Below, piece after piece: positions 1 to 64,000 of a stretch of DNA of 64,000 bases. How positions within the stretch are numbered: the first letter of the stretch is position 1; each line of letters starts with the position of its first letter. Where the stretch lies: contig JAPOQU010000124.1 of the NCBI GenBank assembly GCA_026710545.1, positions 186,001 through 250,000 of the forward strand. Reading direction: 5' to 3'. The position numbers were made by a program, and so were the translations under genes. The notes under the pieces were generated by a model. It was not told the origin of the DNA and did no database searches. It was given only the letters and a program-made list of their open reading frames with translations. This DNA comes from Gammaproteobacteria bacterium (GTDB lineage: Bacteria; Pseudomonadota; Gammaproteobacteria; Eutrophobiales; Eutrophobiaceae).

Positions 1-1234
1 ACGCAACGGCTGCCGTCGGATCCCGGGCCGCACCTTCCGCATAACCGGGGCCGAAGATCATGTAGTCGCGGATGCCGGAGATATCTGTCCTGTCCTTGAT
101 CATCTGGAAGTACCAGCCCATGGAGGAGGTATCACCGTAGAGAACGGTGCCGACCAGATGATTGCCTTCGATGACGAGCCGTTTGTAGACACCCTGGTTC
201 GGATCCCGCAGAACAATCTCCTCCCGGTTATCTCCGTCGGCAAAGTCACCGGCGGAATACAGATCAATCCCGGTCACCTTTAATTGCGCTGCAGTAATCC
301 GCTTCTCAAAGTGTCGTTCCTCGTTTCCGAGTAACGTGGCAGCGGCAACGTTCGCCATCTCATAAAGCGGAGCAAGCAGCCCGTATACTTCTCCGTCGAA
401 TTCAGCGCATTCTCCTATTGCGAGAATGTCCGGGTCGGACGTGCGCATGTGCTTATCGACTACGATCCCTCTATCCGTATGCAAACCGGCATTCTCGGCC
501 AGCCAGACGCTGGGACGAATTCCCACGGCCATGATAACGATATCCGCCTGGATACTGCTGCCGTCCTTGAACAGCACACCCTTGACATGCTCATCACCGG
601 TGATTGCTTTCGTATGCCTGCCCGTCAACACGCGGATGCCGAGCGACTCGATGGCGCGTTGTAACAGGTGGCCGGCTGTCTCATCCAGTTGGCGATCCAT
701 AAGTGTAGGATTACGATGCACTACAGTCACTTCCATGCCCCGGTTGCGCAGCCCTGCAGCCGCCTCCAGACCGAGCAGTCCGCCGCCTATTACTACTGCC
801 TGTCTCCTTGTTTCAGCCGCGGCCAGCATAGCCTTCACGTCATCCAGATCCCGGTAGGAAAGCACGCCTTCCTTGTCATGTCCCGGTACATCGAGGATGA
901 CCGGCGATGACCCGGTTGCAATCAATAGCCTGTCATAAGGTTCCGCGATTCCATTGATGGCTTTAACGATTTTGGCTTCCCGATCAATTTCGGTAACCGG
1001 GCAACCGCGGTAGAGAATAAAGTCGTGTTTGAAATACCAGTCGTCCCCGTGAATGATGGTTTTCTCGAACTCTTCCTCGCCGGACAGGACCGGAGACAGC
1101 ATCACACGGTTATAACTTACGCGGGGTTCGGCATTGAAAATCGTGACGTTATAGGCATCAGGGTCCGTTTCATTCAGCTTTTCCAGGGCACGGCTGGGAG
1201 CCATTCCATTCCCTACAACGATTAGTTCTTTCAT
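1..1234 (-). CDS. nirB: Nitrite reductase [NAD(P)H] large subunit, N-terminal part (cut by window edge)
   Basis: Open reading frame running off the left edge; 411 codons of the N-terminal half are visible, starting at the ATG at 1232-1234. Residues 6-14 (VVGNGMAPS) form the first dinucleotide (FAD) loop, residues 147-158 (VVIGGGLLGLEA) the NAD(P)H loop, and an AIGECAEF motif closes the FAD site. This is the pyridine nucleotide-disulfide oxidoreductase half of NirB/NasB. The siroheme/4Fe-4S half that reduces nitrite to ammonium lies outside the window. The phrase NAEPRVSYNRVMLSPVLSG is typical of assimilatory (NasB-like) forms. A stand-alone rubredoxin- or ferredoxin-type reductase is less likely, but cannot be excluded because the C-terminal half is missing. 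Confidence 0.82.
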   Translation of the reverse strand, partial: MKELIVVGNGMAPSRALEKLNETDPDAYNVTIFNAEPRVSYNRVMLSPVLSGEEEFEKTIIHGDDWYFKHDFILYRGCPVTEIDREAKIVKAINGIAEPYDRLLIATGSSPVILDVPGHDKEGVLSYRDLDDVKAMLAAAETRRQAVVIGGGLLGLEAAAGLRNRGMEVTVVHRNPTLMDRQLDETAGHLLQRAIESLGIRVLTGRHTKAITGDEHVKGVLFKDGSSIQADIVIMAVGIRPSVWLAENAGLHTDRGIVVDKHMRTSDPDILAIGECAEFDGEVYGLLAPLYEMANVAAATLLGNEERHFEKRITAAQLKVTGIDLYSAGDFADGDNREEIVLRDPNQGVYKRLVIEGNHLVGTVLYGDTSSMGWYFQMIKDRTDISGIRDYMIFGPGYAEGAARDPTAAVA

Positions 1235-1248
1235 CGTGGATTCACTTA

Positions 1249-1280
1249 GTTACACCAAGCAGAAACACCATAAGTGTAAC
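1249..1280. promoter_or_regulatory. Inverted repeat in the nirB/SDR divergent intergenic region
   Basis: GTTACAC at 1249-1255 and GTGTAAC at 1274-1280 are perfect 7-base inverted arms separated by 18 bases. They lie 15 bases upstream of the nirB start and about 120 bases upstream of the SDR start, in the only gene-free stretch (1235-1400) between the two divergent genes. This is compatible with a dimeric repressor or activator site acting mainly on nirB. No regulator family is assigned. Confidence 0.3.
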
Positions 1281-1400
1281 AAAAATGAATAGCTTTTTCC
1301 AGAAATACCGTAATTACAATCTGCTCAAGCATTCGGCTGCAGCACGCATGCGCCTGCGGCAGGTTGATCGGTGGCAGGCTGTGATAACATAAAGGTATAA

Positions 1401-2165
1401 ATGAGCACCCTGAAGGACAAACACGTGGTAATTACCGGCGGCGGCAGGGGTATAGGCGCGGCGATTGCAGATGAGATGAATCGGCTGGGCGCCAGGATTA
1501 CCCTGATGGGACGGGCGGAAGGAGCCTTGCATTCCAAGGCGAAACAACTGGATCGTTCATACTGTGTCCAGGTTGACGTAACTGATGACAAAGCCGTACA
1601 AGCAGGATTTGACGAAGCGGTAGCCGGGTTCGGTCCCGTTGATATCCTGGTGAACAATGCCGGAGCGGCTTTCAGCAGTCCGTTTGTTCGTGTCGACAGC
1701 AGGAACTGGGAGCAGGCAATAGCCGTCAATCTGAATGGTGTGTTTTACTGCAGCAGGCAGGCACTGGGCGGCATGCTGGAGGCCGATTGGGGCCGGATAG
1801 TCAATATCGCCAGCACTGCCGGGCTCACCGGCTATGCTTACGTTTCGGCGTATTGTGCAGCCAAGCACGGCGTCATCGGCCTGACCCGCTCGCTGGCGCT
1901 GGAACTGGCGGGGACCGGCATTACCGTCAATGCCATCTGTCCGGGTTATACCAATACCGACTTGATAACCGGGGCGATAACCACGATTATGGATAAAACC
2001 GGCATGTCCCGTGAAGATGCGGAGGCCCGACTGAAGTCGTCGAACCCGCAACACCGGTTCATAGAACCGGAAGAAGTAGCCGCAGCGGTAACCTGGCTGT
2101 GTTTGCCCGGTACCGAATCGATTACCGGCCAGTCCATCCCGATAGCCGGTGGCGAAGTAATGTGA
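1401..2165 (+). CDS. SDR-family 3-hydroxyacyl-CoA dehydrogenase-like oxidoreductase
   Basis: A 254-residue classical short-chain dehydrogenase. It has the TGGGRGIG nucleotide-binding loop at residues 12-19, NNAG at 85-88, and the catalytic S138, Y151 and K155 (YCAAK). It starts at ATG 1401 after a weak AAAGG. It leads a three-gene plus-strand operon with an enoyl-CoA hydratase and an acyl-CoA dehydrogenase, so oxidation of a 3-hydroxyacyl-CoA intermediate is the natural role. The same trio accompanies 2-aminobenzoyl-CoA (abm-type) or salicylyl-CoA degradation genes in beta- and gammaproteobacteria; that substrate is an inference. The long opposite-strand frame at 1557-2216 is a shadow. Confidence 0.85.
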
Positions 2166-2208
2166 GACATGCAATTCAGTTGCAGCCGGGAAATCCGGGG
2201 AAATATCA

Positions 2209-3018
2209 ATGAACATGCAAGACTACAACCCGCAGCATTTTGACTGGTCCTGTGCAAACGGCATTGCCACGCTGACCCTGAACCGGCCGGAAAGAAAGAA
2301 TCCCCTGACGTTTGACTCGTACGCGGAGTTGCGTGATACGTTCCGCCGGTTGGCCGGCGCGGATGACGTAAACGTCGTCATCGTTACCGGTGCGGAAGGA
2401 AACTTCTGCTCGGGCGGCGACGTGCACGACATTATCGGCCCGCTGACGCAAAAGAACATGAAAGGCCTGCTGGAATTTACCCGCATGACCGGTGATCTCA
2501 TCAAGGCCGTGATCCATTGCCCGCAACCGGTCATTGCCGCGGTTGACGGTATCTGCGTCGGCGCCGGCGCCGCTATCGCCATGGCAAGCGATATGCGCAT
2601 AGCGACCCCGGCAGCGAAAACCGCGTTTCTGTTCACCCGTGTCGGGCTTGCCGGCTGTGATATGGGCGCCTGCGCCTTGCTGCCCCGGATTATCGGGCAG
2701 GGGCGCGCCGCGGAATTGCTGTATACGGCTCGCTCCATGTCCGCGGAAGAAGGGGTGCGCTGGGGATTTTATAATACCCTCTCGTCATCCGATACGCTGC
2801 TTGCGGACGCCGGCATGCTGGCCGAACGGTTGCTCAAGGGACCGGCGTTCGCGCACGGCATCACCAAGACCATGCTGCGCCAGGAATGGAACATGGCGCT
2901 GGAGCAGGCAATCGAAGCCGAGGCCCAGGCCCAGGCCATCTGTATGCAGACCGAAGATTTCCGGCGCGCCTACAACGCGTTCGTCAACAAGGAAAGACCG
3001 GTGTTCGAAGGTGACTGA
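2209..3018 (+). CDS. Enoyl-CoA hydratase/isomerase (crotonase) family protein
   Basis: A 269-residue crotonase-fold protein. The oxyanion-hole segment FCSGGD is at residues 66-71 and the second helix [13 protein letters not shown] at 148-160. In this subfamily the usual catalytic Glu region carries D151 instead. It starts 43 bases after the SDR stop and its TGA overlaps the ATG of the acyl-CoA dehydrogenase by one base (TGATG), so the two are translationally coupled. It probably hydrates an unsaturated acyl-CoA from ring cleavage or dearomatisation. Its wording ([28 protein letters not shown] near the C terminus) resembles the hydratase of aminobenzoyl-CoA gene clusters; this comparison is from memory. 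Confidence 0.85.
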
Positions 3019-4196
3019 TGCCTGATCGCGGTTACCTTGACTGGCCGTTTTTTACGCAGGAACACGAACGGCTGGCCAATAAAATCGGGGCATGGGCCGG
3101 CCGGCGCCTGTCCGGAAAACATCCGGATGACGTCGATGAGGCCTGCAAGGCGCTGCTGAAACAATTGGCCGAATCCGGCTGGCTGAAGTATGCTGCGCCG
3201 GCGCCGAAACATGATCCCGCCGGGCCGCCGGATGTCAGGTCCCTGTGCCTTATCCGCGAGACCCTGGCGTATCATTCCGGCCTGGCGGATTTCGTCTTTG
3301 CCATGCAGGGGCTGGGCAGCGGCGCAATAGCGTTATTCGGCAACGCGGAACAAAAACACGATTACCTGCCGGCGGTGCGCAGCGGTAACAGGATAGTCGC
3401 GTTTGCCCTGTCGGAACCCGAGTCCGGCTCCGACGTCGCGGCCATGACGACGTGCGCGGTTGCGGACGGCGCCGGTTACGTGCTCAACGGCGAGAAAACC
3501 TGGATCTCAAACGGGGGCATTGCCGACTTCTATACCCTGTTCGCCAGGACCGGTGAAGGACCCGGCACACGCGGGTTGAGCGCTTTTGTCGTCGATGCCG
3601 ATACACCGGGTCTGGAAATAGCCGAACGCATCGAGGTTATCGCCCCTCACCCGTTGGCGCGGCTTAAATTCAACGATTGCCGGGTGCCGAAAACCAGGTT
3701 GCTGGGCAAGCCCGGCGAAGGTTTCAAAATCGCCATGGCAACCCTTGATGTGTTCCGTTCTACTGTCGGCGCTGCTGCGCTGGGGTTTGCCAGGCGTGCA
3801 CTGGATGAGGCGCTGGGACACGCCGCAACACGGAAGCTGTTCGGAGAGGCGCTTGCCGACATGCAGATGACACAGGACAGGATCGCTGATATGGCGGTTG
3901 CCATAGACGCGTCCGCCCTGCTGGTTTACCGCGCCGCGTGGACAAAAGACAGCGGCGCCGGGCGGGTAACGCGGGAGGCGGCCATGGCTAAACTGCACGC
4001 TACCGAATCCGCCCAGGAAGTCATAGACCGGGCCGTTCAGCTTTTCGGAGGACGCGGCGTGACCCGCGGCGAAAAGGTGGAGGAACTGTACCGGGAAATC
4101 CGCGCCCTGCGCATTTACGAAGGCGCATCGGAGATACAGAAGCTGATCATAGCGAAAGAGACAATTAGGAATTACGAATTAGGAATTACGAATTAG
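3018..4196 (+). CDS. Acyl-CoA dehydrogenase
   Basis: A 392-residue flavoprotein. It has the FAD-binding signature [13 protein letters not shown] (about residues 131-143), the GEKTWISNG segment, and near the C terminus [10 protein letters not shown], which includes the conserved Glu that abstracts the alpha proton. It oxidises an acyl-CoA to the enoyl-CoA used by the preceding hydratase, passing electrons to ETF. The last nine codons (RNYELGITN, then TAG) are encoded by the heptamer repeat array that begins at 4163, so the native C terminus appears to have been replaced or extended by repeat DNA. The fold is complete before that point. Confidence 0.9.
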
Positions 4197-4332
4197 GAAT
4201 TACGAATTAGGAATTAATGTGCCGCCTGTGGCGGCGGTTTTTCAATGCATCTTATCCCTTCCGCAAGTTGGATCAAAGCACACGGTTACGTAACATTCGT
4301 AATTCGTAATTCCTAATTCGTAATTCTTAATT
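4163..4332. repeat. Heptamer-array inverted repeat, locus A
   Basis: The left arm (4163-4216) is seven heptamers alternating AATTAGG and AATTACG, plus a partial eighth. The right arm (4295-4332) is the inverted version. Segments 4170-4194 and 4301-4325 are perfectly complementary over 25 bases. Between the arms lies a GC-rich hairpin followed by T residues (listed separately) and about 50 bases of unique sequence. The left arm encodes the end of the upstream acyl-CoA dehydrogenase; the right arm ends 9 bases before the mtaB start. The same family occurs at about 37.4, 40.7 and 47.1 kb. Simple tandem arrays without spacers rule out CRISPR. Confidence 0.9.
4221..4242 (+). terminator. Rho-independent terminator inside repeat locus A
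   Basis: GCCGCC (4221-4226), a 3-base loop, GGCGGC (4230-4235), then GG and five T residues. Being 25 bases past the acyl-CoA dehydrogenase stop, it would end the three-gene operon. A closely similar stem with T-run sits at the same relative place in repeat locus B (37339-37362), so the terminator seems to belong to the repeat element. Confidence 0.7.
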
Positions 4333-4341
4333 GTTATCATC

Positions 4342-5643
4342 ATGCAAGTAGCACTGAAGTCCCTGGGTTGCCGCCTGAATGAAGCCGAACTTGAACACTG
4401 GGCGAACGGGTTCCAGGCGGCCGGCCACCGCCTGACCACGATAGTCGAGGACGCCGACCTGGTTGTCGTGAATACCTGCGCCGTCACCCGGGAAGCGGAG
4501 AAAAAGTCCAGGCAGCTTATCCGGCGCGCGCAACGCCGTAATGCAACTGCCAAGCTGGTGGTCAGCGGTTGCTATGCGAGCCTGCAACCCGGCGCTGTCA
4601 ACGAATTGCCGGGGGTCGACCTGGTTGTGCGCAATACCGAGAAAGACCGCCTGGTCGATATCGTAACGCGCGAACTGGTAGCCGAAGCCATGCCTGGCAG
4701 CGCGACTGAACCCGGGGAAGCCGCCCTGTTTGCCAGGGGGCGCAACCGGGCATTTATCAAGATACAGGACGGTTGCCGGCACAAGTGCACCTTCTGCATT
4801 GTCACGGTAGCACGCGGCGCGGAGCGCAGCCGCGGGACCGGGGATATCGTCGCTGAGATTAACCGCTTGCATTCACGGCAAATACAGGAAGCGGTGCTGA
4901 CCGGCGTGCATATCGGCGCCTACGGGCATGACCTGGGGACGGATTTGCCTGCCCTGGTCAAAACGATTCTTGCTGAAACAGATATCCCCCGCTTGCGTCT
5001 GGGTTCGCTGGAACCCTGGAATATCGACGAAGACTTTTTTGAGCTGTTCGCTAACCCCCGCTTCATGCCGCACCTGCACCTGCCCCTGCAAAGCGGCAGT
5101 GACACCGTGCTCCGGCGCATGGGGCGGCGTTGCAGGACCGGCGAGTATATGGACCTGGCGCGTCGCGCAAGAGAGATGGTCCCCGACATGAACCTGACAA
5201 CGGATATCATCGCCGGTTTTCCCGGTGAAACAGACATTGAATGGCAGCAGACCCTTGATTTCTGCCGGGCAGTCGGGTTTTCCCATATCCATATATTCCC
5301 TTATTCGGCGCGCGCCGGCACCAGGGCTGCTACGCTCCCTGGACAGGTAACTGCAGAAGTAAAGAAAAACAGGTGCCGGCAGTTGCATGGCGCGGCGCGG
5401 CAGATGAAACATGCCTGTATGCAGCGCCATGTGGGCCGTTCCTTGCCCATACTGGTGGAAAGCGATGTTGGCGCCATGAATGGACAGCCGGTGCGTTACG
5501 GCTATTCGCCGAATTACCTGCGTGTCGCTATCCCCGTTTCAGGAGAGTTTCCCCCTGCAAACAGTATAGTGACGGTACAGGCAGAATACTACGACCCGGT
5601 GACCGCCACACTGCTGGCAACCATACCCGGTCACGTGAATTAA
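4342..5643 (+). CDS. mtaB: tRNA t6A37 methylthiotransferase MtaB
   Basis: A 433-residue radical SAM methylthiotransferase that converts t6A37 to ms2t6A37 in ANN-reading tRNAs. The N-terminal UPF0004 domain carries C10, C46 and C77 for the auxiliary 4Fe-4S cluster; the radical SAM cluster ligands are C145, C149 and C152 (CRHKCTFC). A TRAM-like tail follows. The opening CRLNEAE and the absence of MiaB or RimO hallmarks favour MtaB. No Shine-Dalgarno is visible, because the bases before the ATG belong to repeat locus A. The stop overlaps the convergent gene's stop by 4 bases. Confidence 0.92.
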   Translation: MQVALKSLGCRLNEAELEHWANGFQAAGHRLTTIVEDADLVVVNTCAVTREAEKKSRQLIRRAQRRNATAKLVVSGCYASLQPGAVNELPGVDLVVRNTEKDRLVDIVTRELVAEAMPGSATEPGEAALFARGRNRAFIKIQDGCRHKCTFCIVTVARGAERSRGTGDIVAEINRLHSRQIQEAVLTGVHIGAYGHDLGTDLPALVKTILAETDIPRLRLGSLEPWNIDEDFFELFANPRFMPHLHLPLQSGSDTVLRRMGRRCRTGEYMDLARRAREMVPDMNLTTDIIAGFPGETDIEWQQTLDFCRAVGFSHIHIFPYSARAGTRAATLPGQVTAEVKKNRCRQLHGAARQMKHACMQRHVGRSLPILVESDVGAMNGQPVRYGYSPNYLRVAIPVSGEFPPANSIVTVQAEYYDPVTATLLATIPGHVN

Positions 5644-6122
5644 CGCGCCTCCCGGGCGGCAATATGCTCCTGGACAGTTGTTTCCAGGGCGCTGAGTTTA
5701 TCGGCGATTCGTGTTACTTTCGCGAGTTCCTTGCGGATTTCACCGGCACTGGAGAGTGCGCCCAGCATGGGTGGGTTTTTCAGCATCGCATAGCCCTGCC
5801 GCATCTGGTCCCGGATAGTCCGCGCCTGCTCGGGCGATACCTGTAGCTTCCATATCCGGGAGTTGAGCCTGCCTAGCTGCAGTCGTACGGTATCACGGGC
5901 CTGTTCCAGTCTGGCATACTCGGCGCGCATCGCCGCAACGCGTTTTTCGTTGCCTGATGCGTCGTATTCCGGTTCCTGCGGGTAAGACGGCGCAGCCTCG
6001 CCCGGCGACGCGTTGACCGGTTGTTCCTGATCCGTGTTTGCGGTTCTGTCCAGGCTGAGCAGCAAGATGCCTGCTCCGCCGGCAAGTAAAATGATAGCTG
6101 TAAAAACCAGATTTCTGTTCAT
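5640..6122 (-). CDS. Hypothetical membrane-anchored coiled-coil protein
   Basis: 160 residues. An N-terminal hydrophobic segment (residues 5-24, ending LLLSLD) is a signal anchor. A Pro/Glu-rich linker follows (about 30-52), then a heptad-like charged stretch (about 55-160, with MRAEYARLEQARDTVRLQL) predicted to be coiled coil, probably periplasmic. No enzyme motif is seen and I do not recognise the family. It is convergent with mtaB and divergent from the PilZ-like gene. The good start ATG at 6120-6122 and steady codon use support a real gene. Confidence 0.65.
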   Translation of the reverse strand: MNRNLVFTAIILLAGGAGILLLSLDRTANTDQEQPVNASPGEAAPSYPQEPEYDASGNEKRVAAMRAEYARLEQARDTVRLQLGRLNSRIWKLQVSPEQARTIRDQMRQGYAMLKNPPMLGALSSAGEIRKELAKVTRIADKLSALETTVQEHIAAREAR

Positions 6123-6210
6123 GTTGCAGCTTATTTGGCCGGTAACGGCCTGTTATTCAGGTTATATCTTATAATGATCGTTTAACTTTATGTTTTTTTG
6201 AAAAAAATAC

Positions 6211-6240
6211 TTGATTTTCACTTCTTATAGGGTATAAAAT
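6211..6240 (+). promoter_or_regulatory. Candidate sigma-70 promoter for the PilZ-like gene
   Basis: TTGATT at 6211-6216, then TAAAAT at 6235-6240 (18-base spacer) or TATAAA at 6233-6238 (16-base spacer), in an A+T-rich stretch about 35 bases upstream of the start at 6273. Confidence 0.45.
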
Positions 6241-6272
6241 ACAAGCGCTATTTTCAATAGGGGTGAGAACCA

Positions 6273-6785
6273 ATGCTACTTCAAATACTGAACGGCATAA
6301 AGAAAAGACGCGGCAGGGATATGCGTGCAATACAGCACAAACTCGTCGGCCAGGCGCCGCTCACGGATACGCAAACAGGTTTTATTCACCACCGCAATGG
6401 CTTCCCGCTACATTACAAACAGCTCCGGTTTGCTGAAAATAACAGTCATGCCGAAGACGGACAAGGCAATATCGGTTTATTGTTCCACTCCGATAAATAC
6501 CTGAAACCCGGAACAACTATCGAAGCTACCATTTCCTCACGTGATATACCGGAAACTATCCGCGGCAAGGTGGTCATGGTGCGGGACCGGGACGACTATT
6601 ATGAGATAGGTCTGTGGTTAAGCGACCAGGAAGATGCCAGCCGGGCGCGCATAGTTGAACAGGCCTGTCATATTGAAGCATATATCAAGGAAAAGAAATT
6701 CCGTGACGGACCCTATGTCCTCAACAGGGACGGTGCGGCACAGGAGTGGATCAGCAAACATGCCGCCGGCGTTCCCGGCCAGTAA
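6273..6785 (+). CDS. PilZ-like domain protein
   Basis: 170 residues; clear AGGGGTGA ribosome-binding site 5-12 bases before the ATG. The central part (about residues 60-120: GNIGLLFHSDKYLKPGTTIEATI, then RGKVVMVRD...YEIGLWL) has the beta-barrel pattern of PilZ domains. The c-di-GMP-binding RxxxR and (D/N)xSxxG motifs are not intact: GQGNIGLLF stands where DxSxxGL is expected. It is therefore called PilZ-like; it may have lost c-di-GMP binding or bind another ligand. It is monocistronic, facing the convergent msrA. Confidence 0.55.
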   Translation: MLLQILNGIKKRRGRDMRAIQHKLVGQAPLTDTQTGFIHHRNGFPLHYKQLRFAENNSHAEDGQGNIGLLFHSDKYLKPGTTIEATISSRDIPETIRGKVVMVRDRDDYYEIGLWLSDQEDASRARIVEQACHIEAYIKEKKFRDGPYVLNRDGAAQEWISKHAAGVPGQ

Positions 6786-6793
6786 CTATCCTG

Positions 6794-7444
6794 TTAGCGG
6801 CTGTCCCCGGCCGGCGGATAGTTTACCCCTGTTCCCCCCAGGCCGCAGTATCCGCCGGGATTTTTTGCAAGATATTGCTGGTGATAATCCTCTGCGTAGT
6901 AGAATGCGGGAGCGTCAAGTATTTCGGTGGTAATACTGCCGTAACCTCGTTGCGCCAGACTTGACTGGTAACTGGTCTTTGAAGCCGACGCCAACCTGTT
7001 TTGCTCTTCGGTAAAAGTGTATATCCCTGAGCGGTACTGCGTTCCCACGTCATTGCCCTGGCGCATTCCCTGGGTAGGATCGTGTGCTTCCCAGAACACC
7101 TGCAATAATTCTTCGTAGGCAATCGTATGAGGTTCATAAACCACCAGCACCACTTCGTTATGGCCGGTCATTCCGCTGCACACTTCGCGGTAGGTGGGAT
7201 TCGGAGTATACCCGGCAGCATAGCCAACCGCAGTGGTATACACCCCGTCAAGCTGCCAGTATTTCCGCTCTGCCCCCCAGAAACACCCCAGGCCGAAAAC
7301 GGCCTGCATCATTCCGTCCGGGAACGGCGGCTTCAGCGGGGTGCCGTTGACGAAGTGCCTGTCGGTTACCGGGAGCGCAATTGCACGGCCCGGTAACGCA
7401 TCGGAACTGCCTGGTATGTTCAATCTGTCCGTATTGAATAACAC
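6794..7444 (-). CDS. msrA: Peptide-methionine (S)-S-oxide reductase MsrA
   Basis: 216 residues with the catalytic C54 in GCFWG and the downstream [15 protein letters not shown] and YRSGIY segments typical of MsrA. It reduces methionine-S-sulfoxide in oxidised proteins using thioredoxin. The first 45 residues ([12 protein letters not shown], then VNGTP) match the N-terminal extension of the long E. coli-type enzyme, supporting the GTG start at 7442-7444. The internal MM at residues 45-46 is an alternative start. A C-terminal [10 protein letters not shown] supplies a probable resolving cysteine. Confidence 0.92.
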
Positions 7445-7534
7445 TGTCTTGTAGTCAGTTGGAACCTGAGATTTCGGCCTGTAAAACTATTTTAATATTC
7501 GTGCTGTTAAATTAAAAGTAACGGGCATTCTAAT

Positions 7535-7562
7535 TGTACATTATATGAATTTATCATGTACA
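7535..7562. promoter_or_regulatory. TGTACAT inverted repeat between msrA and the KamA-like gene
   Basis: TGTACAT (7535-7541) and ATGTACA (7556-7562), perfect 7-base arms with a 14-base A+T-rich spacer, in the 239-base divergent intergenic region 7445-7683. Nothing else distinct is seen in that region apart from its high A+T content. The arms match those at the toxin-antitoxin operator near 13.9 kb. Confidence 0.3.
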
Positions 7563-7689
7563 TACTAGTAGTTTTCTTGTTTTCATAGTCGGAAAACTCT
7601 GCTATGCTTGCCCTACGAATAAATAATTTATAACCCGCTGGGCCACATAAACAATAACAACGGCCCTAAAAAATATAGGGAGAGTGTCA

Positions 7690-9066
7690 TTGAATTATGC
7701 TGCTTATGCACGAAGGCCTGAACTCGTCCCGAGTTCAAAGTTCAAGGTTTACACCGAAAAGCACCTGGATAAGATAGTTCACCTGGATACCCTGCCGAAC
7801 CAGTTACGGAACGACATCCGGGTAGTTGCCAAAATACTGCCGTTCCGGGTCAACCAGTACGTTCTCGACCAGCTTATCGACTGGGAAAATGCCGAGAACG
7901 ACCCCATGTTCATCCTGACTTTCCCCCAGCGGGATATGCTGAAACCGGAGGCATTCAGCAGGATGGCTGACCTGATGGGTTCAGGCGCGGATGCCAGGAC
8001 CATCCAGGCCCTCGCTACTGAGCTGCGCAACGATCTCAATCCTCATCCTGCCGGCCAGATGGAGTTGAACGTGCCTGTTATGGATAACGAACAGTTGTCC
8101 GGCATGCAGCACAAGTACAATGAGACTGTCCTGTTTTTTCCGTCCCAGGGCCAGGTGTGCCACTCCTACTGTACGTTCTGTTTCCGCTGGGCACAGTTCG
8201 TCGGCGATAAATCGCTGCGCTTTTCATCCGGCGAAGTCGAAGGACTATATGCTTACCTGAAACAGCACAAGGAAGTATCCGACCTGCTTCTTACCGGGGG
8301 TGACCCCATGGTAATGAAGACAAACCACCTCCAATATTATCTTGAACCCCTGCTCGACCCCAGCCTTGACCATGTCCAGACCGTGCGCATAGGCAGCAAG
8401 GCGTTGACTTACTGGCCGCACCGGTTTGTTACTGATAACGACGCTGACGACCTGTTGCGTTTACTGGAAAAACTGACAAAAGCAGGCAAACATGTGGCAT
8501 TCATGGCCCATTTCAATCATTGGAGAGAACTTGAGGCGAACATGACCCGGCGCGCCATCCGGCGTATCCGCGCAACCGGCGCGGAAATTCGCTGCCAGGG
8601 GCCGTTACTGGACAAGATCAACAACGACCCGGCAATATGGTCGAGGATGTGGCGTGAGCAGGTCAGGCTGGGCTTGATCCCGTATTACATGTTTGTTGAG
8701 CGTGACACCGGCGCGCGGCGTTATTTCGAGGTGCCGCTGGCGCGTGCCCTGGATGTGTTCCAGCAGGCATACCAGTCCGTATCAGGCCTCGCCCGGACGG
8801 TCCGCGGGCCTTCGATGAGCGCATCCCCCGGCAAGGTGCAGGTGCAGGGCGTGACTGAAATTAACAATGAGAAAGTCTTTCTGCTGCGCTTCCTGCAGGG
8901 CCGTAATGAGAACTGGACCCGGCAGCCTTTCTTTGCAGGTTTTGATGAAAACGCGACCTGGCTGGATGACCTGAAGCCTGCGTTTGGCCAGGATCAATTC
9001 TTTTTTGAAGAAGAGTACCGGCAAATACTCAACGAGCGCCTGACGGACCAGAGTCTCCCCAACTGA
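7690..9066 (+). CDS. KamA-family radical SAM protein (lysine 2,3-aminomutase-like)
   Basis: About 458 residues. The radical SAM motif CHSYCTFC gives C157, C161 and C164; LLTGGDPM follows as the SAM-binding GGD segment; SASPGKVQV near residue 382 keeps the Lys that binds PLP in aminomutases. The frame is also open from GTG 7684, but AGGGAG at 7678-7683 abuts that codon and sits 6 bases before TTG 7690, so TTG is the likelier start. The substrate is unknown: lysine, glutamate or another amino acid is possible. It is not EpmB, which is much shorter. No amino-acid biosynthetic partner is adjacent; the gene is flanked by divergent msrA and a convergent GST. Confidence 0.8.
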   Translation: MNYAAYARRPELVPSSKFKVYTEKHLDKIVHLDTLPNQLRNDIRVVAKILPFRVNQYVLDQLIDWENAENDPMFILTFPQRDMLKPEAFSRMADLMGSGADARTIQALATELRNDLNPHPAGQMELNVPVMDNEQLSGMQHKYNETVLFFPSQGQVCHSYCTFCFRWAQFVGDKSLRFSSGEVEGLYAYLKQHKEVSDLLLTGGDPMVMKTNHLQYYLEPLLDPSLDHVQTVRIGSKALTYWPHRFVTDNDADDLLRLLEKLTKAGKHVAFMAHFNHWRELEANMTRRAIRRIRATGAEIRCQGPLLDKINNDPAIWSRMWREQVRLGLIPYYMFVERDTGARRYFEVPLARALDVFQQAYQSVSGLARTVRGPSMSASPGKVQVQGVTEINNEKVFLLRFLQGRNENWTRQPFFAGFDENATWLDDLKPAFGQDQFFFEEEYRQILNERLTDQSLPN

Positions 9067-9174
9067 GGATAGCGCCGCTAATCCCCGGATCGACGAGCTT
9101 TCCGGAGCAAAACGCGGAAAGGCGTGCAATCCAGGGACATATCAGTCAATCGTCATAATGATACCGGCGCTGTA

Positions 9175-9810
9175 CTAGCCGGGTATCGTTGCCAGGGCTT
9201 TCTGCCAGGCTGCCGAACCGAGGATCCCCCCCGACCAGCGTTTGACTTCGGTAAAACCATCCAGCGGTAAACCGGCCATCTCCGCGTGTATCAGCCATGA
9301 CGCGACAGTGTGGTCGGCAAGGGTTACCGAGTTGCCCACCAGCGTATCGCGGCCTGTAAGATGATCGTTCAATACCGTGCCGAAACGGTTGAATTCTTCC
9401 TCGCCCTTTGCCAGTTGCGCGGGGTCCGGCTCACCGATATTCATGATTTTCTTTACCACGTTTTCAAAGATAAAGAGGGTGCATGTAACTCCCCAGTGTG
9501 ATGCGCTCCAGTATGACCACTGAGCCATCCTGGCTCTGTCCTGTAAATTATCCGGAACCAAATCATTGTCGGGTTGTATCCGGCTCAGGTACAGCATGAT
9601 GGCGCCGGATTCCCAGAGTACATAATCTCCGTCAACCAGTGTGGGGATCTTGTGGTTGGGATTTGCTGCGTATAACTCCTTGAATCCGGCTTCAGTCTGT
9701 GCCGGGTTACCGAAATCTATGGGAATTAACTCCAGTTCAATATCCAGTTGGTTGGCAACCGCCTGGCAGCGTAATGAATTGGGTGATGGTGGGAATACAT
9801 ATAATTTCAT
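9175..9810 (-). CDS. Glutathione S-transferase family protein
   Basis: 211 residues. N-terminal thioredoxin-fold half (MKLYVFPPSPNSLRCQAVA; NHKIPTLVDGDYVLWESGAI with the conserved cis-Pro and Glu-Ser that bind glutathione) and an alpha-helical C-terminal half (SVTLADHTVASW with the structural Asp). It probably conjugates glutathione to an electrophile; the class cannot be fixed from sequence. It lies 28 bases downstream of the co-directional metallo-hydrolase, so the two may be co-transcribed, and detoxification is a reasonable joint role. Confidence 0.85.
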   Translation of the reverse strand: MKLYVFPPSPNSLRCQAVANQLDIELELIPIDFGNPAQTEAGFKELYAANPNHKIPTLVDGDYVLWESGAIMLYLSRIQPDNDLVPDNLQDRARMAQWSYWSASHWGVTCTLFIFENVVKKIMNIGEPDPAQLAKGEEEFNRFGTVLNDHLTGRDTLVGNSVTLADHTVASWLIHAEMAGLPLDGFTEVKRWSGGILGSAAWQKALATIPG

Positions 9811-9838
9811 TTTATTGCGTCTCCTTGGTTGTTTGTTT

Positions 9839-10516
9839 TTAATACCCTACATGATCGCCGACGAAAGGATTGGTTTTTCTTTCATGGCCGATAGTAGAAA
9901 CGGGGCCGTGCCCGGGAACGAATTGTACATCATTTCCCAGCGGCCAGAGGCGGTTTTTTATGGATTGAACCAGGGTTGCATAATCACCGCGGGGGAAATC
10001 AGTGCGGCCGATGGAGCCTTTGAACAAAACGTCTCCTACGATGGCGATATTTGATACGGGCTCATGGAAAATGATATGTCCGGGAGTATGCCCCGGACAA
10101 TGGCGCACCTCCATGCGAACCTCCCCCAGCGTGACGATATCTCCGTCCTCAAGCCACCGATCGGGAGTAAACGGGGATGATGCCGGGAAACCGAACATAG
10201 CGCCCTGCTCCTCCAGCAAGTCAATCCAGAAGCGATCCTGCCGGTGCGGTCCTTCGACCGGCAATCCCGTCGTTGCAGACAGTTCAGCCACACCGCCGGC
10301 ATGGTCGATATGCGCGTGGGTGACCAGTATCTTTTCGGGTATCGTACCCAGCGCCTGTACCTGATCCATAATCCGGTCCAGATCACCGCCGGGGTCAACG
10401 ATGGCTGCCCGGTTTGTGCGTTCACAGCGCAGGATAGTGGAATTCTGCTGAAACGGCGTTACGGGAATTATCGTTACCTTCATTTTCGGTTGCTGGTTTT
10501 CAGTAATTTGCCCCAC
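9839..10516 (-). CDS. MBL-fold metallo-hydrolase, glyoxalase II-like (YcbL type)
   Basis: 225 residues. THAHIDHAGG (HxHxDH zinc motif), CPGHTPGHI, VGDVLFKGSIGRTD and PGHGP provide the metal ligands of a glyoxalase II/YcbL-type hydrolase of S-acylglutathione thioesters. It lacks the long C-terminal helical domain of classical GloB, which agrees with the YcbL subgroup. It is transcribed toward the GST gene 28 bases downstream, a sensible glutathione-linked pair. Confidence 0.85.
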   Translation of the reverse strand: MGQITENQQPKMKVTIIPVTPFQQNSTILRCERTNRAAIVDPGGDLDRIMDQVQALGTIPEKILVTHAHIDHAGGVAELSATTGLPVEGPHRQDRFWIDLLEEQGAMFGFPASSPFTPDRWLEDGDIVTLGEVRMEVRHCPGHTPGHIIFHEPVSNIAIVGDVLFKGSIGRTDFPRGDYATLVQSIKNRLWPLGNDVQFVPGHGPVSTIGHERKTNPFVGDHVGY

Positions 10517-10571
10517 TACTATAAACTACCATCCACCAAACACTGAAAAACAATAATTGACAGACAATAAA

Positions 10572-11282
10572 ATGAAGTTTGCACAAGCATTGATCCCCGG
10601 TAATCTGATAAAACGGTATAAACGCTTCCTGGCCGACATCGAACTGGACGACGGCCGGGTCATTACCGCGCACACGCCCAATACCGGGTCCATGCTGGGC
10701 TGTTGCGATCCCGGTTCCCGGGTCTGGCTCTCCGATTCCGGGAACCCGGAGCGAAAATATCCGCTGAGCTGGGAGCTGGTGGAAGCGGCGCCGGGGATCC
10801 TCGTCGGCATCAATACGGGATTACCCAACAAACTGGTGGAAGAAGGGATCAGGAATGGCGTGATAAGAGAATTGCAGGGATATGACGGCATGCGCCGGGA
10901 GGTCCGCTACGGCGCGGAAAACAGCCGTATCGACCTGTTGCTGGAGGACGCCGCCAAACCGGCCTGTTACGTCGAGGTGAAAAACGTAACCCTGGCGCAG
11001 GACGGCACCGGTTATTTCCCTGACGCGGTCAGCACGCGCGGCACTAAACACCTGCGGGAACTGGCTGAGGTAGTGGCTGCGGGAAAGCGCGGCATCATCC
11101 TGTTTTGCGTACAAAGAAAGGACGTGTCCGAAGTCAGGCCGGCCGATACCATTGACAGGAAGTACGGCCACACGCTGCGGCAGGTGATCGATGCCGGGGT
11201 TGAAGCGATAGCGTGGCGCGCTGATGTCACCCCGGAGGAAATCAGGCTTGATAAAGGCTTGCCGGTACGAGTAACCCCCTGA
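10572..11282 (+). CDS. sfsA: DNA/RNA nuclease SfsA
   Basis: 236 residues from ATG 10572. The opening MKFAQALIPGNLIKRYKRFLA aligns with the known E. coli N terminus; the TTG at 10557 is in frame but would add an unconserved leader. Family hallmarks are HTPNTGSMLGCCDPG, YGAENSRIDLLL, CYVEVKNVTLAQDG, YFPDAVSTRG and KHLRELAEV. SfsA is a sugar-fermentation-stimulation protein with DNA/RNA-binding and nuclease activity. It stands alone between the divergent metallo-hydrolase and the convergent phaC. Confidence 0.93.
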   Translation: MKFAQALIPGNLIKRYKRFLADIELDDGRVITAHTPNTGSMLGCCDPGSRVWLSDSGNPERKYPLSWELVEAAPGILVGINTGLPNKLVEEGIRNGVIRELQGYDGMRREVRYGAENSRIDLLLEDAAKPACYVEVKNVTLAQDGTGYFPDAVSTRGTKHLRELAEVVAAGKRGIILFCVQRKDVSEVRPADTIDRKYGHTLRQVIDAGVEAIAWRADVTPEEIRLDKGLPVRVTP

Positions 11283-11295
11283 CTGCGTTCCGCCT

Positions 11296-13074
11296 TCAGG
11301 GCATCTTTATATAGCTGCCGGGAGCGTCCTCGATAACCGTCCGGCCGTTGCCGCCGGGCGTGCGCGCCGGGATTTTCCCGCCGGCAAACTGTTCGAGCCA
11401 GGCCTGCCAGTCGGGCCACCAGGAACCGGGATGCAGTTCCGCGTTGTCATGCCATTCAGCGGCCGGTCGGTCGACGTCCGGCCCGGTATAGTAGCCGTAC
11501 TTCTGCGCGTCAGGCGGGTTGATGACGCCGGCAATATGTCCCGACTTGCCGAGTACGAACTTCACGGGACCGGACAGCAATTGCGCGCCCAGGTAGGTGC
11601 CTTCCCAGGGGGCGATATGATCCTCTTCCGTCGAGATAAAGTATGCCGGCACCCGGATTGTGCTCACGTCTATTGGTGTCCCCGCTACACTCAGGCCTCC
11701 CGGTTCCCTGAATTCATTTTTCAGGTACATGGTGCGCAGGTAGGTGCTGTGCATCCTGGCCGGCAGCCGGGTTGAATCGGCATTCCAGTAAAGCAGATCG
11801 AACGGAAACGGGTCCTTTCCCAGGAGGTAGTTGCGCACGTAGAAAGACCAGATCAGGTCATTGGACCGCAGCAGGTTGAACGTTGCGGCCATCTCTTTGC
11901 CGTCATGATAGCCTCTCTCGTTCATGGTTTGTTCCAGGCTCTCCAGTTGCTGCTCGTCAATGAACACACCCAGGTCCCCGGGTATTGAAAAATCGATCAA
12001 TGAAACAAAAAATGTAGCAGACGCCACGCGTGCGTCGCCGGTTGCCTGCAGGTATGCCAGGGTTGCGGCCAGCAGCGTGCCGCCGATACAGTAACCGACT
12101 ATGTTGATCCCGGATTCACCGGTAGCCTGTTCCACCGCATCAATGGCTGCAACCGACCCTTCCGTTACATAATGTTCAAAATCCTTGTGTGCCAGTTTCT
12201 CGTCGGGGTTAACCCAGGATATGACAAACACGGTATGCCCCTGTTCAACCAGCCACTTGATCATGGAATTTTGCGGTTGCAGGTCAAGCACGTAATACTT
12301 GTTGATCCAGGGAGGCATGATCAGTAGCGGTTTGCGGAAGGTTTTCCCGGTCGAAGGTTCGTATTGGAGCAACTGGAACAGGTCGTTCTGAAAAACAACT
12401 TTACCCGGGGTAACGGCAATATTTACGCCCGGTTCAAATGCCTGCTCATCCGTCATTTTGATCCGCAACAGGCCTGTTTCCGCGTCAATATCATCGATAA
12501 AGTTCTGCATTCCCTTAAGCAGGTTTTCTCCCTTTGAATCCAGGGTCGCCTCCAGGACTTCAGGGTTGGTCAGGAGGAAGTTCGTCGGCGACATGGCGTC
12601 CACGAACTGCCTGGTATAAAACTGCGCCTTGCCGGCTGTCTTTTGATCGATGTCATCTACGTCGGAGACTGCAGAGAGAATGGCATCAGCCGTTACCAGG
12701 TATGACTGCTTGATGAAACTGAAGAAGGGATGTTCATCCCAGGCTGCATGCCTGAAACGGCGGTCCCCTGTTCCGGGTTCCCTTACCGGGCTGGTTTCCT
12801 CACCCAGCATTGCCTTCGCACTGTTGAGCCAGAGGTTCGTATATGCGGTCCAGGCCTGTGTCTGCGCTTCGAATAATTTCCCCGGGTTCTGCATAAGAGA
12901 TGCCGAGAGTTCAAGATACGTCCGGCCAAGGCCCGTCACGTCGGGATTAGTGCCGCCGGCCTGACCCTGGTGTGACAGGAAATCCTGTATTAAATCATTA
13001 TAATGCCCGGCGATATCAGCCATGATACCGGCAAGTTTATCCAGGGATTGTCCTTCCTGTTGTGCTTTGGTCAA
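11296..13074 (-). CDS. phaC: Class I poly(3-hydroxyalkanoate) synthase PhaC
   Basis: 592 residues, full length for class I. The lipase-like box GYCIGG places the nucleophile at C329; later AGVINPP and the WWPDWQAWLE tail are typical. It polymerises 3-hydroxyacyl-CoA into storage granules. The start is TTG at 13072-13074, supported by GGAG 7 bases upstream. No phaA, phaB or phasin gene is adjacent; the thiolase at 14164-15348 lies beyond the toxin-antitoxin pair and may or may not be linked. It converges with sfsA (13 bases between stops). Confidence 0.95.
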   Translation of the reverse strand: MTKAQQEGQSLDKLAGIMADIAGHYNDLIQDFLSHQGQAGGTNPDVTGLGRTYLELSASLMQNPGKLFEAQTQAWTAYTNLWLNSAKAMLGEETSPVREPGTGDRRFRHAAWDEHPFFSFIKQSYLVTADAILSAVSDVDDIDQKTAGKAQFYTRQFVDAMSPTNFLLTNPEVLEATLDSKGENLLKGMQNFIDDIDAETGLLRIKMTDEQAFEPGVNIAVTPGKVVFQNDLFQLLQYEPSTGKTFRKPLLIMPPWINKYYVLDLQPQNSMIKWLVEQGHTVFVISWVNPDEKLAHKDFEHYVTEGSVAAIDAVEQATGESGINIVGYCIGGTLLAATLAYLQATGDARVASATFFVSLIDFSIPGDLGVFIDEQQLESLEQTMNERGYHDGKEMAATFNLLRSNDLIWSFYVRNYLLGKDPFPFDLLYWNADSTRLPARMHSTYLRTMYLKNEFREPGGLSVAGTPIDVSTIRVPAYFISTEEDHIAPWEGTYLGAQLLSGPVKFVLGKSGHIAGVINPPDAQKYGYYTGPDVDRPAAEWHDNAELHPGSWWPDWQAWLEQFAGGKIPARTPGGNGRTVIEDAPGSYIKMP

Positions 13075-13205
13075 GATGTGACTCCGCTGCCGAAACTAAA
13101 ATGGATTGTGCGCCGCATCATAGCGACAAGGGATTGATCTGTCAAAATTATGCCGGGCTGGCCGGTTGTGCCGGATAGTCCGGCGCAAGCTGTCCCGGGC
13201 GGAAG

Positions 13206-13619
13206 TCAGGACCAGTTTCTGACCTGCAGTTCCTTGAATGCCCGGAAGTCGGTCGGGTTTAACGTAACGAGGACCATCCTGTTGACGAAAGCGATGGCTG
13301 CTATTTGTCCGGTAATGAATGACGGGGCCAGGCCCAGGGTTGCCAGGCGGGCGCGTTCGCCGGCATGCCAGTCCGCAGCCTTCTGGTCGTATTCAAGGAC
13401 GGGGAAACTTGTCAGCACCACATCCTGGATATAGCGTTCTATCACTTCCCTTTGCCGCAAATGGGTAAGCCGTAAACTGCCTAACCGCAACTCATGCCAG
13501 ACCAGAGCAGGAATCGCAATTTCTCCCTCGTGCTCGTGCAGCCTGCGCATTACGCCCTGGGACGGTCTCGATTTCAGTGGTTCCGATACTACACTGAGGT
13601 CCAGCACGTACTTTATCAT
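13206..13619 (-). CDS. PIN-domain (VapC-like) toxin, probably degenerate
   Basis: 137 residues with the layout of a VapC RNase: LDLSVVSEP at residues 6-14 (D7 kept, but L8 and S9 replace the usual TN), E43 in VWHELRLGS, and the C-terminal LVTLNPTDF block. In the fourth acidic site FITGQIAAIA, T103 stands where active relatives have Asp (FxDGQIAAIA). Loss of this residue would weaken or abolish Mg-dependent RNase activity. Its start overlaps the antitoxin stop by 4 bases (ATGA), the standard two-gene toxin-antitoxin order. Confidence 0.8.
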   Translation of the reverse strand: MIKYVLDLSVVSEPLKSRPSQGVMRRLHEHEGEIAIPALVWHELRLGSLRLTHLRQREVIERYIQDVVLTSFPVLEYDQKAADWHAGERARLATLGLAPSFITGQIAAIAFVNRMVLVTLNPTDFRAFKELQVRNWS

Positions 13620-13900
13620 GGGATTTCCGTCATGCGTTCAGGCGGTTCTTTGCGTGATAATGAGAACAGCCGGTCGGGTTCAATATCGAGGTTTGACAGG
13701 TTAACGTTCACCGCGAAGTTGCGGTACGATTCAGCGAACCCCTGGTAGCTGGTCGCCAGTTGCTCATAGAGTCGCTCACCGATAAGCATGGCAACCAGTT
13801 TGCCGCGCCGGGTCAAACCTACTACTTTACCGTTTTCGGCCTCGCGCACCAGTGCAGGAAAATTGTGACGCGCATCGGCAATTGAATATTTTTCAGTCAT
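13616..13900 (-). CDS. Phd/YefM-family antitoxin
   Basis: 94 residues. The N-terminal DNA-binding part (YSIADARHNFPALVREAENG, then GLTRRGKLVAMLI) is the Phd/YefM fold; the C-terminal tail (about 60-94) is the toxin-binding, protease-sensitive arm. It overlaps the PIN toxin start by 4 bases and is preceded by a palindrome suited to autoregulation. It probably neutralises the PIN protein and represses its own operon. Confidence 0.85.
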   Translation of the reverse strand: MTEKYSIADARHNFPALVREAENGKVVGLTRRGKLVAMLIGERLYEQLATSYQGFAESYRNFAVNVNLSNLDIEPDRLFSLSRKEPPERMTEIP

Positions 13901-13912
13901 GGCGAAGTTTAA

Positions 13913-13929
13913 TGTACATTGATATGTAC
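13913..13929. promoter_or_regulatory. Palindromic operator of the toxin-antitoxin operon
   Basis: TGTACAT (13913-13919), 4 bases, then ATGTAC (13924-13929), 13 bases upstream of the antitoxin start at 13900. Known YefM/Phd operators contain TGTACA cores, so this is a fitting autoregulatory site. The next 45 bases (to about 13974) are A+T-rich and probably hold the promoter. Confidence 0.55.
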
Positions 13930-13974
13930 GCTTTTAGTATATTCCGCGTAAATTGTCAAGTTATCAGTAACTTG

Positions 13975-14066
13975 TTTGCTGTATAAATTCAGGGGACAGA
14001 CTTAAGTCTGTCCCCGGCCAAAGTTACATTTTGTCGGGGTGTGCAGAGCCCTGATCATGAGAGTTT
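13975..14066 (+). repeat. GGGGACAGA palindromic dispersed repeat, copy 1
   Basis: A 92-base element opening TTTGCTGTATAAATTC, then GGGGACAGA-CTTAAG-TCTGTCCCC (perfect palindrome at about 13992-14015), then GTTACATTTTGTCGGGGTG and CTGATCATGAGAGTTT. Copy 2 at 43504-43597 matches over its whole length with a few substitutions and small indels. It lies in the 263-base gap between the antitoxin gene and the thiolase end. No transposase is nearby; it resembles a small non-autonomous palindromic element. Confidence 0.85.
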
Positions 14067-14163
14067 AGACTTTGTGATGGACAAAAGGGTTCCATCCGCC
14101 ACAGGTCAGGAGCTTGACTTACGCGGGTAACCCCGCCCCGGTTTCAGGTTAAGGGGATGCCGC

Positions 14164-15348
14164 TCAGGCAACTTCAAACAAGCCGGCGGCGCCCATGCCG
14201 CCGCCGACGCACATGGTGCAGACAACGAATTTTGCGCCGCGGCGTCTGCCTTCCAGCAGGGCGTGCGCCACCATGCGATTTCCGGACATGCCGTACGGAT
14301 GGCCGATGGAAATCGCGCCACCGTTAACATTGAGAATGTCATTGGGGATGCCCAGCCTGTCGCGGCAATAAATTACCTGTACGGCAAAGGCTTCATTCAA
14401 TTCCCATAAGTCGATGTCGTCCATGGTCAAGCCGTTCTGTTGCAGCAATTTTGGCACGGCGTAAACGGGACCGATACCCATTTCGTCGGGTTCCAGGCCG
14501 GAGACTGCAAGGCCGCGATAAATTCCCAGCGGTTCCAGGTTCTTTTTCTCGGCCAGGCTGCTGTCCATCAGTACACAGGCGGAAGCCCCGTCGGATAGCT
14601 GGCTGGCGTTTCCGGCCGTAATACATCCGCCCTCAATTACCGGGGCCAGGTTTTGCAGTCCTTCCAGCGTTGTTTCAGGCCGGTTGCCCTCATCTTTCTC
14701 CAGAACGACTTCCTTATAACTGACTTGCCCGGTCTCCTTGTCCAGCACCGCTTTCGTAGACTTCACCGGGGCCAGTTCAGCGTCAAATTTTCCTTCCGCC
14801 TGGGCGGCAGCCGTGCGTTGCTGGCTCTGCAGAGCATACTCATCCTGGGCTTCCCGGCTTACCCGGTAGCGCCGCGCGACAGTCTCTGCCGTCTGCAGCA
14901 TGGGCATATAAGCATGAGCGCTCATCCGGGTTACGGCTTCATCCGGGTTCTTGCTTACCAGTTCAAAGGCATCGTTCTGGACCAGGCTGACGCTTTCGAT
15001 GCCTGCCGCGACAACTGCGGGTGTGCCGTCCAGAATGATTTGCCTTGCGGCATTTGCTATTGCAATCATGCCCGAAGAGCATTGCCGGTCCAGGCACATT
15101 GCGCCTGTCGTCACCGGGAGACCGGCGGCCAGGGCGCTCGTTCTGCCTATATTCCACCCGGTCGTGCCCATCTGCATGGCACAGCCCATAATGACATCAT
15201 CAACCTCTTGCGCGTCTATTCCTGCGCGTTCTACGGCAGTACGAATTACATGGCCACCCAGGGTTGGCGCCTTGGTGTTGTTGAACGCACCGCGCCAGGC
15301 TCTGCCGATTGGCGTGCGCGCGGCAGCAACGATTACAGCTTCTTTCAT
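14164..15348 (-). CDS. Acetyl-CoA acetyltransferase / acyltransferase (thiolase)
   Basis: 394 residues with the nucleophile C90 (LDRQCSSGM), the GHPYGMSG histidine motif near the C terminus and the second cysteine in [10 protein letters not shown]. It performs thiolytic cleavage of a 3-ketoacyl-CoA, or the reverse condensation for PHB. The start ATG at 15346-15348 has a GAGGTAA site 5 bases upstream. It begins 31 bases after the leuD stop on the same strand, so it may be read through from leuCD. The substrate is uncertain: fatty acid, aromatic or PHA supply. Confidence 0.9.
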
Positions 15349-15379
15349 CAGATTTACCTCGAATGGTGGATGTTATGTG

Positions 15380-16030
15380 TTACGAATCGATATCTGCGAA
15401 CAGCCAGGGTCTTTCCTTTACCCTGCGTGTTTCATAATCCTGAATCAAACCGCTGTCCTCCAGGGTGATGCCGATGTCATCCAGGCCCGATAACAGCCTG
15501 TCTTTGAGTGCGGTTTCGATATCGAACTTCAACTCTTCGCCGTCCGGCGTTGTAACCGACTGTTGGCGCAGGTCAACCTCGAGACGGTATCCCTCGGCCG
15601 CTTCGACCTCCCTGAACAGTTGATCAATCCCTGGCGCGGGAAGAGTAACGGTCAATAAACCGTTCTTGCCTGCGTTGGTGAAAAAGATATCACCGTAACT
15701 GGGCGCGATAACGCAACGGAAACCGTACTCGTACAAGGCCCAGACCGCATGTTCCCTGGAAGAACCGCAGCCGAAATTCTCCCGGGCCAGCAGTATTTCC
15801 GCCCCCTGGTAGCGCGGCAGGTTAAGCACAAAGTCTGATCGCAACGGTCGCAGGCTGCAATCCTGTCCGGGTTCGCCGACATCGAGATAACGCCATGAAT
15901 CGAACAGGTTCGGTCCAAACCCGCTGCGATGGATGGATTTCAGGAATTGCTTCGGAATAATGGCGTCAGTATCGACATTGGATCTGTCCAATGGCGCAAC
16001 CAGGCCGTCGAGTGTTGTAAATGCTTGCAT
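15380..16030 (-). CDS. leuD: 3-isopropylmalate dehydratase small subunit LeuD
   Basis: 216 residues from ATG 16028-16030 ([22 protein letters not shown]). The frame is open further upstream, to 16192, but that part overlaps leuC and is unconserved. The swivel-domain signature [15 protein letters not shown] is present. With LeuC it isomerises 2-isopropylmalate to 3-isopropylmalate in leucine synthesis. The start lies 19 bases after the leuC stop. Confidence 0.95.
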
Positions 16031-16049
16031 GGTTATGTTATCTGCGAAT

Positions 16050-17459
16050 TTATAAATCGCGCACGTCAGTGAAATGGCCGGCGATGCCGGCAGCGGCGGC
16101 CATGGCGGGGCTGACGAGATGAGTACGGCTTCCTGCGCCCTGCCGTCCTTCGAAATTACGGTTGGAAGTGGACGCGCAGCGTTCACCCGCACTTAACCTG
16201 TCTTCATTCATGCCCAGGCACATGGAACATCCCGGTTCGCGCCACTCAAAACCGGCATCAGAGAAGATCCTGTCCAGTCCTTCCGCCTCGGCCTGGCGCT
16301 TGACCAGGCCTGAGCCCGGCACCACCAGCGCCTGTTTGACACTCTCCGCAAGTCGTTTGCCGGCAACAACCCGGGCGGCATCCCTCAGGTCTTCGATACG
16401 GGAGTTGGTGCATGAACCGATAAAAATGTTGTCCGGCCTGATAGCGCGTATGGGTGTGCCCGGACGCAGGTCCATATAAGCCAGGGCATTCAGCATGCCT
16501 TCCCGTTTTACCGGGTCGGCTTCACTTTCCGGGTCCGGGACTTCGCCGTGAATTGGCGCCACCATTTCAGGTGAAGTGCCCCAGGTCACGCTGGGATATA
16601 CCAGGGATGCATCGAATTCGATGGTCCTGTCAAAAACCGCATCCGGATCGCTGTGCAGGTCGTCCCATACGGCAACAGCTTTCTCCCAGTCGCTGCCCGC
16701 CGGCGCGAACGGGCGCCCTCTTACATAATCCAGGGTCTTGTCATCGACCGCGACCATGCCCGAACGGGCGCCGGCTTCGATAGCCATGTTACACAGAGTC
16801 ATGCGCCCTTCCATGGATAAGGCAGAAACACTCTCGCCGGTAAACTCAATCACATAACCCACGCCGCCCGCAGTACCGATTTCCCCGATGATATGCAGGA
16901 TCAGGTCTTTTGCCGTGACGCCCGGCGCGAGCCTGTTGGCCACGTTTATACGCATGTTCCTTGATTTCTTTGTCGGCAGGGTCTGGGTTGCCAGCACATG
17001 CTCCACCTCGGATGTGCCTATGCCCATCGCCAGGGCGCCCAGGGCGCCGTTGGTAGTGGTGTGGGAATCGCCGCAGACCACAGTCATACCCGGCAGGCAC
17101 GCGCCCTGCTCGGGACCGATAACATGGACTATGCCCTGGCGCTCATCAAGCAGTTCAAAATAGGGGATGCGCCATTGCTTCACGTTCCTGTCCAGGGCGT
17201 CCAGTTGTTCCCTTGAAACCGGGTCGTTGACGACATCCCGGTTGCGCGTGGACACGTTGTGATCGGGTACCGCGAGACTGGCTGAACGGCGCCAGGGCTT
17301 GCGGCCCGCCTGCCTCAGGCCTTCAAACGCCTGTGGCGACGTCACCTCGTGGACCAGTTGCCGGTCAATATACAGCAGGGATGTTCCATTTTCGTAGTCG
17401 TTGACCACGTGCTCATCCCACAGTTTGTCATACAGTGTTTTTGCCGTCATGGTAGACAT
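16050..17459 (-). CDS. leuC: 3-isopropylmalate dehydratase large subunit LeuC
   Basis: 469 residues, full length. It shows the aconitase-family cluster ligands ([25 protein letters not shown]) and the [20 protein letters not shown] segment. Two starts are possible: M1 (MSTMTAKTL) or M4 at 17448-17450. It forms an operon with leuD; leuA and leuB are not in the window. The upstream 116 bases to the dinB end hold no gene. Confidence 0.95.
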
Positions 17460-17575
17460 TCAGCCTGCAAAAGTGGCTACATTATCATGCCGGCGCTATG
17501 CAGGCCACGATTTCGTGTTACAAAGAGCCGGCAGATGACAGGTCCGGGGCGCGGGAGAGATACAGTCATGCGGAA

Positions 17576-18649
17576 TTACAACAGGCTGGTCTGCTGCAGG
17601 TTTTGCGCTGTAGACAACGGTTGCAGGTTCGATAAGCCTACGCCAAGCAACCTGACCCGGCGTTTGCCGGCATCCGTCTTCGCCAGCAATTCAGCCAGTA
17701 CCGGCCCAACGGAGGTTGCCGTCACGAATGGTTCAGGGAGGGTTTTACTGCGCGTTACCTGCTGAAAATCTGCGTATTTGACCTTGATGGTGACCGTCCT
17801 GGCTGAAAACTGCTTGTTTGCCAGGGAGCCAAAGGTCTCATCGGCAAGTTTCTGCAGGCTCCCGAGCAATAGCTCCGTGTCGAGCAGGTCTTCCAAGAAA
17901 GTTGTCTCACTGCTGATGGACTTGCGTTGCCGCCGGTTGCTTACCGGACGCCTGTCTATGCCCCTGGCGATAAGGTAATAGAATTCACCTGTCTTTCCGA
18001 AGTGCCGGTGCAACTGTTCCCGGCTGAGCATCTTGAGGTCCGCTCCGGTGCTGATATTCAGTTTCGCCATCCTGGCCTCTGTCGCCTTGCCCACTCCAAA
18101 AAACCGTCCTACCGGCAGGTTCTCGATAAAAGCTTCTCCGGCATCAGGGGTTATCACGTACAGTCCGTCGGGTTTATCCATATCCGAGGCTATCTTGGCC
18201 AGGAACTTGTTATAGGATACACCTGCCGATGCCGTCAGGCCCGTAGTATTCCTTATCTCCGTTTTGACAGCTTCGGCGATACGCGTCGCGGATCCCCGGA
18301 ACAGGCCGCTGTCACTGACGTCGAGGTAGGCCTCATCCAGGGACAAAGGTTCTACCAGTTCGGTATAGCGCAGGAAAATGGCCTTTATCTGCCCCGAGAT
18401 GCGCCTGTACACGTCAAATCTCGGCTTGATGAAGATGGCTTCAGGACACAGCTTGGCTGCCCTGGCGGAAGACATGGCCGAGTGAATCCCGAATTTTCTG
18501 GATTCATAACTGCATGCAGCCACGACCCCGCGCCGTTGCGGAGACCCACCGACAATAACCGGCCTGTCTCGGTATTCCGGGTTATCACGCTGTTCGACTG
18601 AAGCATAAAAAGCATCCATATCTATATGAATGATCTTGCGATTATCCAT
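17576..18649 (-). CDS. dinB: DNA polymerase IV (Y-family)
   Basis: 357 residues. The opening IIHIDMDAFYASVEQRDNPEYRD, the SYESRKFGI finger and the LSLDEAYLDVS catalytic acidic block identify DinB. It performs translesion synthesis. It is divergent from the Sel1-repeat gene with 72 bases between. I could not find a convincing LexA box (CTG-N10-CAG) there, so SOS control is unproven in this genome. Confidence 0.95.
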   Translation of the reverse strand: MDNRKIIHIDMDAFYASVEQRDNPEYRDRPVIVGGSPQRRGVVAACSYESRKFGIHSAMSSARAAKLCPEAIFIKPRFDVYRRISGQIKAIFLRYTELVEPLSLDEAYLDVSDSGLFRGSATRIAEAVKTEIRNTTGLTASAGVSYNKFLAKIASDMDKPDGLYVITPDAGEAFIENLPVGRFFGVGKATEARMAKLNISTGADLKMLSREQLHRHFGKTGEFYYLIARGIDRRPVSNRRQRKSISSETTFLEDLLDTELLLGSLQKLADETFGSLANKQFSARTVTIKVKYADFQQVTRSKTLPEPFVTATSVGPVLAELLAKTDAGKRRVRLLGVGLSNLQPLSTAQNLQQTSLL

Positions 18650-18724
18650 GGAACCTGTGTTATTTCCCGGCGATTTCGATTACAATGCGCAACATATTAA
18701 AATAGTACACCTGTCTCACCCGTG

Positions 18725-20206
18725 ATGCGTTATTTCCCATTCGCCGTCTTTTTCGTTTACCTGGCTCTCGCGATCGGCAATGCCGGCGCTGCCGATAATG
18801 CGGATTATGAGATTATCGATCCGGAACTGCTGAAGGAAGAGGATGAGGATGAGGAAACCGCCACCCGTGAACCTGAAGCAAACCAAAGCCCTGGCGCCGC
18901 TGAAACTGCTGATAGTTCCGCGGCCGGCACGAAATCCGAAATAACGGCCGCCGGCCCGGAACCCGCCCGGACAGATGCGGATACCGACGAGGTCCAGGCC
19001 GCGTACGACGCGTTGCAAAACCAGGAATATGATACAGCCTATGATTTGTTTTACTCGCTTGCCGCGCAGGACAATGCACTTGCCCAATATGAAATCGGTG
19101 CGCTTTACCATCAGGGTGCGGGTGTTGAAAAGGACGTAATGCGGGCGTCGCGCTGGTATGAACGTTCTGCCGAACAGGGGTATCGCGAGGCCCAGTATCG
19201 TCTGGGCAACATGTACCTGATGGGAGAAGCAGTCAGGCAGAGTGACGTCGAAGCCGCGCACTGGTTCGAAAAAGCGGCGCAGCAGGGCCATGCCGATGCC
19301 AGGGACAACCTCGCAAGCCTGCGGAGAATCAGCGCGGCAAGGACCCGGGAAGAACTGGAACGGGAGGCCGCCTCCCTGCCCCCCCTCAAGGTCGCAGACA
19401 AAACCTCAGGCAACGGGAAGACAAAAAAACGCGGGTTTTTAAAACGCTGGTTCGGCAAAGACGAAAAAACAGGGCCGCAGCCCGGCAGAATGCCGGAGGC
19501 CCCTGCCGCACAGGAGGCCGTAACTGAACCTCAAAACCCTGCCGGACCGGACAAGACAGGTAGCGCCGCGGTCAGGATCGATGATGTCCCGGACAAGACC
19601 GCATCCAAAAAGAAGAAGAAAGGTTTCTTTTCCCGGTTGTTGGGCCGTGGCGGCAAACAGGAAGAAAAAACTGCCGGCGCCGAAGCCCCGGCGGGAACTG
19701 AAGGACCTGCACCATCAGCCGGCGGGACTGCTGCTCCGCCGCCTGCACCCGTTACCGGCTCCAGCGCCGTATCCAATTTTGAACTGGGCCTGGCCTATGC
19801 CCTGGGCGACACCCTGGGGCAGGATCATGCAAAGGCCTTTGAACATTTTTCCAGGTCTGCGGAAGAGGGTTATGCGCCGGCCCAGTACCGGCTTGGTGTG
19901 GCGTATGCAAACGGCGACGGAACAGGAAAAGATATGGCCAAAGCCGTCGAATGGTACGAAAAATCGGCCAGGCAGGGCCATGTCATCGCCCAGCGCAGCC
20001 TGGCGTTGATTTATCTGAATGGCCAGGAGGGCATAGACCGGAACTGGCCCCTGGCCCTGGCCTGGTACAGCATGCTGGCCGAGGAAGGAAACCAGATGGA
20101 TATACACCGGCGCGATGCGCTGTTGCAGGAACTGTCAGACGAGGAGATCAGCAGGTCCCGGGAAATTACAACAGAGATACGGACGCACCTGGCCGTAAAA
20201 AAATAA
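18725..20206 (+). CDS. Exported Sel1-repeat (SLR) protein with low-complexity linker
   Basis: 493 residues from ATG 18725 (the GTG directly before it is an alternative). A signal peptide of about 22 residues is followed by an acidic stretch (ELLKEEDEDEE). Sel1-type helical repeats occur at about residues 100-200 (ALAQYEIGALYHQGAGVEKD; AQYRLGNMYLMGE) and 345-460 (FELGLAYALGDT; AQYRLGVAYANGDGTGKD). They are separated by a Lys/Pro/Ala linker carrying two copies of a basic-aromatic motif (KKRGFLKRWFG; KKKGFFSRLLG). SLR proteins scaffold complexes; the partner is unknown. It converges with radA, 8 bases apart. Confidence 0.8.
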   Translation: MRYFPFAVFFVYLALAIGNAGAADNADYEIIDPELLKEEDEDEETATREPEANQSPGAAETADSSAAGTKSEITAAGPEPARTDADTDEVQAAYDALQNQEYDTAYDLFYSLAAQDNALAQYEIGALYHQGAGVEKDVMRASRWYERSAEQGYREAQYRLGNMYLMGEAVRQSDVEAAHWFEKAAQQGHADARDNLASLRRISAARTREELEREAASLPPLKVADKTSGNGKTKKRGFLKRWFGKDEKTGPQPGRMPEAPAAQEAVTEPQNPAGPDKTGSAAVRIDDVPDKTASKKKKKGFFSRLLGRGGKQEEKTAGAEAPAGTEGPAPSAGGTAAPPPAPVTGSSAVSNFELGLAYALGDTLGQDHAKAFEHFSRSAEEGYAPAQYRLGVAYANGDGTGKDMAKAVEWYEKSARQGHVIAQRSLALIYLNGQEGIDRNWPLALAWYSMLAEEGNQMDIHRRDALLQELSDEEISRSREITTEIRTHLAVKK

Positions 20207-20214
20207 ATTTTTCC

Positions 20215-21594
20215 CTATTCAATCGAGTTCAGCGCCTCGATTGCCTCACTCAGCTTCCTTACCGGGAGCATCTCAAGTTTGCCCTGTTTTTTTCTGGGTG
20301 CATTGGCGGCCGGAATTACAGCCTTGTCAAACCCGTGTTTTTCCGCTTCCTTCAATCTTTCCTGGCCCTCCTGTACCGGTCTTATCTCACCGGTCAGTCC
20401 GACCTCTCCGAAGACGATCAGGCCCTTGGCCAGGGGGCGGTTTTTCAGACTCGACACAATGGCCATGAGTATGGCCAGGTCTGCAGCGGTTTCCGTGAGC
20501 TTGATGCCGCCGACGACATTGACGAAGACATCCTGGTCGTAGGTCACAATACCTGCGTGCCTGTGCAGTACTGCCAGCAGCATGGATAAACGGTTTTGCT
20601 CAAGCCCTACGGTTACCCTGCGCGGCTGCTGGCTGTGGGATTGATCGACCAGGGCCTGTACTTCAACCAGCAGCGGCCGGCTTCCTTCCCTGGTCACAAG
20701 GATGGCCGTACCCGGCGCCTGCTCGTCCTGGGACGCAAGGAAGATTGCGGACGGGTTGTTGACTTCCCGCAATCCCTTGTCGGTCATGGCAAATATACCA
20801 AGTTCATTGACCGCGCCATAACGGTTCTTGACGGAACGGATTATTCTGTAGCGGCTGTTGTTGTCTCCCTCGAAATACAGGACAGTATCAACCATGTGTT
20901 CCAGTACCCGGGGCCCGGCCAGGGCGCCTTCCTTGGTCACGTGGCCCACAAGAAAAACCGTGGTCCGCGTCTGTTTGGCGAAACGGACCAGGCGCGCTGC
21001 GCATTCGCGCACCTGGGCAACCGCGCCGGGAGCAGATTGCAGCGCTTCGGAGAATACGGTCTGGATTGAATCAACTACCAGCACACTGGGCTTGTGCCGG
21101 TCTGCAGCCGTAAAGATATTTTCCAGTTGGTTTTCAGCCAGGACGTACAACCCGTCTGCCGGCAAACCAAGCCTGGCTGCGCGCAGGTTGATCTGTTCAA
21201 TGGATTCCTCGCCGCTGATATACAGAGTATTGATCCCGTCATTCTCAGCCAGTGACGAGAGTACCTGAAGCAGCAGGGTGGATTTGCCTATACCCGGATC
21301 CCCGCCAAGCAGGATCGCTGAACCGCTGACCAGTCCGCCGCCCAGGGAACGGTCGAACTCTGCCGATCCGGTCGATACCCGCGGTTGCCTGACCAGGTCC
21401 ACCTCGCTGAGTTTGCGGATCGCAGCCTGTTCTGCGGCATGGGATTGAAACCGCTCGCTGACCAGCGGCTTGCCTTCAATAACAACCTCGGTCAATGTAT
21501 TCCAGGAATTGCAATCCATACATTGCCCTGCCCACTTGAGCGTGACGGCCCCGCATTCATTACACTGGTAGCGGGTCTTAATTTTGCCGGCCAT
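20215..21594 (-). CDS. radA: DNA repair protein RadA
   Basis: 459 residues from ATG 21592-21594 (MAGKIKTRYQ). The frame is open 50 codons upstream, but that part overlaps alr and is not conserved. The zinc finger is C11, C14, C25, C28; Walker A GGDPGIGKST is at 97-106; the RadA motif appears as KNRYG rather than KNRFG. A Lon-like domain forms the C-terminal third. It acts in recombination-intermediate branch migration. Its start overlaps the alr end by 17 bases. Confidence 0.95.
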   Translation of the reverse strand: MAGKIKTRYQCNECGAVTLKWAGQCMDCNSWNTLTEVVIEGKPLVSERFQSHAAEQAAIRKLSEVDLVRQPRVSTGSAEFDRSLGGGLVSGSAILLGGDPGIGKSTLLLQVLSSLAENDGINTLYISGEESIEQINLRAARLGLPADGLYVLAENQLENIFTAADRHKPSVLVVDSIQTVFSEALQSAPGAVAQVRECAARLVRFAKQTRTTVFLVGHVTKEGALAGPRVLEHMVDTVLYFEGDNNSRYRIIRSVKNRYGAVNELGIFAMTDKGLREVNNPSAIFLASQDEQAPGTAILVTREGSRPLLVEVQALVDQSHSQQPRRVTVGLEQNRLSMLLAVLHRHAGIVTYDQDVFVNVVGGIKLTETAADLAILMAIVSSLKNRPLAKGLIVFGEVGLTGEIRPVQEGQERLKEAEKHGFDKAVIPAANAPRKKQGKLEMLPVRKLSEAIEALNSIE

Positions 21595-22666
21595 GTTCAA
21601 CAAACTCCAGGCGTTTGTGCACCCCGCACAACAATTCGTAAGGGACGGTATCTGCGTGCAGGGCGGTTGCCTCAACGGGCAGTCTCCTGCCCCACAGCAA
21701 CACGTGATCTCCGATGCGGGCTTCCGGGCAGGCGCGCAGGTCAACCGTCATCATGTCCATGGAAGGGTTACCGATCAGGACGCATGGTTTTCCCTTGACC
21801 AGTATGGGGGTACCGGTTTTTGCATGGCGCGGGTAACCATCCCCGTAACCCGCGGCAACAACGCCTACCGGCATGTCCTCCGGACAGCGCCAGCTTGCAC
21901 CATATCCCACGGGGTCGCCGCGCTTCAGATGTTTGACCGAGATAAGAGCAGACTCGAGCGACATTACCGGTTCGAGCCCGAACCCGGCAGCGGTTTGCCC
22001 GTCAATCGGTGATACCCCGTACAGCATCAGACCGGGCCTGACCCAGTCCAGACAGTATTCCCGCCGGGCTAGCAGCGCCGCAGAATTAGCCAGGGATTTT
22101 TCTGCCTGGTAGGGTCTGGTCACATCGAAAAAGATGTCCGCCTGTTGCCTGGTCATGGCGTTATCCTGTTCATTTGCGCACGCCAGGTGGGTGATAAAGC
22201 GAATACCTGCAGCCACGCCTCCAAGTTGGCGCAACCGTTCCCGGACGTTACCGACTTCCGACGGCGCAAAACCCAGGCGGTGCATGCCGCTGTCAACCTT
22301 GAGCCAGACGTGGACGGGGGCATTGCTGTCGGCGTTTTCCAACAGGTCGACCTGGAAGCGGTGATGTACCACCATGTCAAGGTGGAAATGCCGGATGTCA
22401 TCCATTTCTTCAGCCGTGTATGGTCCTTCGAGCAACAGTATCCGTTTCCTTATTCCCGCTGCTCTCAACTGCCGCGCCTCTTCCAGGCAGGCGACCCCGA
22501 AAGCGTCTGCGTGCGCCAGTGCCCCGGCTACCCGGGCAATGCCATGACCATAGGCGTCCGCCTTGACGATAGCCATGATTTTGCTGTTCGGTGCATAATG
22601 CCGGACCCGTGACAGGTTATGGCGAAGCGCATCAAGGTCGATAATTACCCTGGCCGGACGGGTCAT
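21578..22666 (-). CDS. alr: Alanine racemase
   Basis: 362 residues. The PLP lysine is K35 (VKADAYGHG), the second catalytic Tyr lies in the VGYGASWR motif, and the beta-domain residues (GNPSMDMMTVDL) are typical. It makes D-alanine for peptidoglycan. It overlaps dnaB by 4 bases (ATGA) upstream and radA by 17 bases downstream, so dnaB-alr-radA form one translationally linked unit, following rplI. Confidence 0.95.
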   Translation of the reverse strand: MTRPARVIIDLDALRHNLSRVRHYAPNSKIMAIVKADAYGHGIARVAGALAHADAFGVACLEEARQLRAAGIRKRILLLEGPYTAEEMDDIRHFHLDMVVHHRFQVDLLENADSNAPVHVWLKVDSGMHRLGFAPSEVGNVRERLRQLGGVAAGIRFITHLACANEQDNAMTRQQADIFFDVTRPYQAEKSLANSAALLARREYCLDWVRPGLMLYGVSPIDGQTAAGFGLEPVMSLESALISVKHLKRGDPVGYGASWRCPEDMPVGVVAAGYGDGYPRHAKTGTPILVKGKPCVLIGNPSMDMMTVDLRACPEARIGDHVLLWGRRLPVEATALHADTVPYELLCGVHKRLEFVEHGRQN

Positions 22667-24057
22667 TCACCTCTGCCCGGCATATATGTCGGTTCTTCGA
22701 TGTGGTCTTCGAAGCGGGTGTATTGACCGAGGAATGTCAGTTTCACGGTGCCGATGGGTCCGTTACGTTGTTTGCCTATGATAATCTCGGCAAGACCCTT
22801 GTCCGGAGTGTCCTCATCATAGACCTCATCCCGGTAAATAAACACGATCACGTCGGCGTCCTGTTCGATAGCGCCCGATTCACGCAGGTCGGACATGACC
22901 GGCCGTTTATTGGGACGTTGTTCCAGGCTGCGGTTCAACTGGGATAACGCCACCACCGGAACCTGGAGTTCCCTGGCCATGGCCTTCAATGAGCGGGAAA
23001 TCTCGGATATTTCCGTGGCGCGGTTCTCGGATGTACCCGGGATCTGCATCAATTGCAGGTAATCTATTATGATCAGGTCAAGACTGTGTTCCCTGGCGAT
23101 ACGCCGGCATCTCGCCCGCAGTTCCGCCGGCGTCAATGCCGGGGTATCATCGACAACCAGCTTTTTATCCTGCAGGAGCGCTACTGCCGAAGTGAGGCGC
23201 GGCCAGTCCTCATCATTCAGTTTCCCGGTGCGCACCTTGTGCTGGTCTACCCGGCCCAGCGATGACATCATACGCATGGCGAGTTGTTCGCCCGGCATTT
23301 CCATGCTGAACACGGCGACTGACAGTTGCTCCTTGATTGCGGCGTGTTCGGCGATATTGATGGCAAACGCCGTTTTGCCCATGGACGGTCTCCCGGCGAC
23401 GATTATCAGGTCCGATCTCTGTAAACCTGCCGTTTTTTCATCAAAGTCTTCAAACCCGGTTGCGATACCGGTAATGGGCGTTTTCCTGCGATAGATTTCG
23501 TCCACCCTTTCAAGCGCAGTTGTGAGGAGGTCCTGGATTATTTTATAGGCGCGTTTCCCCCTGTTTTCCTGCTCGGCGATCTCGAATACGGTCTGTTCCG
23601 CAAAATCGAGCACCTCTTCGCTACTGCGCCCCTTGGGGTTGAACACAGTCTCATTAATTTTTACCGTAGCGGATATCAGTTGCCTGAGTACGGAGCGTTT
23701 ACGCACGATATCGGCATAAACACCCACGTTGCCGGCGCTGGGGGTATCCTCGACCAGGGCGGCAAGATAGGGCAAACCGCCGGCCTCATCCAGTTGCTGG
23801 TGCGACTCCAGCCATTCGGCAACCGTCACCAGGTCAAATGGTTTTCCGTCCTGGTCAAGGCCAAGGATGGCGTTGAATATAAGCTTGTGATCCTGGCGGT
23901 AAAAGTCGCCTGCCTGTACCCGTTCTACAACTTTTATGAGCGCATCCTGATCGAGGAAAAGTGCGCCCAGCACCGACTGCTCGGCTTCAATGGAATGCGG
24001 CGGGATTTTCAGTGACGCCGTTTCCGGATCAGCCGTGGTATATGCGGGTTCAGTCAT
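22663..24057 (-). CDS. dnaB: Replicative DNA helicase DnaB
   Basis: 464 residues. N-terminal primase-interacting helical domain (PPHSIEAEQSVLGALFLDQ), RecA-like C-terminal domain with Walker A GRPSMGKTAFA and Walker B IIIDYLQLM. It is the 5'-3' fork helicase. It follows rplI by 111 bases, in the order rpsF-rpsR-membrane protein-rplI-dnaB-alr usual for pseudomonads. No intein is seen. Confidence 0.97.
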   Translation of the reverse strand: MTEPAYTTADPETASLKIPPHSIEAEQSVLGALFLDQDALIKVVERVQAGDFYRQDHKLIFNAILGLDQDGKPFDLVTVAEWLESHQQLDEAGGLPYLAALVEDTPSAGNVGVYADIVRKRSVLRQLISATVKINETVFNPKGRSSEEVLDFAEQTVFEIAEQENRGKRAYKIIQDLLTTALERVDEIYRRKTPITGIATGFEDFDEKTAGLQRSDLIIVAGRPSMGKTAFAINIAEHAAIKEQLSVAVFSMEMPGEQLAMRMMSSLGRVDQHKVRTGKLNDEDWPRLTSAVALLQDKKLVVDDTPALTPAELRARCRRIAREHSLDLIIIDYLQLMQIPGTSENRATEISEISRSLKAMARELQVPVVALSQLNRSLEQRPNKRPVMSDLRESGAIEQDADVIVFIYRDEVYDEDTPDKGLAEIIIGKQRNGPIGTVKLTFLGQYTRFEDHIEEPTYMPGRGE

Positions 24058-24168
24058 AGCAGCAAGGAATTATTCCTGTCACTCCCGGCGCCGGTCACTG
24101 CCGGCGCGAGTTCTAAATTGTTGCCTGGAACCGTGCCAGGCCCAGTACATACTGCAGGCGGGTCCGGT

Positions 24169-24633
24169 TCAGCCTTCTTCCGAGCCTTGTTCTGCCTCAA
24201 CGGTCAGTTTTATCCAGGCATTTACGTCCGCGTGCAAATGCAGTTCCACCTCGTATTCCCCCAAAGTCCTGAAGGGTCCGTCCGGCAACCTGACCTCATG
24301 CCTGGTAACCTCCTGACCCATTTCACTAACCGCGTCAACGATATCGGTTACGCCCACCGAACCGAACAACCTGTCCTCAGAGACGGTTTTCCTCTGTAGG
24401 GTAACTTCCAGTTCATTGAGTTTTTCCGCCCTGGCCTGTGCCGCAGTCAGGACTTCTTCCTGTGCTTTCTCCAGATCAGCCCTTTGCGCTTCAAATTTTT
24501 CTATATTCCCGGGCGTGGCGGGAACTGCCTTGCCGCTGGGGATAAGGAAATTCCTCCCATACCCGGGTTTGACGTGGACCTGCTGTCCCAGGTCGCCAAG
24601 TTTACCAATTTTTTCCAGCAAGATTACCTGCAT
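24169..24633 (-). CDS. rplI: 50S ribosomal protein L9
   Basis: 154 residues. N-terminal MQVILLEKIGKLGDLG and VKPGYGRNFLIPSGKA match the L9 signature; a long connecting helix and C-terminal domain (LFGSVGVTDIVDAV) follow. It binds 23S rRNA domain V. It starts 36 bases after the upstream membrane-protein gene. Confidence 0.97.
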   Translation of the reverse strand: MQVILLEKIGKLGDLGQQVHVKPGYGRNFLIPSGKAVPATPGNIEKFEAQRADLEKAQEEVLTAAQARAEKLNELEVTLQRKTVSEDRLFGSVGVTDIVDAVSEMGQEVTRHEVRLPDGPFRTLGEYEVELHLHADVNAWIKLTVEAEQGSEEG

Positions 24634-24669
24634 TTGTATACTCCAGATTTATTGTTAATCATAGCATAA

Positions 24670-25578
24670 TCACACATTCTCATCCGTGATCCGTACCGGC
24701 GCCCTCCCTATACACGAATTGACAATGCCGGCACAACTTACGAACATCAGGACGGCATGCGGTAACAGAAAAAACGATATATACAGCCCCGTTAACATGA
24801 GCCTGGAAAGAGGCCTGCCATGAACGGCCCCGTGTATTACCGACAATCCCTGGTACAGGTACAGAATCAGCATCAAAATCACCATGTCACGAACCAGGAC
24901 CGGCGCGTTATCCGCTGCAAGCAATAATGCGCACAATCCCAGCAGGGCCGGAAACAGCAATGCGCGCGGCAGCCGCAAGGAATAAAATTCTTGTCTGAAG
25001 CCACCGGGATTGAACAGTGCCGACTGCCACCAGCGCGCCAGCAACAAGGTGGTAATCAGGCTGAAAACGAAACCTGACGTGATAAATGCCGAGAGCAGCG
25101 GGGTGATGGATTCGTTGATCTGCTCCAGTTGTGATGCGGTTTCCCCGGAAATTGCATATTCTTGCCAGCGCGCAAACCAGTCCTGCCACCATGCCTGAAT
25201 TTCGTCCAGAACAAGGTAAATGTATGCAGTGACGATGGCGCCTGCCCCACCGGCGCACAGGACCGCCAGTCCCTGGGATTGCGTTCTCCTCAATATGCTT
25301 GCGCACAGGATTACGGGCAACCAGACGGAAACCATGAAGGCGACCGGGATACCCGTTTGCGCGCCCAGCGCCATTGCCATCAGTATTGTCAGCAACAGGC
25401 AACCGCACGCGACCTGCAAACCGGTGCGGGGTCCCTTGCGCAAAGCCAGCAATCCCATCGGCGCGCCGCTGATGAAATAGGACAAGGGTGATATAAATAA
25501 CGACAGCAGGGACAGCGCACTGATAGTAAAAATCCCATGGATGCGGGTTTTTAACAGGTAAATGCCAAGAGCCTTCAT
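24670..25578 (-). CDS. DUF2232-type integral membrane protein
   Basis: 302 residues with about eight hydrophobic spans. An amphipathic extramembrane segment (EIQAWWQDWFARWQEYAISG, about residues 128-147) precedes the later helices. It occupies the position between rpsR and rplI where many gammaproteobacteria carry an uncharacterised DUF2232/YybS-like protein. No catalytic motif is visible and the function is unknown; conservation inside a ribosomal-protein operon suggests membrane-linked housekeeping. Confidence 0.75.
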   Translation of the reverse strand: MKALGIYLLKTRIHGIFTISALSLLSLFISPLSYFISGAPMGLLALRKGPRTGLQVACGCLLLTILMAMALGAQTGIPVAFMVSVWLPVILCASILRRTQSQGLAVLCAGGAGAIVTAYIYLVLDEIQAWWQDWFARWQEYAISGETASQLEQINESITPLLSAFITSGFVFSLITTLLLARWWQSALFNPGGFRQEFYSLRLPRALLFPALLGLCALLLAADNAPVLVRDMVILMLILYLYQGLSVIHGAVHGRPLSRLMLTGLYISFFLLPHAVLMFVSCAGIVNSCIGRAPVRITDENV

Positions 25579-25635
25579 GACAGGATTAATCCATCACCCG
25601 CGCCAATGGAGTGAGTTCTGAAGGAACGCCTGCGA

Positions 25636-25860
25636 TCAGTGGGCGTCGCTGTAAGGCAGTAAAGACAGGTATCTCGCCCGTTTGATTGCCGTGGCCAGTT
25701 GCCGTTGATATTTTGCTTTAGTGCCTGAAATCCTGCTGGGGACAATTTTACCGGTTTCAGTAATATAGGCTTTCAGCGTATTGATATCCTTATAATCAAT
25801 TTCTTCTATGCCTTCTGCCGAAAACTTGCAAAACCGCTTTCTTCTGAAATATCGCGCCAT
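25636..25860 (-). CDS. rpsR: 30S ribosomal protein S18
   Basis: 74 residues with the S18 core ([25 protein letters not shown]) and the basic [18 protein letters not shown] tail. It pairs with S6 on 16S rRNA. It lies 98 bases downstream of rpsF; this spacer is longer than usual and holds no gene. Confidence 0.97.
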
Positions 25861-25958
25861 GTGTTTCTCCTGAGATACGGTTTTTCCGTTATCTCATCAT
25901 TTTGTCTTTGCTGGTTTGCACACCTGTGTTGTTCCGGGAATAAAAGAAAAAGGCCATA

Positions 25959-26432
25959 TCAAGCGTCTGCTTCGGCTTCCTCTTCCTCTTCTGCGCTCTC
26001 AGTCGGTGTAGTGACTTCCTGGCCGGCTTCCTCATCCCCGAGGTAGCCCCCGACTGGTTCTGCAGAGCCGAGGTGGTCCGGACTCTCCGGTACATCCCCC
26101 TCCTGTTCCTGATCCTTGATTTTTACCAGGTGTGAGGGATCCGTGATGGCCTTCTCCATGCGGATCACAAGGTCGCGGATCACGGCGTCGTTGAATCTGA
26201 AAGCGTTATTCAACTGGTCCAGCGTAGCCTGCTCGCATTCAATGTTCATCAAAACATAGTGGGCCTTGTGGATCTTGTTGATCGGATATGCCAACTGCCG
26301 CCGTCCCCAGTCTTCCAGGCGATGAATGGACCCCTGGTTTGACTCGATCATGGAACGGTACCGGTCGATCATGGCAGGAACCTGCTCACTCTGGTCCGGA
26401 TGGACCAGAAAGACGATTTCATAATGTCTCAT
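25959..26432 (-). CDS. rpsF: 30S ribosomal protein S6 with extended acidic tail
   Basis: 157 residues. The first ~100 ([42 protein letters not shown]) are canonical S6. The C-terminal ~50 residues are acidic and end in [14 protein letters not shown], longer than the E. coli tail, which is itself a RimK glutamylation substrate. It leads rpsF-rpsR-DUF2232-rplI-dnaB-alr-radA. Confidence 0.97.
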
Positions 26433-26453
26433 TGTGTATCCTCATGGTTAAAG

Positions 26454-26474
26454 CCTCCCGTCGTGGCGGTGAGG
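26454..26474 (-). promoter_or_regulatory. Candidate S6:S18 autoregulatory leader hairpin
   Basis: On the minus strand CCTC-A-CCG-CCACGA-CGG-GAGG folds into a hairpin with a bulged A next to CCG, 21 bases before the rpsF start. The S6:S18 complex is known to bind a CCG-containing hairpin in rpsF leaders that mimics its 16S site. The position and CACCG sequence fit; comparison with the published covariance model is needed. Confidence 0.45.
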
Positions 26475-26546
26475 CAAGGATTAGGGATGCGCAGTATAGA
26501 GTAACGGCAAGGATGTTGCAAGCTGACGATTTAACATCGATGTTAA

Positions 26547-27482
26547 TTATCGGAACGAATATCCGAAGTGCTGATTGAACAATTCTGCGAATTCCTGTTC
26601 GGTAAATCGATGATTCTGCGTGCCGCGCACTTCGATCTTGATTTTACCCATGAGGGAAGCAATCCTGCCCGTCGTCTCCCAGTCCATGCCGTGCATCAAT
26701 CCATACAGGAGACCGGCCCGGTACGCGTCTCCGCAGCCGGTCGGATCGACCAGGCTCTCAGCCCTGGCAGCCGGGATGTCAATCCGGTTGCCGCGTGAAT
26801 GGATTATCGAACCTGAAGCGCCGCGGGTAACGATCAGCGTGTCTACCCGGTCCAGGACACTGGCCGTGTTCAAACCTGTCTTGTCCTCAACTATCTGCCA
26901 CTCGTAATCATTGAATATCAGCCAGTTGGCATGTTCGATACCTTCCATCAATTCAGCGCCGGTCAGCAGCGTCACATTCTGGCCGGGGTCAAAGAAAAAC
27001 GGTACGCCTGCCTCGGCAAACTGCCGGGCGTGCTGCAGCATCCCTTCCTTGCCGTCAGGGGCGACGATACCAATAGTGATGCCTTGCGCCATGGATACCC
27101 TGTTCGTATGGGAGTGAGCCATGGCGCCGACCTGGAACGTGGTAATCTGGTTGTCATCCATGTCGGTAGTGATAAAACATTGTGCCGTATAGGTATCGTC
27201 AATGACCCTGATATGACGTGTATCGATGCCGTTCTTTCCAAGCCATTCGCGGTATGCGGCAAAGTCGGTCCCGACCGTGCCCATAGGCAGGCAGTCATCA
27301 TCCAGCAACCTGGTGTTGTAGATGATATTTCCTCCGGACCCGCCGAACTCCTGCTGTAATTCGGGCACCACGAAGCAGACGTTCAGGATGTGTATCTTGT
27401 CCGGCAGGATATCGTCCCTGAAACGTCCCGGGTAGACCATAATTTGATCGTAGGCGAATGAGCCGCAAATGAGGGCAGTCAT
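26547..27482 (-). CDS. PfkB-family carbohydrate kinase, adenosine kinase-like
   Basis: 311 residues. N-terminal [14 protein letters not shown] and [10 protein letters not shown] bind the ribose; the C-terminal PfkB signature is [12 protein letters not shown] (about 245-256) with the catalytic Asp in GCGD, where most members have GAGD. The overall wording fits the bacterial adenosine/nucleoside kinase group rather than ribokinase. It phosphorylates adenosine or a related sugar alcohol. Its start overlaps the uvrA stop by 4 bases, so it depends on uvrA transcription. Confidence 0.8.
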
Positions 27483-30382
27483 GATCCCTGCATCTCCTGG
27501 TAGCCGGTTTGTAACAGTTCCGCCTGTCTGGCAGCTTGTGCGGGTTTAACGGCCTTGTGTTTCCGGATGACCGGCGCCAGGAACCGGCCCGTGTATGAAT
27601 TTTCCTGTCTTGCCACGTCTTCTGGTGTGCCGCTGGCGATGATCTCCCCGCCCCCGTCGCCGCCTTCCGGTCCCAGGTCGACTATCCAGTCCGCGGTCTT
27701 GATGACATCCAGGTTATGTTCGATGACGATAACCGTGTTGCCGTGATCGCGCAACTGGTGCAGAACGCCGAGCAACTGCTTGACGTCATGGAAATGCAGG
27801 CCGGTGGTCGGTTCGTCCAGGATATACAGGGTCTTGCCGGTGTCCCGCTTGGATAACTCCCTGGACAGCTTGACCCGTTGTGCTTCTCCCCCTGACAACG
27901 TTGTGGCATTCTGTCCGAGACGGATATAGGCCAGGCCCACATCCATCAGCGTCTGCAGTTTTCGGGCGATAATTGGTACTGCAGAGAAAAATTCCCGTGC
28001 ATCTTCCACCGTCATTTCCAGTATTTCGTGGACGTTTTTCCCCTTGTAACGGACCTGCAGGGTCTCCCTGTTATAGCGTTTGCCCTTGCAGACATCACAC
28101 ATTACATAAATATCAGGTAAAAAATGCATTTCGACCTTGATAAGGCCGTCACCCTGGCAGGCTTCACAGCGCCCTCCTTTAACGTTGAAACTGAAGCGTC
28201 CTGGCTTGTACCCCCTGGAACGCGCTTCCTGGGTGGCAGAAAACAGTTCCCTGATCGGGGTGAACAAGCCGGTATACGTAGCTGGATTTGAACGCGGGGT
28301 GCGCCCGATTGGACTTTGATCGATATCCACCACCTTGTCGATATACTCAAGGCCGGATATCGACTGGTAAGGGGCCGGTTTGACGCCGGCATAATTCAAT
28401 TCGCTTGCGGCAATCCGGTACAGCGTATCATTGACAAGCGTCGACTTGCCTGAACCGGAAACACCGGTGACGCAGGTCATCAGCCCCAACGGCAGTTCCA
28501 GTTGGATGGACTTGAGATTGTTGCCCGTTGCGCCGCTCAGTATTACTACCCGTTCCGGATCCGGCATGACGCGTTGCGGCGGCAAATCAATACGCTTGCG
28601 TCCGGACAGGTACGCGCCGGTCAGTGAATCAGGACACTGGGCAATATCTTCCGGGTATCCCTGTACAACCACCTTGCCGCCGTGTACTCCTGCGCCCGGG
28701 CCCATGTCGATAACGTGGTCGGCGGAATTGATGGCCTCTTCGTCATGTTCGACCACGATAACCGTGTTGCCCAGGTCGCGCAGTTGCTCCAGGGTCGCAA
28801 GCAGCCTCTTGTTGTCACGCTGGTGCAAACCAATGGAAGGCTCGTCGAGAACGTACATGACGCCGACCAGCCCTGCGCCGATCTGGCTTGCCAGGCGTAT
28901 CCGCTGCGCTTCGCCGCCTGACAGGGTTTCCGCACTCCTGTCCAGGGTCAGGTAGTCCAGACCCACGTTGACCAGGAAACGCAACCGGTCATCCACTTCC
29001 TTTACTATGCGCGTCGCGATTTCCCCGCGCCGCCCCGGTATCGCCAGGGATTTGAAAAACATCTGCGCCTGCATTACGGGCATGGCGCTGATCGCCGGCA
29101 GGTTTATATCGTTTACGAATACATTGCGGGCTGCCTCGTTAAGCCGCTGCCCGGCGCAGGACGGACAAGGCTGGCTGCTCTGGTATTTGTTCAGTTCCTC
29201 CCTGATCATGACTGATTCGGTTTCCAGGTAACGGCGCTGCATATTCGGGATCACACCTTCAAAGGTGTGGGTCCGATGGGCGATCCCGCGCTTGCTGTGC
29301 AGGTATTCGAACTCTATTTGCTCCTCGCCGCTGCCGTACAGGACAACCTCGCGCACCCGTTCATCCAGATCGGCATACGGCGTATCTATGGCAAACCTGT
29401 AGTGCCCGGACAGTGATTTAATCAACTGGAAGTAATAGGCGTTACGCCGGTCCCAGCCGCGTATGGCGCCGTCCGCCAGGCTCAGCGACCTGTCCAGTAC
29501 TATCTTGTCGGCATCAAAATACTGGATGACGCCAAGGCCGTCACAGCGGTCGCAGGCTCCGGCCGGATTGTTGAAGGAAAATAACCGGGGCTCAAGTTCA
29601 CTCAGGCTGTAACCGCATTCAGGACAGGCAAACCGGGTTGAAAATACAATTTCATCCGCTTCGGCATCGCCCATCGATGAGATAATGGCCAGACCGTCAG
29701 ACAGGCGCACTGCGGTTTCCAGTGATTCAGCCAAGCGCAAACCGATATCCGCACGGACCCGGAAACGATCCACCACTACCTCGATGGTATGTCTTCTGCG
29801 CAGGTCCAGTGTTTCAATATTATCGATCTCCACCACTTTTCCATCGATGCGTGCGCGCACGAAGCCCTCAGCCCTGATTCGTTCAATCTGTTGTATATGC
29901 TCGCCTTTCCTGTCCTGCACCACGGGCGCCAACAGCATCAACCGGCTTCCTTCCGGCTGTTCCAGTATCAGGTCGACCATCTGGCTTATGGTCTGGGCAG
30001 CCAGCAGGGTCCGGTGTTGCGGACAGTGCGGTTCTCCAACCCGGGCGAACAACAGGCGCAGGTAATCATAAATCTCGGTAATGGTGCCTACCGTGGAGCG
30101 CGGGTTATGGGAAGTGGATTTCTGTTCGATACTGATGGCGGGAGACAGCCCCTCGATATGGTCCACGTCCGGTTTTTCCATCATTGACAGGAATTGCCTG
30201 GCATAGGCGGACAGGGATTCCACGTAGCGGCGCTGACCGTCTGCATAAATCGTATCAAACGCCAGGGACGATTTCCCGGAACCCGACAATCCGGTGATCA
30301 CAATCATTTGATCCCTGGGAATATTCAGGTTGATGTTCTTCAGATTATGGGTCCTTGCACCCCTGATCCGGATAGTGTCCAC
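27479..30382 (-). CDS. uvrA: Excinuclease ABC subunit A
   Basis: 967 residues. Two ABC ATPase modules (Walker [11 protein letters not shown] at 31-40 and [10 protein letters not shown] in the second half) with their [10 protein letters not shown] signatures; zinc modules CPECGY...CDRCDG and CEACQGDG...CDVCKG. It is the damage sensor of nucleotide excision repair. It starts at GTG 30380-30382 and has a C-terminal extension ([18 protein letters not shown]) somewhat beyond the E. coli protein. It is divergent from ssb, as in many proteobacteria. Confidence 0.97.
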
Positions 30383-30452
30383 GATGTCAGTATTAGTTTG
30401 GCCGAATTAATTTTAACCTGCTAATATAAGGGATGCCTTGCAAGAGTCCAAC

Positions 30453-30468
30453 CCGGTTTTACAACCGG
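30453..30468. other. Inverted repeat in the uvrA/ssb intergenic region
   Basis: CCGGTT (30453-30458), 4 bases, AACCGG (30463-30468), in the 148-base divergent promoter region. An A-run follows on the plus strand, so it is not a plus-strand terminator. I see no SOS box of the E. coli type here. Confidence 0.3.
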
Positions 30469-30530
30469 CTGAAAAAAAGCCGTGCAAGGATGTATGTTTT
30501 TCAATTATTGTCACATAAAGGAGTGAAATC

Positions 30531-30995
30531 ATGGCCAGAGGAATAAACAAAGTCATTCTTATTGGAAATTTAGGTAACGATCCGGATGTGAGGTATACGT
30601 CCGGAGGCTCGCCCATTGCCAATGTCAATCTTGCGACATCGGAAGCGTGGCGTGATAAGGAAACGGGTGACATGCAGGAACGCACGGAATGGCACAGGGT
30701 CGTGTTCTTCAGCCGCCTGGCGGAAATAGTGTCCGAGTATTTGCGTAAAGGCTCGAAGATCTACGTCGAAGGACGTTTGCAGACCCGCAAATGGCAGGAC
30801 CGTGACGGAAATGACAGGTATACAACGGAAGTCGTGGCCAATGAGATGCAAATGCTGGATGGCAGGACTGCCCCCCGGGAACCTGCCCCGGCAGCCGCCC
30901 CCGCGCGTAACCCGGCCGGCGCAAACGCTCCAGTACCGCAGGGAAGCACAACCGGTGATGGTGGTGAATTCGTTGATGACGATATTCCCTTCTGA
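30531..30995 (+). CDS. ssb: Single-stranded DNA-binding protein
   Basis: 154 residues. OB-fold N terminus ([34 protein letters not shown]), Ala/Pro-rich linker, and the acidic protein-interaction tip DDDIPF at the C terminus. AAAGGAG lies 7 bases before the ATG. It is divergent from uvrA. Confidence 0.97.
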
Positions 30996-31028
30996 AGCGT
31001 CCTTCTTCAGTACCTGTTCTACAGTATG

Positions 31029-31054
31029 TGCCGCGGCAGTTTCATGCCGCGGCA
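31029..31054 (+). terminator. Strong GC hairpin downstream of ssb
   Basis: TGCCGCGGCA at 31029-31038 and again at 31045-31054 (self-complementary, so the two pair), 6-base loop. It lies 34 bases past the ssb stop. There is no T-run, so it may act as an mRNA 3' stabiliser or need Rho. Confidence 0.5.
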
Positions 31055-31103
31055 TGCCTGACAATCAGACATAAATGCTCATACCCTACGGGTTTCACGC
31101 ACT

Positions 31104-33920
31104 ATGGACATAACAAAAAACTTCCTGATTATTTTTGCGTCGATCGTGACGCTGATGGTGGTTTCATTGGTGCTGTATACCGAAGTACTTGAAAACGAAG
31201 CAAAAATTCATGAGTCAGCTGAAAAAAGGTATCAATCATACCTGCTTGCCGATGAATTGCGGCAAAGCTCGGACGACCTCACCCGCATGGCGCGGACTTA
31301 TACGGTAACCGGCGACGACAAGTACAAAAACTATTTCGACCAAATCCTGGCTATAAGGGGCGGAGAAGCGCCACGGCCTGCGGATTATCACAATATCTAC
31401 TGGGATTTCATTGCCGCTACAGGACTACCGCCCAGGATAAATACGCAGGCAATAGCGTTGAAAGACTTGATGAAACAAGAAGAATTCACGGAAACCGAAT
31501 TCGCCCTGTTGCGGGAAACGGAAAATGAATCAAACGAACTTGTGAACCTGGAAAACCGGGCTATGAATGCCATGGTGGGTCTCTTTGAAGACGGTACGGG
31601 ACGCTACACCCAGGGTCGACCCGACAGGGAACTGGCCCGCAATCTGTTACACGGTGACGAGTATCACCAGGCCAAGGAAAAAATAATGATGCCTCTGGAG
31701 GATTTTTTCGAAGCCATCGACCACAGGACATCGGGCGAAGTTGCAGTCTACCGCGACAAGCAACGCCGGGTGAACCTGGTCCTGATGCTGACCCTCGGCC
31801 TGAGCGCCTTGCTGGCGTCGATTTCCCTTGTCCTGGGGTGGGCGTCCCTGAAAAAGAAAGGGACGGATAGCGGCAAGTCGCGACTGGCGCAGCGTCTGGC
31901 CGCCAGCGGGTATCCTTCACCTGGTGCGGGAGGCAAGGGATCGCCACGGGACATGCTGGCAGGGAGACAGTCCGCGTCTGTTGCCGCCACCGAAAAAGCA
32001 GGCCAGGAAACAACCGCGGAGACATCCTCCCTGGTGTTTTTCCTCAGGAATTTCTGGAATAGCTGGCCGCTTTTTGTGGCAGCCGTCGTCATTACCTTTA
32101 TGACACTGGCCCTGTCCTGGTGGTTTCTGAGTGAAAACAAAATTCAATCATACGCCAAGGTAAGGGACGAGTTGAAGTTCACCCTGGATGCCACCCATAG
32201 CGCAGTCAATGACTGGTTGAACCAGATCAGCCAGGACACTTCCAAGTTTGCCGAAGCGGTAGGCCGCCAAGTTTCCAATGAAACCCTGCAACTGATTAAG
32301 GAACAACCGGAACATATGCTGCACGGTGAGTTTGCAGCTTCGATAATTACCGGCACGGAGGTTCTGGAATCTTTCGCACTTGAAGAAGGGCTGAGAAAGT
32401 TTGGGGCGGATACGAATATTGCCAATCCTGATCTGTTTGAAAATTACATGATTATCGACCGCAAGGGCATCGTGCTCTCCAGTAACCGCGCAGACCTGAT
32501 CGGGAAATATTTTGCCTATCCCGAGGGCTTCATGGAACGGATGTCGACCCGCAAGACGGTTATCAATTTTCCTGACAGGCATGCAAAGGATGAACTGTTG
32601 TCGCAGAATATCGTTTTCGGTTCCCTGATTGACGGAAACAAGGGGGCTGTTCTCATTATGGCCTCGCCCCGGCGCATTCTGGCCAAAATCCTGAGAAGAG
32701 GATACTCCGGGAATTACGGTGAGATTTATATGGTCGACGCTGAGGGACGATTTGTCAGTGAACCGCGTTGGAAAGAGGAAATGTACGACGAGGGCTGGGT
32801 GGGCGCCGACGTTCCTTCAGTGGTGGGAATGAGCGTCAGCCAACATGGAAAAGCGGCAGGGACAGCCAATCTGCCCCTCTCCGTGCGGAGTGTGGTAGCG
32901 GGAGAGGCCGGAGGAGAACTGGACGAATATGAGAACTACCTCGGAGACGAGGTGGTGGGATACTGGAGCTGGGATAATACCTATGGTTTCGGCATCATCA
33001 ATGAGTTCAAGAGCCGGGATGCCTTTGCAACCTTCAGGGCCTACTCGAACCAGGCCCTTGCGGGAAGCGGGATTACGGCAGGACTGATACTGGCCCTGAC
33101 CCTGATGTCCATCTGGAGCCGAACCAATGTTGCCAGGGCCAACGAGAAGATGAAGGCCGCCTTCAAGACAATCAAGTCACATAATGACAAGCTCGCCCAG
33201 GACCTGAGGATTGGCCAGAAGGTGCAGATGGACATGTTGCCCGACCCAATCAAGGGCGAGGGGTTCAACCTGGAAGCCTTCCTGAAGCCGGCGCAAAGTG
33301 TATCGGGGGATTTTTACGACTTTTCCATGTTACAGGATGATAAAGTCTACTTTTGCGTGGGGGATGTTTCCGGGAAAGGCATACCGGCGTCCCTGTTCAT
33401 GTCCGTTACCAAGGCACTGCTCACCAAGATACTGGATCAGACCGACCAGACGAAAGACATCGTTACCAGGGTCAACCGGGAACTGTCCCTGAATAACGAC
33501 AGCAATATGTTTGTAACCCTGGTGCTGGGTATCGTGGACCTGAAAACCGGCCGGTTGCTCATAACCAATGGCGGGCATAACCTGCCGTTTATCAAAAAGA
33601 GCACCGGGGAACTTATCTGCCTCGAACAGATCCAGGGGCCTCTGGTAGGCACGTTTGAAGGCATTGAATTTGAACAGCAGTCCATCGAAATGGAGAAGGG
33701 TGATATGGTGCTGTTTTACACCGACGGCGTGACTGAGGCCCAGAATATCAGGGACGAGTTTTATGAAGATGACCGGTTAGAGGAATTGCTGGATAAAAAC
33801 GAATTTGAAGCCGCGGAAGACCTGACGAATGCCGTGTTCAGAAGTGTTGTGCGTTTTATCGGACGGGCTGATCAATTCGACGACATCACCATACTGTCAT
33901 TCCAGTACACCGGTCTTTAA
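31104..33920 (+). CDS. Membrane sensor PP2C-type (SpoIIE/RsbU) serine phosphatase
   Basis: 938 residues. TM1 at about 7-27, a helical periplasmic region (30-220), TM2 about 226-246, a low-complexity cytoplasmic linker (250-315), TM3 about 323-343, a second periplasmic Cache-like sensor (about 350-650), TM4 about 658-678, a helical linker, then a SpoIIE phosphatase domain (about 705-938). The phosphatase metal-binding motifs are SGDFYDF, GDVSGKG, NGGHNLP, YTDGVTEAQ and DDITIL. Dephosphorylating a STAS-domain antagonist is the family role, and such a protein lies at 34676. Two separate periplasmic sensor regions in one RsbU-type protein are unusual. Confidence 0.88.
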   Translation: MDITKNFLIIFASIVTLMVVSLVLYTEVLENEAKIHESAEKRYQSYLLADELRQSSDDLTRMARTYTVTGDDKYKNYFDQILAIRGGEAPRPADYHNIYWDFIAATGLPPRINTQAIALKDLMKQEEFTETEFALLRETENESNELVNLENRAMNAMVGLFEDGTGRYTQGRPDRELARNLLHGDEYHQAKEKIMMPLEDFFEAIDHRTSGEVAVYRDKQRRVNLVLMLTLGLSALLASISLVLGWASLKKKGTDSGKSRLAQRLAASGYPSPGAGGKGSPRDMLAGRQSASVAATEKAGQETTAETSSLVFFLRNFWNSWPLFVAAVVITFMTLALSWWFLSENKIQSYAKVRDELKFTLDATHSAVNDWLNQISQDTSKFAEAVGRQVSNETLQLIKEQPEHMLHGEFAASIITGTEVLESFALEEGLRKFGADTNIANPDLFENYMIIDRKGIVLSSNRADLIGKYFAYPEGFMERMSTRKTVINFPDRHAKDELLSQNIVFGSLIDGNKGAVLIMASPRRILAKILRRGYSGNYGEIYMVDAEGRFVSEPRWKEEMYDEGWVGADVPSVVGMSVSQHGKAAGTANLPLSVRSVVAGEAGGELDEYENYLGDEVVGYWSWDNTYGFGIINEFKSRDAFATFRAYSNQALAGSGITAGLILALTLMSIWSRTNVARANEKMKAAFKTIKSHNDKLAQDLRIGQKVQMDMLPDPIKGEGFNLEAFLKPAQSVSGDFYDFSMLQDDKVYFCVGDVSGKGIPASLFMSVTKALLTKILDQTDQTKDIVTRVNRELSLNNDSNMFVTLVLGIVDLKTGRLLITNGGHNLPFIKKSTGELICLEQIQGPLVGTFEGIEFEQQSIEMEKGDMVLFYTDGVTEAQNIRDEFYEDDRLEELLDKNEFEAAEDLTNAVFRSVVRFIGRADQFDDITILSFQYTGL

Positions 33921-33963
33921 CCGGCGCCGCATGCCATTGTCCGTAGCGGGAATGCCGCGCCGG
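33921..33963. terminator. Bidirectional hairpin between the convergent phosphatase and kinase genes
   Basis: The 12-base arms CCGGCGCCGCAT and ATGCCGCGCCGG pair with a single C-C mismatch around a 19-base loop, starting right after the phosphatase stop and ending 14 bases before the kinase stop. A T-run is lacking, but position and strength fit a shared terminator. Confidence 0.55.
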
Positions 33964-33976
33964 GCAGGTAACGTGA

Positions 33977-34468
33977 TTACTCTTTCGACTTGATGATGAT
34001 TACTATGTTGCCGTCCTGTGAACCATAGTATTCAACGCGGTCATTCAGGCTTTTTACCAGGTGAATCCCCAACCCCCCTACTTTTTCCTGTTTTGGCTCC
34101 GGTTCAGATTCCGGGTCAAGTACCGGTTCCGGTTCCTGTCCTGGTTCCGGCTTGGGATCTTCCCCGCCAAGCCGCGGTGCGGGCGCATCCCTGACCAAGT
34201 CAAACGGCGGCGCCTGATCCCGTAAGCTGATCCTGACATCAGGACCGGTGTCTTCGACTTCCACGATTACGGTCCCCTCTTTCCCGCCTTCCTGGTATCC
34301 GTGGGTAAAGGAGTTCACAATCAGTTCTTCCATGGATAGTTCAAGTTCAAAGATCTTGCCTTCATCCAGTTTTTTTTCTTCGCAGTAAGACCTGAAATCG
34401 TCGGAAAAACTCGCCAGATCAGATAGCTCGGACAACTCCCATTTGAAAGTATCGTCTTTTTTTCTCAT
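33977..34468 (-). CDS. RsbW-like anti-sigma/serine kinase (HATPase) with Pro-Glu insert
   Basis: 163 residues, GHKL fold. The N box is EELIVNSFTHG (N52), the G1 box SLRDQAPPFD (D84), the G2 box GGLGIHLVKS (131-140). Between G1 and G2, residues about 94-129, where the ATP lid should be, is a Pro/Glu-rich low-complexity stretch (PEPGQEPEPVLDPESEPEP). GAGGG precedes the ATG. It would phosphorylate a STAS antagonist and sequester a partner. It is convergent with the phosphatase and divergent from the STAS gene. Confidence 0.82.
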   Translation of the reverse strand: MRKKDDTFKWELSELSDLASFSDDFRSYCEEKKLDEGKIFELELSMEELIVNSFTHGYQEGGKEGTVIVEVEDTGPDVRISLRDQAPPFDLVRDAPAPRLGGEDPKPEPGQEPEPVLDPESEPEPKQEKVGGLGIHLVKSLNDRVEYYGSQDGNIVIIIKSKE

Positions 34469-34540
34469 ATATATCCCTCAACGAAAAGCCATGATCAACT
34501 ACCTGAATACTTCACCAAATTATACCATTATGATATAAAT

Positions 34541-34569
34541 TTGTCACCTGGGATTATATAATATATATT
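34541..34569 (+). promoter_or_regulatory. Candidate sigma-70 promoter of the STAS gene
   Basis: TTGTCA (34541-34546), 17-base spacer, TATATT (34564-34569), in the 207-base A+T-rich gap between the divergent kinase and STAS genes. It would give a 5' leader of about 100 bases, which contains a TGCCGG/CCGGCA inverted repeat (34628-34633 and 34645-34650). Confidence 0.5.
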
Positions 34570-34675
34570 ATTAGCAGGTTGCAGGAATAAATGAGTAGAC
34601 AATTACACTCCAAGACCGTTACAATGCTGCCGGTTTAAGATCGTCCGGCATACTTAATAAAGCACGAGAAAAATA

Positions 34676-35017
34676 ATGAGCGAGATCCAAACAGTCAATC
34701 AGGATGGTATTGTCATTCTTAATCTGAAGGGACGAGTCGACGCGACCAACTCAGGACAGGTCCACGATAAAGTCATGGAAGAAATCAAAGAAGGTTGTAA
34801 CAAGATGATCATTAATTTTTCGGAAGTTAATTACATCTCCAGCGCCGGCTTGCGCGTCCTTATTTTCGCGACAAAAAGTTTCGCCAAGAATTCAGGATCG
34901 TTTGCAGTTTGTTCCCTGAACGAAAATATCATGAAGATTTTTGAAATCAGCGGCCTGGTAAACCTGTTTACCATCCACGATGATCTGGAGACGGGGATTA
35001 GTTCACTCAAGAACTGA
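34676..35017 (+). CDS. STAS-domain anti-anti-sigma factor (RsbV/SpoIIAA-like)
   Basis: 113 residues, single STAS domain. The phosphoacceptor region NYISSAGLRVL puts the target Ser at S55 or S56. In the unphosphorylated state such proteins bind and inactivate the kinase-type anti-sigma. With the phosphatase (31104) and kinase (33977) it completes a partner-switching triad. No sigma factor or diguanylate cyclase target is adjacent, so the output is unknown. Confidence 0.88.
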   Translation: MSEIQTVNQDGIVILNLKGRVDATNSGQVHDKVMEEIKEGCNKMIINFSEVNYISSAGLRVLIFATKSFAKNSGSFAVCSLNENIMKIFEISGLVNLFTIHDDLETGISSLKN

Positions 35018-35022
35018 GTGCT

Positions 35023-35526
35023 TTATTTTCCGGCCTGTTGTCTGAATCTATAAACGGGCGGTGAACCATCAGCAGCCGTCTGGTATTTGACGCTAAAGTC
35101 GGACAATCCCTTTACAGCATCTTCCGCATCCTTGTCTTCCCGGACCTGGAATGAATCGATCCCGCAACGCTGCATGAAAAACAGCTGATCCCTGAGTACA
35201 TCTCCCACGGCGCGTAATTCTCCCCGGTAACGGAAACGATCACGCAGTATCCTGGCATGGGAATAACTCCTCCCATCCGTAAACCCGGGAAACTCCAGGG
35301 CAATAAGTTCCAACTGGCCCAGCGCTTCGGCTATATGTTCCAGGTCGTCGTCTCCATTCAGGCACACTCCGACCCTGCCGTTATGACGGAGCAGCCGCTC
35401 CCGGTTAACGCGCCAGTAGTCGAGTGGAACTATCCAGTCGCCGTCTTCCAGCACATGCTCCTGTTCCAGGGAGGCGATCCTTTGCCAGTTATCTTCCAGC
35501 ACCTTGCCTGCCTTAATAACCCGCAA
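35023..35526 (-). CDS. DUF934 protein, partner of the sulfite/nitrite reductase
   Basis: 167 residues with the family pattern VPLDYW, GVCLNGDDDLE, IALEFPGFTDGRSYSHARILRDRF and GDVLRDQLFFMQRCGID. Its start overlaps the reductase end by 14 bases. The family is found almost always beside this hemoprotein and is presumed to assist sulfite or nitrite reduction, but no biochemical role is established. Confidence 0.85.
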   Translation of the reverse strand: MRVIKAGKVLEDNWQRIASLEQEHVLEDGDWIVPLDYWRVNRERLLRHNGRVGVCLNGDDDLEHIAEALGQLELIALEFPGFTDGRSYSHARILRDRFRYRGELRAVGDVLRDQLFFMQRCGIDSFQVREDKDAEDAVKGLSDFSVKYQTAADGSPPVYRFRQQAGK

Positions 35527-37213
35527 CGGCTTTCATCTCCGGTTGTTTACTGGTGTCTTCAGCATAGACTCTTGTCTTGAACGGTTCGATCCCCACGCGC
35601 AGATACGTTTCCTGGAATTGCTCATCTCCTTCCCGCTGTTCAAGGTACACCTGCAGGACTTTATCTATCGTCTCAGCCACATCGTCTTTCGCGATTGCGG
35701 GCCCTAACCGGTCTCCCAGCCGCGCCTGATTCCCGGCTGCGCCGCCAAGCGTCAACTGGTAGAACTCCTTGCCTTTCTTGTCTACCCCGAGGATGCCGAT
35801 GTTGCCTACGTGATGGTGACCGCAGGCATTCATGCAGCCGGACATCTTTATCTGGAAGTCACCGATGTCGTGCAGGTAATCCAGTTCGTCAAACCTGTCA
35901 TTGATCTGTTTGGCAATATCTATGGAACCGGCATTTGCCAGGTTGCAGAAATCCAGTCCCGGACAACATATCATGTCAGTCAGCAGGCCGATGTTCGGCG
36001 TTGCCAGCCGCTCCTTTTTCAACGCATTCCAGAGTGGATACAGATCCGCCTGCCTGACATGAGACAGGATCAGGTTCTGGTCATGGGTCACCCGTATTTC
36101 CGAATGGCTGAACCTGTCCGCCATATCTGCGATAAAGTTCATCTGGGCTGCCGTCGCATCGCCCGGCGCCGTAGCGGGATGTTTGAGTGACAGGTAGACG
36201 GCGCGATATCCCGGCGTTTTATGTGCCTTCACATTACGTTCTACCCACAGTTTAAAATCTTTTTGCAATACCAGGCGTTTTGCCTGGGTAGCATCGGCAG
36301 CGGCAGCGGCATGGGAAGCATATTCCGGTTCGCTGAAATACCCCTTGACGCGATCTATCTCCGCCTGGTCAAGCGTTAATGCCGAATCCTTGATACGCTG
36401 CCACTCGGTTTCGACCATATCGGTGAATTTTTCCGCACCTGCCGCGTTCACCAGGATCTTTATCCTGGCCTTGTGCATGTTGTCGCGCCGGCCCAACTGG
36501 TTATAAACGCGCAGGATCGCTTCCAGGTAGGACAGCAGGTGCCGTTTTTCCAGGTACTCCCGTATGCAGGTACCGATGAACGGGGTACGGCCAAGGCCCC
36601 CGCCTACCAGTATCCTGAAGCCGACTTCACCTTCATTCCCCCTGACCAGGTAGATGCCGATGTCATGGATTTGCACGGCAGCCCGGTCATTTTCCGCCCC
36701 GGATACGGCGATCTTGAACTTGCGCGGCAGGAAAGAAAATTCCGGATGGAACGTAGACCACTGGCGTATGATCTCGCAATAAGGACGGGGGTCTTCCAGC
36801 TCATCCCCGGCAATACCGGCAAAGTGGTCGGAAGTGATATTGCGTATGCAGTTTCCGCTGGTCTGTATTGCGTGCATCTGTACGCTTGCAAGGTCGGCCA
36901 GTATATCCGGCACGGATTCCAGGCTGGGCCAGTTGAACTGGATATTCTGCCTGGTGCTGAAATGACCGTAGCCCTTGTCGTATTTCTCCGCAATATGCGC
37001 CAGCATGCGCAACTGGGTGGACGACAACAGTCCATAGGGGATCGACACGCGCAACATAGGCGCATGTCTCTGGATGTACAGTCCGTTCATCAGACGCAGC
37101 GGCCGGTACTCATCCTCGCTGAGTTCGCCGGCCAGGTAGCGGCGTGTCTGGTCGCGAAACTGGGCTACCCGTTCATTTACTATCTGCTGATCGTATTGAT
37201 CGTATTGGTACAT
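35513..37213 (-). CDS. Sulfite/nitrite reductase hemoprotein (CysI/NirA-like)
   Basis: 566 residues from ATG 37211-37213 (MYQYDQYDQQ), the start conserved in relatives; a TTG five codons upstream is also in frame. Siroheme/4Fe-4S ligands are CCPGLDFC and SGCMNACGHHHVGN; the RLMNGLYIQRHAPMLRV and TSGNCIRNIT segments are typical. It reduces sulfite to sulfide (or nitrite to ammonium) in the cytoplasm. It is coupled to the DUF934 gene. A nirB-type nitrite reductase lies at the window start, so assimilatory sulfite reduction is the likelier job. Confidence 0.88.
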   Translation of the reverse strand: MYQYDQYDQQIVNERVAQFRDQTRRYLAGELSEDEYRPLRLMNGLYIQRHAPMLRVSIPYGLLSSTQLRMLAHIAEKYDKGYGHFSTRQNIQFNWPSLESVPDILADLASVQMHAIQTSGNCIRNITSDHFAGIAGDELEDPRPYCEIIRQWSTFHPEFSFLPRKFKIAVSGAENDRAAVQIHDIGIYLVRGNEGEVGFRILVGGGLGRTPFIGTCIREYLEKRHLLSYLEAILRVYNQLGRRDNMHKARIKILVNAAGAEKFTDMVETEWQRIKDSALTLDQAEIDRVKGYFSEPEYASHAAAAADATQAKRLVLQKDFKLWVERNVKAHKTPGYRAVYLSLKHPATAPGDATAAQMNFIADMADRFSHSEIRVTHDQNLILSHVRQADLYPLWNALKKERLATPNIGLLTDMICCPGLDFCNLANAGSIDIAKQINDRFDELDYLHDIGDFQIKMSGCMNACGHHHVGNIGILGVDKKGKEFYQLTLGGAAGNQARLGDRLGPAIAKDDVAETIDKVLQVYLEQREGDEQFQETYLRVGIEPFKTRVYAEDTSKQPEMKAVAGY

Positions 37214-37315
37214 AACTGCTGATAACAACTCTCAGAGAAATCGGCGAACTAGGATAGCAGGGAAGGCTTATGCAGAAAAGTGCTTAGTTAGACTATATAT
37301 ATGACAAAAAGATAT

Positions 37316-37439
37316 AATTAGGAATTAGGAATGAATGTGCCGCCGGTGACGGCGGTTGTTTTTGATGAGTTGCCGCTTTTGACGAGCAACAACAAGCCAC
37401 ATAGGGATCTGACATCTCTAATTCGTAATTCCTAATTTG
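37316..37439. repeat. Heptamer-array inverted repeat, locus B
   Basis: Left arm 37316-37332, right arm 37418-37439, complementary at 16 of 17 positions. Just inside the left arm is GAATGTGCCGCC-GGTGAC-GGCGGT followed by TGTTTTT, matching the terminator core of locus A in sequence, position and orientation. The remaining 50 or so internal bases differ from locus A. It fills most of the 234-base gap between the reductase start and the EF-G paralogue end. Confidence 0.85.
37339..37362 (+). terminator. Terminator-like hairpin inside repeat locus B
   Basis: GCCGCC, 6-base loop, GGCGGT, then TGTTTTT on the plus strand. Both neighbouring genes are on the minus strand, so it is antisense to them here. 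This supports the view that the terminator is part of the repeat element and not of the host operon. Confidence 0.5.
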
Positions 37440-37447
37440 TTTTCGGA

Positions 37448-39496
37448 TCACTCGTCGTCTTCCTTGGGTTTATGCGCAGCAATCAGTTCTTTCTGTGTTT
37501 TTGCCGGCACGGGGTCATAATGGCTGAAGGTCAGGGAATAGGAGCCTGCCCCTCCGGTCATGGACTTGAGCTGGGACTGGTAGCTGTCCAGTTCACTCAG
37601 CGGCACACTGGCGGTTATCGTCGTCATGCCGCCGGACAGCGCCATGGTATTGCTGATACGCCCCCGCTTGCCGGAGATGTCTGCGTTAATGTCGCCCATG
37701 GCCCCATTCGGCGCGGTTACATTGATATCCACAATAGGTTCCAGCACTACCGGCCTGGCCTTGTGGAATGCGTCAAGAAAGGCCTTCTTCCCGGCGGTGA
37801 CAAACGCCACCTCCTTGGAGTCAACCGGGTGATGCTTGCCGTCATGTACCGTCACCCTGATGTCCTGCATGGTGTTGCCGGACAGCGCGCCGCCGGCAAG
37901 CGCCTGCCGGATGCCTTTCTCCACTGCCGGGATCAGGGGTTTGGGAATCACGCCGCCGACTACGGCGTCGACAAACTCAAAACCTGAACCGCGGGTCATC
38001 GGTTCAACTCTCAGGAACACCTCGCCGAACTGCCCCGCTCCTCCCGTTTGCTTCTTGTGCCGGTGATGGCCTTCTGCCTTGGCCGTAATGGTTTCCTTGT
38101 AGGCTATCTTCGGGGGCCGGGTGGTGACCTCCACGTTGTGGCGGTCCTTCAGTTTTTCCAGCATGATGCGCAGGTGGAATTCCCCCATGCCGCGAATGAC
38201 CGTTTCATTTGTAGCTGCATTATGTTCAACGATAAAACTTTGGTCCTCCGCTTCGAGTTTGTGTAATGCGTCCGATATCTTTTGCTCATCCCCCCTGCTC
38301 TTGGCCTGTATCGCCAGGCCGTACATGGGGGCGGGAATATCGATCGGCTGCACGTAGACCTGGTCATCATCATGGGAATCATGCAATAGCGCGTCGAAAC
38401 GGATCTCGTCAATTTTTGCTACGGCACATATGTCGCCCGGCACGCCCCGGTCGATTTCGATATGGTCCTTGCCCTGCAGTTTCAACAGGTGTCCGACCTT
38501 GAACGGTTTGCGGCTATCACCGATAAACAACTGGCTGTCCTTGGTCACCGTACCCCGGTGTATCCTGAACGCGCCCAGTCTGCCGACAAACGGGTCGATA
38601 TGGAGTTTAAACACGTGGGCTATTGCATTCCCGCCCGGTTCAGGTTCAATACGGATCTGTTCTGCGGCATCGCCTTCACCCCTGAACAACTGGGGCGGGT
38701 TGCCCTCGCCCGGGTTCGGCATCAACCGGGCAAAAACGTCCAGTAATTCCGCAACCCCGGCGCCCGTTTCGGCCGATACAAAGCAGACGGGAATGAAATG
38801 ACCTTCGCGTAATGCCCGCTCAAATGGTTCGTGTAACTGCTCCGGGCTGAAATCTTCCCCCTGTTCCAGGTATTGTTCCATCAGTTCTTCATCGAGTTCG
38901 ACGACCTGGTCAACAATATTGACATGCGACTCTTCTACGGAAAGAAAGTCTGTTTCTTTGCCGTCATTCTGAAAAAAGCAGTCGACCACCTCTTTTCCGC
39001 CATCAGCCGGCAAGTTCAGCGGCAGACATTCGCTCCCGTAAGCTTCCCTCAGTTGTTGCAGGGTGGCCTCGAGGTCAACGTCTTCAGCATCAATTTTATT
39101 TACGATGAGCAGGCGGTCCATGCCCCTGTCCGCTGCCTGCTCCATCATCTTGCGGGTGACCATTTCGACCCCTGACTGGGCATTGACGACTACTGCACAG
39201 GTTTCCACGGCAGGCAGGACAGACAATGCGCGCCCGATAAAATCAGGGTATCCCGGTGTATCGATAAGGTTAACGTGGCTGCCGCCGTGGTCCAGGCTGG
39301 ATATGGCGCTGTCCAGTGAATGCTGGTGTGTTTTTTCCTGTGGGTCAAAGTCACATACCGTTGTTCCCCGCGTTACCGACCCTTTCTGGTTAATCGCACC
39401 GGCGCTGTGCAACAGGGTCTCGACCAGCGTAGTCTTGCCGGAACCACTGTGGCCCGTGATGGCGATATTGCGGATATTTTCAGTCGAATAGGACAC
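37448..39496 (-). CDS. Elongation factor G paralogue (EF-G-like GTPase)
   Basis: 682 residues. P-loop GHSGSGKTTL, DTPGYPDF and NKID show a translational GTPase; domains II-V follow in EF-G order. The switch I segment reads EKTHQHSLDSA where canonical EF-G has an RGITI-type sequence, so this is a secondary EF-G and not the main FusA. The start is set by AGGAGG 8 bases before GTG at 39494-39496 (MSYSTENIRNIAITG when read as Met). The frame is open 16 codons further upstream, but that stretch would cover the ribosome-binding site. Confidence 0.88.
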   Translation of the reverse strand: MSYSTENIRNIAITGHSGSGKTTLVETLLHSAGAINQKGSVTRGTTVCDFDPQEKTHQHSLDSAISSLDHGGSHVNLIDTPGYPDFIGRALSVLPAVETCAVVVNAQSGVEMVTRKMMEQAADRGMDRLLIVNKIDAEDVDLEATLQQLREAYGSECLPLNLPADGGKEVVDCFFQNDGKETDFLSVEESHVNIVDQVVELDEELMEQYLEQGEDFSPEQLHEPFERALREGHFIPVCFVSAETGAGVAELLDVFARLMPNPGEGNPPQLFRGEGDAAEQIRIEPEPGGNAIAHVFKLHIDPFVGRLGAFRIHRGTVTKDSQLFIGDSRKPFKVGHLLKLQGKDHIEIDRGVPGDICAVAKIDEIRFDALLHDSHDDDQVYVQPIDIPAPMYGLAIQAKSRGDEQKISDALHKLEAEDQSFIVEHNAATNETVIRGMGEFHLRIMLEKLKDRHNVEVTTRPPKIAYKETITAKAEGHHRHKKQTGGAGQFGEVFLRVEPMTRGSGFEFVDAVVGGVIPKPLIPAVEKGIRQALAGGALSGNTMQDIRVTVHDGKHHPVDSKEVAFVTAGKKAFLDAFHKARPVVLEPIVDINVTAPNGAMGDINADISGKRGRISNTMALSGGMTTITASVPLSELDSYQSQLKSMTGGAGSYSLTFSHYDPVPAKTQKELIAAHKPKEDDE

Positions 39497-39597
39497 CAAT
39501 GACACCTCCTCTATCTTGTTATTGTTCCTCAGGACCAGCAGCATAATAACATAACATCGCAGCGCCTCGGTGCGGCCATATCAAATGCTGTCCGTGA

Positions 39598-40692
39598 TCA
39601 AACCGGCAGGTGCGCTTTCCCCAGGTATTCACGGGACTGCATCTCAATGAGCCTGCTGGCCGTGCGTTCATACTGCCGCGCCAGCCGCTTCCCCTTATAC
39701 AACTCAACCGCTGCAGTTTCCGCACTGACAATCAACTTGACGTTACGGTCATAGAATTCGTCCACCATGGTGATAAAACGTCTGGCCCGGTCATTATCGA
39801 GGTCATCCATTTGCGTTATGCCTTCGATAAACACAGTCTGGAACTGCCGGGCTATCTCTATGTAATCAGCCGTACCGCGCGGCCCGTCACATATGTCGTG
39901 AAATTCAAACCAGGCAATACCGGAAGCGAGTCGTTTCACCTTTATTTCCCGTCCTGCAATCTCGATCAGTGAATTCGTTCCGGTGCTGTCCATGGCAATC
40001 ATTGCAAAGCTCCCGGCAAATTTTTCCCCGCTGGCTGAATTCAGCGGGTGGTGGTAGGTTCTGGCCTTGTCCAGGTAACGTAAACGGTAGTCGACACCCG
40101 TGTCCAGGTTGACCACGCTGGTGTAACGTTTCAGCAGTTCTATTGCCGGCAGAAACCTTTCCCGTTGCAATCCGCCCCGGTAGAGCTGGTCCGGGTGTTC
40201 ATTCGAGGTTGCGACCAGGGTCACACCCCGGGCAAACAGTTCATGGAACAGGCCGCTTAACAGCATTGCGTCGGTAATATCGGATACATGAAACTCGTCA
40301 AAACAGATTACGGAGGTATCCCTGGCCAGTTTATGCGCGATCAGTCTCAGCGGTTCCTCAACGTCTTCGATCTGTTTTAATTCTGCATGCACCCATTGCA
40401 TATAGCGATGAAAATGCACACGCAGTTTGGCATTGAAGGGAAGGCAGTCGAATAACGTGTCGGCTATGTAAGTCTTGCCGCTGCCGACTCCCCCCCAGAG
40501 GTATAAGCCTTTCACAGTCTGCGTCCGCCGTGTGAAAAAACGGGCAACAAAACGCCTCATGGAGTTGCCGGATACGGAATCAAGCAGTTCTTCATACAGC
40601 GCCTGGGTACGATTAACGACCTCCCGTTGGGCTGAATCAGGTATTATCCTGTTTTGTTCTATATCTGATTGATAGCGCTGTAAAGGAGTCAT
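39598..40692 (-). CDS. zapE: Cell division protein ZapE (AFG1-like ATPase)
   Basis: 364 residues. Walker A is WGGVGSGKTYIAD, Walker B SVICFDEFHVSD, followed by ATSNEHPDQLY and RRFITMVDEFYDR. ZapE is a Z-ring-associated ATPase. AAAGGAG would lie on the other strand, and the promoter region upstream of the start is occupied by repeat locus C. Confidence 0.93.
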   Translation of the reverse strand: MTPLQRYQSDIEQNRIIPDSAQREVVNRTQALYEELLDSVSGNSMRRFVARFFTRRTQTVKGLYLWGGVGSGKTYIADTLFDCLPFNAKLRVHFHRYMQWVHAELKQIEDVEEPLRLIAHKLARDTSVICFDEFHVSDITDAMLLSGLFHELFARGVTLVATSNEHPDQLYRGGLQRERFLPAIELLKRYTSVVNLDTGVDYRLRYLDKARTYHHPLNSASGEKFAGSFAMIAMDSTGTNSLIEIAGREIKVKRLASGIAWFEFHDICDGPRGTADYIEIARQFQTVFIEGITQMDDLDNDRARRFITMVDEFYDRNVKLIVSAETAAVELYKGKRLARQYERTASRLIEMQSREYLGKAHLPV

Positions 40693-40700
40693 TTTCAGTT

Positions 40701-40775
40701 AAAATTAAGAATTAAAAATTACGAATTAGGAATTAAATCTCCCAATTCGTAATTCCTAATTCGTAATTCCTAATT
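40701..40775. repeat. Heptamer-array inverted repeat, locus C
   Basis: Left arm 40717-40734 and right arm 40751-40768 are perfectly complementary over 18 bases around a 16-base loop. Extra partial heptamers lie on both sides (40701-40716, 40769-40775). The element fills the whole 83-base divergent region between zapE and the zinc peptidase, touching the ATG of the latter. The terminator core seen in loci A and B is absent. Confidence 0.88.
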
Positions 40776-41465
40776 ATGTTACTGGGTATAGCAGGCTTCA
40801 TTTTGTTGCTCGTTCTGGTCCTGGGTCCTCAACTCTGGACGAAACACGTATTCAAACGCTATGACACGTTGCTGGACGAGTTGCCCGGCACCGGTGGTGA
40901 ACTGGCCCGGCATCTGATTACCCGCCTGGAGCTGACCGGTTATAACGTCGAGGCGCTTGAAAGCGGCGGCGATCACTACAACCCGGAAAACAAGACCGTT
41001 TGCCTGTCCCAGGGTGTCTATGAACGCAAGTCCCTTACCTCGGCTGCCATTGCCGCGCACGAAATCGGTCACGCGTTACAGCATAACACCGGTTTCAGGC
41101 CCCTTTACCTGCGCTGGAAACTTGCCAGGTATATCGCGTTAACCGAAAAAACAGCATCGTTCATCCTGGTCAGTTTCCCGTTTGTCATGTTACTCGTTAA
41201 ATCGCCTCTCGTCGGCATCCTGATGTTCGCCTCAGGCATCCTTATCCTGTTTTTACCCGTGGTTTTTCACCTGGTAACACTGCCGGTCGAGTGGGACGCC
41301 AGTTTCAACCGCGCCCTGCCCTTGCTGATAGAAGGCCGCTACCTGCCGGTAAGCGCGGAACCCATAGTGCGCAGGATCCTGACCGCCGCTGCGTTGACCT
41401 ACGTCGCTGCTTCCCTGTCAAGTCTGCTCAACTTCTACCGCTGGATTGCGTTTCTGCGGCGCTGA
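40776..41465 (+). CDS. YugP-like membrane zinc metallopeptidase
   Basis: 229 residues. N-terminal TM (about 3-19), zinc motif HEIGH at 95-99 in AAIAAHEIGHALQH, then three further hydrophobic spans (about 118-133, 145-168, 200-217). The family (neutral zinc metallopeptidase, DUF-type) has no well-defined substrate. The ATG follows repeat locus C directly, so no Shine-Dalgarno is present; the LLGPQLW-like opening is conserved in relatives, supporting this start. Confidence 0.82.
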   Translation: MLLGIAGFILLLVLVLGPQLWTKHVFKRYDTLLDELPGTGGELARHLITRLELTGYNVEALESGGDHYNPENKTVCLSQGVYERKSLTSAAIAAHEIGHALQHNTGFRPLYLRWKLARYIALTEKTASFILVSFPFVMLLVKSPLVGILMFASGILILFLPVVFHLVTLPVEWDASFNRALPLLIEGRYLPVSAEPIVRRILTAAALTYVAASLSSLLNFYRWIAFLRR

Positions 41466-41562
41466 CGGCCTGACCATGGACGTACCACAAGAAGCATTTT
41501 CACCGGACAGATATTATAATGAATACCCAGATGATGATATATGTAACGACAGGAGGGCAAAT

Positions 41563-42279
41563 ATGGCAACATTTGTTTTAGTTCATGGGGCGTTCGGCGG
41601 CGGATGGAACTGGGATCCCGTGAGAGAGCCTGTGGAACAGGCAGGACATGAGGTTATAACTCCAGATTTGCCCAGCCAGGGAAATGATCAGACGCCGTTG
41701 TCGGAAATCACCCTGGACAGCTACCGCGATCGGGTAATCGAAGTCCTGGACCGGCAAACGGGACCCGTTGTCCTGGCCGGCCACAGCCTGGCCGGCATTT
41801 CCATTTCCCAGGCCGCCGAGTCCCGCCCCGATAAAATCAAGGTCCTGGTCTATGTGGCTGCGTTTCTTTTGCCGAATGGCAGTTCACCCAAACATTTCTG
41901 GGGGAAACAGTCGATCCCGTCACCGGTTATCAGCCATTGTGACGTCTCGGATGATGGCGTTGTGACGTTCAGGAAAAAGCATATTGCCGATATTATCTAT
42001 AACACTTCTCCTGCCGCGGCGGTGAAGAAAGCCATGGAACTGCAACGCCCGATGGCGCGTAAACCGTTGGGGACACCGTTACGGCTGAGCGCTGAGAATT
42101 TCGGCCGGGTTCCACGGGTATACTTCGAGGCCCTGGAAGACAAGGCCATCCCCATTGAATACCAGCGCAAGATGCTGCAAAGCATGCCCTGCGAGAAAGT
42201 CGTTAGCTTCGCGACCGACCACGTGCCCATGGCCTCGGCCACGGGCCAGTTCACCAGGGAGTTGCTCGCGCTTGCATAG
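41563..42279 (+). CDS. Alpha/beta hydrolase (esterase/hydroxynitrile-lyase-like)
   Basis: 238 residues from ATG 41563, chosen because AGGAGGG sits 5 bases upstream and because MATFVLVHGAFGG is the family start; an unconserved frame extends 39 codons upstream. The nucleophile is S75 in AGHSLAG. The small C-terminal VPMASATGQF holds the likely catalytic His region (TDHVPM). It ends 5 bases before the Rieske oxygenase, so the two share an mRNA; it may hydrolyse an ester or ring-cleavage product. A TATAAT lies at 41515-41520, without a good -35. Confidence 0.85.
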   Translation: MATFVLVHGAFGGGWNWDPVREPVEQAGHEVITPDLPSQGNDQTPLSEITLDSYRDRVIEVLDRQTGPVVLAGHSLAGISISQAAESRPDKIKVLVYVAAFLLPNGSSPKHFWGKQSIPSPVISHCDVSDDGVVTFRKKHIADIIYNTSPAAAVKKAMELQRPMARKPLGTPLRLSAENFGRVPRVYFEALEDKAIPIEYQRKMLQSMPCEKVVSFATDHVPMASATGQFTRELLALA

Positions 42280-42284
42280 ACGCA

Positions 42285-43499
42285 ATGAGTGACGGGAAGA
42301 CATCGCCCTGGCAGGATTACCTGGCTGCCGGACTGGGTTTTCGCAACCACTGGTATCCCGCCTTCTTCAGCCATGAACTCAAGGAGGCGGACACCAGCAC
42401 AGGCAATGGAGAGCCGGTCGGGAACTTTCGCTGCGAGGTAATCCTTGGAGAGAGGATCCTGTTCCGCAGGGTCGACGGGCAGGTCCATGCCGTTCACGAC
42501 CAGTGCATCCATAAAGGCGTTCCCCTGTCAAAGAAGCCTGAGTGTTACACCGGCGGGACGATTACCTGCTGGTATCACGGTTTCACTTACGACCTGAAAA
42601 CCGGCGCGCTGATCAATATCGTCACCGATCCGCAGAGTTCGCTCATCGGCCGCCATAACATCAGGACCTACCCTGTCAGGGAAACCCAGGGCCTGGTGTT
42701 CGTATTCATCGGCGACCGGGAACCGGCAGCTCTGGAAGACGATGTGCCGGCGGGATTCCTTGACGAAGACCTCATCATGTACCCGGAAGGCTGGGCAAAG
42801 GAAGTGAACTGCAACTGGCGCCTGGGCGCGGAGAACGGGTTTGACCCGGCCCATGCCTACATGCACAGGAACTCCCCCCTGGTGCGGGGTTTCAAGGTCC
42901 CCACGGTGCTGGGCGACACGGGTCTGGATAACAACAAGGGCATGGAAGTCATCAACGGCAGGCGTGAGGACAGCGGACCCTCCGGTGTCAGGTTGATCCG
43001 CGGCGCCGGCACACCCGTCTGGGAAGTGGACGTGGTTGCCGGCAAAACAATATCGGCGCAATATCTGCCCGATGAGCCCGGGGTAATGCAGGGAATGATC
43101 CCCGAAGTAGGAATCTGGATGCCGGGCGTATTACGCGTCGACCCTTTTCCGGCTCCCCACATTGTCCATTTCGAGTGGTATGTGCCGGTAACGGAAAGAA
43201 CTCACAGGTACATGATAAGCTGGGGCTCAAAAGTCACGAACGAACAGGAAGAAAAAGCATTCTTCGATGAAATGAAATATCTCTGGCGAGATTTCGTCCC
43301 GCAAAAATTCAACAACGAGGACATGTTTGCCCGCGAGGCTATGGATGATTTCTATTCTGCTGAAGGAGGCTGGCACAGGGAGCGCCTGTTCGGCCCGGAT
43401 GTGTTAATCAGCGCCTGGCGCATACTTTGTTCCCATACCAACAGGGGCGTACAACAACTGCCCTACGGCGCGCAACGCGCCACGGCCGGGCGCTACTGA
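42285..43499 (+). CDS. Rieske ring-hydroxylating oxygenase, carbazole 1,9a-dioxygenase (CarAa)-like
   Basis: 404 residues. The Rieske ligands are C74, H76, C95 and H98 (CIHKG; CWYH). The mononuclear iron ligands are H188 and H192 in ENGFDPAHAYMH, plus the Asp of REAMDDFY. The opening LGFRNHWYPAFFS, ITCWYHGFTYDLKTG, GVLRVDPFPAPH and HFEWYVPVTE closely follow the terminal oxygenase of carbazole dioxygenase, which works as a homotrimer without a beta subunit. No ferredoxin or reductase gene is adjacent. The substrate is unproven; dioxygenation or monooxygenation of a heteroaromatic ring is the inference. Confidence 0.88.
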   Translation: MSDGKTSPWQDYLAAGLGFRNHWYPAFFSHELKEADTSTGNGEPVGNFRCEVILGERILFRRVDGQVHAVHDQCIHKGVPLSKKPECYTGGTITCWYHGFTYDLKTGALINIVTDPQSSLIGRHNIRTYPVRETQGLVFVFIGDREPAALEDDVPAGFLDEDLIMYPEGWAKEVNCNWRLGAENGFDPAHAYMHRNSPLVRGFKVPTVLGDTGLDNNKGMEVINGRREDSGPSGVRLIRGAGTPVWEVDVVAGKTISAQYLPDEPGVMQGMIPEVGIWMPGVLRVDPFPAPHIVHFEWYVPVTERTHRYMISWGSKVTNEQEEKAFFDEMKYLWRDFVPQKFNNEDMFAREAMDDFYSAEGGWHRERLFGPDVLISAWRILCSHTNRGVQQLPYGAQRATAGRY

Positions 43500-43503
43500 A
43501 ATA

Positions 43504-43597
43504 TTTGCTGTGTAAATTCGGGGACAGAATTAATTCTGTCCCCAGCAAGCTGAGTTACATGCTGTCGGGGTGTGCAGAGACCTGATCATGAGAGTTT
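43504..43597 (+). repeat. GGGGACAGA palindromic dispersed repeat, copy 2
   Basis: A 94-base copy of the element at 13975-14066. It contains GGGGACAGA-ATTAAT-TCTGTCCCC, in which the centre differs from copy 1 but symmetry is kept, then GAGTTACATGCTGTCGGGGTG and CTGATCATGAGAGTTT. It begins 5 bases after the oxygenase stop and ends 4 bases before the CDGSH stop, exactly filling a convergent gap. Symmetry-preserving changes suggest that the hairpin is selected. Confidence 0.85.
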
Positions 43598-43601
43598 GGG
43601 G

Positions 43602-43838
43602 TCAGAGTTTTTTGTGGCTGCCGTCACACAGGTGCGCATTACCGCTGCGCTTGCAACCGCACAACCATATTGTTTCCGTTTCTTTCAGCTCAAACCGTAC
43701 CGGGGCAAAGTCGCTGCCGGAATGTGAGCCGTCACAAAAAGGCTGGTTGGCTGAAGCGCCGCACTTGCACCAGAAATAAACGCCGGCCTCAAGCTCCAAC
43801 CCGTAAGGATATTTTTGCGGACATTGTGGTTCACTCAT
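43602..43838 (-). CDS. Double-CDGSH iron-sulfur protein
   Basis: 78 residues with two CDGSH motifs: C24, C26, C35, H39 (CKCGASANQPFCDGSH) and C60, C62, C71, H75 (CGCKRSGNAHLCDGSH). Each should bind a 2Fe-2S cluster with 3Cys-1His ligation. A small soluble electron-transfer or cluster-transfer protein is likely. It is convergent with the Rieske oxygenase, not in its operon. GGGGGA (minus strand) lies 8 bases before the ATG. Confidence 0.9.
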   Translation of the reverse strand: MSEPQCPQKYPYGLELEAGVYFWCKCGASANQPFCDGSHSGSDFAPVRFELKETETIWLCGCKRSGNAHLCDGSHKKL

Positions 43839-43933
43839 GATTTTCCCCCTTTAAGTTGCCGTGTCCGTGAAATAGTCTCACAACGAAATGCAACAGGCAA
43901 GATGTATGAAATGCCGGTATTTTGATCTGCTTG

Positions 43934-44698
43934 CTATTTCCCCGTTGTCTTGACCCGCCTTCTTATCTCGTAAAGACAGATCCCGGCGGCCACGGAGAGG
44001 TTCAGGCTTTCAACGGATCCGTGCATGGGGATGTTAACCAGCCTGTCGCAGTGCTCGCGCGTGTTGTGCCGCAGGCCTTTCTGTTCCGGACCCATGACCA
44101 GAACCAGCGGGAACGTCACCTCGGTTTCGTAAATGCTGTTATCGGCATCACCGGCTGTCCCGATTATTGCATAACCCGAGTCCCGCAGTTGCCGCAGGCT
44201 ACGCGCAATATTCGTTACCGTGATGACATCAATAGTCTCGGTCGCGCCGCTTGCCGCTTTTTTTACAGTCGCATTCAACGGGGCCGAGTGGTCCCTGGGT
44301 ATGATAACTGCGTGCGCGCCGGCCGCATCGGCGGTCCTGATACAGGCGCCCAGGTTGTGCGGGTCCATGACCCTGTCAAGCACGAGGATGATCGAATCAG
44401 TTTCCCGATTCCCGGCGCACAGGTCTGCCACTGACGTCCGCATGTTATCCCTGATCTTCCGGCACCTGGCGGCAATGCCCTGGTGATTCTTGATGTCCGC
44501 CAGCCTGTTCAGTTTCACGGGTGAGATATGCTGGACCGGAATTGAAGCATCGTTGCAGGCAGCTTGCAGGGCATCCACCCTGGCTGATTGTTTCCGGTTC
44601 TGTGCAATAAAAATATCCAGCACATCATGCGGCCGTTCGGACAGGACATGTCTCACTGCGTGGTAACCGCAGATGATTTCAATATTCCTGCCCGGCAT
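43934..44698 (-). CDS. rlmB: 23S rRNA Gm2251 2'-O-methyltransferase RlmB
   Basis: 254 residues. N-terminal substrate-binding domain (IICGYHAVRHVLSERP), then SpoU-fold motifs NLGACIRTADAAGAHAVI, LVMGPEQKGLR and MHGSVESLNLSVA. It overlaps the rnr stop by one base (TAATG), as in many gammaproteobacteria. In pseudomonads rpsF follows next; here a CDGSH gene does. Confidence 0.95.
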   Translation of the reverse strand: MPGRNIEIICGYHAVRHVLSERPHDVLDIFIAQNRKQSARVDALQAACNDASIPVQHISPVKLNRLADIKNHQGIAARCRKIRDNMRTSVADLCAGNRETDSIILVLDRVMDPHNLGACIRTADAAGAHAVIIPRDHSAPLNATVKKAASGATETIDVITVTNIARSLRQLRDSGYAIIGTAGDADNSIYETEVTFPLVLVMGPEQKGLRHNTREHCDRLVNIPMHGSVESLNLSVAAGICLYEIRRRVKTTGK

Positions 44699-46821
44699 TA
44701 TTCGATGAAATCAAAGTCGATTTTCCGCTCATCCACGTTGACTCCCAGCACCTCAATTTTAATCCGGTCGCCAAGAAAATATTTCCTGCCTGCTCTCTCC
44801 CCTGAAAGTGAATGGGATACGGGGTCAAAGTGATAGTAATCAGCCGGCAACGCGGATATATGTACCAGGCCTTCGACGTATATGTTAACCAGTTCGACGA
44901 ACAGGCCGAACCCGGTAACGCCGGAGACAATTCCTTCATAGACCTGGCCTGTCTTGTCCTGCATGTACTCACATTTCATGCGCGCAACCACGTCCCTGAC
45001 AGCTTCTTCAGCCCGGCGCTCTGTCATAGAACAATGCACACCGAGCTGGTGCATATCTTCACTGTTGTGTTGTTCATAGCCCACATTCTCCAGGACATGC
45101 CTGATGGCGCGGTGGATCAGCAGGTCGGGGTAACGCCGTATCGGCGAAGTGAAATGCGTGTAGTGATCAAAAGCGAGGCCGAAATGACCGTTATTCCTGC
45201 CCTCATACACCGCCATTGTCATGCTGCGCAGCAACACCGTCTCGATCAGGTGCCGGTCTTCCCTGGCTTTCACCTGTTCCAGGACCCGGGCCAGGTCTTT
45301 TGTTGCAGGGTCCAGGCTGCCTTCAAGCTGCAGACCGAAATCAGCCAGGAACTGGTGCAGATCGTTGATCTTCTCCTCGTCAGGTGCGGCATGGTTGCGG
45401 AAAATACACGGTATTTTCTTTTTCAAAAGGAATTCAGCTACAGAGACATTGGCTGCGAGCATGAATTCCTCGATCATCCTGTGGGCGTCGTTGCGCTCAA
45501 CGGTTCTGATATCGGATACCTTGCCCTGTTCATCGAATTTCAGCCTGACGTCGGTAGATGAAAAATCCAGTACCCCGTGCTTTTTCCGGTTCCGGTGCAT
45601 GATATTGAACAACTCATGCAAATTCTTTATATGAGGGACAATGTGCGTGTATTTCTTGTGACCTTTTGCGCCTGCAAGAATGTCGGCTACCAGGCCGTAC
45701 GTCAGCCTGGCCCTGGATTTAATGACAGCGGGATATAAATGGTATTGTTTAATGCGGCCCAGCCGGTTGATACGCATATCGCACACCATGGCCAGCCGAT
45801 CCTGGTCCGGTTTGAGAGAGCACAGGTCGTTGGACAGCAATTCCGGCAGCATGGGTACGACACGGTCGGGGAAATACACGGAGTTGCCCCGTTCCAGGGC
45901 GGCTTTATCAAGCGCCGTACCGGGCCTGACATAGTGTGAGACATCGGCAATTGCGACTACGAGACGCCATTCGCCACCTTGCTTTTCGCAATAGACCGCA
46001 TCGTCGAAGTCCCTGGCATCCTCGCCATCTATTGTCACCAGCGGCAGGTTGCGTAAATCCTTCCTGGTTTTATCCCGTCCCGTTTTCTTCAACAGGGCCA
46101 GTTCCCGTTCGGCATCCGCGGGCCACTGGTGGGGGATCTGGTAGGCTCGGATTGCTATTTCCGTAGCCATGTCAACGGCGCCGGAATCCCCAAGCACTTC
46201 AGTAATTTTGCCCAACGGCTGGGTGTGCCCATCCGGTTGCCGGATGATCTCCGTGACGACATAGTTGCCGGAATTTGCCTTTTTCCTGTGGTGTGGCGGG
46301 ATGAGAACGTCCTGGTTGAGGTGCTTGTTGTCAGGCACTACGAACGCCACGCTGCCCTCCTTGTGAAAGCGCCCCACTACCTGCCGGTTGACACGCTCCA
46401 GTACTTCCACGATTACTGCTTCCCGGCGGTTTCTACGGTCCAGTCTGCCGTAACGCACCACGACGTGATCGCCGTGCATCACGGTGCGCATCTGTTTCCA
46501 CGACAGGTACAGGTCCTCGCCGCCCCGGTCCGGACGAAAAAAACCGTAACCGTCCGCGTGACCGATTACCCGTCCGGCCACCAGGTCCATCTTCTCAAGC
46601 GGGCCGTAGCCTGCGCGGCGGTTGCGGATGATCTCGCCATCACGCAACATGGCCTTGAGTCGCTTGTCCAGCGCCTCCCGTCCTGCAGAACTGGTGATGC
46701 CCAGTTCACGCGCTATCTCGGCTAGCTGCCGCGGCGCTTCCGAACGGTGCAAAAAATCGCTGATCTCACTCCGTTCGGGAATCGACACCTGGTAATCCTG
46801 TTTTCTTTTTTTCTTTGCCAT
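44698..46821 (-). CDS. rnr: Ribonuclease R
   Basis: 707 residues. N-terminal helix-turn-helix (PRQLAEIARELGI), cold-shock domains, the RNB catalytic block (TIDGEDARDFDDAVYC with the metal-binding Asps), and a C-terminal S1 domain (GQVYEGIVSGVTGFGLFVEL). It is shorter than E. coli RNase R, lacking most of the Lys-rich C-terminal tail. It degrades structured RNA 3' to 5'. It is divergent from tRNA-Leu. Confidence 0.95.
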   Translation of the reverse strand: MAKKKRKQDYQVSIPERSEISDFLHRSEAPRQLAEIARELGITSSAGREALDKRLKAMLRDGEIIRNRRAGYGPLEKMDLVAGRVIGHADGYGFFRPDRGGEDLYLSWKQMRTVMHGDHVVVRYGRLDRRNRREAVIVEVLERVNRQVVGRFHKEGSVAFVVPDNKHLNQDVLIPPHHRKKANSGNYVVTEIIRQPDGHTQPLGKITEVLGDSGAVDMATEIAIRAYQIPHQWPADAERELALLKKTGRDKTRKDLRNLPLVTIDGEDARDFDDAVYCEKQGGEWRLVVAIADVSHYVRPGTALDKAALERGNSVYFPDRVVPMLPELLSNDLCSLKPDQDRLAMVCDMRINRLGRIKQYHLYPAVIKSRARLTYGLVADILAGAKGHKKYTHIVPHIKNLHELFNIMHRNRKKHGVLDFSSTDVRLKFDEQGKVSDIRTVERNDAHRMIEEFMLAANVSVAEFLLKKKIPCIFRNHAAPDEEKINDLHQFLADFGLQLEGSLDPATKDLARVLEQVKAREDRHLIETVLLRSMTMAVYEGRNNGHFGLAFDHYTHFTSPIRRYPDLLIHRAIRHVLENVGYEQHNSEDMHQLGVHCSMTERRAEEAVRDVVARMKCEYMQDKTGQVYEGIVSGVTGFGLFVELVNIYVEGLVHISALPADYYHFDPVSHSLSGERAGRKYFLGDRIKIEVLGVNVDERKIDFDFIE

Positions 46822-46827
46822 ATCTAT

Positions 46828-46856
46828 TTGACACTACATACCTGTAGCGGTAAAGT
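46828..46856 (+). promoter_or_regulatory. Candidate promoter of tRNA-Leu
   Basis: TTGACA (46828-46833), 17-base spacer, TAAAGT (46851-46856), about 75 bases upstream of the tRNA. The perfect -35 is the strongest signal in the rnr/tRNA intergenic region. Confidence 0.45.
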
Positions 46857-46931
46857 CCGTCATCCTGGTAAAAAACCGATTGTACACGTAAATGACTGTC
46901 AGCCTGGTTTAAAACACCGGGTCTCGCCCAT

Positions 46932-47018
46932 GCCGAGGTGGCGGAATTGGTAGACGCGCTAGCTTCAGGTGCTAGTGGGGGCAACCCCGTGAAGGTTCAA
47001 GTCCTTTCCTCGGCACCA
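46932..47018 (+). tRNA. tRNA-Leu (anticodon CAG)
   Basis: 87 bases. Acceptor stem GCCGAGG/CCTCGGC, D-arm with GGTAGAC, anticodon stem CTAGC/GCTAG around the loop TTCAGGT (anticodon CAG, reading CUG), a long class II variable arm (GGGGGCAACCCC), T-arm GGTTCAAGTCC, and an encoded CCA. It sits between rnr and purA, the place of tRNA-Leu in pseudomonads. Repeat locus D begins 12 bases after it. Confidence 0.95.
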
Positions 47019-47029
47019 GATTGGGTAAT

Positions 47030-49628
<2,599 letters not shown>

Positions 49629-49676
49629 ACTCTGTTATCTCATGACCTGGACAGGATGTCAGGACTACACGCCACT

Positions 49677-49862
49677 TCAGCGCACGATATACAACATAAC
49701 CACACCGATTAACATGCAACTGACGCCGATAAAGCGCAAGGTCGAATTATCCATCTGGGACGCCTCAAGAAATACCCGTTTCATCCAGTTGGGGTTTACG
49801 AAGGGCAGGATTCCCTCCAGTATGAAAACCAGCGCAACGGCGCTCAGCAGTTCAGTCCACAT
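49677..49862 (-). CDS. DUF2065 small membrane protein
   Basis: 61 residues with two hydrophobic spans (about 5-21 and 43-60), separated by the FVNPNWMKRVFLEASQMDN segment characteristic of DUF2065. It sits between hflC and hisZ, its conserved place in gammaproteobacteria. The function is unknown; conservation of position suggests a link to the HflKC membrane complex. Confidence 0.85.
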   Translation of the reverse strand: MWTELLSAVALVFILEGILPFVNPNWMKRVFLEASQMDNSTLRFIGVSCMLIGVVMLYIVR

Positions 49863-49947
49863 GGTCCGGACCAGTCAGGCAGCAAGGAATTTCACAGGCA
49901 TCCTTTCGTGAGCTGCGGATGGTAAAAACCGTTGCGCTCTCTCCCGC

Positions 49948-50808
49948 CTACTCACCCACAGAGTGGTTGAAATACTTGAAAAAGTCAGAATCAGGTTCAA
50001 GCACGAGAATATCGTTGCTGCTGAAGCTTGTCCTGTAGGCATTGAGGCTGCGATACAGGGTATAAAACTCCTCATTTTTACCAAATGACCGGGCATAGAT
50101 ATCTGTTGCCCGGGCATCGCCTTCACCGCGCACGGTTTCCGCATCCTTGTATGCGTTGGCCAGGATGATCTCACGCTCACGGTCCGCATTGGCACGGATT
50201 CGTTCCGCTGCCTCTCCACCGCGCGCACGAAAATCCTTTGCCACCCGGGTCCGTTCAGCCCGCATCCTGGCATAGACCGAGTTGCTGACTTCCTCGGGCA
50301 GGTCAATTCGCTTTGTCCTGACGTCTGCCACGGTAATCCCCAGTTCATCCCGTAGCTGTTCTGTTGTTGTCTGAACAACATCCAGGATTTCACCGCGCTC
50401 ACCGGCGACCACTTCCTGGACCGTGCGTTTGCCGAATTCATCGCGCAGGGCGCGATTGATCCTCTGCCCGAGCAACCCCGTAGCATACTGTACGTCACCT
50501 CCCCGCGTTGCTATGTAAAACCTTTCAACGTCGGAGATAATCCACTTTGCGTAATAATCGACGATCACGTCCTTTTTTTCCACGGTCAAAAACCGCTGCG
50601 GTTCCTGGTCCAGGTTCAACAACCGCGTTTCAAACTTCTGTGCCGTATTCATGACGGGTATCATGAAATGCAGGCCGGGTTCATAATCGGATCGCTGGAT
50701 CTCCTTGAACTGGAAAACGATAGCCTGTTCGTATTCCTGCACCCTGAAAACTGAAAAATAAGTGACAATGGCCAACAGGGCAACAGGTATGATGATACGC
50801 AGTATCAT
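49948..50808 (-). CDS. hflC: HflC, SPFH/band-7 modulator of FtsH
   Basis: 286 residues. An N-terminal TM (about 4-20) is followed by the SPFH domain (FRVQEYEQAIVFQFKEIQ) and a long Arg/Ala/Glu-rich helix. With HflK it forms the large periplasmic cage around FtsH. It starts 3 bases after the hflK stop. Confidence 0.95.
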   Translation of the reverse strand: MILRIIIPVALLAIVTYFSVFRVQEYEQAIVFQFKEIQRSDYEPGLHFMIPVMNTAQKFETRLLNLDQEPQRFLTVEKKDVIVDYYAKWIISDVERFYIATRGGDVQYATGLLGQRINRALRDEFGKRTVQEVVAGERGEILDVVQTTTEQLRDELGITVADVRTKRIDLPEEVSNSVYARMRAERTRVAKDFRARGGEAAERIRANADREREIILANAYKDAETVRGEGDARATDIYARSFGKNEEFYTLYRSLNAYRTSFSSNDILVLEPDSDFFKYFNHSVGE

Positions 50809-50810
50809 GG

Positions 50811-51953
50811 TTATCTTACTCCTCGTGCTCTGTTTGCAGCACGTTCTGCAATGTCTGATCCTGACGTGGAACCGGACCCGTCAGAACTACCTTCCCGGGA
50901 CAGGCTTAATGAAGATGTGCCCCGTGGTTGTATCAGCTTGTCCAGCGGCAGGTACATCAGACTGTTACCGCCCTCTGCGTCAAGTAATACCTTGTTGGTG
51001 CCGGACATGACTGATTCTATGGATTCCAGGTACAGGCGTTTGCGGGTGATTTCCGGCGCGCGTTCATATTCCGCCAGCAACTGGTTAAAGCGCGCCGCGT
51101 CACCTTCTGATTTCGCAATCACCGAAGCCTTGTAGCCATTGGCTTCCTCACGCACCCTTGCCGCGGCGCCGCGGGCGCGCGGCAGGATGTCATTCCGGTA
51201 TGCTTCCGCCTCATTGACCAGGCGTTGCTCATCCTCCCTTGCCTTGATGGCATCATCAAACGCGGCCTTAACGTCCTCCGGGGGTTTTGCCGGCTGCATT
51301 TCAACGGTAACGATGAGGATCCCCGACTTGTAATCGTCAATCAGTATCTTCTGCATCAGTTCCTGCTGCTGTTGGGCAATCTCACTGCGTCCCTCGGTGA
51401 GGACATAGTCCAGTTCACTCTGCCCGATGATCGCACGCACCGCACTTTCCGTCACCTGGCGCAATGTCAGCGCGGGGTCTTTGACGTTAAAAATAAAGTC
51501 TGCGGGATCAACGATGCGCCACTGCACGGCCACTTCGACATCAACGATATTTTCATCCTGGGTCAACATCGACGCCTTGTGGGTAATGGAACGCACCTGG
51601 CCGACGTTTACCGTGACGACCCGGTCGATAAGACTGGGCATCACAAAATTCAAGCCGGGCTGCAGGGTCTGATCGTAACGGCCGAAGCGTAACACGACCC
51701 CGCGCTCCTGCTGGTCGATAAGGTAGGTGATGTCTACCAGCAGCAGCAGGACGAGGACGATGACTACGATCATCCAGGAAAACGGGAATCCCTTGCGTTC
51801 TTTTTTCTGCTTGGACGGTTTTCCGCCGAATAACCCGCCAAACCCTTCCTGCATCTTGCGGACGATGTCATCCAGGTCGGGCGGACCTTCACCCCTGCCG
51901 CGGTTGCCCCAGGGATCCTGCCCTTTATTGTCCGGTGGTTCGTTCCAAGCCAT
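50811..51953 (-). CDS. hflK: HflK, SPFH/band-7 modulator of FtsH
   Basis: 380 residues. A Gly/Pro-rich cytoplasmic N terminus (DNKGQDPWGNRGRGEGPPDLDD), TM at about 56-76, SPFH domain (VDITYLIDQQERGVVLRFG), a long helical part and a Ser/Gly-rich tail. It partners HflC. It starts 154 bases downstream of hflX; that gap has a short GTCG/CGAC hairpin followed by T residues on the minus strand (about 52033-52051), a possible attenuator. Confidence 0.95.
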   Translation of the reverse strand: MAWNEPPDNKGQDPWGNRGRGEGPPDLDDIVRKMQEGFGGLFGGKPSKQKKERKGFPFSWMIVVIVLVLLLLVDITYLIDQQERGVVLRFGRYDQTLQPGLNFVMPSLIDRVVTVNVGQVRSITHKASMLTQDENIVDVEVAVQWRIVDPADFIFNVKDPALTLRQVTESAVRAIIGQSELDYVLTEGRSEIAQQQQELMQKILIDDYKSGILIVTVEMQPAKPPEDVKAAFDDAIKAREDEQRLVNEAEAYRNDILPRARGAAARVREEANGYKASVIAKSEGDAARFNQLLAEYERAPEITRKRLYLESIESVMSGTNKVLLDAEGGNSLMYLPLDKLIQPRGTSSLSLSREGSSDGSGSTSGSDIAERAANRARGVR

Positions 51954-52107
51954 ATATCTTACCTCTTGCCGTTATTTCCGGTTAATCGTATCCGGTAGAA
52001 AGTTTACCACAACACTCCCGCAGACGTTTGGAAAAAGGTGTCGCAAGCGACGTGTTTTGTTACGGGGTTTCCATCCTTTGGTCCGTTGACAGCACATCCA
52101 TGTGCCA

Positions 52108-53271
52108 CTACTCCGCTTGCGCAGGAAAGACGGGGGGTTCGCTATTGACTGTACTGCCGGTTTCCAGTTCACTGTGTATCAACTGTTTCAACTCCTTTAT
52201 TCCGGTTCCGGCAAGTGCCGAGACCCAGGCGCGCGCACTGGCGCCGTTGCTGCCGTTGCCGGCCTTTATCCCGGGGAAGGCGTCTTCCGCCGTCATCCCG
52301 GCCTGGTCAATTTTGTTAAAAACAAGTATCTGCGGAATGGACCGCGCGCCCAGTTCGTCGATCACCTTGTTCACCTCGTCGATGCGCATCCGGTGGTCAT
52401 CGTTAATGTCAACGACATGCAATAACAGGTCCGCGCTTTTAATCTCATCCAGCGTAGCGTGAAAAGACTCCACCAGGTCGTGGGGAATATGCCGGATAAA
52501 ACCTACCGTATCGCTGAACAGCACCGACACATTATCAGCCAGGCGGGTTTTCCTGATGACAGGGTCCAGGGTGGCGAACAGTTTGTCTGCGCAATATACA
52601 TCGGCGCCGGTCAAACGGTTGAAGAGAGTGGATTTGCCGGCATTGGTATAACCCACCAATGAGACAACCGCAGCATTGTTGCGCCGGCGTGCCCTGCTCC
52701 CCTGCGCCCTCCGGCTTTTAACTTTATCCAGCCTGCCGCGGATTGTTTTTATGCGCTTGCCGATCAAACGCCGGTCCGTTTCCAACTGCGTTTCACCCGG
52801 GCCCCTCAGGCCGATGCCGCCTTTCTGCCTTTCCAGGTGAGACCAGCCTCGAACCAGCCTTGTTGACAAATGCTGCAATTGCGCCAGTTCAACCTGCAGC
52901 TTGCCCTCGTAGGTCTGGGCGCGCTGGGAAAAGATATCAAGGATCAGGCCGACCCGGTCGAGTACGCGACAATGTATTTCACGTTCCAGGTTGCGTTCCT
53001 GCGCCGGCGACAGGCCGTGGTTGAAGATCACCACGTCCGCATCGTGTTGCCGGGCGGTTTCCCTGATCTGTTCCATCTTGCCTGAGCCGATGAATAACCT
53101 GGCATCGGGCCTGGAGCGGCTGCCGGTAATCGTCTCTGCCGGGAACAGACCGGATGACTCGGTCAAGCGCACGAATTCGTGCAGTTCCTCGTTGTAACGC
53201 GGGTTTTGAAAATTGATATGGACTAAAACGGCGCGCGGCCTGCCCGGGTAAGCTGTACTCAGTGTATTAAT
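52108..53271 (-). CDS. hflX: Ribosome-splitting GTPase HflX (start codon unclear)
   Basis: The G domain has P-loop GYTNAGKSTLFN, DTVGFIRHIP and NKID; the N-terminal domain has LSPAQERNLER and GPGETQLETDRR. The first orthodox start in frame is GTG at 53170-53172. Homology to known HflX continues about 30 residues upstream of it (RAVLVHINFQNPRYNEEL). The only start-like codons there are ATT at 53269-53271 and CTG at 53260-53262, after an in-frame TGA. GAGGG lies about 9 bases before the ATT. I give the longer form; the shorter is 52108-53172. hfq is not upstream, unlike in most gammaproteobacteria. Confidence 0.85.
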   Translation of the reverse strand: MNTLSTAYPGRPRAVLVHINFQNPRYNEELHEFVRLTESSGLFPAETITGSRSRPDARLFIGSGKMEQIRETARQHDADVVIFNHGLSPAQERNLEREIHCRVLDRVGLILDIFSQRAQTYEGKLQVELAQLQHLSTRLVRGWSHLERQKGGIGLRGPGETQLETDRRLIGKRIKTIRGRLDKVKSRRAQGSRARRRNNAAVVSLVGYTNAGKSTLFNRLTGADVYCADKLFATLDPVIRKTRLADNVSVLFSDTVGFIRHIPHDLVESFHATLDEIKSADLLLHVVDINDDHRMRIDEVNKVIDELGARSIPQILVFNKIDQAGMTAEDAFPGIKAGNGSNGASARAWVSALAGTGIKELKQLIHSELETGSTVNSEPPVFPAQAE

Positions 53272-53320
53272 TCCCGGCCACCCTCTTCAAGCAAAAATAC
53301 CGGCGCCTTCAGCAGGCATG

Positions 53321-54127
53321 TCATGCCGCGCGCGCCTCATCCCTGATCCCGGCCACCCGCGGCCATGCCTCCATCCCGGCCTGTTTCATTAACGGCAGGT
53401 ATTTCCGGTTGAACCAGTTCGACACACCCTCGCGATATCCCCTGGTCTGCGCCAGGCGTGTATACCAGCCGGCAAAATGCGGCTTATCAGCCCATAACCC
53501 ATCAAGACCCAGATGATCAAGGCGCGTCAGATACGGAGAATAGGCGATATCGGCCAGGGACAGGCTGTCTCCCACCAGCCACCGGTTCGACGCCAGGGCG
53601 AGGTTCATTTCGCCTAACAGTTTTTCATATTGCAGGACAGCCTGGACAAAACGCGGCGACTCAGTCCCGTGCGGCACCACCTGCCTCTGCACCTCCTGGA
53701 TATACGGGTCCCTGATGCCGGCAAAATGTTTTTCCAATGCTTCATCCGAACCACAGGCCTCGATTAACTGGTGGCGAAAGGCTATCGCGAAACTCAGGAC
53801 GGCCACTTCCAGGTGCATTCCGTCATCCAGTTTTTTCATCCACCAGCGCGCTTTCGCACGGCTTGCCGGGTCCGCCGGCAATAACGGCGGGTCCGGATAA
53901 ACCTCGTTCAGGTATTCGATGATAATATTCGACTCCGATACGATATTGCCGTCATGATCCAGGGCGGGCACCAGTCCCTTCGGATTGATTTTAAGGAATT
54001 CAGGCTGCTGTTGATCGCCCCGGCGCAGGTCCAGTTCCACGCCTTCCCATTCCAGCCCTTTCTCCACCAGCAGGAAGCGGACTTTCTGCGAGCAGGTGGA
54101 CATATCGTTATGGTAGAGTTTAAGCAT
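53321..54127 (-). CDS. Glutathione S-transferase family protein
   Basis: 268 residues, longer than a typical GST. Thioredoxin-fold half: MLKLYHNDMSTCSQKVRFLL, with a Ser-Thr-Cys-Ser at the active-site start, and NPKGLVPALDHDGNIVSESNII. C-terminal helical half: DSLSLADIAYSPYL. It begins 21 bases after the flavin-monooxygenase stop on the same strand, suggesting a two-gene catabolic operon in which glutathione conjugation, dehalogenation or isomerisation of an oxygenated product takes place. Confidence 0.85.
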   Translation of the reverse strand: MLKLYHNDMSTCSQKVRFLLVEKGLEWEGVELDLRRGDQQQPEFLKINPKGLVPALDHDGNIVSESNIIIEYLNEVYPDPPLLPADPASRAKARWWMKKLDDGMHLEVAVLSFAIAFRHQLIEACGSDEALEKHFAGIRDPYIQEVQRQVVPHGTESPRFVQAVLQYEKLLGEMNLALASNRWLVGDSLSLADIAYSPYLTRLDHLGLDGLWADKPHFAGWYTRLAQTRGYREGVSNWFNRKYLPLMKQAGMEAWPRVAGIRDEARAA

Positions 54128-54147
54128 ACGTGTTCCGTCAGTGTAGT

Positions 54148-55353
54148 TTATATTATCGGCGAGTTTGAACCTTTTCCCAGCAGGATTCGCCCGTAAATCT
54201 CGGCACTGGCGTCGTACATGAGCAAGGCGTGCATATTCGTTGCATGGAGGTCGCGGGAAGCGCGCTGCAGTGTATTTTTCAGGGACAGCGCCCCTGCTCC
54301 GGCATAGTGATACAGTTTATCGACCGCATCCAGCAGCATTTTTACCGACAGGCAACAATCCATGCGGATGCGTCCGCGCATCTCCATGGGCATGGCCTCG
54401 TTCTGCCTGGCGTAGCGGTCGATATCATCCGCCATCCCGTACATGACCAGTTCTGCGGCGTGTATTTCCGCGGCAGCGGAACCCAGCGCGGCCTGTACCG
54501 GTATCCAGTCTTCCGCGACATGGGATGTATACGGCACCAGTTTACCGGGGATCAACCGCTTGAATTCTTTCAACGCCGCCCGGGCGACCCCCAGCGCCCC
54601 GCCCACCAGGCAAATGGCCAGTACCGGCACGGCCTGTGACAAGGTAACCCAACCTGTGCCTTCATCCTTGTAGGCCGGCGCTTCCCGTTCGATCAACCGC
54701 GGCAGGGAAAGATAGCGATGCGCCGGGACCCTGACATCTTTTGCTACCAGCGAGTGGCTCCCGGTTCCCTGCAGGCCTGCGACGTTCCAGTCACCCAGTA
54801 TGTCTATAGCGGCGGTCGGCATCAAGAGGTCTGCTTCATCGATCTTTTCGCCGGATTCATCGAATATTTCCGCCCCCAGGATCAGCCATTGCGAATGTTC
54901 GCAGCCGGATCCGAACGGCCAGAAGCCGTTCAATATGTATGACCCGTCACTTTGCCGTACTGCCTTGCCGCGGGGGGCGATGACGGCGGAGACGAAGGTG
55001 TCGGGATTATCTGCGTATACATCACGTTGTGCCTGCTCGGGGAAGTGGCCCATCAGCCAGCTGTGGGCATGCCATACGCCCAGCACCCAGGCCGTTGCGC
55101 TGCAACCCTCGCCCACCGCCGCCAGTACGTCGATATAGGAACGAAAAGGCAGTTCGTGACCGCCGCAGGACCTGGGCTGGACGGTGCGCAAGAGTCCATT
55201 GGTTCTGATCAGTTCGACGCTTTCCCTGCATAAACGCCGGTCAGCCTCTGCCCGGTCTGCGTATTTTTTCAGGTCTTCCGTGATCGACTCCGAGCGCGCC
55301 CTGATCTCTTCGGCTGTCAGCGTTTCAGTTGCGGCAACGGGTCGTGTCGACAT
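54148..55353 (-). CDS. Acyl-CoA dehydrogenase-fold flavin-dependent monooxygenase (group D)
   Basis: 401 residues from ATG 55351-55353, set by AGGAGAG 5 bases upstream; the frame extends 11 codons further without support. The fold is that of acyl-CoA dehydrogenases, but the catalytic Glu region is absent and the layout (RSCGGHELPFRSYIDVLAAVGEGCSATAW; SGCEHSQWLILG; LHATNMHALLMYDAS) fits the reduced-flavin monooxygenases such as HsaA or DszC. It would hydroxylate an aromatic ring or oxygenate a heteroatom using FMNH2/FADH2 from a reductase encoded elsewhere. It is followed by a GST gene. Confidence 0.8.
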   Translation of the reverse strand: MSTRPVAATETLTAEEIRARSESITEDLKKYADRAEADRRLCRESVELIRTNGLLRTVQPRSCGGHELPFRSYIDVLAAVGEGCSATAWVLGVWHAHSWLMGHFPEQAQRDVYADNPDTFVSAVIAPRGKAVRQSDGSYILNGFWPFGSGCEHSQWLILGAEIFDESGEKIDEADLLMPTAAIDILGDWNVAGLQGTGSHSLVAKDVRVPAHRYLSLPRLIEREAPAYKDEGTGWVTLSQAVPVLAICLVGGALGVARAALKEFKRLIPGKLVPYTSHVAEDWIPVQAALGSAAAEIHAAELVMYGMADDIDRYARQNEAMPMEMRGRIRMDCCLSVKMLLDAVDKLYHYAGAGALSLKNTLQRASRDLHATNMHALLMYDASAEIYGRILLGKGSNSPII

Positions 55354-55489
55354 GGACTCTCCTGTGAATATGGGTTGTTGTATCATATACAGGGAGAAGA
55401 TTAAAAGATAGTGACAAGTACAGGCCGGTTATACTTTCAACCATTTTATCCTGTTATGCTACATTAGGTGCAAATCATAGGGGAGTAAC

Positions 55490-56377
55490 ATGATAATGAA
55501 AACGGTAATCAGTATGCTGTTCCTGTGGCTGTTGTCGGGACCGGCGAGCGCAGAGCCTGATATCATGACGGTGGATGACCTGCTGGCGGAGTTGGCGTCC
55601 GGCGAACCGGGCATGAAGATCGCCTATGGCGACGATCCCCTGCAGTTCGGCGAACTGCATGTGCCTGAAGGTGACGGGCCTTTCCCGGTCGTTGCATTCA
55701 TCCACGGCGGTTGCTGGCTGGCCATGTACGACATCACCACCACGCGACCCCTGGCCTGGGCGCTCCGGGAAGCAGGCCTTGCGGTATGGAACCTTGAATA
55801 CCGCCGCGTGGGCAATCCGGGGGGAACCTATCCCGGATTGTTGCTGGACATCGGCTCAGGCATCGACTACCTGAGGACGTTGGCCGATGATTATCCGCTT
55901 GACCTGTCGCAGGTGGTCGTAATGGGCCATTCAGCCGGTGGCCACCTGGCGTTGTGGGCTGGTGCGCGGGCAAAAATTCCTCCCCGCCACGATTTATACC
56001 AGGCTGAGCCGTTGCAACCTGCCGGTGTCGTGGCGCTGGCGCCTGCGCCGGCACTCACCCGGCTTCATCAGCAAGGTGTCTGCGACATGGTAATCGACAA
56101 GCTGATGGATGGTTCGCCGGCCGAGCGGCCTGACCGCTATGCCTATGTCGAACCCGCGCGCATGGCGCCAATCGGCGTCCCGCATACCGTACTCATGGGC
56201 GTGCATGACTCGGACTGGACACCATACGGTGAAGAGTACTTCACGGCAGCACGCGCTATCGGCGACCATATGATGGATCGCGTCATGGCGCCCGAATCCG
56301 GACACTTCGAAGTGATCAACCCGAACACCTCTACCTGGACCCTGGTGCTGAAGGCAGTACACTCATACCTGCAATGA
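55490..56377 (+). CDS. Exported alpha/beta hydrolase (esterase)
   Basis: 295 residues. Signal peptide of about 21 residues (MKTVISMLFLWLLSGPASA). Oxyanion motif HGG at 72-74, nucleophile S148 in GHSAGG, then GVHDSDW and SGHFEV for Asp and His. This is the HSL/BD-FAE-like esterase pattern. AGGGGAG lies just before the ATG. Its last bases overlap the molybdenum hydroxylase start by 4, so it is the first gene of that operon, perhaps releasing its substrate in the periplasm. Confidence 0.85.
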   Translation: MIMKTVISMLFLWLLSGPASAEPDIMTVDDLLAELASGEPGMKIAYGDDPLQFGELHVPEGDGPFPVVAFIHGGCWLAMYDITTTRPLAWALREAGLAVWNLEYRRVGNPGGTYPGLLLDIGSGIDYLRTLADDYPLDLSQVVVMGHSAGGHLALWAGARAKIPPRHDLYQAEPLQPAGVVALAPAPALTRLHQQGVCDMVIDKLMDGSPAERPDRYAYVEPARMAPIGVPHTVLMGVHDSDWTPYGEEYFTAARAIGDHMMDRVMAPESGHFEVINPNTSTWTLVLKAVHSYLQ

Positions 56378-59136
56378 AAAAACAGGCACTCAACTTCACT
56401 GTCAACAAGCAGCAGGAATCCATTCAAGTCACCCCGCGTACCCGGTTGCTCGATGCGTTGCGCCTGGACCTGGGTCTGATCGGTACGAAAGAGGGTTGTG
56501 GCACCGGGGATTGCGGCAGTTGCACGGTATTGCTGGACGGCAACGCGGTAAATTCCTGCATGGTGCTGGCGCTCCAGGCCGAAGGCCGGGACGTCACTAC
56601 CATCGAAGGGCTGGGCGAACCCGGCATACTGGACCCCGTACAGCAGGCCATGGTCCGGAGCGGCGGCATCCAGTGCGGCTTTTGCACCCCCGGGATGGTG
56701 CTTTCGCTGAAAGGCCTGTTTGACGGCAATCCCAACCCGAGTGAAGAAGACGTCAGGATCGCCGTCTCCAGTAACCTGTGCCGCTGCACCGGCTATACCA
56801 AGATATTTGACGCCGCACAGGCTTTGTCTGAGGGCTCACTGCAGGCGCAGGCTGCGGACGGTAATGACGATGCAATCGGCGCGCGCATGGTGCGCACCGA
56901 TGCAGTGGAAAAGGTCACCGGGGGCGCCGTTTATGCCGAAGATATCCAGTTGCCGCGCATGATCTACGGGGCGCTGGTGCGCAGTACGCATGCGCATGCA
57001 AGAATTTTGTCTGTCGATACCACTGGGGCATTGAAGCTGCCGGGGGTTAAAGCCGTGGTGACGGGACGTGACATCGACATGGGATACTACGGCTACGAAC
57101 TTCACGACCAGCGGGTGTTCGCACTTGAAAAGGCGCGCTACCTGGGCGAACCAATTGCCGCGGTCGCGGCGGTCACGGCCGATATTGCCCGGGAAGCGGC
57201 GTCGCTGGTGAAGGTTGAATACGAGGAACTGCCCGCGGTATTCGATCCCGAAGAAGCCATGTCCCCGGATGCTCCCCTGGTGCATGATGAGCCGAACGCC
57301 TACCAGTTTGATTGGGAATCGGAACGCAAGGGCAACCTGTGCTATCGGCTGGAAGTCGGAGAAGGAGACGTGGCACAGGGGTTTGCCGAGGCTGACGAGG
57401 TTGTAGAGGGCACCTACCACACGCCGGAAGCCCATGCCGGCGCGATAGAACCCCACAGTGCAACGGCCATGGCGGACCCTGGGGGACGTATTACCATCTG
57501 GACTACCACGCAGAAGCCCTTCGCGGTGCGCAGCTACCTTGCTCGGGCGCTGGAACGGAAGATCAGTTCATTCAAGGTCATCCCGACCCACATCGGCGGC
57601 GGTTTCGGCGGCAAACTGTATCCCGTGCTTGAGCCCTACGTGGTGCTGCTCGCCGAACGCTCGGGTCTGCCGGTGCAGATGACCCTGAGCCGGGATGAAG
57701 AAATGGCCACGGCGGCGCTGCTGCGCCACCCGTCAAAAGTCACGATCAAGACCGGCGTCAGGAAAGACGGCGCTCTGGTCGCGCAACAGGTGCGCATGCT
57801 GTTCAATACCGGCGCTTACGGGCCGTACGGCCCCAATACGGCGGCCCTGGGGAGCCTGATGGCGGGCGGCCCCTACCGCATACCCAACCTGGATATTACC
57901 GGCCTGGTTACGTACAGCAACAACGTGCCGAAAGGCTCCATCCGTTGTCCTTCCGGGCCGCAGATGGCGTTCGCAGTAGAGACCCACATGGAGAAGGTGG
58001 CGCGCGCGGTCGGGATGGATGGCCTGGCGTTCCGCCTGAAGAATGCCTGGGATAACGGCGACACCACCTGTACCGGACAGGTGCTGGAAGCGGTCAGTAT
58101 CAAGGAATGCCTGAAGAAGGCGGCAGCGGCCGTGGACTGGGACGAGACCTGCCCGCCGGGCACGGGAAAAGGGCTGGCATGCAACTGGTGGGTCAGCGGT
58201 ACCTGGGGCACGCAGACCCTGCTGGAAACCAATGAAGACGCCACCTTCCGCCTTATCTCCGGCTGTGTCGACATGGGCACCGGCGGCATGACCAGCAGCG
58301 TGCTGCAGATGGCGGCTGCAGGCCTCGGCGTCCCGGCTGAATCCATCCAGCTGGTGCGCGGAGACACCGACACCCTGCCCTGGGACCACGGTCACGGCGG
58401 TAGCCGCATGACGTTCACCATCGCCCGTTCGGCCTACGAAGCGGCGCAGGATCTCAAGCAGCAATTGCTCGAGGAGGCAGCCGGACAGCTGGAGGCGGCG
58501 GTGGACGATATGGTGCTTGAAAACGGCCGCATCTTCGTGCGCGGCGACCGGTCAAACTCAGTGGCGCTGGCGCAGATCTGTTACAACCGCCACAAGAAGC
58601 ACGGCGGACCGATGATCGGAGTTTCATCGATCCTGGATGATGCACCGCCGACTACAAAGCCCCATCCCATCGGCGCTTTCCCCGCGCCCAGTTTCTGTGC
58701 CCACGCGGTGGAACTGAGCGTGGATGATGACACCGGCGAAATTGCCGTGACGCGTTACGCTGCCGCCCACGATGTCGGCAAGGCAATCAACCCCACCGGC
58801 TGCGAAGGACAGATAGAAGGCGGTGTCGCCATGGGTCTTGGCCTGGCCATGATGGAAGAATTGCGTGAAGTGAACGGCAAGGTGCTGAACCCCAGCTTTG
58901 CCGATTACCTGCTTGTTTCAGCCGAAGACATGCCGCCCATGCAGACGATCCTGGTGGAACAACCTGCAGTTGAAGGCCCGATGGGCGTCAAGGGTGTCGG
59001 CGAGCCACCCATAGCGCCTCCAACAGGTGCGGTAGCCAATGCCCTGGCTGATGCCCTGGACGTCGACGTACAGCGCCTGCCACTGACGCCGGAACAGGTA
59101 TCGACCCTCATCGCAACCCGCACTCATGGCCAATAG
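56374..59136 (+). CDS. Xanthine-dehydrogenase-family molybdenum hydroxylase, 2Fe-2S and Mo domains fused
   Basis: 920 residues. The N-terminal domain carries two 2Fe-2S clusters (C42, C47, C50, C62 and C101, C104, C136, C138). From about residue 170 the molybdopterin-binding part follows (VRTDAVEKVTGGAVYAEDI; GGGFGGKL; GVKGVGEPP with the catalytic Glu near the end). Separate small and large subunits are the commoner arrangement; the fused form recalls Desulfovibrio aldehyde oxidoreductase, which lacks an FAD subunit, whereas one follows here. The substrate is an aldehyde or N-heterocycle. Confidence 0.9.
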   Translation: MKKQALNFTVNKQQESIQVTPRTRLLDALRLDLGLIGTKEGCGTGDCGSCTVLLDGNAVNSCMVLALQAEGRDVTTIEGLGEPGILDPVQQAMVRSGGIQCGFCTPGMVLSLKGLFDGNPNPSEEDVRIAVSSNLCRCTGYTKIFDAAQALSEGSLQAQAADGNDDAIGARMVRTDAVEKVTGGAVYAEDIQLPRMIYGALVRSTHAHARILSVDTTGALKLPGVKAVVTGRDIDMGYYGYELHDQRVFALEKARYLGEPIAAVAAVTADIAREAASLVKVEYEELPAVFDPEEAMSPDAPLVHDEPNAYQFDWESERKGNLCYRLEVGEGDVAQGFAEADEVVEGTYHTPEAHAGAIEPHSATAMADPGGRITIWTTTQKPFAVRSYLARALERKISSFKVIPTHIGGGFGGKLYPVLEPYVVLLAERSGLPVQMTLSRDEEMATAALLRHPSKVTIKTGVRKDGALVAQQVRMLFNTGAYGPYGPNTAALGSLMAGGPYRIPNLDITGLVTYSNNVPKGSIRCPSGPQMAFAVETHMEKVARAVGMDGLAFRLKNAWDNGDTTCTGQVLEAVSIKECLKKAAAAVDWDETCPPGTGKGLACNWWVSGTWGTQTLLETNEDATFRLISGCVDMGTGGMTSSVLQMAAAGLGVPAESIQLVRGDTDTLPWDHGHGGSRMTFTIARSAYEAAQDLKQQLLEEAAGQLEAAVDDMVLENGRIFVRGDRSNSVALAQICYNRHKKHGGPMIGVSSILDDAPPTTKPHPIGAFPAPSFCAHAVELSVDDDTGEIAVTRYAAAHDVGKAINPTGCEGQIEGGVAMGLGLAMMEELREVNGKVLNPSFADYLLVSAEDMPPMQTILVEQPAVEGPMGVKGVGEPPIAPPTGAVANALADALDVDVQRLPLTPEQVSTLIATRTHGQ

Positions 59137-59989
59137 TTTCGAGTTTACTCAACCCCGCGATGTTGCGGAGGCCCTTGACGCGCTGGCGCAACCCGGCCGT
59201 GTAATGCCCATGGCAGGCGGCACCAACATCATGGTGAACATGAAACGCGCGCCGCTGGAGGCCGACCTGGTAGTGGACCTGACCCGTCTTGAGGAACTGA
59301 TGCCTATATCGGCTGCTAACGGTACCATTCGCATGGGAGCAGGCGTCTCTTTTGCCCGTTTGCTCGAGTGGCAGCCGGGCGGCGCACTCGAAGGCCTGAT
59401 GAAGCCCATGTGCATCGCCTTTGCCGGCCCGCTTATACGCAACCTCGCCACGGCCGGCGGGAATATCTGCGATGCGTCGGCGGCTGCAGACATCTCCCCT
59501 CCCCTGCTGGCGCTGGATGCAACGGTAGAACTTGACAGCGCAGCCGGTGGTATTCGCACCTTGCCGTTGCCTGAGTTTTTCCTCGGAGTGCGCAGAACCG
59601 CACGGCGTCCCGACGAACTGCTCACGGCTGTAGAGTTTCCCTGTCCTGCCGCAGACGAACGCTGGTTCTATTACAAGCTGGGAAAGCGCAAGGCAGACGC
59701 TATTTCCATTGTCAGTATTGCCATGACGGTCAAACTGGTTCAGGGCCGGGTCGAAAGGGCGCGTATTGCCCTGGGCGCAGTGGCGCCGGTAGCCATGCAC
59801 GCCCGGGAAACCGAAAACCTGCTCCAGGGAGAACCCTTGAATGAAGTCACGATAGGCGCGGCAGCGGCAACGGCTGCCCGGGAAGCCCGGCCCATCGACG
59901 ATTTCCGCGCTACCGGCGCCTACCGGCGGCAGATGGTTGAGACGCTGGTGAAACGGGGTCTTAACCACATCGCGCAGCAGGACAAGTGA
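59126..59989 (+). CDS. FAD-binding (CoxM-type) subunit of the molybdenum hydroxylase
   Basis: 287 residues. FAD-binding motifs are AGGTNIMVNMK near residue 31 and ATAGGNICDASAAAD near 112; the CO-dehydrogenase flavoprotein C-terminal domain follows. It overlaps the preceding gene by 11 bases. It would carry electrons from the 2Fe-2S clusters to NAD or a quinone. It ends convergently with the MFS gene, 25 bases away. Confidence 0.9.
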   Translation: MANSFEFTQPRDVAEALDALAQPGRVMPMAGGTNIMVNMKRAPLEADLVVDLTRLEELMPISAANGTIRMGAGVSFARLLEWQPGGALEGLMKPMCIAFAGPLIRNLATAGGNICDASAAADISPPLLALDATVELDSAAGGIRTLPLPEFFLGVRRTARRPDELLTAVEFPCPAADERWFYYKLGKRKADAISIVSIAMTVKLVQGRVERARIALGAVAPVAMHARETENLLQGEPLNEVTIGAAAATAAREARPIDDFRATGAYRRQMVETLVKRGLNHIAQQDK

Positions 59990-60014
59990 GTCTCAGGGAT
60001 AAACTGCAAGCCGG

Positions 60015-61262
60015 CTAGTCGATTACCTGCTCGCCTGTAGCGTATACCAGCCAGATGATTGCGCCGAATACCTGAACTGCGGCCACAGTCATAAAGAGTC
60101 CGGCATAACTGCCGGTCTGGTCGAGCAGCCAGCCTGCCAGGGCAACACCGACGATACCTGGTATGGTGGCAAACGTATTGGATATCCCTACCAGAACGTC
60201 CGCGTAGCGCGGCGCGATGTCGAGGAAGTTTGGCACGTAGCCCGAGAAGGTGAGCGCGATGAACGCCAGCGCGCCGCACATCACCGACAATGCGATCAAA
60301 GGGGTATCCGCATGCAGCGCAAGCAGGAAAAATACGGCCGAGCCTGCCAGTCCGGCGGACTGCATGAGTTTGCGGACAAAGGTCAAGCTGTAACCGCGTG
60401 TCCTGAGCCTGTCGGCCGCCCAGCCCGCGATATTGGTCATCACGAACATGGTCAGCCATGGCGCAGCAGAATAGAACCCTGCGCTCGTGACGCTGAGGGA
60501 CTGTGCGTCGCGGAAGTAACTGGGCAACCAGGCAAGCATCATGTAGATGCCCCAGTTTGTACAGAAATGGTTAACGAATACGGCCAGCACGGCTCGGTGT
60601 GACAACAGTTTTTTCCAGGGAATGCTTGCGGCCGCCTGCTTACTGCTTGACGAACTGCCCAGCAGTTCCAGTTCCTCAGCGGTAATCCCGGGATGCTCGT
60701 CCGGATAACTGGTTGCCTTGTAATACCAGAAGATAGCCCAAACTACACCGGCCAGACCAAAAACATAAAATACGGAGGGCCAGCCGTAACGGGACACGAT
60801 CCAGCCGGTAGTAGTCAACGCAAACAAGGTGCCCAGGGGTATTCCGCTGGCCAGGAACCCCATGGAACGGGAGCGCTCAGCTTCGGGAACCCAGCGCGAA
60901 AACAGACTGTAGGAGGCAGGGAACATCGCCGCTTCACCCAGACCCATGGCGATGCGGACTGCTATTAACAGGGGAAGCGATATCATCGCTGCAACCGGCG
61001 TCAGTATGGTAAAGACAGACCATGACAACACGGCAAAGCCGAGAACAAACTTGCCGCCGATTTTATTCGCCAGCCAACCGCTGGGCGCTTGCAGGATCAT
61101 GTAACCGATGAAAAAGGAGGAAAGCACGAACCCCTTGGTGGTATCCGACCAGCCGAAGGCCTCCTGCATGGGAATAATGGCGACCGATATGTTTACCCGG
61201 TCGATATAGCAGATAAACGCGGCGCAGAAACAGAGCAGGACGATGTTATGGCGTTTTTGCAC
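60015..61262 (-). CDS. MFS transporter (anion:cation symporter-like)
   Basis: 415 residues with twelve predicted TM helices. The opening YIDRVNISVAIIPMQEAFGWSDTTKGFVLSSFF and PSGWLANKIGGK (MFS signature between TM2 and TM3) resemble the ACS family (organic acid and phosphate symporters). It probably imports or exports a carboxylic acid related to the adjacent catabolic genes. It begins 3 bases after the small secreted-protein gene. Confidence 0.85.
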   Translation of the reverse strand: MQKRHNIVLLCFCAAFICYIDRVNISVAIIPMQEAFGWSDTTKGFVLSSFFIGYMILQAPSGWLANKIGGKFVLGFAVLSWSVFTILTPVAAMISLPLLIAVRIAMGLGEAAMFPASYSLFSRWVPEAERSRSMGFLASGIPLGTLFALTTTGWIVSRYGWPSVFYVFGLAGVVWAIFWYYKATSYPDEHPGITAEELELLGSSSSSKQAAASIPWKKLLSHRAVLAVFVNHFCTNWGIYMMLAWLPSYFRDAQSLSVTSAGFYSAAPWLTMFVMTNIAGWAADRLRTRGYSLTFVRKLMQSAGLAGSAVFFLLALHADTPLIALSVMCGALAFIALTFSGYVPNFLDIAPRYADVLVGISNTFATIPGIVGVALAGWLLDQTGSYAGLFMTVAAVQVFGAIIWLVYATGEQVID

Positions 61263-61265
61263 GTG

Positions 61266-61490
61266 TCAGGGACAGGGCGTAACAGACTCCTGAGGGACAC
61301 CCTCAAGGGCTGTATTCAGTGCATTGTGCGCGGCGAATTTCGCATTGACGTAGCCTGCGAGCAGTTCCACGCCGCCAGTCGCGCTATACTCACCTGCAAC
61401 TCCGGGCAAATCCCTTTTTTCATCGGCAACCGGAACCTGAATGCTGATGAGCAGGGCGAATAATAAATATATGGTCGGCTGTATTCTCAT
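61266..61490 (-). CDS. Small secreted hypothetical protein
   Basis: 74 residues. Signal peptide (MRIQPTIYLLFALLISIQVPVA), then a short unremarkable mature part ending VPQESVTPCP. TAAGG lies 8 bases before the ATG, and the gene ends 3 bases before the MFS start, suggesting coupling. No family is recognised. It could be a truncated remnant of a longer exported protein, as it sits at the border of a compositional change. Confidence 0.4.
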   Translation of the reverse strand: MRIQPTIYLLFALLISIQVPVADEKRDLPGVAGEYSATGGVELLAGYVNAKFAAHNALNTALEGVPQESVTPCP

Positions 61491-61533
61491 ATAAAATGCC
61501 TTACGCTCGTCATTTTATCGCCTATTATCCGTC

Positions 61534-61553
61534 ATTCCGGCAAAAGCCGGAAT
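61534..61553. repeat. ATTCCGGC palindromic repeat (dRS3/REP-like)
   Basis: Perfect 8-base arms around AAAA, preceded by GTC and followed by CCAG. The GTCATTCC...GGAATCC format is a common dispersed palindrome in beta- and gammaproteobacteria. Only one copy is seen in this window. It separates the secreted-protein gene from the helicase gene. Confidence 0.6.
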
Positions 61554-61572
61554 CCAGTAAGCTTAAAACCCT

Positions 61573-61578
61573 TATAAT
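61573..61578 (+). promoter_or_regulatory. Perfect -10 box upstream of the PLD-helicase gene
   Basis: TATAAT at 61573-61578, 53 bases before the ATG; no clear -35 (the spacing falls on the end of the palindromic repeat). Confidence 0.35.
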
Positions 61579-61631
61579 GGATTTCAGGACAAATTTAAAA
61601 CGCAAAGTTCACCTGAGCTGACAATAAACTT

Positions 61632-64000
61632 ATGCCGCGCATCTTCGATAACATAAAACAACACCTGCGTCAGGCATTAGCCGAAACAATGGAAGTATCT
61701 GAACGAGCAGACTTCTGCATCGGCTATTTCAACTTGCGCGGCTGGCGGACAATTGATGAACACGTTGAACAATGGGATGGTGGAGATGGTCACTGTTGCC
61801 GTCTCCTCGCAGGCATGCAACGACTACCCCAGGAAGAGCTTCATCTCGCAAAAAATCTCTCCGGTAATCAAGAAAGGCTGGATAATCAGACGGCATCACA
61901 ATTGAAACGCAAGCTGGCGCAGGAATTTCGTGAACAATTGACAATAGGAGCACCCACCAATGAAGATGAAGCCGGTTTACGAAGATTGGCGCGACAGATC
62001 AAAGCAAAAAAGCTTGTAGTTAAACTGTTTCTCAAACATCCTCTTCATGCCAAGCTTTACTTGCTGTTCCGTTCTGACCCGATTAATCCAATAACAGGAT
62101 ATCTGGGAAGCAGCAACCTGACATTATCAGGACTGTCCCTTCAGGGCGAACTTAACGTGGACGTGCTCGATCACGATGCTTGCCAAAAGCTGTCAAGGTG
62201 GTTCGAAGACCGGTGGGATGACCGATGGTGTGTTGATATTTCAAAAGAACTCATTGAAATAATCGAGGAAAGTTGGGCTAGAGAGGAACTGATACCACCT
62301 TTCCATATCTACATCAAAATTGCTTATCACTTATCACAGGAAGCCAGAGCCGGCCTGACTGAATTTCGTATTCCAAAAGACTTTGGCAATAAACTTCTGA
62401 ACTTTCAAACGGCGGCAGTAAAAATAGCAGCATACCATCTCAACCGGCGGGGCGGTGTCATCATAGGCGACGTTGTCGGACTGGGTAAAACACTCATGGC
62501 AACTGCACTTGCAAGAGTGTTTGAAGACGATCATGGACTTGAGACACTGATAATTTGCCCAAAAAACCTTGTCCCCATGTGGGAAGACTACCGGGATCAG
62601 TATCGAATGCGCGCGCGCGTTCTATCACTCAGTAGAGTAATAAATGAACTCCCCAAGTTGCGTCGTTTTCGTCTCGTAATAATTGATGAAAGCCATAACC
62701 TGAGAAACCGGGAAGGAAAACGATATCGAGCAATATACGAATATATTGCTGAAAACGAAAGTAAATGCATCTTGCTCTCTGCCACTCCATACAACAAAAC
62801 GTATCTCGATCTATCCAGTCAGCTCCGCTTGTTCGTACTCGATGATCAAGATTTGGGAATACGTCCGGAACGCCTGTTGCGGGAGATTGGCGAGACCGAG
62901 TTCATACGAAGACACCAGGCGCACGTTCGTTCCCTTGCGGCGTTCGACAAGTCAGGGCATGCCGATGACTGGCGGGAACTCATGCGCCTGTATCTTGTGC
63001 GCCGCACTCGTAGTTTTATCCAGGATAATTATGCGAAGACAGATCCTGAAAACGGGCGGAAATATCTCACTTTCGAGGATGGGGCAAGATCTTATTTTCC
63101 TGTTCGTGTACCAAAAACTGCCCGTTTCATTATTGACAATCAATACTCTCGACTCTTTACTGGCAATGTAGTTCTTGCCATTAATGGATTAGAACTCCCC
63201 CGCTACGGGTTGGGCAATTTCGTGACGCAGTCACCCCGTATTACACCAACTCCGACAGAGAGCGAGATAATAAATGACCTCTCGCGCGCCGGCAAACGGC
63301 TTATGGGTTTCTGCAGAACAAACCTTTTCAAGCGCTTGGAAAGCAGCGGACATGCCTTTCTGTTATCTGTGGAATGGCATATTCTCCGAAACTTTATATT
63401 TCTGCATGCCATTGAAAATCAAAAACCTCTTCCAATCGGCACGACTGACGCAGGCCTTCTCGATTCTTATTCTTTCGATGAAGATTCTGACAGCATCATC
63501 GGTGATATTTTTTATGACGAAAATATTAAGGAGAGTGAAACGGTTGTGACAACCAATCGGCTCAGAACGGGAGAGGAGTTCCGCAAAAGAGCCGCAGAAA
63601 TATATACGCTGTACCAGACTCAATATAGCAACCGTTTCCGCTGGCTGGGTGCACACCATTTCATTAAGGATCTGCAAAAAGACCTGCTGACTGATTCGTC
63701 CACCCTGCTCGGAATACTGAAAACTTCCGGGGATTGGGATGTATCAAAGGACGCCAAGCTTGAGGCGTTGCAGCGAATACTCACGGATGAACACCCCGAC
63801 AAAAAGGTTCTCGTTTTTACACAATTTGCAGATACCGTGAGATACCTGGAAAGCCAGCTAAAGGTTCGCGGGATCACAAAGATAGCTGCCGTAACCGGCG
63901 CTTCTACCGATCCTACTGGTCTCGCTTGGCGCTTCAGTCCGAGAAGCAACGAGAAAGAGGGACACATCTCTTCTGATGATGAATTACGAGTGTTGGTTGC
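61632..64000 (+). CDS. PLD-like nuclease / SNF2-family helicase fusion, N-terminal part (cut by window edge)
   Basis: 789 codons open to the right edge. Residues 1-200 form a phospholipase-D-like domain: HAKLYLLFRSD with H139 and K141, followed by GYLGSSNLTLSGL, an HxKx4D-type half site. From about residue 260 there is a superfamily 2 helicase: Walker A GDVVGLGKT at 279-287, DESH at 352-355, LLSATPYN as motif III, and VLVFTQFADTVRYL opening the second RecA-like domain. The DNA is visibly richer in A+T, with more AAA, ATA and AGA codons than the preceding genes. Such fusions occur in bacterial defence islands; the specific system cannot be named without the genes to the right. Confidence 0.85.
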   Translation, partial: MPRIFDNIKQHLRQALAETMEVSERADFCIGYFNLRGWRTIDEHVEQWDGGDGHCCRLLAGMQRLPQEELHLAKNLSGNQERLDNQTASQLKRKLAQEFREQLTIGAPTNEDEAGLRRLARQIKAKKLVVKLFLKHPLHAKLYLLFRSDPINPITGYLGSSNLTLSGLSLQGELNVDVLDHDACQKLSRWFEDRWDDRWCVDISKELIEIIEESWAREELIPPFHIYIKIAYHLSQEARAGLTEFRIPKDFGNKLLNFQTAAVKIAAYHLNRRGGVIIGDVVGLGKTLMATALARVFEDDHGLETLIICPKNLVPMWEDYRDQYRMRARVLSLSRVINELPKLRRFRLVIIDESHNLRNREGKRYRAIYEYIAENESKCILLSATPYNKTYLDLSSQLRLFVLDDQDLGIRPERLLREIGETEFIRRHQAHVRSLAAFDKSGHADDWRELMRLYLVRRTRSFIQDNYAKTDPENGRKYLTFEDGARSYFPVRVPKTARFIIDNQYSRLFTGNVVLAINGLELPRYGLGNFVTQSPRITPTPTESEIINDLSRAGKRLMGFCRTNLFKRLESSGHAFLLSVEWHILRNFIFLHAIENQKPLPIGTTDAGLLDSYSFDEDSDSIIGDIFYDENIKESETVVTTNRLRTGEEFRKRAAEIYTLYQTQYSNRFRWLGAHHFIKDLQKDLLTDSSTLLGILKTSGDWDVSKDAKLEALQRILTDEHPDKKVLVFTQFADTVRYLESQLKVRGITKIAAVTGASTDPTGLAWRFSPRSNEKEGHISSDDELRVLV

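Follow-up and report, generated by a model that had tools for sequence, protein, structure and literature searches.

A PLD nuclease-SNF2 helicase fusion and a BrxX-like adenine methyltransferase on an acquired gammaproteobacterial island: a probable ATP-dependent restriction-modification system

The nearest published gene set to the one described here is that of the Type-2 BREX-related (BR; Hma/DUF499) systems, which contain an HKD-Swi2/Snf2 helicase, an N6-methyltransferase, a DUF499 protein and a DUF3780 protein (PMC12839542). SauUSI carries a PLD nuclease, an SF2 motor and a target domain in one chain, which translocates and cuts as a dimer (PMC7913695); CglI and NgoAVII have a PLD nuclease and an ATPase with a companion methyltransferase (MTase), and their cutting is ATP-driven (PMC4267653). 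In the Pbe (CxC-ABC/DndE) systems an HKD domain is fused to an SF2 helicase, with a DNA methylase in some of them (PMC10853773).

At the right-hand end of the window, a 64,000-nucleotide stretch of a gammaproteobacterial contig (C124:186001-250000, from a 4.4-Mb assembly of 129 contigs), begins an island whose first gene joins a PLD nuclease to a RapA-like SNF2 helicase. The contig extends 13.5 kb beyond the window, and the island is described here from locus L002 (C124:245001-263552; L002 position = window position minus 59000; Table 1). We consider it probable that the island encodes an ATP-dependent restriction-modification system, made of this fusion and a BrxX/MmeI-like adenine MTase, often with a DprA-like (SLOG/Rossmann) accessory protein, and that it works by the four steps proposed below.

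Table 1. Features of the island and its flanks.
Feature	Position	Strand	Remark
MFS transporter gene	window 60015..61262	-	left flank of insertion site, common to genus members
Remnant of predicted secreted-protein gene, 74 aa	window 61266..61490	-	flank, outside system
Palindromic repeat	window 61530..61560	.	dispersed in genus, not specific to site
Acquired island, part in window	window 61612..64000	+	about 11.4 kb more past window end, to about C124:261389
PLD (HKD) nuclease-SNF2 (RapA-like) helicase fusion	window 61632..64000, gene end C124:251000	+	residues 1-789 of 1122 aa in window
PLD active-site motif region, H139-x-K141 to GSSNLT (residues 139-164)	window 62046..62123	+	
Walker A GLGKT (residues 283-287)	window 62478..62492	+	invariant in 40 relatives
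MTase (Eco57I family, BrxX-like adenine MTase), ~1105 aa	C124:251002-254319	+	
STAND/HEAT-repeat ATPase, 1524 aa	C124:254753-259327	+	
DUF6932 (NTase-like) protein gene	C124:259389-259853	+	
HTH protein, partner of DUF6932	C124:259870-260304	+	
DprA-like protein gene	C124:260420-261082	+	
p7, 214-aa unknown protein	C124:261684-262328	-	past island right edge
MntA-like nucleotidyltransferase (NTase) gene	C124:262968-263420 (L002:17968-18420)	-	past island right edge, very contig end

An earlier note on this DNA had read positions 61490-64000 as a single open frame joining a PLD-like site to an SF2 helicase. The frame and its motifs stand, but the start lies at 61632 and not at 61490, and on the parent contig the gene runs to its full 1122 codons (L002:2632-6000). 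Pfam recognises PLDc_2, SNF2-rel_dom and Helicase_C in the protein, all above their cut-offs. An alignment of 40 relatives shows no variation at nearly all of the named PLD and SF2 residues, including H139, K141, G159, S160, S161, N162 and T164 of the nuclease, so that both the HxK and the GSxN elements characteristic of the PLD superfamily are conserved, with one HKD half-site per chain; further SF2 motifs are DES(H) at residues 352-354 and (S)AT at 384-385. Mean pairwise identity is 0.72 in the PLD domain and 0.59-0.78 elsewhere. The predicted structure is of moderate confidence (mean pLDDT 72.6, below 50 in the loop 155-179 around GSSN), and its best fold matches are RapA and SNF2 motors; fold searches with the whole fusion did not match the PLD domain separately and are uninformative on the PLD fold.

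With Type-2 BR the island shares a RapA-type Swi2/Snf2 helicase that bears an HKD nuclease at its N terminus, and an N6-adenine MTase nearby. However, BR systems have a DUF499 ATPase and DUF3780, and a DUF1156 MTase at the two BR loci that we compared, whereas the island is without either DUF499 or DUF3780. DUF499 (PF04465) is absent from the whole window genome, from both of the plasmids searched and from 20 of 30 records; in single-contig genomes that did have a hit, the hits were all outside the locus, at the closest about 38 kb off (genome G053). The window genome lacks DUF3780 (PF12635), as do 18 of 19 records, the sole hit being on a separate 8-kb contig with a true BR locus. Neither DUF turned up at any of the loci tested for which a placement was possible. 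The BR-type helicase model NCBIfam NF042964 gives the fusion 140 bits (cut-off 1100), the fusion aligns partially with two BR helicases at 22-32% identity (37% within BR), and a profile of the island MTase did not match the two BR MTases. The DUF499, DUF3780, MTase and helicase tests rule out identity with Type-2 BR.

SauUSI is similar in placing a PLD nuclease before an SF2 motor in one chain, and its cutting is ATP-dependent (PMC7913695), as is proposed for the island. SauUSI is, however, a single-gene Type IV enzyme whose SRA-type domain reads 5mC, whereas specificity in the island system apparently lies in a separate MTase. CglI and NgoAVII share with the island a PLD nuclease, a DEAD-family ATPase and an MTase, and cleave near an asymmetric site in an ATP-driven reaction (PMC4267653), but in them the nuclease, which has a B3 target domain, and the ATPase form two subunits, while those of the island are fused, and the island proteins gave no Pfam match to a B3 or Z1 domain. 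The Pbe systems resemble the island in their HKD-helicase fusion and occasional methylase, and differ in that neither such an ABC ATPase nor DndE was recognised in the island; the match to PbeA is weak (41 bits). Type ISP enzymes consist of one polypeptide with an Mrr-like nuclease. Two of them, LlaGI and LlaBIII, likewise combine a motor with an MTase and target-recognition domain (TRD) and have a similar MTase fold (Z 23-24), but the island divides these functions between two genes and has a PLD nuclease.

DISARM class 1 and ARMADA also pair an SNF2-type helicase (DrmD or ArmA) with a PglX-like MTase, but the island lacks their YprA-like helicase (DrmA/ArmC) and DUF1998 protein (DrmB). The earlier note had drawn a comparison with DISARM, but the content of the island is not DISARM-like: there is neither DrmA nor DrmB among the island genes, and DISARM identity is ruled out by gene content. 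The DrmD equivalog NF038317 gives the fusion 132 bits (cut-off 610). DUF1998 (PF09369) occurs in the window genome only on contig C51, where DrmA- and DrmB-like genes lie with NERD- and UvrD-type genes (L118, G000:C51:4640-13518) in a DISARM-like locus without the genes of the island system.

The second island gene, whose likely start is 2 nt past the fusion stop on our reading of the frame coordinates, encodes the MTase, and its motifs GSGAF and NPP are kept among relatives. The best full-length structural match of its model (mean pLDDT 83.9) is BrxX (Z 24.4, rmsd 4.5, 621 residues), from about residue 175, the alignment covering 175-1092; further matches are MmeI, the Type ISP enzymes LlaGI and LlaBIII, and Type I M proteins. 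Mean pairwise identity is 0.60-0.65 over residues 175-800, the core and helical region, as against 0.25 over residues 801-1070, and by its position in the matched structures this latter stretch would be a hypervariable target-recognition region. A conserved fusion beside a variable MTase region is what would be expected if a generic motor-nuclease serves many specificities.

The likeness of the MTase to BrxX, together with the similarity of the motor to RapA/BrxHII-type helicases, could also be accommodated by a BREX- or ARMADA-like exclusion, in which the SNF2 motor would block or remodel foreign DNA, guided by methylation, and the PLD domain would have a minor or signalling part. We regard this as unlikely, as the island has no PglZ, BrxC or DUF499 gene and, because relatives across many phyla keep the catalytic residues of the PLD domain without exception, it can be argued that cutting matters.

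The PADLOC Type IIG model PDLC03628 matches the MTase over nearly its full length with 1137 bits, and PADLOC would probably report the island system only as a Type IIG methyltransferase. The N-terminal ~170 residues, which are extra relative to BrxX, have in our one model the alpha-beta-beta-beta-alpha-beta order of restriction endonucleases. This raises the prospect that restriction is the work of a self-contained Type IIG enzyme, with the nuclease at the N terminus of the MTase, and that the PLD-SNF2 gene belongs to another defence next to it, which we judge to be very unlikely. The equivalent of D..ExK is degenerate, with D52 in 21, A62 in 42 and K64 in 43 of the 45 sequences of one alignment, and because of this we read the domain as nuclease-like but probably inactive, an unusual active site being possible; sequence searches with it gave no match, and the structure comparison, over residues 175-1092, hardly covered it. 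Moreover, the fusion and the MTase are adjacent, and often tightly spaced, in ~90% of loci across phyla and in both of two independently found loci.

The loci across phyla come from a scan of 84,980 species genomes, which gave 296 confirmed relatives, the best 80 of which were used for loci. These best 80 of 296 match the fusion over its full, or nearly full, length at 62-78% identity. The best relatives belong to Latescibacterota, Chloroflexota, Nitrospirota, Acidobacteriota, Bacillota, Verrucomicrobiota, Poribacteria, Pseudomonadota and others. No full-length copy was found in the other genomes of the host family (53 genomes). A tree of 30 rows gives full support to a clade that unites the window copy with those of Latescibacterota, Rhodothermota, Chloroflexota, a Dadabacteria genome and an Acidobacteriota genome, and because it groups with other phyla its position points to transfer of the fusion between phyla. 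Several of these records are probably from marine-sponge symbionts. When 299 genomes of the host phylum were swept independently, two carriers were found besides the window genome (~1%), both with the MTase.

Downstream of the fusion the MTase family was found in 72-73 of the best 80 relatives (by HMM or tblastn), its frame starting mostly within ~30 nt of the fusion stop. When frames of these 80 loci and the window locus were clustered, only three genes were recurrent: the fusion (81 loci), the MTase (71) and the DprA-like gene (32-35), with the next family in 5 loci. The fusion is also carried on plasmids, in Synechocystis PCC 6803 (pSYSX), Anabaena cylindrica and Pelobacter propionicus (pPRO1), and in each a DNA methyltransferase gene lies downstream. 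M.Ssp6803V of Synechocystis (slr6095), considered as an already studied homologue, was dropped, as published work assigns the slr6095-97 operon to the Type I systems.

The third recurrent gene encodes a protein only just recognised by Pfam PF02481 (DNA_processg_A; 30.0 bits, cut-off 29.6), with 53.8 bits for the orthologue at locus L036, and the PADLOC PsyrA model gives it 63 bits. Of 38 loci in which the sequence continues for 4 kb or more past the MTase, 26 have it, and it is on the same strand in 35 of 35 cases. Because it is absent from a third of loci, and also from the three plasmid loci and the two loci of the independent sweep, it may be an accessory component. Other genes past the MTase are variable, many of them lying before the DprA-like gene, and are rich in families already known from defence, namely GajA/OLD-type ATPases, Schlafen AlbA_2, DUF4276, AIPR and AbiJ. 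After the system on pSYSX (L113:15924-18545) there is a set of ThiF, E2 and multiubiquitin genes, resembling a bacterial ubiquitin-like defence operon.

The composition of the DNA changes sharply near 61.5 kb, as the earlier note had observed, and the change persists in windowed GC. GC falls from 0.555 over window positions 1-61364 (1-kb windows: mean 0.555, SD 0.033) to 0.468 in the island, no upstream 14-kb window being below 0.53, and GC3 is 0.69 in the MFS gene upstream but 0.46-0.48 in island genes 1-3. The suspicion that the short gene before the break is truncated proved right: comparison of translations with the intact gene at the same place in a relative (G016; L105:3895-4626) shows that the 74-aa frame keeps both ends of a 243-aa gene and has lost the middle. 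The palindromic repeat that had been noticed before the break is indeed there, and its core occurs once in the window, but it is no sign of this insertion, being dispersed over several tens of sites in the genus, with identity frequently reaching 90% or above.

Comparison within the genus defines the edges of the island. In one genome (G014) the MFS gene is followed by ~170 bp and then an amidohydrolase gene, and homology with this near-empty site ends at window position 61611. At the right, homology with two other genomes (G016 and G012) returns only at L002 16390, ~0.7 kb after the left flank there; identity to these two genomes is 79-91% on both sides. The island spans about window 61612 to C124:261389, or ~14-15 kb. 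Because a genome of the same genus has a near-empty site, this ~15-kb low-GC segment is confirmed as an acquired island, one that genus members lack at this site. Its origin in assembly contamination is unlikely, as both flanks are common to genus members and lie on one contig. The earlier proposal that the fusion is the first gene of an acquired module is upheld by the near-empty site and by nearest relatives in other phyla; that the module is anti-phage is what we infer. Its right-hand neighbours are the adenine MTase, the STAND ATPase, the DUF6932/HTH pair and the DprA-like gene, with no housekeeping genes among them.

We propose that an asymmetric site would be read via the fast-evolving target-recognition region of the MTase, with self DNA adenine methylated (step 1). 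On unmethylated incoming DNA, the MTase might recruit or license the fusion, whose RapA-like SNF2 motor would run along the duplex with ATP (step 2), and, as in SauUSI, a dimer of PLD domains would make the cut on collision or stalling of the motors (step 3). The DprA-like protein could bind single-stranded DNA ends or a nucleotide signal and so enhance, limit or back up the response (step 4). SLOG domains elsewhere sense nucleotide ligands, and our assignment of ssDNA-end binding or nucleotide-ligand sensing to this protein is a guess, whilst the other steps are modelled on the families compared above. DprA loads RecA onto ssDNA during transformation, and a DNA-repair or transformation module (DprA, helicase and MTase) that is no barrier to foreign DNA would suit the distant DprA likeness of the accessory protein, but seems to us highly implausible given the patchy spread in ~1% of phylum genomes, the plasmid carriers, the low-GC island, the hypervariable MTase target region and the defence genes in the variable slot.

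For this probable restriction system we found in the open-access literature neither a published demonstration of phage resistance for the fusion/MTase/DprA-like gene set nor a publication naming it, and we call it 'unnamed' within that scope. We see it as an even call whether this is a distinct, unnamed defence family: a PLD-SNF2 motor-nuclease taking its specificity from a separate BrxX-like MTase, with a DprA-like sensor that recurs as its third member and, between them, a slot in which other defence genes can be exchanged, present in ~1% of host-phylum genomes and currently likely labelled as a lone Type IIG MTase. If so, its motor-nuclease and specificity-MTase design would be placed between Type ISP, BREX and SauUSI, and it would clearly show a DprA-like protein coupled to restriction, which might connect restriction with the processing of foreign DNA once cut. 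The proposal can be tested now, since plasmids of culturable hosts carry the two-gene core (pSYSX of Synechocystis PCC 6803 and pPRO1 of Pelobacter propionicus).

The insertion site itself has held other genes. In G016 (L105:3895-8925) these are a putative nuclease gene, a PIN-domain gene and a decayed DprA-like gene, of which the first 36 bp and the final part remain, 86% identical to that of the window genome; therefore the site looks like a place of turnover for such genes, and is a probable hotspot. Contig C124 stops 2.2 kb past the island, and the old right-hand neighbour is left only as a fragment on contig C9.

Between the MTase and the DprA-like gene of the window genome the STAND/HEAT ATPase, DUF6932 and HTH genes form a cassette (L002:9753-15304), possibly a separate toxin-antitoxin-like or defence unit; DUF6932 and HTH, without the STAND gene, are found again in the same slot of locus L032. 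Near the contig end, 204-bp and 36-bp segments from before the STAND gene (L002:9380-9623) are repeated at L002:17615-17855, side by side with a 41-bp repeat of the HTH gene start (L002:14863-14903, at 17866-17906), apparently a second copy of the cassette with its middle deleted. Any HEPN partner of the MntA-like NTase at this end would fall beyond the end of C124.
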